Of a DNA stretch of 35,017 nt, positions 1-35,017 are shown piece after piece; the first letter of the stretch is position 1, and each line of letters starts with the position of its first letter. The position numbers and the translations under genes are program-made. The stretch spans positions 1 to 35,017 of the forward strand of contig JAJZEV010000145.1 of assembly GCA_021805665.1 (NCBI GenBank), written 5' to 3'. The notes beneath the pieces were generated by a model that saw only the letters and a program-made list of their open reading frames with translations, had not been told where the DNA came from and did no database searches. This DNA is from Pseudomonadota bacterium. GTDB taxonomy: Bacteria; Pseudomonadota; Alphaproteobacteria; Acetobacterales; Acetobacteraceae.

Positions 1-296
1 GCGCGGGCGCGGCGTCTGGCGATGCGGTCACCCTGGGCATCCGGCCTGAGGGGCTTCGGATCGATCCATCCGGCACCATCGGCGGAACCGTCGCCCTGGT
101 CGAACGGCTCGGTGGCCTGACGCTGCTTCACGTCACGATCGAGGGCGGCGAGCCGGTGACAGTACAAATAGAAGGCAGCGACGCGACCAAAGCCCGGGAC
201 CAGATCCGGCTGGCGGTCGATCCGGCTGCATGCCACCTGTTCGACAAGGCTGGTCAAGCCCTGCCGCAACGCGCGCGTCATCCCCTGGCGGCCTGA
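1..296 (+). CDS. Sugar ABC transporter ATP-binding protein, C-terminal part only
   Basis: The window opens inside a gene. The frame starting at base 3 is open to a TGA at 294-296 and gives about 97 residues. The visible stretch contains LGIRPEGLRI followed by VERLGGLTLLHV, the usual look of the C-terminal TOBE/OB-fold regulatory domain of MalK/UgpC-type ATPases that energise sugar or polyol uptake at the inner membrane. The Walker motifs lie outside the window. The FGGY sugar kinase begins 6 bases after this stop, so the two are almost certainly one operon: uptake of a pentose or polyol, then phosphorylation. The substrate cannot be told from this fragment. Confidence 0.8.
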   Translation, partial: AGAASGDAVTLGIRPEGLRIDPSGTIGGTVALVERLGGLTLLHVTIEGGEPVTVQIEGSDATKARDQIRLAVDPAACHLFDKAGQALPQRARHPLAA

Positions 297-302
297 CCGA
301 CG

Positions 303-1763
303 GTGTTCCTCGGGATCGATTTCGGCACGTCCGCCGTCAAAGCGCTGCTGGTGGACGGCGCCCAGAAAACCGTGGGCAGCGCCAGTGTGGCGCTGTCTGT
401 GCAGCGCCCGGCGGCGGGATACAGCGAACAGGAACCGGCCGCGTGGTGGCAGGCGATGCTGGACGCCGTCGATACCTTAGCGCGAGATCATGCCAAGGCG
501 GTGTCGGCGGTCGAGGGGATCGGCCTGTCGGGCCAGATGCATGGCGCGATTCTGCTGGATGCGGCCGGTTCCGTGCTACGCCCCGCCATTCTGTGGAACG
601 ACGTCCGTTCGACCGCCGAATGTGAGGCGTTGGAACTGGCCGTGACGGATCTGCGCCAGATCACCGGCAATATCGCCATGCCCGGGTTCACCGCGCCCAA
701 ATTACTGTGGGTGCGGACCCATGAACCGGCGGTGTTCGCCCGCATACATACCGTCCTGCTGCCAAAAGCCTATATCCGCTATCGCCTGACCGGGGAACTG
801 ATCGAGGAGATGTCGGACGCGTCTGGCACCCTGTGGCTGGATGTCGGCAAGCGGGACTGGTCGGACGTGATGCTGGCGGCAACGGGTTTGTCGCGGACCG
901 CGATGCCTCGCCTGGTGGAGGGTAACGCCGCCGCCGGAACCTTGAGGCCAGAACTGGCGGCCCGCTGGCACATGGCCCGTCGGCCCGTGCTGGCCGGCGG
1001 CGCGGGGGACAACGCAGCGGGCGCGGTCGGACTGTCCGCGATCCACGCCGGCAATGCGTTCGTCTCGCTTGGCACCTCCGGCGTGCTGTTCGCCGCGACG
1101 GATCGGTTCCGCCCCTGGCCGCAAGCCGCTGTCCATGCGTTTTGCCACGCGCTGCCGGGGCGTTGGCACCAAATGGGCGTAACATTGTCGGCCGCCGCCT
1201 CGCTGGCATGGTGGGCCGGCGTCACCGGACGCTCCGAATCCGACTTGCTGGCCGAAGTCGGGGCGCCGGTATCGCCCAGTGCGGCACTGTTCCTGCCCTA
1301 CCTCGGCGGCGAGCGGACGCCGTTGAACAACGGCGCGATCCGCGGCGCCTTCGCTGAACTGTCGCACGACACCGACCGGCGCCTGCTGACCCAAGCGGTG
1401 CTGGAGGGGGTCGCGTTCTCCCTGCGCGACTGCCTGGACGCACTTTCGGCGTCCGGAACCCGGATCGCGGAGGCGGACGTTATCGGCGGCGGATCCCGGT
1501 CCCGAACCTGGATCGCGATCATCGCATCGGTCCTGGGGATTCCTCTGCACCGCCTCGCCGACGGTGAGAATGGCGCCGCATTCGGCGCCGGCCGGTTGGC
1601 CCGGATGGCGGCCACCGGGGATTCACCAGAAGCGGTTTGCACTCCGCCCGCCAGAGCGGAAACCATAATGCCTGACGAACGGCTGGCGGAGGCTTACGCG
1701 GGGCGGATTGCCCATTACCGGGAACTGGGGCAACGCTGCGCGACCCCGTTCGACAGGCATTAA
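303..1763 (+). CDS. xylB: Xylulokinase-type FGGY sugar kinase
   Basis: A 486-residue protein, normal length for xylulokinase, which phosphorylates D-xylulose to xylulose 5-phosphate in the cytoplasm. The N-terminal phosphate loop LGIDFGTSAVKALLVDG (residues 2-18), the SGQMHG motif near residue 80, AGDNAAGAVG near 235-245, the SLGTSG motif near 255 and GGGSRSRTW near 395 are typical of the FGGY family, and SGQMHG points to the xylulokinase branch. The start is a GTG at 303, chosen because it immediately precedes the conserved FLGIDFGT segment and lies 6 bases after the ABC ATPase stop. Context suggests a xylose, xylitol or arabinitol uptake operon. A related substrate such as ribulose cannot be excluded. 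Confidence 0.88.
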   Translation: MFLGIDFGTSAVKALLVDGAQKTVGSASVALSVQRPAAGYSEQEPAAWWQAMLDAVDTLARDHAKAVSAVEGIGLSGQMHGAILLDAAGSVLRPAILWNDVRSTAECEALELAVTDLRQITGNIAMPGFTAPKLLWVRTHEPAVFARIHTVLLPKAYIRYRLTGELIEEMSDASGTLWLDVGKRDWSDVMLAATGLSRTAMPRLVEGNAAAGTLRPELAARWHMARRPVLAGGAGDNAAGAVGLSAIHAGNAFVSLGTSGVLFAATDRFRPWPQAAVHAFCHALPGRWHQMGVTLSAAASLAWWAGVTGRSESDLLAEVGAPVSPSAALFLPYLGGERTPLNNGAIRGAFAELSHDTDRRLLTQAVLEGVAFSLRDCLDALSASGTRIAEADVIGGGSRSRTWIAIIASVLGIPLHRLADGENGAAFGAGRLARMAATGDSPEAVCTPPARAETIMPDERLAEAYAGRIAHYRELGQRCATPFDRH

Positions 1764-1811
1764 GCTGGTTCCCCTCGGGGAGGCGATCGTCGGGCCTGCG
1801 ATCTCAACGAT

Positions 1812-4043
1812 TTAGCGCCGCAATGCCCGCCACAGGCGTTCTTGCGTGAACGGCATCGCCGGCAGGTCCCGCCCGCCAAGCGCGTCGGCGACAGCACTCG
1901 TCACCGCACACAGCGCACCGGTCGTACCCGCCTCCCCGATGCCCTTGACACCCAGCGGATTGAACGGCGACGGCGTATCGCACGCAATCACCCGATATCC
2001 CGGAAAATCGTCCGCCCTGGGCAGCGCGTAATCCATCAGGCTCGCCGCATAAGGCTGCCCGGACTCAGCATCGATCACCGCCTCCTCACCCAGCACTTCG
2101 CCGACTCCTTGCGCGATGCCGCCCTGGATCTGCGCCTCCGCTGCCTGATGGTCGATGGTCACCCCGGCATCGTCCACCGCCAGATAACGGGTCAGAACGG
2201 CCGCACCGGTATCGGGGTCGATCGCTACCTCGGCCACATGGCAGCCGGAGGCAAACGCCCGGGTCGGTGCCACCCGCCCGGTTTCGGTCATCGCTTCGCC
2301 CAGCAAATCCACCAGCCGGCACACCGGACTTCCGTCCGTTCGGCAGACGGCCTCATCCGCCAGGTGCAAGTCCTCTGGCGCGCAGTTGGCCCGCAGCGCC
2401 GCCATGCCGCGCAGCCGCGAAGACAGCGCATCCGCCGCCGCCGCGACCGCGCTTCCCGCGGCGATGGTGCTGCGGGACGCATAAGACCCCGCGCCCGACA
2501 AATGGGTGGCCGGGTCGGACGCCACGAAATCCACCGCGATTTCCGGCAACCCCAGCCGCGGCCCCGCGATCAGCGCGAACGTGCGAGCATGGGACTGACC
2601 AGTACTCGCCGTCACCGTCTCGATCCGCAAGGCAGCCTGACCATCCACGGCCGACAGGGTCAACGCCGCTTCGTCCGGGGCACCGCCGCCGCCGGACACC
2701 TCGATGAACAAACTCATCCCCCGCCCCCACAGCCTGCCCGGGGACGCTGCCTGCCGCGCCGCGAAACCGTCCCAGTCGGACGCCTCCCTGGCAGTGCGCA
2801 TCAACCGCCCGAAATCGCCGCTGTCGTAGCGCGGGCCGTTCGGCAGGGTGAACGGGAACGCCTCCGCCGGGATCATATTACGCTCCCGCAGCAGGAACGG
2901 GTCCATGTTCAGACGCCGGGCGGCGATATCGACCATACGCTCGATCAGCAGCGCCATCTCCGGGCGCCCTGCCCCGCGATACGGCCCGGTCGGGACGGCA
3001 TGCGTGTGAATCATCCGGAACACCGCATGCGCGGCGGGAATGTCGTAGCACCCGATCAGCGATTGCAAGGGATTGTTGATATTGGCGAACACCGCGACCG
3101 GCGAGATATAGGCCCCCAGATCGGCGTCGTACCGCATCGACAGCGCGGTGAACCGGCCCGCTTCGTCCATCGCCAACCGGCCCCGCACCCGCACGCCCCG
3201 GCCCTGGATATCAGTCAGGAACGACTCGCTTCGGGTTCCGCACCACAGGACCGGGCGGCCGGTCAGCTTCGCGGCCAGCATGACCGCGGCGTATTCCGGA
3301 TAGGCGATGTTGCGCGGGCCGAATCCGCCGCCGACCTCGCCGCTCATCACATGGAACCGGTCAGGCGGCAGATTGAACACGGCAGCGAAGTCCCGCCGCA
3401 TCTCGTTCACACCTTGATGCGGCGCGCGAATGAAGAAGACACCGTCATCGAAGCGGGCCACCGCGGCGCGCGGTTCCAGCGTAACGGGTGCCAGCCGAGG
3501 CATATGGATTTCGGTTTCCACCACCAAGGCGGCGACGGTCATCGCCGTCTCCACGGCAGCTTCATCGCCGGCCTCATGCCGCATCGCGACGTTGCCGGGC
3601 GCGCCGGGATGAACCAGGGGCGCGCTGTCGGCCAGTCCGGTCGCGGCCGGCAGATCGTCATAGTCAACCACCACGGCCTCGGCCGCGTCCAGGGCCCGCG
3701 CCTGCGTATCGGCCACGACACAGGCCACGGCCTCCCCGGGATGCCGCACGATATCCATCGCCAGGACCGGGCGGAACGGGATCGCCAGGCCTTTGCCAAC
3801 GCGGTCGATCACCGGGAAATTCCCCAACCCCGCACAGTCTTGGCCGGTCACGATGCGCACTACGCCCGGCATGGTTTCCGCAGCGGCGGTATCCACCGAC
3901 ACAATCCTGGCATGGGCATGCGGGCTGCGGACGAACACCGCGTAGGCCGCCCCCTCGAACCGCTCATCCGTCGCATAGCGGCCCTGACCGAGCAATTTCC
4001 GCACCCGGTCGGTTTCCGCCCGCGGCACTCCAACACGATCCAT
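1812..4043 (-). CDS. Xanthine dehydrogenase family molybdopterin-binding (large) subunit, orphan
   Basis: A molybdenum hydroxylase large subunit of about 743 residues. Counted from the longest possible start at 4154, visible motifs are the molybdopterin motif GEVGGGFG (272-279), the active-site loop GPYRGAGR (390-397), the TGQSHA segment (518-523) and the catalytic-glutamate motif GIGEAG (738-743, Glu741). The loop is of the GPYRGAGR type, not the Cys-containing loop of true CO dehydrogenase, so CO oxidation is not implied. I prefer the ATG at 4043. It has AAGGA eight bases upstream and gives the usual family N-terminus a few residues before LLGQGRYATDE. The ATG at 4154 would add 37 residues and has AAGGA directly abutting it. 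No [2Fe-2S] or FAD subunit gene is adjacent, which is odd. The gene is convergent with xylB. Substrate unknown. Confidence 0.85.
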   Translation of the reverse strand: MDRVGVPRAETDRVRKLLGQGRYATDERFEGAAYAVFVRSPHAHARIVSVDTAAAETMPGVVRIVTGQDCAGLGNFPVIDRVGKGLAIPFRPVLAMDIVRHPGEAVACVVADTQARALDAAEAVVVDYDDLPAATGLADSAPLVHPGAPGNVAMRHEAGDEAAVETAMTVAALVVETEIHMPRLAPVTLEPRAAVARFDDGVFFIRAPHQGVNEMRRDFAAVFNLPPDRFHVMSGEVGGGFGPRNIAYPEYAAVMLAAKLTGRPVLWCGTRSESFLTDIQGRGVRVRGRLAMDEAGRFTALSMRYDADLGAYISPVAVFANINNPLQSLIGCYDIPAAHAVFRMIHTHAVPTGPYRGAGRPEMALLIERMVDIAARRLNMDPFLLRERNMIPAEAFPFTLPNGPRYDSGDFGRLMRTAREASDWDGFAARQAASPGRLWGRGMSLFIEVSGGGGAPDEAALTLSAVDGQAALRIETVTASTGQSHARTFALIAGPRLGLPEIAVDFVASDPATHLSGAGSYASRSTIAAGSAVAAAADALSSRLRGMAALRANCAPEDLHLADEAVCRTDGSPVCRLVDLLGEAMTETGRVAPTRAFASGCHVAEVAIDPDTGAAVLTRYLAVDDAGVTIDHQAAEAQIQGGIAQGVGEVLGEEAVIDAESGQPYAASLMDYALPRADDFPGYRVIACDTPSPFNPLGVKGIGEAGTTGALCAVTSAVADALGGRDLPAMPFTQERLWRALRR

Positions 4044-4187
4044 ATCGATAATCCTTATCCGGGCGACCGCCGCCAACGGTTCGGCACCATCCTCATACAG
4101 GGCACCGGCAACCGCCTCCAGACTTCGCCCCGCCGAGTCCGGCACGTAAACCATTCCTTAGGACTTTTCCGGCATACCGGCATCCAC

Positions 4188-5519
4188 ATGCCACGCTTCC
4201 TCATTCGCTCCGACACGCCCATGGCCGTTGCTTCGGGCGCACTCCTCGCCGCGGCGCTGGCCTTCGGGCTGGTTTCGCCGCCGCTGTTCGGCGTTGGCCT
4301 GATGGCGGCGGTCGCCGCCGGGATCGGCTTTCTGGCGCTGCGCTTTCCCATCGCCTTCTCCGTCGCATGGCTGTGGACCGCCGGCCTGACGCTGGAAATG
4401 ACCTTTCACGATCTGGCCGGGCCAGAGACCTTTCAACCGGTCATCGCGGTCATCAAGGGCACCCAGATCGGCCTGGCGGCACTGTGCATGATCCGGTTCG
4501 GCCCGAGAGCCGATCCGCTGAACCCCGCTTGGGCATTTCCCGTCATGCTGGCCACCGGCCTGGTGCGTGGGTTGTATCCGCACCTGTCCGCCGCCGACAG
4601 CGTGCGATCGATGATCGGTTCCGTCGCGCCGTTCGCGTTTTGCTTCTGCCGCATGCCGGCGCGCTGGGCGGAGGCGATGATCCAGGCCACGAAATGGGCC
4701 CCCGCGATCGCCGTTCTGGCCAGCCTGCCGCTCGCCGCCGCCGATATCCGCCCACTGTTCGTCGATAGCGGCGGCGCCCGTTTGGCCGGCCTCGGCCATC
4801 CGGCGTTTCTGGCCGGGGTTTGCCTGCCGGCGATCTACGCCTGCCTGATCCAACTGTTTCGCCACGGACGGGGCGGCGACCTCGCCCTGCTGGTGGTCAA
4901 TTTCCTGATCCTGACGCTGACCGGCGCGCGCGCGCCGTTCGTCTATGCCATCGCCGTGACCGGGCTGAGCCTGGTGTCTATCCACTCCGCCATCTTCCCT
5001 GCCCGGCAGCGTCTTCTGCTGGTTCTGACCGCGTTGGGGCTGCTTCCGGTGCTGCTGTTGCTGGGCGGCGGTCTCGACGAAATCCGCCTGTTCAACGTCT
5101 TCCTGCATGAAACCGGCAACCTGAGCGGCCGCGACCTGCTATGGCCCAGTTTCCAGGACGCCGCCGCCAGGTCGCCCTGGTTTGGCTGGGGTACCGGCGC
5201 CGGCAACGCGGTCGTGTCGCCGCAAGGACGGGTAGCCCAAACCCTGCACACCTGGGCCGCGCATAATGAATACCTCCGCATTCAGGTAGAAGGCGGCGCA
5301 CTGGGCGAGGGTCTGCTGATCGTCCTGTCGGCGGGCTGGACGATTGTCCATACGCGCGGATTACCGGCCCCGGAACGGCGGATCATGCGGTTGGCCCTCC
5401 TCGCGCTGGGACTGCACGCGATCACCGACAACGTGCTGATTTCCACCCCGGCCTGTGTGTTCTTCGCCTTCGCCGCGGCTGTCTTCGCGCGTGGCGACCC
5501 GTTGGAGGCACCCGAATAG
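4188..5519 (+). CDS. O-antigen ligase-like polytopic membrane protein (Wzy_C/WaaL family)
   Basis: A 443-residue, very hydrophobic protein with about ten or more predicted membrane segments. The family's landmarks are a TGARAPF segment in the middle (the SRG/TGAR position) and, in the large periplasmic loop before the last helices, GWGTGAGN followed by AAHNEYLRIQVEGGALGEG. These match the Wzy_C pattern of O-antigen ligases and polysaccharide polymerases, which act at the periplasmic face of the inner membrane. The start is the ATG at 4188, after which the first helix begins. There is no clear Shine-Dalgarno, and an ATG at 4221 is a possible alternative. No glycosyltransferases sit nearby, so whether it ligates O-antigen or polymerises another polymer cannot be told. 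Confidence 0.75.
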   Translation: MPRFLIRSDTPMAVASGALLAAALAFGLVSPPLFGVGLMAAVAAGIGFLALRFPIAFSVAWLWTAGLTLEMTFHDLAGPETFQPVIAVIKGTQIGLAALCMIRFGPRADPLNPAWAFPVMLATGLVRGLYPHLSAADSVRSMIGSVAPFAFCFCRMPARWAEAMIQATKWAPAIAVLASLPLAAADIRPLFVDSGGARLAGLGHPAFLAGVCLPAIYACLIQLFRHGRGGDLALLVVNFLILTLTGARAPFVYAIAVTGLSLVSIHSAIFPARQRLLLVLTALGLLPVLLLLGGGLDEIRLFNVFLHETGNLSGRDLLWPSFQDAAARSPWFGWGTGAGNAVVSPQGRVAQTLHTWAAHNEYLRIQVEGGALGEGLLIVLSAGWTIVHTRGLPAPERRIMRLALLALGLHAITDNVLISTPACVFFAFAAAVFARGDPLEAPE

Positions 5520-5581
5520 CCTTGCCCGATTCCGGCCATAAGGCGTAGGGAACGGCGCCATCCTGCCGGAGTACGCTGGCC

Positions 5582-6550
5582 ATGCGGCGCCTTTGCCTTT
5601 TGCTGTCCCTTTGCTTCACCCTGCCTGGTTTTACCGCCCGGGCCAATGCCGGCGGCATCGCTTTCGTGATCGATTCGGCCGGTGCAGCGGTCAGCGTGAT
5701 CGACATGGCGACCCAGAAAGAGGTCCGCCGCATCCCGACACTGCGGGAGCCGCATCATCTGATCCTCAGCCCCGATGGACGCAGCCTGCTGGTCGGCGAT
5801 ACCACCGGCAACCAGATCATGTTCCTGGACCCCAACACCGGGGAGGTGAAGCAGCGCGTTCCGGTCACCGACCCCTATCAGCTCGCGTTCAGCCCCAACG
5901 GCAAGTTCCTGACGGTCAACGGACTGGCCCGCAATCAGGTGGATGTTTACGATGCCGCCACCATGAAACTGGTGAAACGGTTCCCCGTCGTGGCGACCCC
6001 CAGCCATCTGGCCTATTCGCCGGATTCCTCCATTGTGTTCGTCAGCCTGCAGGACAGCGACAAACTGGCGGCGTTCGATCTGCGGACGATGACGCCAAAA
6101 TGGACGGTTCCGGTGGGCAAAACCCCGGCCGGCGTGTTGTGGCTTAACGGCAAGGTTCTGGTGGCCGACATGGGCACCGACTACATCGCCGTGGTCGATC
6201 CCGAAACCGGCAAGGTTCTGGAGCATGTGGAAACCGGCAAGGGTGCCCACAACCTGTTCCTGTCGCCTGACCGGAAGATCCTGTGGGTGAATAACCGAGC
6301 GGGGGGGACCACGGTGTCGATGGATGCGGCGACGTTGAAGCCGATCCGCACCTATGCCATTCCCGGCGGGCCGGACGACATGGATTTCGCCCCCAACGGC
6401 AAGATCTGGATCACCCGCCGCTGGGCGGAAAAAGTGGCGGTGCTGGATCCGGCCACTGGCACGTTCGAGACGATCGAGGTTGGCCGCTCCCCGCACGGCT
6501 TGTTCCTGAATCCGAAAGGGCCGGCGCCCGCGGTCGTGTCCAGCCGCTGA
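5582..6550 (+). CDS. Secreted YVTN/YncE-type beta-propeller protein
   Basis: A 322-residue protein with a typical Sec signal peptide (basic start, hydrophobic core, probable cleavage after about residue 23 in ARANA). The mature part is built of roughly seven repeats of about 40 residues carrying patterns such as HHLILSPDGRSLLV, YQLAFSPNGKFL, SHLAYSPDSSIVFV, HNLFLSPDRKILWV and DDMDFAPNGKIWI, the signature of YVTN/lactonase-like propellers. A GGAG ribosome binding site lies 9 to 10 bases before the ATG. The stop overlaps the next gene's start as TGATG, so the two are translationally coupled and may work together in the envelope. The molecular function of this family is usually unknown; a binding or scaffold role is my inference. 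Confidence 0.8.
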   Translation: MRRLCLLLSLCFTLPGFTARANAGGIAFVIDSAGAAVSVIDMATQKEVRRIPTLREPHHLILSPDGRSLLVGDTTGNQIMFLDPNTGEVKQRVPVTDPYQLAFSPNGKFLTVNGLARNQVDVYDAATMKLVKRFPVVATPSHLAYSPDSSIVFVSLQDSDKLAAFDLRTMTPKWTVPVGKTPAGVLWLNGKVLVADMGTDYIAVVDPETGKVLEHVETGKGAHNLFLSPDRKILWVNNRAGGTTVSMDAATLKPIRTYAIPGGPDDMDFAPNGKIWITRRWAEKVAVLDPATGTFETIEVGRSPHGLFLNPKGPAPAVVSSR

Positions 6551-7497
6551 TGGGCGATCCGTTCGACCTCGCTGCCGGCTGGTTGCAGGAAAACCTGCTG
6601 ATCCCGGCGCTGTACCAGTTCGGGCTGATGAACTGGGAGGATGTGTCCTATAACTGGGCCCTGTTCGCACTGTATGGCGCGGCCCAGGTCGCGGTGACAT
6701 TCGCCGTATGCCTGCCGCTGGAACACTGGCGCCCGGTCGAACGCTGGCCCGACAGCAAGGCCGTGGGTGTCGATGTGCTCTACACGGTGCTGTCCCGGGT
6801 CGGCATTCTGCCACTGGTAACCTACGTGCTGTTCTATCGCGCGCAGGTTTCGGTCAGCGGATGGATGACGGATCAGGGCTGGGTACCGCCAACGCTGGAG
6901 GGGCTTTTTCCCGCTCTGCTGGGGCAGCAGGTGCTGACCTTCGTGCTGTATGCGGTCATTCTGGATTTCTCCGATTTCCTGCGGCACTTTCTATCGCACC
7001 AGTTCCGCTGGTGGTGGGCGTTGCATTCGCTGCATCACGCCCAGCGCCAGATGACGTTCTGGTCCGACGACCGCAACCATGTGCTGGACGACCTGATCGC
7101 CTTTGTCTGGTTCGGTGTGATCGCGCTGCTGATCGGCGTCCCGCCGTTGCAGTTTCCGCTGTTGGTGCTGATGCTGCGGTTCCTGGAATCGCTGTCGCAC
7201 GCCAATGTCCGGCTGTCGTTTGGCTGGCTGGGCGACCGGCTGCTGATTTCCCCCCGGTTCCATCGCGCCCATCACGGCGTGCTGGGTGCCGGCGACCGCA
7301 GTTGTAACTACGGTTCGGTGCTGCCGTGGTGGGACATGCTGTTCCGTACGGCGGATTTCTCCCGCGATTACGTGCCGACCGGCGACCCGTCGGGCGAGGA
7401 GGCGCTGGCGACTGGCACATGGACGCAGCAGCAAATGGCCGGCCTGCGCCGGTTTGCCCGCGCGTTCGGACGGTCGCACGTCCGCTACGGGGCGTAA
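6550..7497 (+). CDS. Fatty-acid hydroxylase / sterol desaturase superfamily membrane protein
   Basis: A 315-residue polytopic membrane protein with the histidine clusters of the integral-membrane di-iron hydroxylase superfamily: HFLSH (146-150), HSLHH (159-163), a further His in SHANV (217) and HRAHH (238-242), followed by the conserved NYGSVLPWWD segment (253-262). Members insert oxygen or a double bond into lipid-like substrates such as sterols, hopanoids, carotenoids or fatty acids at the membrane. All cluster histidines are present, so an active enzyme is expected. Its ATG overlaps the stop of the beta-propeller gene (TGATG), which implies translational coupling. Substrate unknown. Confidence 0.85.
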   Translation: MGDPFDLAAGWLQENLLIPALYQFGLMNWEDVSYNWALFALYGAAQVAVTFAVCLPLEHWRPVERWPDSKAVGVDVLYTVLSRVGILPLVTYVLFYRAQVSVSGWMTDQGWVPPTLEGLFPALLGQQVLTFVLYAVILDFSDFLRHFLSHQFRWWWALHSLHHAQRQMTFWSDDRNHVLDDLIAFVWFGVIALLIGVPPLQFPLLVLMLRFLESLSHANVRLSFGWLGDRLLISPRFHRAHHGVLGAGDRSCNYGSVLPWWDMLFRTADFSRDYVPTGDPSGEEALATGTWTQQQMAGLRRFARAFGRSHVRYGA

Positions 7498-7563
7498 CCT
7501 CCGCCCGTCTGCGATGACAGTTTCCTTCGGCCGTGCAAGCATGCGGGCCGGAGGAACCATCCC

Positions 7564-8385
7564 ATGAACGATATGCCCGACACCCAAGCCATGGACACCC
7601 CGGCGCTGGACGGCAAAACCATCGCCGATCTGGCCGAACAACTGAACCAACTGCTGCGCCTGCGCACCTTCCCCATCGGCATGAAGCTGTTCGCCGACGT
7701 CGCGGAGATGGAGGCCGTTCCCGGGCTGCGCCGCCCTGCCAAGGGCAAGACCTATTCCACCTGCCAGTTGGTGACCCAGTCGCGCATGGCCGGCTTCACC
7801 CTGGGGATCACCACCGAAAACGTCCCGCCGTTCTCAAGCTGCAGCAGCGTGATCGGCCTGGACGCCCCGGGCGAAATCTATACCTCCGGCCGGAAGATGG
7901 AGGGCGTTTGGTTCGAAAACCGCACCGCCTCCGCCGCCCATCAGGCCCAGATGCCGCGCGTGACCCCCGGCACCTATCACGGGCTGGCGATCTCCCCGCT
8001 GCGCACCGGCCGGCTCAGCCCGCCCGACGTGTGCCTGTTCTACGGCAACCCCGCGCAGATGATCCTGTTCATCAACGGCCTGCAATGGCGCAACTACCAG
8101 CGTTACGATTTCAGCATCACCGGGGAAAGCGCCTGCGCCGATAGCTGGGGCAGCGCGCTGAAGAACAAGAAGGTCAGCCTGTCGATCCCGTGCTACGCCG
8201 AACGCCGCTACGGCGGGGTGGCCGACGATGAGATGCTGATGGCCTGCCCCCCGGCCGATCTGCAACGCGCGGTGACCGGCTTGCAGGGGCTGGCGAAAGC
8301 CGGTCTGCGTTATCCGATCATGCCGTTCGGCCCCCAGGCGGAACCGGGCGAGGGCATGGCGAAAAGCTACGCCGGCAAAAGCTGA
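7564..8385 (+). CDS. DUF169 family protein
   Basis: A 273-residue soluble protein matching DUF169 (COG2043): a PIGMKLF segment (37-43), conserved cysteines at about 67, 93, 157 and 210, and SIPCYAERRYGG near 207-218. No signal peptide or membrane helix is evident. A GGAGGAA Shine-Dalgarno lies a few bases before the ATG and supports the start. The function of DUF169 proteins is not established. The conserved cysteines suggest metal or cofactor binding, but that is inference. It is the last gene of the rightward group from 4188, separated from the hydroxylase gene by 66 bases, and converges on the aspartic protease gene. Confidence 0.85.
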   Translation: MNDMPDTQAMDTPALDGKTIADLAEQLNQLLRLRTFPIGMKLFADVAEMEAVPGLRRPAKGKTYSTCQLVTQSRMAGFTLGITTENVPPFSSCSSVIGLDAPGEIYTSGRKMEGVWFENRTASAAHQAQMPRVTPGTYHGLAISPLRTGRLSPPDVCLFYGNPAQMILFINGLQWRNYQRYDFSITGESACADSWGSALKNKKVSLSIPCYAERRYGGVADDEMLMACPPADLQRAVTGLQGLAKAGLRYPIMPFGPQAEPGEGMAKSYAGKS

Positions 8386-8529
8386 CACCGGTTTAGGCGG
8401 CGCGAAAGGGGAATGGATACCGGGCGTGTCCGCTTGGACATTGGATTCCGCAACCAAGCCGACGGCGGCGGCATAGACCGGAAAACCGGGCCGCGACGAA
8501 GCGAAGCCGTCCTCGGTCCCGAACTGACC

Positions 8530-9471
8530 TCAGCGGGCGACGAATAGCTGGCGCGTGTCGAACGATATCCAAACGTGCCGTCCGGCCAGCCAGTCGGCGC
8601 CCAGCAGCATATCGACGATGGGCGTCAGCCGGATCGGCGCCACCCATATCCGGGGCGAAACGGTTACATCGCCGCCCACCGCAAGCGCGCGGAACAAATG
8701 CCGGTGCATCGCAACCGATCGGGGCCCAAGGCCGCTGACCGTATCGGCCGGATCGGATGCCAGCGCCGCCGCGGTCAAGCCGAGTTTGAACATCCCGGGC
8801 GCACCCAGCAGGCTGGCGCTGGCACCGGTATCCAGCAACGCCCGCAGCGGCCGTCCATCCAGCGACACCGGCACGACGATGGCCGTATCAGTCGGCATCG
8901 CCGCCGGTATCGCGGCATAATCGCCGGTCCACGGCAGAAACCGCCCGGAACAGCCGGACACCCGGTACAGCAGCAGGCGCCGCCCCGGCACGTCCAGATC
9001 CAGGTCGAACACCGACAGGAAATCCCGCCCCAGCAGACCGTCGATGACCGCATCGCCAGCCCGCGCGCCCGGCAGGACCCCCACCGTCAGACTGTTGTCA
9101 TGCGTCAGCGTCCGCCGCACCAGCGGCACGCCGCCCAGGCCGATGCTGGCGGGATCGGCGTTGGGGCTGCTTTGCACGCCGCCGACCCCGTTCATAACCG
9201 TCCCGACCCATTGGTCCCGCACCAGACCAAGCCGCCCGACAGCCTCCCGGGTCACCACCGAACGCTGGGCGCCCGTGTCCAGGATGAAGGTCGCGACATT
9301 GCCGTTCACCTCCAGCGGCACGGTCATGACGCCCCCGCTACCGCCCAGCGGCACCTCGGCCGCCCGCTGGGCGACACAGGCCGCATGGCCACCCGACGCC
9401 ATCGCCATCAATACCAGGATCGCGGCCAGGAATTGTCGAAACCATGCGGTATCGTTAATCAACCTCTGCAT
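8530..9471 (-). CDS. Secreted retropepsin-like aspartic protease with two DTG half-domains
   Basis: A 313-residue protein with a signal peptide (hydrophobic stretch about 12-26, cleavage near GHAA at residue 30). It contains two aspartic-protease catalytic motifs, ILDTGAQ (Asp65) and LLDTGAS (Asp214), each followed by the second half of a retropepsin fold: IDGLLGRDFL at 143-152 and VDMLLGADWL near the C-terminus. Bacterial proteins of this type usually carry one retropepsin-like unit that dimerises. Here a tandem copy could form the active site within one chain. The start at 9471 gives the signal peptide directly. The frame is open 67 codons further upstream, but that would run into the ChrA gene. 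Its ATG shares the CATG palindrome with the divergent ChrA start. Likely periplasmic; target unknown. Confidence 0.8.
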   Translation of the reverse strand: MQRLINDTAWFRQFLAAILVLMAMASGGHAACVAQRAAEVPLGGSGGVMTVPLEVNGNVATFILDTGAQRSVVTREAVGRLGLVRDQWVGTVMNGVGGVQSSPNADPASIGLGGVPLVRRTLTHDNSLTVGVLPGARAGDAVIDGLLGRDFLSVFDLDLDVPGRRLLLYRVSGCSGRFLPWTGDYAAIPAAMPTDTAIVVPVSLDGRPLRALLDTGASASLLGAPGMFKLGLTAAALASDPADTVSGLGPRSVAMHRHLFRALAVGGDVTVSPRIWVAPIRLTPIVDMLLGADWLAGRHVWISFDTRQLFVAR

Positions 9472-10015
9472 GTCCGAAACGCGCCCCGCCCCCACCGTAT
9501 TCGATCTGTTCGCCGGCTTCTTCACCGTCGGAGTCCTTGGCTTCGGCGGCGTCCTCCCCTGGGCTCGGCGTATGATCGTCGATCGCCGCCAATGGCTCAC
9601 CCAGCCGGAGTTTACCGAGATGCTGGGTTTGTGCCAGTTTCTGCCCGGCGGCAACATCATGAATGTCACCATAGCCCTCGGGTCCCGGTTTCAGGGGGTC
9701 GCGGGCGCCGTGGCCTCGTTGCTGGGGCTGATGACGGCGCCGGTCGCCATCGTAATCGTCCTGGGCATCGTCTATGGCCGGTATGCCGACTATCCGCCGG
9801 TGCATCGGGCATTCGTCGGGCTGTCGGCGGCGGCGGCGGCCTATATGCTCAGCACCGCGTGGAAAATCGCCTCGCCGTTGCGGGGGCGGCCCCTGGCCAT
9901 CGCGGTCGCCGCCTGCACCTTCGTTGCCATCGCCGTGCTGCGGCTGCCGTTGCAGGCCGCGATGCCAGTGCTGGCAATCGCTTCCACCTTGTTGCTGTGG
10001 CGGTTCCCGGCATGA
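9470..10015 (+). CDS. chrA: Short-chain chromate transporter family protein, first of a pair
   Basis: A 181-residue membrane protein with four to six predicted helices. It shows the ChrA (CHR superfamily) signature: FFTVGVLGFGG followed by the LCQFLPGGNIMN motif near residues 54-65. Short-chain CHR proteins normally occur as two adjacent genes whose products together equal one long ChrA and export chromate or another oxyanion across the inner membrane. The partner follows with a 4-base ATGA overlap. The ATG at 9470 is the only start that keeps the conserved N-terminal helix without long overlap into the divergent protease gene, and it has no recognisable Shine-Dalgarno. Chromate as the real substrate is not shown by the sequence. 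Confidence 0.85.
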   Translation: MSETRPAPTVFDLFAGFFTVGVLGFGGVLPWARRMIVDRRQWLTQPEFTEMLGLCQFLPGGNIMNVTIALGSRFQGVAGAVASLLGLMTAPVAIVIVLGIVYGRYADYPPVHRAFVGLSAAAAAYMLSTAWKIASPLRGRPLAIAVAACTFVAIAVLRLPLQAAMPVLAIASTLLLWRFPA

Positions 10016-10536
10016 GCAATCTCGCCGAACTCGCCGCGGTGTACGGGCAGCTTTCGCTGCTGGCGTTCGGCGGTGCCAACGCGATCGTCCCCGAAATGCA
10101 GCGTCAGGTGGTGGACGTTCACCACTGGATGAGCGCACATGAATTTGCCGCGCTGTTCGCCCTGGCGCAGGCGGCACCCGGCCCGAACATGATGGTGGTC
10201 AGCCTGGTCGGCTGGCGGGTCGCCGGCTTTTGGGGCGCCCTTGTCACCACCGCCGCGGTGACGACGCCCTCCTCGATCCTGACCTTGCTGGTCAGCGGGA
10301 TCTGGTACCGGTTCAAGGATGCACCCTGGCGGAAAGCCGTTCAGGCCGGCCTGCAACCGGTGACGGCCGGGTTGATCATGGCCAGCGCGGCCCTGCTGAT
10401 CCAGTCCACTGCCGTGGACTGGACCGCGGCGGCGGTCACGGTGGTAACGGCGGCGCTGTTCATCTTCACCAAATTGCATCCGCTGGCCATTCTGGCGGCG
10501 GCAGCTGCCGCGGGCGCCGCGGGCCTGGTGGGATAG
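10012..10536 (+). CDS. chrA: Short-chain chromate transporter family protein, second of a pair
   Basis: A 174-residue membrane protein homologous to its upstream neighbour: LSLLAFGGANAIVPEM near the start and LAQAAPGPNMMVV near residue 52-64, the PGP motif of ChrA. The ATG overlaps the preceding stop (ATGA), so the halves are co-translated and probably form an antiparallel heterodimer, as proposed for paired short CHR proteins. The tail is alanine-rich and hydrophobic. Oxyanion export is expected from the family, but the substrate is unproven. Confidence 0.85.
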   Translation: MSNLAELAAVYGQLSLLAFGGANAIVPEMQRQVVDVHHWMSAHEFAALFALAQAAPGPNMMVVSLVGWRVAGFWGALVTTAAVTTPSSILTLLVSGIWYRFKDAPWRKAVQAGLQPVTAGLIMASAALLIQSTAVDWTAAAVTVVTAALFIFTKLHPLAILAAAAAAGAAGLVG

Positions 10537-10555
10537 ACGATTCAGCCCATCCCAC
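10528..10555. terminator. Inverted repeat between convergent genes, weak terminator candidate
   Basis: GTGGGAT (10528-10534) and ATCCCAC (10549-10555) form a 7-bp stem with a 14-base loop, overlapping the stop of the second ChrA gene and facing the end of the DUF2189 gene. There is no T tract, so the terminator call is tentative. Confidence 0.3.
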
Positions 10556-10569
10556 AGGGCGTCCCCAAT

Positions 10570-11418
10570 CTACGTGGAAACCGCCCGTCGGTATAAATGC
10601 CAGGTCGCATGTCCGAACACCGGCACAACAAATACCAGTCCAAGTAAAAGCGGCAACGACCCGGCCACCAGGCCAGCGGCGATGAATATCCCCCATGTCC
10701 CGATCACGATCGGATTGCGCGCCACCACACGAAGCGACGTACGGATTGCCATTTCCAGCGACACATTCCGGTCCAGCATCATCGGGAACGACACCACGCT
10801 GATCGCGAGAGCAACGGCCGCGAATACGAATCCGATCCCAATGCCAGCCACCATCATCGTCAACCCGGCACGGGTGTGCAGAACGTCGTGCGCGAACGCG
10901 TACAGCGAAGCCGGCGGCTTGGGTCCAAGCGTCAAATCATAAACCGCGTTGGACAGCACCAGCCAAAACATCAACATGACCAGAAGGATAAACCCAAGCA
11001 GCGCGATCCCGCCGATAGCAGGCGAGCGGAACACGGTAAACGCGTCGGCCCAGCCAGCCGACAAGCCCAGTTCCCGCCGTCTGCTCATTTCCGTCAGACC
11101 CACGCCGGCCAGCGGCCCGACCAGCGCGAAGCCCGAGGCCAGCGGAAACACCAGTGGCAACAACTGGTAGCCAAACGCCAGTCGCGCCAACAACAGCCCG
11201 ACAAGGGGATAAATCAGGCACAGAAAAATCACGTCGGTCCGGGACGCACCGAAATCCCCGGCCCCGCGCGCCAGTGCCCAGCGCAGATCGGAAAGCCCGA
11301 TCCTGTGGATCACAACCGGCGAGGACCTGGTCACCGCCCAATCCGGCCGCACCGTCGTCACCGTTTGATAGGCCCGGGTCAGCATGTCCGCGCCCCAGCC
11401 GGGTGGTGTCCTGATCAT
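10570..11418 (-). CDS. DUF2189 family membrane protein
   Basis: A 282-residue protein with about six hydrophobic segments. The C-terminal half carries the DUF2189 pattern: MMLDRNVSLEMAIRTSLRVV, then ARNPIVIGTWG, and GHATWHLYRR at the end. A GAGGAG Shine-Dalgarno lies eight bases before the ATG at 11418. The family is common in alphaproteobacteria and has no established function. The gene converges on the ChrA pair and diverges from the hydantoinase operon, with 188 bases between the two starts that must hold both promoters. Confidence 0.85.
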   Translation of the reverse strand: MIRTPPGWGADMLTRAYQTVTTVRPDWAVTRSSPVVIHRIGLSDLRWALARGAGDFGASRTDVIFLCLIYPLVGLLLARLAFGYQLLPLVFPLASGFALVGPLAGVGLTEMSRRRELGLSAGWADAFTVFRSPAIGGIALLGFILLVMLMFWLVLSNAVYDLTLGPKPPASLYAFAHDVLHTRAGLTMMVAGIGIGFVFAAVALAISVVSFPMMLDRNVSLEMAIRTSLRVVARNPIVIGTWGIFIAAGLVAGSLPLLLGLVFVVPVFGHATWHLYRRAVST

Positions 11419-11606
11419 CGCGGCATCTCCTCTGAACTTTCATTCCCGAGGGCGCGCGGCCCGTCATGCGCTACCGATCTGGCGGACGAACAGAGTCGCG
11501 GCCATGGCATTCGCTTATCATGTGCCTGTTTCCGCTTTTCGTGCGATCACGACTCCGCGACCAGCGCCGGCTTTCCCAACTGGCCCGAATGCGTCACGAT
11601 CCCCGC

Positions 11607-13238
11607 ATGACGGACCCGATCACCATCGCCGTGCTGCAAAACCGCCTGAGCGCCATCGCCGAGGAGATGGGCGAGGCCATGTTGCGCACCGCCTATTCGC
11701 AGATCCTGAACTCCTCGCGCGACTTCTCCATTGCGCTGATCGACGCGCGCTGCCGGCTGGTGGCGCAGGCAGACCATATTCCGGTTCATGTCGGCGCGAT
11801 GCCCTGGGCGGCGAAAGCCTTGTCGGAACGCTTCCCCGATCCGTCGCCCGGCGATGTGTATCTGCTGAACGACCCGTATCGCGGCGGATCCCACCTGCCC
11901 GACCTGACGATCTTCGTTCCAGTCTTTACCGGCGCGACCCTGATGTTCTGGTCGGTGGTCCGCGCCCATCACTCCGACATCGGCGGCGCGACGCACGGCG
12001 CATACAACCCCGCCGCGACGGAAATCTGGCACGAGGGCCTGCGCCTGCCGCCGATGCGGCTGACCGAGAACGGCGTGCTGCGCGAAGACCTGCTGGAAAT
12101 GCTGGCCCTGAACGTCCGTCACCCCCGCGACTTCCGTGGCGACCTCGCCGCCCAAATCGGATCCGCTCGGTTGGGCGAGCAACGCCTGAACACCGTCATC
12201 GGGGAATTCGGCCCCGAAACCCTGTCCGCCTCGATCGAGGCGATGCTGGACGCCGCCGAACGCCACGCGCGACACATCGTTGCGGAATGGGCGGACGGAG
12301 AATACCGCGGCGAAGCGCTGCTGGACGACGACGGCTTCGGCAAGACCGACATCGCCATCCGGGCGGTTGTGACCAAGCGCGGCAGCGATATCGTGGTCGA
12401 TCTGACGGAGTCGGACCCGCAGGTTACCGGGTTCGTCAACTCGTCCTACGCCAACACCCGATCGGCGGTGGCGATGGCGTTCGCCTTCATGCTCGATCCC
12501 GATATCGCCAAGAACGACGGCGCGTTTCGGCCGCTGACGGTAAAGCTGAAGGAAGGCACCATCGTCTGGGCGCACGAGGGCGCGCCGGTGACGATGTGTA
12601 CCAGCCACTGCTCCAACGAAATCGTCGAGGCGATCATCGTCGCACTGGCCCGGGCCGCGCCCGAACGGGCCATGGGCGGTTGGGGCCGGCGGTTGCGGAT
12701 CGCGCTGAACGGCACCGATCCGCGCACAGGCCGCCGATTCATCTGGCACATGTTCCAGGCCCGTCCCGGCGGCGGCGGTTCCGCGGCTGGCGATGGGTAT
12801 TCGACAATCGGCGAGTGGCATTCCGCCGGGGGGATCAAGTTCGGCAGCATCGAGGTGGCTGAAACCCGCTTCCCGCTGGTATTCGAAACCCACGAATACC
12901 GGCTTGGATCGGGCGGCGCCGGCCTGCATCGGGGCGGCGACGGCGGCGATATGCGGCTGCGGGTCGAAGCCGCCGGGACAACGAAGGCGAACACCGCCGG
13001 GGAGGGCGTGGTGCATGGCGCCCGCGGCATCAACGGTGGCGAGGACGGCGCGCCGCATGACTACACGTTGTTGGCGCCCGGTTCGGCGCCCCGGAAGCTG
13101 AAAAGCAAGGAGATCGACGTGCCGGTTCCCTCCGGCAGCGTGATCCACGTGCTGTCCGGCGGCGGTGGCGGCTGGGGCGTGCCGGCGCAGGCCAATGCCA
13201 CCGGATCGGCGTTGTCGCAGCCGTTGTTGCCCACATGA
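11607..13238 (+). CDS. hyuB: Hydantoinase B / 5-oxoprolinase family, B subunit
   Basis: A 543-residue protein of normal length for HyuB. It has the N-terminal ILQNRL-like pattern (IAVLQNRLSAIAEEMG), AMLRTAYSQILNSSRDFS, NDPYRGGSHLPDL, RAHHSDIGGATHG and, near the C-terminus, the Gly-rich LSGGGGGWG. With the A subunit it forms an ATP-dependent cytoplasmic amidohydrolase that opens hydantoin-like or 5-oxoproline rings; some relatives carboxylate acetone or acetophenone. I chose the ATG at 11607 because family members begin close to MTDPITIAVLQ. An in-frame ATG at 11589 is possible. Neither has a clear Shine-Dalgarno. The B gene precedes the A gene here, overlapping it by four bases. Substrate unknown. 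Confidence 0.88.
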   Translation: MTDPITIAVLQNRLSAIAEEMGEAMLRTAYSQILNSSRDFSIALIDARCRLVAQADHIPVHVGAMPWAAKALSERFPDPSPGDVYLLNDPYRGGSHLPDLTIFVPVFTGATLMFWSVVRAHHSDIGGATHGAYNPAATEIWHEGLRLPPMRLTENGVLREDLLEMLALNVRHPRDFRGDLAAQIGSARLGEQRLNTVIGEFGPETLSASIEAMLDAAERHARHIVAEWADGEYRGEALLDDDGFGKTDIAIRAVVTKRGSDIVVDLTESDPQVTGFVNSSYANTRSAVAMAFAFMLDPDIAKNDGAFRPLTVKLKEGTIVWAHEGAPVTMCTSHCSNEIVEAIIVALARAAPERAMGGWGRRLRIALNGTDPRTGRRFIWHMFQARPGGGGSAAGDGYSTIGEWHSAGGIKFGSIEVAETRFPLVFETHEYRLGSGGAGLHRGGDGGDMRLRVEAAGTTKANTAGEGVVHGARGINGGEDGAPHDYTLLAPGSAPRKLKSKEIDVPVPSGSVIHVLSGGGGGWGVPAQANATGSALSQPLLPT

Positions 13239-15289
13239 TCTGCAGCATCGGCATCGACGTCGGGGGCACCTTCACCGACATCGTCGTCTCCGTCGCCGGC
13301 GGCGGGACCATCGTCGCCAAGGCCTCCACCACCCCGGCGGACCAATCGGACGGCGTACTGAACGGGATCGCACTGGCCGCCGAACGCCTGGGTCTGACCG
13401 TGGCCGATCTGCTGGGTTCTGCCGCCCGGATTGTGCATGGCACCACCGTCGCCACCAATGCGTTGCTGGAGGGCAAGGTCGCCCGCACCGGCATGCTGAC
13501 CACCACCGGGCATCGCGATGTGATCGAAATGCGCGAGGGTCTGAAGCCCGACCGCTACAACCTGCGCATGACTCCGCCCCGGCCGTTGGTGCCCCGCGCG
13601 CTGCGCCTGCCGGTCACGGAACGCATCCGAGCGGATGGATCGGTCGAAATCCCGCTGGATACCGCATCGCTTGACGCGGCGATCGGGATATTGCGCGATG
13701 CCGGTGTTCAGTCTGTTGCCGTCTGCTTCCTGCATTCCTGGCGGAACCCGGCGCACGAACGCAAGGCCGCCGCCGCGATCCGTGCCAGGCTGCCCGGCGT
13801 TTACGTGACCACGTCGTCAGAAGTCCTGCCGCAGATCAAGGAATTCGAGCGTTTCTCCACCGCCGTCGCCAATGCCGCCGTCGGACCGGTGATCGAACAC
13901 TATCTTGGCCGCCTGCAATCCCGCCTGCGCGGCGCGGGGTATGACGGCGAGCTTCTGGTGATCCTGTCGCATGGCGGCGTCGCATCGGTTGCCGAGGCGA
14001 TCCGCCTTGCCGCCGGCACCGCATTGTCCGGGCCGGCGGGCGGTGTGGCGGCGGCGGTCGCGCTGGTGCGGGACGGGTTGTCGCCGGATGTCATTGGTTT
14101 CGATATGGGCGGCACGTCCACCGACATTGCCGTGGTGCGTAACGGGCAGCCGACCCTGTCGGGCGACAAGGCCATTGGCGGTTCACGGATTGCCTTACCC
14201 AGCCTGGATATCGTGACGCTGGGGGCTGGCGGCGGGTCGATCGGCAAGCTGGACCGGTCGGGCCTGCTGGCCGTCGGCCCGGAAAGCGCGGGCGCGGTAC
14301 CCGGACCGGCCTGCTATGGCCAGGGCGGTTCGGGCGCCACCGTGACCGACGCCAACCTGGTGCTTGGCTACCTCGACCCGGCCAATTTCCTGGGCGGACG
14401 CCGCCGGCTGGACTTGGACGCGGCGACCGCGGTGGTGGCAAGACTCGCTGCCGATCTGGGGATCGAAACCGCCGAGGCCGCGGCCGGAATCCACCGTGTG
14501 GTGAACAGCCGAATGGCGGATGGGGTCCGCATCGCGACGGTGCGCCGCGGCGTCGATCCGCGCCGGTTTACCCTGCTGGCATTCGGCGGCGCCGCCGGCC
14601 TGCATGTCACCGCCGTGGCCGCCGAACTGGGCATCGCCCGCATCGCCGTGCCCGTCGCGGCATCGGTCCTGTCGGCCTGGGGCATGCTGAAAACCGATCC
14701 GCGGGTCGAACTCAGCCGCGGCCAGGGCCAGTCGGGCAACCTGGACACAACCGGACTCCGATCCGCCTTCGCCGCGATGGAGGAAGAAGGCCGCGCTCGG
14801 TTGGCATGGTTCGATGGCGAGGTCGCCCTGCGCCGCTCCGCCGACATGCGCTATGGGGAGCAGGTGTTCGAAATCGCGGTCCCGCTGGACGGCCTGGACT
14901 TGGAGTCCCCCACCCTGGCCACCGATTTAGCCGATCGCTTTCACGCGGCGCACGAAGCCCTCTACACCTATGCGCTGCGCGATCAGGAGGTTGTTCTGGT
15001 CAACGCCCGCCTGTCGGTCATCGGCCGCCTGCCGCCGGTGGAACGCGGTGCGGCCGATACCGCCACGGCCGACGCGGCGCCCAAGGCCCGTCGCCGCATA
15101 TTCCTGGGCGACTGGATCGACGTGCCGGTCTTCGACTTCGGGGCCGTTTCCGAAAAGCAACGGATTTTGGGACCGGCGCTGGTCGAATCCGATACCACAA
15201 CCGTGCTGCTGCGTCCCGGCGACACCGCCTGCCTCGACAACAGGGGCTGGCTGGACGTCGCGATTGACCGCCGGCCCGGGCCGGCGTAA
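13235..15289 (+). CDS. hyuA: Hydantoinase A / 5-oxoprolinase family, A subunit
   Basis: A 684-residue protein of the ASKHA-fold HyuA family, the ATP-binding partner of HyuB. Diagnostic segments are GIDVGGTFTDIVV at the N-terminus (phosphate 1 loop), HGTTVATNALLEGK near residue 70, LSGPAGGV near 265, GFDMGGTSTDIAVV near 288 (phosphate 2), GGGSIGKLD near 330, and FGGAAGLH near 450. The ATG overlaps the hyuB stop as ATGA, so the subunits are coupled. The next gene starts 24 bases after its stop behind a strong Shine-Dalgarno, and appears to belong to the same operon. The ring substrate is undetermined. Confidence 0.9.
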   Translation: MICSIGIDVGGTFTDIVVSVAGGGTIVAKASTTPADQSDGVLNGIALAAERLGLTVADLLGSAARIVHGTTVATNALLEGKVARTGMLTTTGHRDVIEMREGLKPDRYNLRMTPPRPLVPRALRLPVTERIRADGSVEIPLDTASLDAAIGILRDAGVQSVAVCFLHSWRNPAHERKAAAAIRARLPGVYVTTSSEVLPQIKEFERFSTAVANAAVGPVIEHYLGRLQSRLRGAGYDGELLVILSHGGVASVAEAIRLAAGTALSGPAGGVAAAVALVRDGLSPDVIGFDMGGTSTDIAVVRNGQPTLSGDKAIGGSRIALPSLDIVTLGAGGGSIGKLDRSGLLAVGPESAGAVPGPACYGQGGSGATVTDANLVLGYLDPANFLGGRRRLDLDAATAVVARLAADLGIETAEAAAGIHRVVNSRMADGVRIATVRRGVDPRRFTLLAFGGAAGLHVTAVAAELGIARIAVPVAASVLSAWGMLKTDPRVELSRGQGQSGNLDTTGLRSAFAAMEEEGRARLAWFDGEVALRRSADMRYGEQVFEIAVPLDGLDLESPTLATDLADRFHAAHEALYTYALRDQEVVLVNARLSVIGRLPPVERGAADTATADAAPKARRRIFLGDWIDVPVFDFGAVSEKQRILGPALVESDTTTVLLRPGDTACLDNRGWLDVAIDRRPGPA

Positions 15290-15299
15290 CAGCGAAGGC

Positions 15300-15305
15300 A
15301 GGAGG
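15300..15305 (+). promoter_or_regulatory. Strong Shine-Dalgarno for the glutaredoxin-DinB gene
   Basis: AGGAGG, eight bases before the ATG at 15314. It is one of the best ribosome binding sites in the window. It decides the start, since the only other candidate, an internal GTG at 15422, has none. Translation beginning here must pass the in-frame TGA at 15356. Confidence 0.85.
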
Positions 15306-15313
15306 TCGAAGCG

Positions 15314-16078
15314 ATGCAAGGCGACACCGCACTGAATGTCTTTTGGCAGCCCGGATGAACGAGCTGCCTGAAACTTAAAGAGTTTCTCTCGGTCCGTGCG
15401 ATCGGGTTCAAGTCCATCAATGTGCTGACCGACCCTGACGGGGCCGATGAACTGCGCCGCCTGGGTGCGCGCTCCGTTCCCGTGCTGTCGCGCGGCGACA
15501 ACTGGATATTCGCCCAGAATCTAGGCCATGTGGTAAGGTTCCTCGGGCTGAATGAAACAACCGGCCCGGTGCTGCCGCCTGCGCGGTTGATGGAACGGCT
15601 GGACCTGTTCGTCCGGACCGCGATCCGGATCGTCCCGCAAATGCCCGACGCGCTGCTGAGCCAGGAGGTTCCGGGACGGCCGCGCAGCTATCTGGCGCTG
15701 GCGCACCACCTGTTCCGCATCCCCGAAAGCATTCAGGAGGTCGCGGCCGGCGCGATGCTGACCAATGGGATGCTGACCGACGGACCACCGCCGGACATGA
15801 ACACAAGTGCGGCACTGGGCGCCTACGGTCAGCGTGTCCTCACAGCGATGAATACATGGTGGGACGCGAAACCCGATAAATCCGGCCGCGAGACGGTGCA
15901 AACCTATTACGGCCCGCAGCTTCTGCACGAACTGCAAGAGCGCATGACCTGGCATTGCGGCCAGCATGTGCGGCAGTGGTTCATGCTGCTGGAAATGGCC
16001 GGGATCCAGCCCGTTGTCACACTGAACGCCGCGGCCTTCGCCGGATTGCCGATGCCCGCGAGCGTTTGGGACGGTTAG
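15314..16078 (+). CDS. Probable selenoprotein: glutaredoxin-like domain fused to DinB domain, in-frame TGA at codon 15
   Basis: Read through the TGA, this gives 254 residues. Residues 1-14 form the first strand (LNVFWQPG), followed by TGA15-Thr-Ser-Cys18, a helix (LKLKEFL), and RSVPVL with the cis-proline at Pro56. This is a complete glutaredoxin/thioredoxin fold whose CxxC has TGA for the first, catalytic Cys. Residues about 90-254 are a DinB-like four-helix domain with His131/His132 and a terminal HCGQH (His214, His218), the usual metal triad. DinB-fold proteins include thiol-dependent transferases and isomerases. The frame is otherwise undamaged and codon use is normal, which fits selenocysteine insertion better than decay. 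The gene lies 24 bases after hyuA and is probably co-transcribed with it. A recent nonsense mutation or sequencing error remains possible. Exact reaction unknown. Confidence 0.75.
15356..15358 (+). other. Candidate selenocysteine codon (UGA)
   Basis: The TGA is in frame with both the strong upstream start at 15314 and the long downstream frame ending at 16078. It occupies the N-terminal cysteine of a CxxC redox motif, giving U-T-S-C, the position most often taken by selenocysteine in thioredoxin-fold selenoproteins. A single-base change (TGC to TGA) separates it from an ordinary cysteine form. Confidence 0.7.
15360..15391 (+). promoter_or_regulatory. Candidate bacterial SECIS stem-loop after the UGA
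   Basis: Starting two bases after the TGA, CGAG (15360-15363) pairs with CTCG (15388-15391). After an asymmetric internal loop (six bases against one), GAAACT (15370-15375) pairs perfectly with AGTTTC (15381-15386), closing a five-base loop TAAAG. The apical loop begins 17 bases after the TGA, inside the distance range described for bacterial SECIS elements. The usual G in the first two loop positions is missing (the only loop G is last), so the match to the known consensus is partial. Confidence 0.5.
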
Positions 16079-16381
16079 CAGCCGGAGTCCGGCCACCCCG
16101 CTGCCAGCGGCTTCCTGCAACCGACCCAATATTGAAACACTGGCCTTTCACCGTCGTGACGGCAAAGGGCTGCCATCCACGCTTTCCGCGGGACAATGTC
16201 ACCAAGGCCGCGCCTTCGGGCAAAACATTCGCCCATTTTGCCCCGTCCGCGGCGCGATTTGACCCATCCGGCGGTGGATTCAAAACCGCCACCGGCATCT
16301 GAACATTTGTAAATTGTCACTTTTCGTTCATCCGGCGCTGGTACAATGTGCCGACCGACTTTGCCCCGGGATACGCACTGA
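16079..16381 (+). other. Intergenic region before the RND efflux operon
   Basis: These 303 bases hold no convincing gene. A hairpin at 16144-16168 (CCTTT with AAAGG, continued by CCGT with ACGG) could end the hyuB-hyuA-selenoprotein transcript, though no T tract follows. A second stem, GGCGGT (16270-16275) with ACCGCC (16285-16290), sits about 92 bases before the adaptor start. A TACAAT at 16342-16347 resembles a -10 box, but the nearest TTGTCA (16314-16319) is 22 bases away, too far for a standard promoter. The efflux operon promoter should lie here, but I cannot place it. Confidence 0.4.
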
Positions 16382-17689
16382 ATGGACCAGCCGAACCAAC
16401 CGCACGACACAGAGCGTTCGGCCCCTGCTGTTGGACGGCGGCTTAGCCCGCGTGTGCAATTCATTCTGCTTGCGTTCGCCGCCGCCGCGATCCTGGCCGG
16501 TTTTGTCGCCGGCCCGGCCCTGCTGCGCCTCGCGGGCCTGGAGCCTCATGAGGCAGCGAACCAGGAACAGCCCGCGACGGTGGACGGACAGACGTTCAAG
16601 GCGACCGACAAGCAATGGCAGTTACTGAAGATCAAGCCGGTAGCCGAACTGCCATTTCAGAACAGCTTCGAAACCGACGGCCGCATCGCGCTGGACGACG
16701 ATCTGGTGACGCCGGTATTCTCGCCGTTCTCTGGCCACGTCACGAAACTGCTGGCGGAGGAGGGGGAGGTGGTGCGCCAGGGCGATCCTCTGTTCAGCAT
16801 TCAGGCCACCGAACTGGCGCAAGCCCAGAATGACGTGATCAGCGCGGTCGCGGCGCTGAAAACCGCAAAGGCGCAGTTAAATCTGGCGACCACGAACGAA
16901 AAGCGGCAGCATGACCTGTTTACCGCACAAGGCGCCGCGCTAAAGGACTGGCAGCAGGCGCAGGTCGATCTCGCTACCGCACAAGGCGGAATGAACAGCG
17001 CATCCATCGCGCTGGCGGCAGTGCGCAGCAGGTTGCGCATTCTGGGTAAGACCGAACACGAGATCGAACAAATCGAGGCAACGCCCGATATTCTGCACCT
17101 GGATGCCGACAGCGCCGTCGGTGCGCCCATCGGCGGCACGGTGGTCCAGCGCCAGATCGGCCCCGGGCAGAACATCGTCAGCGCCGCGTCGGGCGAAGCC
17201 ACCCCGGTGTTCATGATCGGCGATCTGTCGAAGCTGTGGCTGGTGGCGAACGCGCGGGAGGACAGCGCGCCATTTCTGCACAAAGGCGATACGATTCGGG
17301 CTACGGTCGCCGCACTGCCCGGCCGCATCTTTACCGCACGCCTGACATACGTCGCCGCCACCATCGACCCCAACACCCATCGTCTGACAGTGCATGCCGA
17401 ACTGGAAAACACTGACGGCGCGCTGAAGCCAGAGATGCTGGCATCGTTCCGCATCCTTACCGGAAGCATATCCTCCGCCCCCGCGATGCCGGAATCGGCG
17501 TTGGTCTATGAAGGCGATTCAGCCCATGTCTGGGTCGCGAATACCAAAACGCGGACCCTGGAAATACGCCAGGTGAAGCTGGGACGAACAAGCGGCGACA
17601 TGGTGGAGGCAACCGGCGGCATCCACGCCGGGGAAGAAATCGTGACCGCGGGTGCGGTGTTCATCGACCGTGCCGTGTCCGGCGACTAG
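16382..17689 (+). CDS. RND efflux periplasmic adaptor (CzcB/HlyD-type membrane fusion protein)
   Basis: A 435-residue protein with one N-terminal membrane anchor (about residues 25-47). A lipoyl-like half (VTPVFSPFSGHVTKLLAEEGEVVRQGDPLF) follows, then an alpha-helical hairpin (about 140-220), the second lipoyl half (IGGTVVQRQIGPGQNI) and beta-barrel and proximal domains (DLSKLWLVANARE; VEATGGIHAGEEIVTAG). It links the inner-membrane pump to the outer-membrane factor. It precedes the RND pump gene by 11 bases and shares its operon. There is no His-rich metal-binding extension. The family assignment is firm; the exported metal is unknown. Confidence 0.9.
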   Translation: MDQPNQPHDTERSAPAVGRRLSPRVQFILLAFAAAAILAGFVAGPALLRLAGLEPHEAANQEQPATVDGQTFKATDKQWQLLKIKPVAELPFQNSFETDGRIALDDDLVTPVFSPFSGHVTKLLAEEGEVVRQGDPLFSIQATELAQAQNDVISAVAALKTAKAQLNLATTNEKRQHDLFTAQGAALKDWQQAQVDLATAQGGMNSASIALAAVRSRLRILGKTEHEIEQIEATPDILHLDADSAVGAPIGGTVVQRQIGPGQNIVSAASGEATPVFMIGDLSKLWLVANAREDSAPFLHKGDTIRATVAALPGRIFTARLTYVAATIDPNTHRLTVHAELENTDGALKPEMLASFRILTGSISSAPAMPESALVYEGDSAHVWVANTKTRTLEIRQVKLGRTSGDMVEATGGIHAGEEIVTAGAVFIDRAVSGD

Positions 17690-17700
17690 GGGCACCGACG

Positions 17701-20700
17701 ATGGGTCAACTGATCGAATTTGCTCTGAAGCAGCGGATTCTGGTGTTTATCGTCATGCTTGCGGTATTCGTCGGCGGCACCGTGGCATTCCTGAAACTGA
17801 ATATCGAGGCCTATCCAGACCCGGTGCCGCCGCTGGTGGACATCATCGTTCAGAATCCCGGTTCCTCGGCGGAGGAAATGGAACGGAACATGACCATCCC
17901 GGTCGAAATCCAGATGGCCGGGATTCCCAATGTGACGGCCATCCGGACCATCTCGTTGTTCGGCTTGTCCGACATCAAGGTGCAGTTCACCTACGATTTT
18001 ACTTATGATCAGGCGGAACAGTGGGTCATCAACCGGCTGTCGCAGTTGCCGCCGCTGCCGAATAACGCAACGCCCCAAATTTCCCCGGAAAGCCCGATCG
18101 GCGAAATTCTGCGATACCGCGTCGTGGGCCCGCCCGGATATTCGGTCATGGACCTGAAGACGATCGAGGATTGGATGCTCGAACGCCGCTTCAAGGCCGT
18201 CCCGGGCGTCGTCGATGTGAATGGATGGGGCGGTAAGACAAAGACCTATGAGGTCAGGATCGATCAGAACAAGCTGATCCACTATGGTCTGTCGGTGCCC
18301 CAGGTCATTGCGGCCCTGAACAATGCGAACGTCAATGTCGGCGGCCAGACCGTTGACTTCGGGGAGCAAGCCGCGGTCGTGCGCGGCATCGGGCTGATCC
18401 ATTCGCTGGACGACATCCGCGATACAATGATCTCCCAGAACAGCGGGGCGCCGGTCCTGATCCGCGATGTCGCGACAGTAGGCGTATCGAACCTGCCAAG
18501 GCTCGGGGTTGCCGGCCAGGATTTCGACAACGACATCGTTCAGGGCATTGTGTTGATGCGCCGCGGCGCGGAAAGCCTGCCTACCATCGAACGCGTCGAG
18601 GCGTTGATGAGGAAGATAAACACCTCCAACATCCTCCCTCCCGGCGTTCGGCTGGAGCGGATATATGACAGAGCGGATCTGATCCACGTCACCACGCACA
18701 CGGTGCTGCACAATATGCTGGAAGGCATCGTGCTGATTTTCGTTCTGCAATGGTTGTTTCTAGGTAATTTTCGAAGCGCCGTGATCGTCTCGGCAACCAT
18801 ACCCTTCGCGTTGGCTTTTGCCATCGGCCTGATGCTGCTGCGTGGCGAATCCGCCAACCTGCTCTCGGTGGGCGCGATCGACTTCGGCTTAGTGGTGGAT
18901 GCAACCGTGATCATGGTGGAGAACATATACCGCCGCTTGTCCCAGGCGCCGTCGATGCGGTTCGCCCAGTCAGCCGTCATTCACCGCGTGCAGACAGCCG
19001 CCAACCTGAAGGGTAAATTCGCCGTCATCGCAAATGCGGCCACCGAGGTAAACAAGAGCATCTTCTTCTCCGCCATAATAATCGTTGCCGGGTTCGTTCC
19101 GCTCTTCACGATGAGCGGTATCGAAGGACATATTTTCGGCCCAATGGCGAAGACTTACGCCTATGCGATCGCAGGCGGCCTGATCGCGACATTCACCATT
19201 TCGCCCGCTCTGGCGTCCGTACTCCTGAAAAATCAAGAAAGCGAGAAGGACACGATCATCGTTCGTGCGCTTCATCGCCTTTACAGCCCCCTGCTCCGGT
19301 TCGCGTTGGCGAACCGTATCCTGGTTTTAGGCGCGATGGTGGTCCTCGGCGTGCTCGCGGGGGCGTCCGTGCGAGATCTGGGACTCGAATTCCTGCCTAA
19401 ACTGGAAGAAGGCAACCTGTGGGTTCGGGCCACGATGCCCACCTCGGTCTCCCTCGATGCAGGGAACGCAACCGTGGACGGCATCCGCGGGATACTCAAA
19501 TCATATCCCGAAGTGGTGACGGTCGTGTCGCAGCATGGCCGGCCGGATGATGGAACAGACGCCACCGGCTTCTTCAACGCCGAATTCTTCGTTCCCCTCA
19601 CCCCGTTCGATACCTGGCCGGCGGGGATGAATAAGGACAAACTGACCGAGGAAATCACCAACCGGCTCCAGGAACTATACCCCGGGGTCATTTTCAATTT
19701 CTCTCAATATATCGAAGACAACGTCGAGGAAGCGGCGTCCGGTGTGAAGGGCGAAAACTCGGTCAAGTTGTTTGGCGGCGATCTGCGGACACTGGAAAAG
19801 ACGGCGGACCAGATCAGCCATACGATGGGCACGGTCAGCGGCATAACCGACCTGGGGGTGTTCCGGTCATTGGGGCAGCCTACGGTGCGGATCGACATCG
19901 ACCGCGTGAAAGCAGCTCGTTACGGACTGGCGCCGGGCGATATCAATACAACAGTTCAGGCGGCGATCGGTGGCCAGGCCGCGGGCAATCTCTACGAAGA
20001 TGGTTCCGACCGGAATTTTCCGATTATCGTCCGCCTGGCATCGGAATATCGCAAAAGCCTGGATGCGATCCGCCGGATCGCGATCGGCGCGCCCAACCTT
20101 AACGGCAATGGAATCGTGCCAATCCTGTTGACCGACGTAGCCGATGTACGGCTGGCCTCGGGCGCGGCCTTTATCTACCGCGAGGGGCAGGAGCGTTACA
20201 TTCCGATAAAGTTCAGTGTTCGCGGTCGCGACCTTGGTTCAGCCGTCCTGGAAGCACAGAGAAAGGTCGATGAAGCGGTCTCGATTCCCAGCGGATACCA
20301 TCTTGAGTGGGTCGGCGAATTCGGCAACCTGCAAGAGGCGATCGGCCGGCTGGAAATCGTCGTCCCCATCACCCTGGGGCTGATCTGCTTGCTGCTGTTC
20401 GCGAATTTCGGCTCCATGACTGACATGGTCCTCGCGTCCAGCGTCATCCCCATGGCCCTGATCGGTGGAATATTTGCACTGTGGATTACGGGAACGCCAT
20501 TCAGTGTCTCCGCCGCCATCGGTTTCATCGCATTGTTCGGTATCTCGGTCATGGAGGGAATTATCGTAATTTCCTACTTTAATCAGTTGCTCGAATCCGG
20601 TTTAGACCGAGCGTCCGCCGTCATCCGTGCTGGTGAAATCCGGCTGCGGCCGGTGATGATCACGTGCTCCACGGCCTGCGTCGGGCTGCTGCCGGCCGCG

Positions 20701-20874
20701 TTCTCCAACGGCATCGGTTCCCAGGTGCAAAAGCCGCTGGCTTTGGTCGTCGTCGGCGGCATCCTTCTGGCCCCGGCGCTCATCCTGATCGTGCTGCCCG
20801 TTCTGATCGACGTGTTCTCCAGGCGGGCAGTTCGGCATGATCATCTTGGGGCGGCGGCGGAGACAGCGGAATGA
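17701..20874 (+). CDS. Heavy-metal efflux RND permease (CzcA/CusA type)
   Basis: A 1057-residue inner-membrane pump of normal RND length with twelve membrane helices and two large periplasmic loops. The fourth helix carries DFGLVVDATVIMVEN with Asp394, Asp400 and Glu407, the proton-relay pattern that marks the heavy-metal (HME) branch rather than the drug-exporting HAE branch. It uses the proton gradient to export divalent or monovalent metal ions through the adaptor and outer-membrane partners. No Met triad can be confidently assigned, so Co/Zn/Cd versus Cu/Ag is left open. The stop overlaps the next start by four bases (ATGA). No metal-responsive regulator or two-component system is in the window. 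Confidence 0.92.
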   Translation: MGQLIEFALKQRILVFIVMLAVFVGGTVAFLKLNIEAYPDPVPPLVDIIVQNPGSSAEEMERNMTIPVEIQMAGIPNVTAIRTISLFGLSDIKVQFTYDFTYDQAEQWVINRLSQLPPLPNNATPQISPESPIGEILRYRVVGPPGYSVMDLKTIEDWMLERRFKAVPGVVDVNGWGGKTKTYEVRIDQNKLIHYGLSVPQVIAALNNANVNVGGQTVDFGEQAAVVRGIGLIHSLDDIRDTMISQNSGAPVLIRDVATVGVSNLPRLGVAGQDFDNDIVQGIVLMRRGAESLPTIERVEALMRKINTSNILPPGVRLERIYDRADLIHVTTHTVLHNMLEGIVLIFVLQWLFLGNFRSAVIVSATIPFALAFAIGLMLLRGESANLLSVGAIDFGLVVDATVIMVENIYRRLSQAPSMRFAQSAVIHRVQTAANLKGKFAVIANAATEVNKSIFFSAIIIVAGFVPLFTMSGIEGHIFGPMAKTYAYAIAGGLIATFTISPALASVLLKNQESEKDTIIVRALHRLYSPLLRFALANRILVLGAMVVLGVLAGASVRDLGLEFLPKLEEGNLWVRATMPTSVSLDAGNATVDGIRGILKSYPEVVTVVSQHGRPDDGTDATGFFNAEFFVPLTPFDTWPAGMNKDKLTEEITNRLQELYPGVIFNFSQYIEDNVEEAASGVKGENSVKLFGGDLRTLEKTADQISHTMGTVSGITDLGVFRSLGQPTVRIDIDRVKAARYGLAPGDINTTVQAAIGGQAAGNLYEDGSDRNFPIIVRLASEYRKSLDAIRRIAIGAPNLNGNGIVPILLTDVADVRLASGAAFIYREGQERYIPIKFSVRGRDLGSAVLEAQRKVDEAVSIPSGYHLEWVGEFGNLQEAIGRLEIVVPITLGLICLLLFANFGSMTDMVLASSVIPMALIGGIFALWITGTPFSVSAAIGFIALFGISVMEGIIVISYFNQLLESGLDRASAVIRAGEIRLRPVMITCSTACVGLLPAAFSNGIGSQVQKPLALVVVGGILLAPALILIVLPVLIDVFSRRAVRHDHLGAAAETAE

Positions 20875-22331
20875 TCCTTCGCCATCTAACCGCCCTGCCC
20901 CTGGTTCTGGCCCTGCTCGGCGGCTGTGCCGTGGGACCCGACTTTGAAACCCCGAAGCCGCCGGAAGAAGCCGGCTATGGCAAAGACGTTGCGCCGCCGC
21001 CAGCCGACGACACCACCCAGCGTCTGGTATTCGGCCACGACGTCGCCGGCGACTGGTGGCACCTGTTCCACTCCGAACCCCTGAACGCCCTGGTGCGGCA
21101 GGCCCTGGCCAACAACCCGACCATGGCCGCCGGTCAGGCCGCACTCCGGCAGGCCAGGGAAAACGTCGCCGCACAGCAGGGATTTTACTATCCGTCAGTG
21201 TCCGCCGGGATAGATGCCAGCCGCAATCTGACCCCGCTTGCTGCCTTGTCCCCAACAGGACCGAACGGCAACCCGTACTACAGCCTAGTCACCCCGCAGT
21301 TGAGCGTGGCGTTCGCCCCGGATGTCTTTGGCGCCAACCAGAGGGCGGTGGAATCGTTGCAGGCCCAGGCTGACAACCAGCGGTTCATGCTGGAAGCCAC
21401 ATGGGTTACGCTGACATCGAATATCGTGGCGGCTGCGATTCAGGAAGCATCGCTGCGCGGGCAGATCGGGACGGTCGAACAAACCGTCCGGATCGAGGAC
21501 GATCTGCTGACAATCCTGCGTGCCCAGCAACGACTTGGCCAGGCATCGGGCGCAGACGTGGCGGCGCAAGAGGCAGCGCTGGCGCTGGCCCAGCAGCAAC
21601 TGCCGCCGCTGCGCAAGCAACTGGCACAGCAACGGGATGCGCTGATCGCCCTGGCCGGCCAGTTTCCAGACGACGACATCGCACAAAAATTCGATCTCGT
21701 CTCGTTCCAGCTACCCACGGAACTGCCAGTCAGCCTGCCGGCCGATCTGGTGAAACAACGCCCGGATATACGGCAGGCGGAGGAAAATCTGCACGCGGCC
21801 AGCGCAAATATCGGCCAAGCGGTCGCGGCACGCCTGCCGCAGATCGTGCTAACGGCACAGGCGGGAAACAGTGCCAACAGTCCCGGCAACTTGTTTACGC
21901 CAGCCACGAATTTCTGGAGCGTGACCGGCGGATTGACTCAGCCTTTATTCGACGGCTTCACCCTGATGCACCGTCAGCGCGCCGCCCAAGCCGCATTCGA
22001 TCAAGCCGCCGCGGAATACAAAAGCACGGTATTGACCGCTTTCCAGAACGTCGCCGATGCCTTGCGCGCGCTGCAATCCGATGCCGATGCCGTGAATGCC
22101 GCCGCAGCGGCGGAACGGGCGGCCGGACGCAGCCTGGAGATTGCCCGCAAGCAAATGCAACTAGGTGAGGTTGCCTATCTTGCGCTGCTGAACGCACAAA
22201 ATGCCTATGCGCAGGCCCAGTTGTCGCAGGTTCAGGCCATCGCGATCCGGTTGGCGGATACCGCGGCACTGTTCCAGGCGTTGGGCGGCGGCTGGTGGAA
22301 CCGGCCGCCGGACCCGGACGCCAATCCATGA
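20871..22331 (+). CDS. NodT-family outer-membrane efflux lipoprotein
   Basis: A 486-residue outer-membrane factor. It has a lipoprotein signal with lipobox LLGGC (Cys19) followed by AVGPDFETPKPP, which is characteristic of the NodT/OprM branch. Two repeated coiled-coil/beta units follow, e.g. DWWHLFHSEPLNALVRQAL and, in the second half, LPADLVKQRPDIRQAEENL, a hallmark of the family. As a trimer it forms the exit channel of the RND system encoded by the two preceding genes. The start overlaps the pump stop (ATGA). The operon order adaptor-pump-channel differs from the classic czcCBA order. Confidence 0.92.
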   Translation: MILRHLTALPLVLALLGGCAVGPDFETPKPPEEAGYGKDVAPPPADDTTQRLVFGHDVAGDWWHLFHSEPLNALVRQALANNPTMAAGQAALRQARENVAAQQGFYYPSVSAGIDASRNLTPLAALSPTGPNGNPYYSLVTPQLSVAFAPDVFGANQRAVESLQAQADNQRFMLEATWVTLTSNIVAAAIQEASLRGQIGTVEQTVRIEDDLLTILRAQQRLGQASGADVAAQEAALALAQQQLPPLRKQLAQQRDALIALAGQFPDDDIAQKFDLVSFQLPTELPVSLPADLVKQRPDIRQAEENLHAASANIGQAVAARLPQIVLTAQAGNSANSPGNLFTPATNFWSVTGGLTQPLFDGFTLMHRQRAAQAAFDQAAAEYKSTVLTAFQNVADALRALQSDADAVNAAAAAERAAGRSLEIARKQMQLGEVAYLALLNAQNAYAQAQLSQVQAIAIRLADTAALFQALGGGWWNRPPDPDANP

Positions 22332-22360
22332 AAACAGGCCAGGGGTTCGCCCCTGGCCTG
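22331..22360 (-). terminator. Rho-independent terminator between the efflux operon and the porin gene
   Basis: CAGGCCAGGGG (22335-22345), a TTCG tetraloop (22346-22349) and CCCCTGGCCTG (22350-22360) form a perfect 11-bp hairpin. On the minus strand it is followed by TTTT (22331-22334), so it best serves the porin gene ending at 22380. It should also block read-through from the efflux operon, whose stop is at 22329-22331. Confidence 0.85.
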
Positions 22361-22379
22361 CTCATCCGCGTCAGGCCGA

Positions 22380-23759
22380 TCAGAACGTCAGGACCATGTC
22401 CGAGGCCATGGTCAGCGATCCGTTGCTGCGGTTATTGTCGAACGCCCTGTTGCCACCAAGGTCGCGATCGTAACGGATTTCCGGACGGACCATCAAACCG
22501 GAGATCGCCGCGGGCAAATTGGCCGGCTTGTAGGTGACACCGACCGTCATTTCACCATAGGTCGTCGCATGCAACGCGGCCGTGAGGGGTGTTGGGAAGC
22601 CCATCTGGAACCGGTCGGCACCATTGTTCGCCCCATATCCGGCAACGAAGAAATTGTTGTCGTCACGGAAGACTTCCGCCCGGCCGTTCAATGTAAGTGT
22701 ATCGGTAAGAGTATAGGACGCGTACTGGGCGATACCGAACGCGTTAGAGGCAGACGGCTTACCTGTGGCATAGCCGGTTGCACCGAAATCGTCGCGAATC
22801 AGGTTCAGTTCGGTCACCAGGGTCAGGTCGCTGGTTGCCTTATACGTGGCGACGATGTCGTTTTCATAGCGATAATAGCCGTCGGCGTTAAACCGCGGGG
22901 ACAGATCGCGGGAGGGATTTTCTGGCCCGATATGCGTCAGTGCCAGAATGACCAGATTGCCGTCCATCATGGTCAAATTCACACCGCCGAGGAACGCGGC
23001 GGCGCTGTTATTGTCTCCCAATGGACCGAATGTCGTGTTTTCACCCGTGTCAGCACCCAGATAGACATCCAGCAGCCCGCTGACATGGCTGACCGTTAAG
23101 ACGCCGGTATGTTTGAAGGGAAGGCCGAACTGGAAGATATAAGAGTGCGAATAGAACGGATTGGTGGAAGGATCGATCGTTTCGAAACCCAGCGGAGTAG
23201 GGTATTGGCCGGCCTTGATGTCGATACCGCCATCGAACGCGATCGGCAGATGGGCCAGGACATTGGCCTCGACAATGTCGAATTGATTGCGGTCGTACGG
23301 ATCCACGCGATCAAGTTCTCCCAGGAAATGGGTATAGCGCGCATCGGAACCATACATGCCCTGAAATTTGAAGCCCCAGTCAAATCCGGTTGCTTTAGGG
23401 TCCAGCGGCTTGTTTGCCGTTAACAGTATTTGATTCAAAATTACCGTATTTGGCTTATCAGTGAACAACTGACCGAAATTTTGCTTTGGGTCCGCCGGAT
23501 TGAAACTAAAGCCGACGTCGCCCTGCGCCGACAGATGAATCCCGTCGATCCAGAACCCGGGGGGCGGCGCATCGGGCGCGGCTGTGGCCGGCTGTTCGGC
23601 GCTGTCAGTGGCGGATGCGGCCGGGGCAGTTTGGGCCGGAGCAGTTTGGGCCGGAGCAGTTTGGGCCGGGACAGTTTGGGCCAGAGCCGTCGCGGTTGCG
23701 GCAGCAAGCGACACCGTGGCACCCAGCAACGCGCCGGGCCAGGCTTTCGATACGGTCAT
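22380..23759 (-). CDS. Outer-membrane beta-barrel porin, BBP2/OmpL-like
   Basis: A 459-residue protein with a signal peptide (cleavage near residue 27). A low-complexity Ala/Gln/Thr/Pro linker (about 28-65) contains repeated AQTAP units, followed by a barrel of alternating amphipathic strands and a C-terminal phenylalanine (MVLTF) typical of BAM substrates. Segments such as PTPLGFETIDPSTNPFYSHSY fit the putative beta-barrel porin-2 family. It lies downstream of amtB but is separated from it by a terminator and 142 bases, so it has its own promoter. A link to uptake of nitrogen compounds is suggested only by position. Confidence 0.75.
   Translation of the reverse strand: MTVSKAWPGALLGATVSLAAATATALAQTVPAQTAPAQTAPAQTAPAASATDSAEQPATAAPDAPPPGFWIDGIHLSAQGDVGFSFNPADPKQNFGQLFTDKPNTVILNQILLTANKPLDPKATGFDWGFKFQGMYGSDARYTHFLGELDRVDPYDRNQFDIVEANVLAHLPIAFDGGIDIKAGQYPTPLGFETIDPSTNPFYSHSYIFQFGLPFKHTGVLTVSHVSGLLDVYLGADTGENTTFGPLGDNNSAAAFLGGVNLTMMDGNLVILALTHIGPENPSRDLSPRFNADGYYRYENDIVATYKATSDLTLVTELNLIRDDFGATGYATGKPSASNAFGIAQYASYTLTDTLTLNGRAEVFRDDNNFFVAGYGANNGADRFQMGFPTPLTAALHATTYGEMTVGVTYKPANLPAAISGLMVRPEIRYDRDLGGNRAFDNNRSNGSLTMASDMVLTF
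23621..23680 (-). repeat. Four tandem 15-bp repeats coding AQTAP-type units in the porin linker
   Basis: Four head-to-tail units of 15 bases (23621-23635, 23636-23650, 23651-23665, 23666-23680) differ at only one or two positions; the middle two are identical. Being a multiple of three, copy-number change would lengthen or shorten the linker without breaking the frame. Confidence 0.85.
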
Positions 23760-23861
23760 CGATGTGTATCCTGAAAGTGATTGGACGCAACCGCGGCGTC
23801 GCGCGTCGGCATTTGACCCCGGGCAGGGTCACTGCGTATCCATATCTTAGGGGATAGACAG

Positions 23862-23894
23862 AAAATGGGGCGTCCCGAACCAGTCGGGACGCCC
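23862..23894 (-). terminator. Rho-independent terminator of glnK-amtB
   Basis: GGGCGTCCCGA (23868-23878), loop ACCAG, and TCGGGACGCCC (23884-23894) form a perfect 11-bp stem. On the minus strand it follows the amtB stop by a few bases and is trailed by ATTTTC. Confidence 0.85.
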
Positions 23895-23901
23895 TGTTTA
23901 C

Positions 23902-25290
23902 TTAGAAAATCTGTTCACCGTGCAAGACGATATCCAGACCTTCCCGTTCTTCTTCCTGACCAACCCGCAGGCCGACCAGCGCCTTGGTCACCATCAGCAG
24001 GATCAGCGTCATGACACCGCTATAAACAACGGTGGAAAGCACGCCGATCGCCTGCAGCTTGAGCTGAGCCAGACCGCCCGGGCTGCCGTCCGGCGCCGCG
24101 TCGGTGGCGGACAGCGGACCGTAGGCGAACACACCCGTCAGCAGCGCGCCGACGATACCGCCGACACCATGCACGCCGAACGCGTCCAGGCTGTCGTCGT
24201 AGCCAAGCATGTGCTTCAGGGTCGTTGCCGACCAGAAGCAGATCACGCCGGCTGCGACACCGATGATGATCGCGGAACCCGGAAGCACGAAACCAGAGGC
24301 CGGGGTAATAGCCACCAGGCCGGCCACCGCACCCGAAATAGCGCCCAGGACCGAAGGCTTGCCCTTGGTGATCCATTCCGCGAACATCCAGCCCAGTGCC
24401 GCCGCGGCAGTCGCAATCTGCGTGACCGCCATGGCCATGCCCGCACGGCCGTTCGCGCCCACCGCGGACCCCGCGTTGAAGCCGAACCAGCCAACCCACA
24501 GCAGCGCGGCGCCGATGACCGCATAGCCCACGTTATAAGGCGCCATATTGTCGGTGCCGTAACCCACGCGCTTGCCAAGGACCAGCGCACACACCAGCCC
24601 CGCGATGCCCGCGTTGATATGGACGACGGTGCCGCCAGCGAAATCCAGCACGCCAAGCTGCGAAACCCAGCCAGTCGGCGCCCAGACCCAGTGACAGACC
24701 GGCGAATACACCAACAGCGACCACATCGCCATGAACAGGCACATGGCCGAAAACTTCATGCGATCGGCGAACGCACCGGCAATCAACGCCGGGGTGATGA
24801 TCGCGAAGGTCATCTGGAACATCATATAGACCGTCTCCGGGACAGTCTGCACGGCGGCGGCGTCGGTGCCCGCACCCAGGGTGAACGCGATATCCGCACC
24901 CTTGGAGATATGTTCGCCGATGCCATTCAGCATGAACCGCGAGAAGTCGCCCAAATAGGCATTCCCGTTGGTGAACGCGATGCTGTAGCCCGCGACAACC
25001 CAGACGATCGTCACGATGCAGCAGATCGCGAACGACTGCATCATGGTCGCCAGCACGTTCTTCTTGCGAACCATGCCGGCATAGAACAGCGCCAGCCCGG
25101 GAATGGTCATCAGCAGCACCAGCGCGGTGCTGGTCAGCATCCAGGCAGTGTCGCCGGTATCGATCTTCGGCGGCCCAGAGGCTGCCGCGGCAGCGGCGGC
25201 AGGCGCCGCATCGTCGGCCAGCGCCGGCAAAGCGAGCAACAAAGCGAACAGCAGTCCGCTCAGTCCCCAATACAAACGGGGTCTCTTCAT
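23902..25290 (-). CDS. amtB: Ammonium transporter
   Basis: A 462-residue Amt/Mep/Rh channel with an N-terminal signal sequence (LALPALADD) and an Ala-rich linker, then eleven membrane helices. Family motifs visible are GLALFYAGMVRKKNV, ITPALIAGAFADRMKF with the conserved Asp, GGTVVHINAGIAGLV with the first pore histidine, and FGVHGVGGIVGALLTGVF with the second. It conducts ammonium across the inner membrane. The C-terminal tail (GLRVGQEEEREGLDIVLHG) is the conserved GlnK-responsive segment. It starts 27 bases after glnK, forming the conserved glnK-amtB operon, whose product pair lets GlnK block the channel when nitrogen is plentiful. Confidence 0.95.
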   Translation of the reverse strand: MKRPRLYWGLSGLLFALLLALPALADDAAPAAAAAAASGPPKIDTGDTAWMLTSTALVLLMTIPGLALFYAGMVRKKNVLATMMQSFAICCIVTIVWVVAGYSIAFTNGNAYLGDFSRFMLNGIGEHISKGADIAFTLGAGTDAAAVQTVPETVYMMFQMTFAIITPALIAGAFADRMKFSAMCLFMAMWSLLVYSPVCHWVWAPTGWVSQLGVLDFAGGTVVHINAGIAGLVCALVLGKRVGYGTDNMAPYNVGYAVIGAALLWVGWFGFNAGSAVGANGRAGMAMAVTQIATAAAALGWMFAEWITKGKPSVLGAISGAVAGLVAITPASGFVLPGSAIIIGVAAGVICFWSATTLKHMLGYDDSLDAFGVHGVGGIVGALLTGVFAYGPLSATDAAPDGSPGGLAQLKLQAIGVLSTVVYSGVMTLILLMVTKALVGLRVGQEEEREGLDIVLHGEQIF

Positions 25291-25317
25291 AGTCCTGTTT
25301 CCCTATCCTTTTTTGGA

Positions 25318-25656
25318 TTAAAGCGCTTCGGAATCGACTTCGCCGGTGCGTATCCGCATCGCACGTTCGATATCCAGAACGAAAATCTTACCGTCGCCGA
25401 TCTTGCCGGTATGCGCGGCCTTGGAGATCGCTTCGATAACCTGGTCCGCCAGATCGGCGGCAACCACAACCTCGATCTTGATCTTGGGCAGAAAGCTGAC
25501 GTGGTATTCTGCCCCACGATAGATTTCGGTCTGGCCTTTCTGGCGGCCAAATCCCTTCACTTCCGACACGGTCAATCCCTGCACCCCAAGCGGGGTCAAG
25601 GCTTCCCGGACGTCGTCAAGCTTGAATGGCTTGATGATGGCCATGATCAGTTTCAT
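25318..25656 (-). CDS. glnK: PII signal protein, amtB-linked paralogue
   Basis: A 112-residue PII protein of standard length. The T-loop carries GQTEIYRGAEY with the uridylylation target Tyr51, and the B-loop TGKIGDGKIFV and C-terminal RIRTGE are intact. PII trimers sense ATP/ADP, 2-oxoglutarate and glutamine, and here should regulate the adjacent AmtB. A GGAGGA Shine-Dalgarno lies about ten bases before the ATG. The gene is first in the operon, with a sigma54-like promoter about 115 bases upstream, which fits induction under nitrogen limitation. Confidence 0.93.
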   Translation of the reverse strand: MKLIMAIIKPFKLDDVREALTPLGVQGLTVSEVKGFGRQKGQTEIYRGAEYHVSFLPKIKIEVVVAADLADQVIEAISKAAHTGKIGDGKIFVLDIERAMRIRTGEVDSEAL

Positions 25657-25922
25657 GTCGGCCGGTCCTCCGGTCTTTCATTGGGGTTGCGAAAAGCCTG
25701 CATCGGGTGTCCTGTCCTGCCGTTCCGTTACGGCCCGGCACGAAACAGAAGCCGGACGTGGATATCTGTTAATCAATAATCGTGCCAACAGGAAAAGACC
25801 CGGCATTACCGGAATTTCCCCGCGGAACCGTCGGCAGCTACACCAGATGTGCCTATAAAACGTGCAGTTGCTCGCCCAAGCTATTGTTCGTCGGCAAGAT
25901 GAAAAGCCGCCACCCAACAAAA
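25657..25922 (-). other. Intergenic region between glnA and glnK
   Basis: This stretch separates the glnA terminator from glnK. It contains the sigma54-like promoter at 25772-25787, a leader of roughly 100 bases, and an AT-richer segment around 25840-25922 where an enhancer (NtrC) site might be expected. I see no clear NtrC palindrome. No gene is supported here. Confidence 0.5.
25772..25787 (-). promoter_or_regulatory. Sigma54-like promoter of glnK-amtB
   Basis: On the minus strand the sequence reads TGGCACG-ATTA-TTGAT, matching the -24 box perfectly and the -12 box (TTGCA/T) except for A in place of C, so it is GG-N10-GA rather than GG-N10-GC. The predicted start would lie near 25760, leaving a leader of about 100 bases before glnK. 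Confidence 0.6.
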
Positions 25923-25950
25923 AAGCCCCGCCGAACGAACGGCGGGGCTT
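25917..25950 (-). terminator. Rho-independent terminator of glnA
   Basis: AAGCCCCGCCG (25923-25933), loop AACGAA, and CGGCGGGGCTT (25940-25950) form a perfect 11-bp stem. On the minus strand it is followed by six T residues, the strongest terminator in the window, about 20 bases past the glnA stop. Confidence 0.92.
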
Positions 25951-25969
25951 GTTCGGAAGGTCTGACGAA

Positions 25970-27418
25970 TCAGACCGAGTAATACATCTCGAACTCAACC
26001 GGGTGCGGGGTGTGCTCGAACCGGTACACTTCGCTCCACTTCAGCTCGATATAGCTCTCGATCTGGTCCTTGCTGAACACGCCGCCTTCAAGCAGGAAGT
26101 CGTGGTCCGCGGCCAGGGCACCAAGAGCCTCGCGCAGGCTCCCGCACACTGTCGGAATGCCTTTCAGCTCCTCCGGCGGCAGGTCGTACAGATCCTTGTC
26201 CATCGGATCGCCAGGGTGGATCTTGTTCTTGATCCCGTCCAGCGCCGCCATCGTAATCGCCGAATACGACAAATACGGGTTGCAGCTCGGATCGGGGAAC
26301 CGAACCTCCACCCGCTTGGCCTTCGGGTTGGTCGTGTACGGAATCCGGCACGACGCCGAACGGTTGCGCGCCGAATAGGCCAGCAGCACCGGCGCTTCGA
26401 ACCCGGGGATCAACCGCTTGTAGCTGTTGGTCGAGGGGTTGGAAAACGCGTTGATCGCCTTGGCATGCTTGATGATGCCGCCGATCGCGTAAAGGCACAT
26501 TTCCGACAGGTCGGCGTAGCCATTACCAGCGAACAACGGCTTGCCAGCCTTCCAGATAGAGATATGCGTGTGCATGCCCGACCCGTTGTCGCCGTAGATC
26601 GGCTTCGGCATGAACGTCGCCGTCTTGCCATAGCTGTGCGCGACATTGTGGACGCAGTACTTGTAGATCTGCATCTGGTCGGCCATCGTGGTCAGCGAGT
26701 TGAAGCGCGTTCCCAACTCATGCTGCGACTGCGCGACTTCATGATGGTGCTTCTCGATCGGCAGGCCCATTTCGCCCATCGTGGACAGCATTTCCGCACG
26801 CAGGTCGCTGTCGCCATCGACCGGGGGAACGGGGAAATAGCCGCCCTTCACGCCGGGACGGTGACCCATGTTACCTTCTGGATAGTCCTTCATGGACGAA
26901 CCCGGACCCTCGACGCTGTCCACCTGGAACGTGCCGAAATTGCCGCCCGTGCCGAACTTCACGCTGTCGAAAATGAAGAACTCTGCTTCCGCACCGATCG
27001 ACACGCTGTCGCCGACCCCGCTGGACTTCACATAGGCTTCGCACAGCTTGGCCGTCGCGCGCGGATCGCGGGAATAGAACTGGCCCGTCGAAGGCTCGAT
27101 AATATCGCAGAACACGATCATGCTCGGTTTCGCGGAGAACGGATCCATCGTCGCCGTCGCCGGGTCCGGCATTAGAATCATGTCGCTCTCGTTGATCGCC
27201 TTCCAGCCGGCGATCGACGATCCGTCGAACATGATCCCGTCACGGAATGCGTCTTCGCCCATCGTAGAGATGTGCTGGGCGGTGTGCTGCCACTTACCGC
27301 GGGGATCGGTGAACCGAAGGTCCACGTATTCCACGGAATTGTCCGCCATCATCTGGAGAACCTTGCTGACTTCCGCACTCGGTCCCGATGGTGCTGCTGC
27401 TGCCGGCTTCTTCGCCAT
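25970..27418 (-). CDS. glnA: Type I glutamine synthetase
   Basis: A 482-residue GSI enzyme making glutamine from glutamate, ammonia and ATP in the cytoplasm. Recognisable parts are [11 protein letters not shown] near the N-terminus, [18 protein letters not shown] (metal/substrate region), [23 protein letters not shown] with active-site residues, SCRIP, and [11 protein letters not shown] containing the adenylylation tyrosine (Tyr411 here). The protein is some 12 residues longer than usual owing to an Ala/Pro/Lys-rich N-terminus. Adenylylation control by GlnE and PII is therefore expected. It lies downstream of glnB with 215 bases between, including two stem-loops, and ends at a strong terminator. 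Confidence 0.96.
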
Positions 27419-27494
27419 CCTGATTTTCCCCGTTAGCTGTATGAACGCCGCGAATATCCCACCCGTCAGGGGACGGCGGGATGCGGCTGGTGAA

Positions 27495-27515
27495 GGCTCC
27501 GCACCACGCGGAGCC
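27495..27515 (-). other. Stem-loop in the glnB-glnA spacer, proximal to glnA
   Basis: GGCTCCGC (27495-27502), loop ACCAC, and GCGGAGCC (27508-27515) form a perfect 8-bp hairpin about 77 bases before the glnA start. No T tract follows on the minus strand, so it is more likely a leader structure or processing element than a terminator. Confidence 0.5.
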
Positions 27516-27591
27516 TCGAAAACCGGCCCCCCTTAACCAATATCGCCAGGGGCCGGAAGCGGAATTACATTGCTAATCGCTCGGTCGGCCC

Positions 27592-27621
27592 ATGCCGATG
27601 CCGCTTAAAGCGGCGCGGCAT
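27592..27621 (-). other. Two-tier stem-loop just after glnB
   Basis: ATGCCG (27592-27597) pairs with CGGCAT (27616-27621). After a small internal loop, GCCGCT (27600-27605) pairs with AGCGGC (27609-27614), around a TAA loop. It starts 12 bases past the glnB stop on the minus strand and has no T tract, so it may attenuate or process the glnB-glnA transcript. Confidence 0.5.
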
Positions 27622-27633
27622 GCCCCGAAGACC

Positions 27634-29531
<1,898 letters not shown>

Positions 29532-29558
29532 TTGCCGAATCCGCAACCGCAAACGACT

Positions 29559-29586
29559 GCCTGGCCGGTAACGGAATCGGCCGGGC
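29559..29586. terminator. Hairpin between convergent aminotransferase and aldolase-like genes
   Basis: GCCTGGCCG (29559-29567) and CGGCCGGGC (29578-29586) form a 9-bp stem with one G-T pair and a ten-base loop, in the 76 bases between two convergent genes. There is no T tract on either strand, so it is a possible bidirectional terminator of modest strength. Confidence 0.4.
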
Positions 29587-29607
29587 TACCGCTCGCCGTT
29601 GAACCGC

Positions 29608-30732
29608 TCAGCTCAGGCCGCCGCGCGCCGCGACGGGCCACAGGCATTCCACCCGTCCATTACGCACCCCGACATACCAGTCGAACCGATCGACGGTCGG
29701 ATCGCAATGGCCGGGAATCAGCCTCAGCTTGTCCCCAACCTTCGGCGCAACCGTTTCGCTGCCGTATTGCAGCTTGCCGTGCTCGTCCGATGCCCCGGTA
29801 TAGGCGATGTCGGGCCGTTGCCAAACGACCGGAAACCCGGAATCGACAGCCACCGCCTTAAGGCCGGCATCCAGCACGGCGACACCGGTTTGCGCCTGAC
29901 TCATCACCGACGACAGCACGAACAGCGCATGGCGGAAGGTGCTGACCGGCACGCCCGTTTCGTCCAGGTTGCGGGCATAGTCGGCATCCATGAACACGTA
30001 GCTGCCGGCCTGCATTTCCGTATAGACGCCGGAGTGCGATTCGATCTCGAACGTGCCGGTTCCGGCACCGCCAACGATCGGGCATGCCAGCCCCTGCTGG
30101 CGAAGCTGTTCGACCGTCCGGCGGGACGCCTCGACCGCATTGCCGATCAGGGTGCGACGCTCCGCGGGGGTACGCTTGTGCTGGGCGCTGCCATGATAGG
30201 CCTGCAAACCGCCGAAAATCAGGTGTTTGGAGGCCGCGATCCGGCCGGCCAGTGCCACCGCGTCCGGCCCCGGCCGCACGCCGCAGCGGCCGGCACCGAC
30301 ATCGATCTCCACCAGCACCGTCATGCGGATGCCCGCATCGGCGGCCGCGGCCTCGATCGCCGCCACCTGACCGGCATCGTCGGCGCAAACCGCGACCCTG
30401 GCGATGCGCGACAGCGCGCACAGCCGGGCCAGCTTCGCCGCCCCCGGGACCTCATTGCTCACCAGGATGTCTGGAATCCCGCCCCAGGCCAGGACCTCGG
30501 CTTCCGCGACTTTCTGCACGCAGTTGCCGATCGCCCCGCGCGCCATTTGCAGCTTGGCGATGATCGGGGATTTGTGGGTCTTGGCGTGCGCCCGCAGCTT
30601 AACCCCGGTCGGCGCCAGCTTCGCGGCCATCGTGTCGAGATTGAACTCGAACGCATCCAGGTCGATGACCAGCGCGGGTGTGTCGATTTCATCTTCGCGC
30701 ATACCAGGCGCAGCAGGCGGATTTTGCAGCAT
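29608..30732 (-). CDS. DSD1-family PLP enzyme (D-threonine aldolase / 3-hydroxy-D-aspartate aldolase-like)
   Basis: A 374-residue fold-type III PLP enzyme of the alanine-racemase-like family. DTPALVIDLDAFEFN opens the domain and RAHAKTHKS contains the probable PLP lysine (Lys51). VEIDVGAGRCGVRPG and VVGGAGTGTFEIES line the cofactor site, and PGHCDPTVDRFD near the end gives His342-x-Asp344. From what I recall, D-threonine aldolases bind their metal with a His-x-Asp pair and eukaryotic D-serine dehydratase with His-x-Cys, so the aldolase branch is favoured. The reaction would be reversible cleavage of D-beta-hydroxy amino acids to glycine and an aldehyde or glyoxylate. The other beta-hydroxyaspartate-cycle genes are not seen here. 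Confidence 0.8.
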   Translation of the reverse strand: MLQNPPAAPGMREDEIDTPALVIDLDAFEFNLDTMAAKLAPTGVKLRAHAKTHKSPIIAKLQMARGAIGNCVQKVAEAEVLAWGGIPDILVSNEVPGAAKLARLCALSRIARVAVCADDAGQVAAIEAAAADAGIRMTVLVEIDVGAGRCGVRPGPDAVALAGRIAASKHLIFGGLQAYHGSAQHKRTPAERRTLIGNAVEASRRTVEQLRQQGLACPIVGGAGTGTFEIESHSGVYTEMQAGSYVFMDADYARNLDETGVPVSTFRHALFVLSSVMSQAQTGVAVLDAGLKAVAVDSGFPVVWQRPDIAYTGASDEHGKLQYGSETVAPKVGDKLRLIPGHCDPTVDRFDWYVGVRNGRVECLWPVAARGGLS

Positions 30733-30849
30733 CGGACGCTTCCTTCAGGATAAATCAGTCTCGCCCCTCGCGCCCCGCCCGGCAACCCGGTTTCCCATCG
30801 CCCCGACATCCCCTAAGCTGGTCCTGCAACAAACCGGGGGAAACCGACC

Positions 30850-31791
30850 ATGTGGGAACAAAGCCAGCGTTATCCCGATCCGAATGTCCAGGTACTGGAC
30901 CCAGCCTTCAATGCACTGCGCCTGCCGCTTGCGTCGGTGGAGCAGATCGCCACCGGATGCCGCTGGTCCGAAGGGCCGGTGTATTTCGGCGACGGGCGCT
31001 ACGTGCTCTGGAGCGACATCCCCAACGACCGAATCATGAAATGGGAGGAGGAGACCGGCGCGGTCAGCGTATTCCGCAAAACCTCGTGGAATTCGAACGG
31101 AAACACCCGCGACCGACAGGGACGTCTGGTCACCTGCGAGCATCGCGGCCGACGCGTGACCCGCACCGAGTATGATGGCAGCATCACCGTGCTGATGGAC
31201 AGCTTCCAGGGCAAGCGGTTGAACTCGCCTAACGACGTGGTGGTGAAGTCGGACGGGTCGATCTGGTTCACCGATCCGCTGTTCGGCATCAGCGGCTTTT
31301 ACGAAGGCGAGATGGCGCCGTCGGAGATTCCGGCCGCCGTCTGGCGCATCGACGGGCAAACCGGCGCCGCCACCATGATGGCCGATGATATCGACGGCCC
31401 AAATGGTCTGGCGTTCTCCCCCGACGAATCGATCCTTTATGTCGTCGCATCGCGCGCCGAACCAAACCGGCTGATCCGGGCGTTCGATGTGGTGGATGGC
31501 GGCAGGAAACTGGCCAACAACCGTATTTTCATCGACGCGGGCGCCGGATCCCCTGACGGTTTCCGGGTCGATATCCACGGCAATCTGTGGTGCGGCTGGG
31601 GCATGGGGACCGCCGATCTGGATGGCGTGCGGGTGTTCGACAAACACGCCAAGCCCATCGGGCACATCGCGTTGCCGGAACGGGCAGCGAATGTGTGCTT
31701 CGGCGGCCGCTTCCGGAACCGGCTGTTCATGGCGGCAAGCCACAGCCTGTATGCACTTTATGTCAATACACAAGGCGCAGCGGGCGGCTGA
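30850..31791 (+). CDS. SMP-30/gluconolactonase family protein
   Basis: A 313-residue six-bladed propeller protein of the SMP-30/Gluconolactonase/LRE family, normally calcium- or zinc-dependent lactonases. Landmarks are CRWSEGPVYF with the metal Glu near residue 43, NSNGNTRDRQGRLVTCEH, LNSPNDVVVKSDGSIWFTDP with the metal Asn near 126, DGPNGLAFSPDES and SPDGFRVDIHGNLW with the metal Asp near 239. No signal peptide, so cytoplasmic. A GGGGGAAA stretch before the ATG serves as ribosome binding site. It diverges from the aldolase-like gene over 117 bases and its stop lies one base from that of the convergent DedA gene. A role in sugar-lactone hydrolysis is likely but unproven. Confidence 0.88.
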   Translation: MWEQSQRYPDPNVQVLDPAFNALRLPLASVEQIATGCRWSEGPVYFGDGRYVLWSDIPNDRIMKWEEETGAVSVFRKTSWNSNGNTRDRQGRLVTCEHRGRRVTRTEYDGSITVLMDSFQGKRLNSPNDVVVKSDGSIWFTDPLFGISGFYEGEMAPSEIPAAVWRIDGQTGAATMMADDIDGPNGLAFSPDESILYVVASRAEPNRLIRAFDVVDGGRKLANNRIFIDAGAGSPDGFRVDIHGNLWCGWGMGTADLDGVRVFDKHAKPIGHIALPERAANVCFGGRFRNRLFMAASHSLYALYVNTQGAAGG

Positions 31792-31792
31792 G

Positions 31793-32413
31793 TCAGCGCG
31801 TCCGGATCAACACCATGCGATGCAGCGCCCACGCGGCGCCGCATCCAGCCAGCAGGACGGCGCCCCAGACGGCGCCCGACTGCCAGTCCCCGTCGCGCAG
31901 CCGCCCCAGCGAAACGCCGGCAAGCTGCGCGGGGTAAATATGAAGCGGCGCCCAAACCAGCGCCGAAGCCACGTTCGCGACGATAAACCGGCGCTGCCGC
32001 ATGCCCGCCATCCCCGCGACCAGCGGCACGGTGGAGCGCAAAACGGGCACGAACCGGCAGAACGCAACGCTGTAGGTGCCATAGCGGGCAAAAAACCGCT
32101 CCGCATTGTCCATCAAATCCGGCCGGCTGGCGAACGGCCACAAGCAGCGCAACCGCACGCTGAAGCGGCGTCCGACCCAGAACGACAGGAAATCGCCGAT
32201 CACCGCGCCAACGATCGAAAGCGTCAGAAACGGCAGCATCGGCTGCCCGCACATGGCAGCAGCGCCCGCCACCGCCATCAGTATCGGCGTGCCGGGAACC
32301 AGAATGCCCAGAACGGCCACCGCCTCGATAATCGCGGCAAGGAACACAGCCCCCAGCGCGACACCCGGATAGAGTGCGACGAGGTTCACAACGCTGTCGA
32401 TCCAGGACCACAT
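31793..32413 (-). CDS. DedA family membrane protein
   Basis: A 206-residue inner-membrane protein of the DedA (SNARE-associated/VTT) family, now linked to lipid carrier recycling in some bacteria. It shows LGILVPGTPILMAVAGAAA, VGAVIGDFLSFWVGRRF, and the hallmark FFARYGTYSVAFCRFVPVLRSTVPLVAGMAGM with the conserved Arg residues, followed by two more helices. Length is normal. It converges on the SMP-30 gene with a single base between stop codons, so transcripts from the two genes must overlap. Confidence 0.88.
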   Translation of the reverse strand: MWSWIDSVVNLVALYPGVALGAVFLAAIIEAVAVLGILVPGTPILMAVAGAAAMCGQPMLPFLTLSIVGAVIGDFLSFWVGRRFSVRLRCLWPFASRPDLMDNAERFFARYGTYSVAFCRFVPVLRSTVPLVAGMAGMRQRRFIVANVASALVWAPLHIYPAQLAGVSLGRLRDGDWQSGAVWGAVLLAGCGAAWALHRMVLIRTR

Positions 32414-32635
32414 CGAGTTGACCGTATCTCTCGTACCGAAAAATAACGATCAGTGTGGCCGCTCGCGGGGGCCATGGGAAGTGCCTGTTTCGTGTGGCTA
32501 TTCGTTACATCTGAAGTACGGTTTTAACCGATACCCAAAAAAAACTGATTGTGGCTCTTCGGCACAGACGCCGACGCGATCCTTCAAGCCCGCATCTAAA
32601 ATTTCGTTTAGGCCGCGCCCCCGAACGTGTCCTTC

Positions 32636-32665
32636 GCATATTTCAATAGTGGCATATTTTCAATA
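32636..32665. repeat. Direct repeat pair, possible operator
   Basis: GCATATTTCAATA (32636-32648) recurs as GCATATTTTCAATA (32652-32665), a 16-base period differing by one inserted T. Tandem AT-rich sites of this kind upstream of a gene often bind a regulator; which one is unknown. Confidence 0.5.
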
Positions 32666-32746
32666 CTTTAGGCTGATTTCCCGGAGCATCGATGCCCAGA
32701 GATGTTAAAGTTGTTTCACTTGGTTCCGCCGTTCGTGACAAACTTC

Positions 32747-32763
32747 AAGTCTTGGTGACTTGC
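32747..32763. promoter_or_regulatory. Perfect inverted repeat in the OmpA-gene leader
   Basis: CAAGTC, spacer TTGGT, GACTTG. It could be an operator or an mRNA hairpin about 115 bases before the start codon. Confidence 0.4.
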
Positions 32764-32878
32764 CGATCAGACCGAGCCGATGAATATGCGCCAACGCTGA
32801 CGGGGACCCTGCCCATCCAGGGTTTCACGCGGTCGGTCCGCTTCCGGACGAACAAGACCTAACCAGGAGTTCAAACGC

Positions 32879-33970
32879 ATGCGCCTCCGCAGTGCGATCC
32901 TTGCCACCACCATGTTGGCGGTTCCCGCCATGGCCATGGCCCAGCCGATAACAGGTATGTACATCGGCGCCGGTGCTGGCCTGCATGCCCCCGATTCGCC
33001 TCAAGCTACGGCCTATGGACCAGGGTTCGGTACCGGGGGAGTCAAACTCAATCAGGATTACGGGTTCAATTCGAACCTCGCCATCGGTTACGGGCTCGGT
33101 AATGGATTCCGGTTCGAGATTGAGGGCGACATCATGCGCAGCAATCTGAACCAAATGAGCGGCACGCCGTTCCCAACCGCCAGCACCGGCGCCATGCGCA
33201 CCTGGGGCGTAATGGCAAACGCGATCTACGATATGGACGTCGGCCTGCCCTGGATGTTCCCCTATGTCGGCGCCGGCGCCGGTTACCAGTGGACCAGCCT
33301 GAACACGGTGAACTCGGCCCAGGTCGGTGGCCCGTTCGCGTCCAGCTTCAATAGCCAGAGTGGCGCCTTTGCCGGCCAGGCGATCATCGGCGCATCGTTT
33401 CCCGTGCGCAGCGTCCCCGGCCTGTCGTTCACCGCGGACTACCGCTTCATGGATATCCTCGGCGGCGAACGCTTTACCGGCGATTCGACCGGCGGCGGAG
33501 GCATTCAGCCGGCCGTACTGAAGGGGCATAACCAATTCATGAACGACCTGGTGTTCGGCATCCGCTACGCCTTCAACACACCCCGTCCCGCACCCACGCC
33601 AATGGCACCCATGCCGATCGCTGCCCCCGCCCCGGCGCCGGCCCGTTCCTATCTGGTGTTCTTCGATTGGGACAAGGCAGAGCTGACGGATCGGGCCAAG
33701 TCGATCGTCAAGGAAGCGGCGGATAATTCCACGCATGTCCAGGTCACCCGGATCGAGGTCAACGGCTACACGGATACCTCCGGCAAGCCCACCTATAACC
33801 AGGCCCTGTCCGTTCAGCGCGCCAAGGCAGTCGCTGGCGAACTGGTCCATGACGGCGTGCCGGAAAGCGCCATTACCGTCCAGGGCTTCGGCGAAACCCA
33901 TCCGCTGGTGCCCACCGCCGCCAATGTGCGGGAGCCGCAGAACCGCCGGGTGGAAATCATTATCCGGTAA
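32879..33970 (+). CDS. OmpA-family outer-membrane protein
   Basis: A 363-residue protein. A signal peptide ends near MAMAQ (residue 22). An eight-stranded-type barrel (about 25-235) follows, with Gly-rich strands such as MYIGAGAGLHA, FPYVGAGAGYQW and FTADYRFMDIL. After a Pro/Ala hinge (about 237-257) comes an OmpA peptidoglycan-binding domain: YLVFFDWDKAELTDRA, VNGYTDTSGKPTYNQALSVQRA with the key Asp, and PQNRRVEIII with the key Arg. It should tether the outer membrane to the cell wall. AGGAG lies nine bases before the ATG. A strong terminator follows, so it is monocistronic and probably well expressed. Confidence 0.92.
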   Translation: MRLRSAILATTMLAVPAMAMAQPITGMYIGAGAGLHAPDSPQATAYGPGFGTGGVKLNQDYGFNSNLAIGYGLGNGFRFEIEGDIMRSNLNQMSGTPFPTASTGAMRTWGVMANAIYDMDVGLPWMFPYVGAGAGYQWTSLNTVNSAQVGGPFASSFNSQSGAFAGQAIIGASFPVRSVPGLSFTADYRFMDILGGERFTGDSTGGGGIQPAVLKGHNQFMNDLVFGIRYAFNTPRPAPTPMAPMPIAAPAPAPARSYLVFFDWDKAELTDRAKSIVKEAADNSTHVQVTRIEVNGYTDTSGKPTYNQALSVQRAKAVAGELVHDGVPESAITVQGFGETHPLVPTAANVREPQNRRVEIIIR

Positions 33971-33993
33971 TCCTGTTCGGCGACGCGATGACG

Positions 33994-34023
33994 GGCCGGG
34001 GGAGCGATCCTCCGGCCTGTTTT
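33994..34023 (+). terminator. Rho-independent terminator of the OmpA-family gene
   Basis: GGCCGGGGGA (33994-34003), loop GCGA, and TCCTCCGGCC (34008-34017) form a 10-bp stem with one G-T pair, followed by TGTTTTCGTTT. Confidence 0.88.
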
Positions 34024-34092
34024 CGTTTGCGCTATCGAGTGGCGGCAATCCCCGGATGGCGATAAACTGCGAGCCCCGCCAGGTTACGGTCC

Positions 34093-35017
34093 ATGCAAGA
34101 CACACACACCATCGACCGGGTCTCAGACGAGCATCTCTGGAACCAGGTTCTGTCACGCCACCCCGGCGCGGATTTCCTGTATGCCGTGACGACGATGGGC
34201 ATCTACTGCCGTCCCGCCTGTCCCTCCCCCCGTCCGCTACGCCGCAACGCCCGGTTTTTCCGCTCCCCCTCAGAGGCCGAGGCGGCGGGATACCGAGCAT
34301 GCAAACGCTGCGACCCGAAGGGGGATCGGGCGCGGATCGCGCGCGATGTCGTCCGGGATGCCAGCACCTTCATCGAGGCCAGCGAGGACATCCCTTCGTT
34401 GGACACCCTGGCAAAGCGATCCGGTTACTCGCGGTTCCACTTTCTGCGCATGTTCCGCGACCATACCGGCCTGACCCCGCGCAGCTATGCCGAGGGCGTG
34501 CGAGCCCGCCGTCTGCAAGCGGCCCTGGCGGACGGCGGCCGCGTGGCCGATGCCGTCGCCGGCGCTGGTTTCGGCTCCGAAAGCCGCGTTTACGAAAAGA
34601 CCGCCGCCATCCTCGGCATGACCCCCGGCGCCGCCCGCCGGGGCGGCCAAGGGGAGCAGATCCGCACCGCCTTCGCCGATTGCCCGTTCGGACGCCTGCT
34701 GGTGGGAACAACCGATAAAGGCGTGTGCTTCATCGGCTTCGCCGAACCCGACGACTCCCTAATGGGCGACCTGCGCCGCCGCTTTCCCCGGGCCACGGTA
34801 ACGACGGACGACCCGGCACTGGCAGGGACGGTGCAAACGGTGCTGGACTTTTTGCAGGAACCGAAACAGGCGCTGGACCTGCCGCTGGATCTGCGCGGCA
34901 CCGCGTTCCAGCAGCGGGTATGGCAGACGTTGTGCCAGATTCAGGCCGGCGAAACCCGCACCTATGCCCAGCTGGCGCAGATGGTTGGGAATCCCAAGGC
35001 AATCCGCGCGGTGGCCC
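34093..35017 (+). CDS. ada: Ada: methylated-DNA repair transferase and transcription regulator, 3' end missing
   Basis: The frame from the ATG at 34093 stays open to the window edge, giving 308 residues of a normally about 350-residue protein. The N-terminal zinc/methyl-acceptor domain has GIYCRPACP (Cys39, Cys43) and ACKRC (Cys70, Cys73); Cys39 should accept methyl groups from phosphotriesters. An AraC-type helix-turn-helix domain follows (SLDTLAKRSGYSRFHFLRMF through about 180). The methyltransferase domain begins near 190 and reaches FQQRVWQTLCQIQAGETRTYAQLA. The active-site PCHRV motif would come just after the cut. Ada repairs alkylated DNA and, once methylated, activates the adaptive response. 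Confidence 0.93.
   Translation, partial: MQDTHTIDRVSDEHLWNQVLSRHPGADFLYAVTTMGIYCRPACPSPRPLRRNARFFRSPSEAEAAGYRACKRCDPKGDRARIARDVVRDASTFIEASEDIPSLDTLAKRSGYSRFHFLRMFRDHTGLTPRSYAEGVRARRLQAALADGGRVADAVAGAGFGSESRVYEKTAAILGMTPGAARRGGQGEQIRTAFADCPFGRLLVGTTDKGVCFIGFAEPDDSLMGDLRRRFPRATVTTDDPALAGTVQTVLDFLQEPKQALDLPLDLRGTAFQQRVWQTLCQIQAGETRTYAQLAQMVGNPKAIRAVA

Follow-up and report, generated by a model that had tools for sequence, protein, structure and literature searches.

A probable selenocysteine form of the glutaredoxin–DinB fusion in Acetobacteraceae and other alphaproteobacteria

Glutaredoxins that carry selenocysteine (Sec) are already known, as is the glutaredoxin–DinB architecture in a cysteine form. 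The work on cGrx1 describes this protein as a native selenoprotein glutaredoxin (PMC7642778), and one protein of the cysteine-type fusion, P0204, is named glutaredoxin/uncharacterized damage-inducible protein DinB by JGI. A 119-entry table of prokaryotic selenoproteins, which takes in the families cited from Haft and Tolstoy 2025, lists glutaredoxin and several glutaredoxin-like families and holds no DinB fusion; the word DinB is absent from that source (PMC13188914). Here we report the analysis of a gene within a 35,017-nucleotide (nt) stretch of Acetobacteraceae DNA (hereafter referred to as the window), in which an in-frame UGA occupies the position of a glutaredoxin cysteine. The gene very probably encodes a selenoprotein, its UGA being predicted to be read as Sec by SelA, SelB, SelD and tRNA-Sec with a nearby hairpin as the likely SECIS. 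The first-pass annotation, made from the letters of the window, had proposed a probable selenoprotein with UGA in place of the catalytic cysteine, and this proposal is now supported by the conservation of the UGA, by the Sec genes and by a hairpin found only in the UGA forms. Judged by sequence, a single group of the family has UGA in place of the catalytic cysteine, conservation of the hairpin is confined to the UGA forms, and the Sec genes are present. In the sources checked, the Sec form of the fusion appears to be uncatalogued.

Reading frame of the fusion gene

The gene, a predicted selenocysteine glutaredoxin–DinB fusion, spans positions 15314..16078 on the forward strand, and its read-through translation comprises 254 residues with Sec15 predicted in the motif WQPG-U-TSC. 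An AGGAGG Shine–Dalgarno-like site (15300..15305, forward strand) lies 8 bases before the ATG at 15314, which opens a run of 14 sense codons; the TGA follows at 15356..15358 and is succeeded by ACG AGC TGC (Thr-Ser-Cys), with 239 sense codons in all between the TGA and the TAG stop at 16076–16078. Each of these elements had been described in the first-pass annotation, and all were confirmed in the sequence. The TGA, on the forward strand, aligns with the first cysteine of the CxxC motif in homologues, and the TGC at 15365..15367 (forward strand) encodes Cys18 of UTSC, the predicted resolving cysteine. An in-frame TGA at the glutaredoxin cysteine codon is far beyond chance. It had also been anticipated that an ordinary gene caller would start at the internal GTG at 15422 and lose the redox motif. 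The standard open reading frame (ORF) there (15422..16078, forward strand) is indeed a truncated one of 218 residues without the motif, and its length fits the database matches of 193–236 residues described below.

Conservation of the UGA codon

A six-frame search found the gene in 25 of 33 genomes of the genus, and TGA is present in all 25 holders. In one of these (G019) the gene is split over three contigs, with one fragment beginning past the TGA and the other two showing it; G023 holds residues 4–30 only, and G002 also has only part of the gene. Across the class, 22 of 240 genomes matched, and after two short, glutaredoxin-only matches (G273 and G132) had been dropped, 20 full-length homologues were left, including that of the window's genome. 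The codon is TGA in 12 of them and TGC or TGT, at exactly that position, in the other 8. Codon 15 is thus either UGA or a cysteine codon throughout this alignment, in agreement with the earlier assignment of the TGA to the N-terminal cysteine of a glutaredoxin CxxC. The first-pass annotation had named other disabling mutations in close relatives as grounds for refuting its proposal; no further stop was found in the matched frame of the 20 full-length class homologues. With the window's genome counted once, the TGA form occurs in 36 genomes in eight families. Among nine public loci (from Acetobacteraceae, Rhodopila and one Proteobacteria metagenome assembly), eight cover the codon and all eight carry TGA; these loci coincide with contigs already counted in eight of the genus genomes and therefore add no further cases.

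The protein sequence on both sides of the TGA is constrained. The ratio pN/pS is 0.20 in codons 7–14, upstream of the TGA, as expected of one continuous frame running through it, and 0.08 in residues 16–23, indicating strong protein-level constraint; Cys18, the second cysteine of the motif, does not vary among the 28 aligned members. In a maximum-likelihood tree of 28 rows, a single branch separates all 20 Sec rows from the rest, so that the Sec form looks, from these sequences, like one old lineage, with moderate support for the branch (83/92; 84% of 200 bootstrap trees). The eight Cys forms of the class are 38–45% identical. In the wider phylum, where at most six candidates were scored per genome, 119 of 398 genomes matched, with full length only in the window's genome and G100; the remaining listed matches are short and lie within the glutaredoxin part.

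Selenocysteine machinery

All four components that the first-pass annotation had named as a check, selA, selB, selD and tRNA-Sec, were found in the window's genome (4.55 Mb, 347 contigs, 94.5% complete). The tRNA-Sec scored 70 bits against a gathering score of 47, SelB 403 bits against a cut-off of 242, SelD 295 bits against 125, and SelA, encoded directly beside the tRNA-Sec on contig 50, 537 bits against 268. The SelD match (G000:C241:1207-2079, L081) lies within a 707-residue open frame, and this SelD may be fused to another domain.

Of the 20 class genomes that have a full-length gene, 14 score over the cut-off for SelA, and the same 14 do so for SelB, comprising 11 of 12 TGA genomes versus 3 of 8 Cys genomes (Fisher p 0.018, relatedness ignored). 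The sole TGA genome missing both over the cut-off, G045, is 77% complete. The same 14 genomes each have a tRNA-Sec match of at least 67 bits. By itself the tRNA-Sec search is unselective, with matches over the gathering score in 5 of 14 control genomes as well as in 16 of these 20 class genomes; the matches of 52 and 48 bits in the Cys genomes G115 and G191, in which SelA and SelB are below cut-off, were not counted, because many of the 14 have second matches at 48–52 bits too. Of 23 other class genomes, outside the fusion family, 2 have SelB over the cut-off (p 2e-6 versus the TGA holders, relatedness ignored). Within the genus, SelB is over the cut-off in 21 of 25 gene holders and in 4 of 8 non-holders. 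The four holders without it are 64–80% complete, and one of these, G020, has a SelB fragment.

A hairpin restricted to the UGA form

RNAalifold, supplied with no structure, folded 29 aligned TGA rows (28 distinct; a 49-base fragment, L068, was left out of the alignment) into a 7-pair hairpin at columns 33–51 with two additional outer pairs. In the window, this predicted bacterial SECIS hairpin (15388..15406, forward strand) has a 7-base pair (bp) stem, in which 15388–15394 pair with 15400–15406, and a CGTGC loop at 15395–15399; it begins 29 nt past the UGA, and 36 nt separate the TGA and the loop. Across the TGA rows, 97.4% of hairpin cells pair, and three pairs have changed on both sides. None of 500 shuffles reached the observed pairing, both-side changes or covariation score, and 13 of 500 reached the number of further pair types; as the shuffles ignore relatedness, these counts are not probabilities. 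Pairing drops to 17–50% when the partners are slid by 1–3 columns, and in the eight Cys rows 39.3% of cells pair, no better than in their own shuffles.

Synonymous variation points to the same region. Among 33 distinct TGA genes, pS in codons 24–33 is 0.186, compared with 0.605 in codons 7–14, 0.719 in codons 16–23, 0.612 in codons 34–84 and 0.598 in codons 85–254, and in the eight Cys genes pS in codons 24–33 is 0.584. Since pS collapses here in the TGA genes and not in the Cys genes, the conservation of the hairpin is not explained by protein constraint. When runs of eight codons were ranked by their excess of identical codons, the eight top-ranked runs all started at codons 20–27.

The bSECIS model given in PMC13188914 has a loop of 3–9 nt with a G within its first two positions, an upper stem of 4–16 bp, a distance of 16–37 nt from the UGA and a minimum free energy of at most −7.5 kcal/mol. 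The window hairpin agrees with this model in its loop (5 nt, CGUGC, with G then U), stem (7 bp) and spacing (36 nt, close to the limit of 37), and its energy in isolation, −7.4 kcal/mol versus −7.5, is borderline. Ten relatives folded at −5.7 to −10.8 kcal/mol, with L024 at −5.7 and L027 preferring a shifted hairpin. In a single-sequence fold of the 57-nt stretch another structure is preferred, at −15, which is not unusual (z −0.81). At four formate dehydrogenase (FDH) loci of the genus (the L141 row was unused in this comparison), a SECIS-like loop lies nearer the UGA than in the fusion gene, and the SECIS elements differ; many bacterial SECIS elements are unlike one another, according to PMC13188914. 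A covariance model run on the window's genome, with 150 of 2133 first-look candidates scored, gave only the fusion gene and one chance-level match (E 2). A second hairpin, GAAACTC-AAA-GAGTTTC, lies closer to the UGA and is 85.7% paired, with no both-side changes; we rejected it as the principal SECIS, although it may add to the main element. Together, the consensus fold, the pair counts with their controls, the absence from the Cys forms and the synonymous freeze identify the 15388..15406 hairpin as a likely SECIS, to which SelB would bind.

Domain architecture and proposed function

The read-through protein matches the Pfam glutaredoxin model PF00462 (34.1 bits; cut-off 22.9), as do 28 of 28 family members at E ≤ 0.01, and it also lies near NrdH-type models with scores below their cut-offs. 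This glutaredoxin/NrdH-like thioredoxin-fold domain covers residues 4–80 (15323..15553, forward strand). Residues 85–240 (15566..16033, forward strand) are assigned to a DinB/YfiT-type helical bundle. The DinB model PF12867 matches 23 of 28 family members at E ≤ 0.01; the window protein itself gave no match at E ≤ 5, and its C-terminal part shows the DinB/YfiT helical-bundle fold. Three histidines of this part, His132, His214 and His218, are invariant in 28 of 28 aligned members and form a predicted metal site, which may correspond to the metal triad of the DinB superfamily. A sequence search of the PDB with just the DinB part found nothing above chance level, its best match (E 0.021) being a ribosomal protein. 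Among solved structures, those of cGrx1, 7c10 (E 1.8e-13) and 7c12, score best by profile.

These features suggest how the protein might work. SelB would bind the hairpin and insert Sec15; this residue would attack a substrate of disulfide, selenenyl or mixed-thiol type, and Cys18 would then carry out the resolving step. The fused DinB-type bundle may bind a metal through its three invariant histidines and, by analogy with the mycothiol transferase branch, provide a place where a small thiol or electrophile is held or activated. On this view the fusion would be a reductase or transferase that depends on thiols and serves redox or electrophile defence.

Gene neighbourhood

Gene order around the fusion gene is not conserved, the fusion family being the sole cluster common to more than four of 25 stretches in a crude ORF clustering. 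Hydantoinase/oxoprolinase B and A genes (11466–15289) lie upstream in the window, ending 24 bases before the selenoprotein gene, and are possibly on one transcript with it. The hydantoinase-A gene is directly upstream in the window and in three of four close relatives clustered (L014, L015 and L018; not L020); it occurs in none of the 20 wider loci and was therefore not used for function. Positions 16382–22331 of the window encode an efflux system consisting of an HlyD-type membrane-fusion protein, an AcrB-family transporter and an outer-membrane efflux protein.

In G087, an osmC-like gene, the Sec glutaredoxin–DinB gene and msrA stand in a row on one strand (L120:7466-9262; Pfam), and tRNA-Sec, selB and selA lie 7–9 kb from the fusion gene. 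We rejected msrA and osmC as general partners, as they occur at 1 of the 27 sequences tested, including the window, several of the stretches ending at contig ends. Similarly, selA lies 8 kb from the fusion gene in G127, and sel genes lie 13–17 kb away in G230, which has the Cys form; this proximity in three genomes is suggestive, not general. Between the fusion-gene row and the sel genes of G087 is an ORF (L120:13334-14770) whose C-terminal piece is GRDB-like, perhaps another selenoprotein gene.

Database annotation

The best 120 matches listed, out of 1891 in the database search, all lack the N-terminal motif and are 193–236 residues long, which would explain why the family was missed: gene models start after the UGA, so that databases hold a headless DinB protein. 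Another 111 listed proteins include 63 that are short and motif-less and 46 with a CxxC. On the basis of protein identity, the short database relatives are presumably Sec forms. The window protein exceeds the cut-off of no model in NCBIfam release 20.0; among selenoprotein models the UXX-star families come nearest, with NF041212 at 28.4 bits against a cut-off of 66. The first-pass annotation knew of no described selenoprotein combining glutaredoxin and DinB, and neither the 119-family table nor NCBIfam supplied one. The literature searches, in which passages of PMC12013277, PMC9312934, PMC2398784, PMC1088965, PMC8124441 and PMC5029168 were also consulted, gave no paper joining glutaredoxin, DinB, fusion and selenocysteine, and none combining three of the terms selenoprotein, selenocysteine, Rhodopila and Acetobacteraceae. 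The family could nevertheless be described in Haft and Tolstoy 2025 or in Deng et al. 2026 (groundwater genomes), and some of the Sargasso/GOS Grx and Grx-like members could belong to it. The present analysis brings to light a likely selenoprotein family concealed by current annotation.

Alternative readings of the UGA

If the UGA were a true stop, the locus would encode a short leader peptide, and the DinB part would be made alone from an internal start, either the GTG at 15422 or a Leu codon after the motif. Gene callers do pick such starts, and databases do hold motif-less proteins of 193–236 residues. However, a stop at this position explains neither the constant placing of the UGA at the catalytic cysteine nor the constraint on residues 7–14 (pN/pS 0.20) and 16–23 (0.08); the hairpin kept only with the UGA and the co-occurrence with Sec genes are left unexplained as well, and a start at 15422 would halve the thioredoxin fold. 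We consider termination at the UGA quite improbable. Another amino acid, such as Cys or Trp, might instead be inserted through near-cognate decoding or a changed code, given that a frame open through the UGA does not specify the inserted residue. Yet TGA also works as a stop in the window, where it ends 8 of the 13 larger ORFs checked (not all 13 are proven genes), including the Pfam-matched hydantoinase-B gene; moreover, the genome holds a full set of Sec genes, and the SECIS-like hairpin is restricted to the UGA forms. Insertion of a residue other than Sec is very improbable.

The fragmented assembly of the window's genome, with its 347 contigs, might raise the suspicion of a decaying pseudogene or an assembly error, but the same TGA recurs in 36 genomes, no other stop interrupts the matched frame of the 20 class homologues, and the gene is under purifying selection. 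This reading, scarcely credible, is in effect refuted by the TGA in the genus and class genomes. Among the observations that count against insertion of Sec is the presence of Sec machinery in three genomes with the Cys form as well. Decoding of the UGA as Sec is the reading that we retain.

Formate dehydrogenase and upkeep of the Sec trait

Of the 32 TGA-gene genomes searched, some of which are incomplete, 5 have an FDH of the TIGR01553 family with a TGA, as does one of the three Cys-form genomes with Sec machinery; four further TGA genomes of 64–80% completeness (G002, G014, G020 and G023) were left out of the search. The other 27 of the 32 have no TIGR01553 match at E 1e-60, so that what maintains the Sec trait there becomes directly testable. 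The window's genome likewise has no TIGR01553 match at E 1e-60, and all 14 of its FDH-type matches are without TGA; FDH was therefore rejected as the selenoprotein of this genome. G127 carries, besides the usual Sec-FDH, a second, more distant TGA-containing FDH (G127:C102:17171-20152, L143; 937 bits).

The fusion protein may help to maintain the Sec trait, and if the window's genome has no other selenoprotein, its Sec system would be kept for the Sec fusion. A broader proposal, which we put forward tentatively and regard as rather unlikely to hold in full, is that the Sec fusion is the main selenoprotein upholding the Sec system in many alphaproteobacteria without Sec-FDH and represents a new kind of selenoenzyme. 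Such an enzyme would be a selenium-dependent small-thiol transferase or reductase whose metal-bound DinB centre receives electrons or a thiol from the selenol glutaredoxin on the same chain.

Comparison with known systems

The predicted Sec fusion can be set beside several described proteins. It shares with cGrx1 of Clostridium oremlandii (7c10) the glutaredoxin fold and a Sec or Cys at the first position of the U/CxxC motif; however, the 7c10 chain is a single domain of 84 residues and its motif is U(C)PxC, whereas the window protein has UTSC and a DinB-type C-terminal domain. The UXX-star models (NF041212, NF041211 and NF047338) describe small glutaredoxin-like (seleno)proteins and weakly match the N-terminal domain, but they span 70–71 positions and lack a DinB part. 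Sec-formate dehydrogenase (TIGR01553) is decoded by the same SelA/SelB/tRNA-Sec system, although it is an unrelated enzyme. On the C-terminal side, the DinB/YfiT superfamily includes mycothiol S-transferase (8f5v) and mycothiol-dependent maleylpyruvate isomerase (2nsg), from which the window protein differs by its fusion to a predicted selenocysteine glutaredoxin. The Cys-type glutaredoxin/DinB fusions, such as P0204, have the same two domains and the same length but carry a cysteine at the UGA site and lack the hairpin, five of the eight class hosts of Cys forms being without SelA or SelB over the cut-off. The Sec and Cys forms of this one fusion provide a clean pair for asking what selenium buys.
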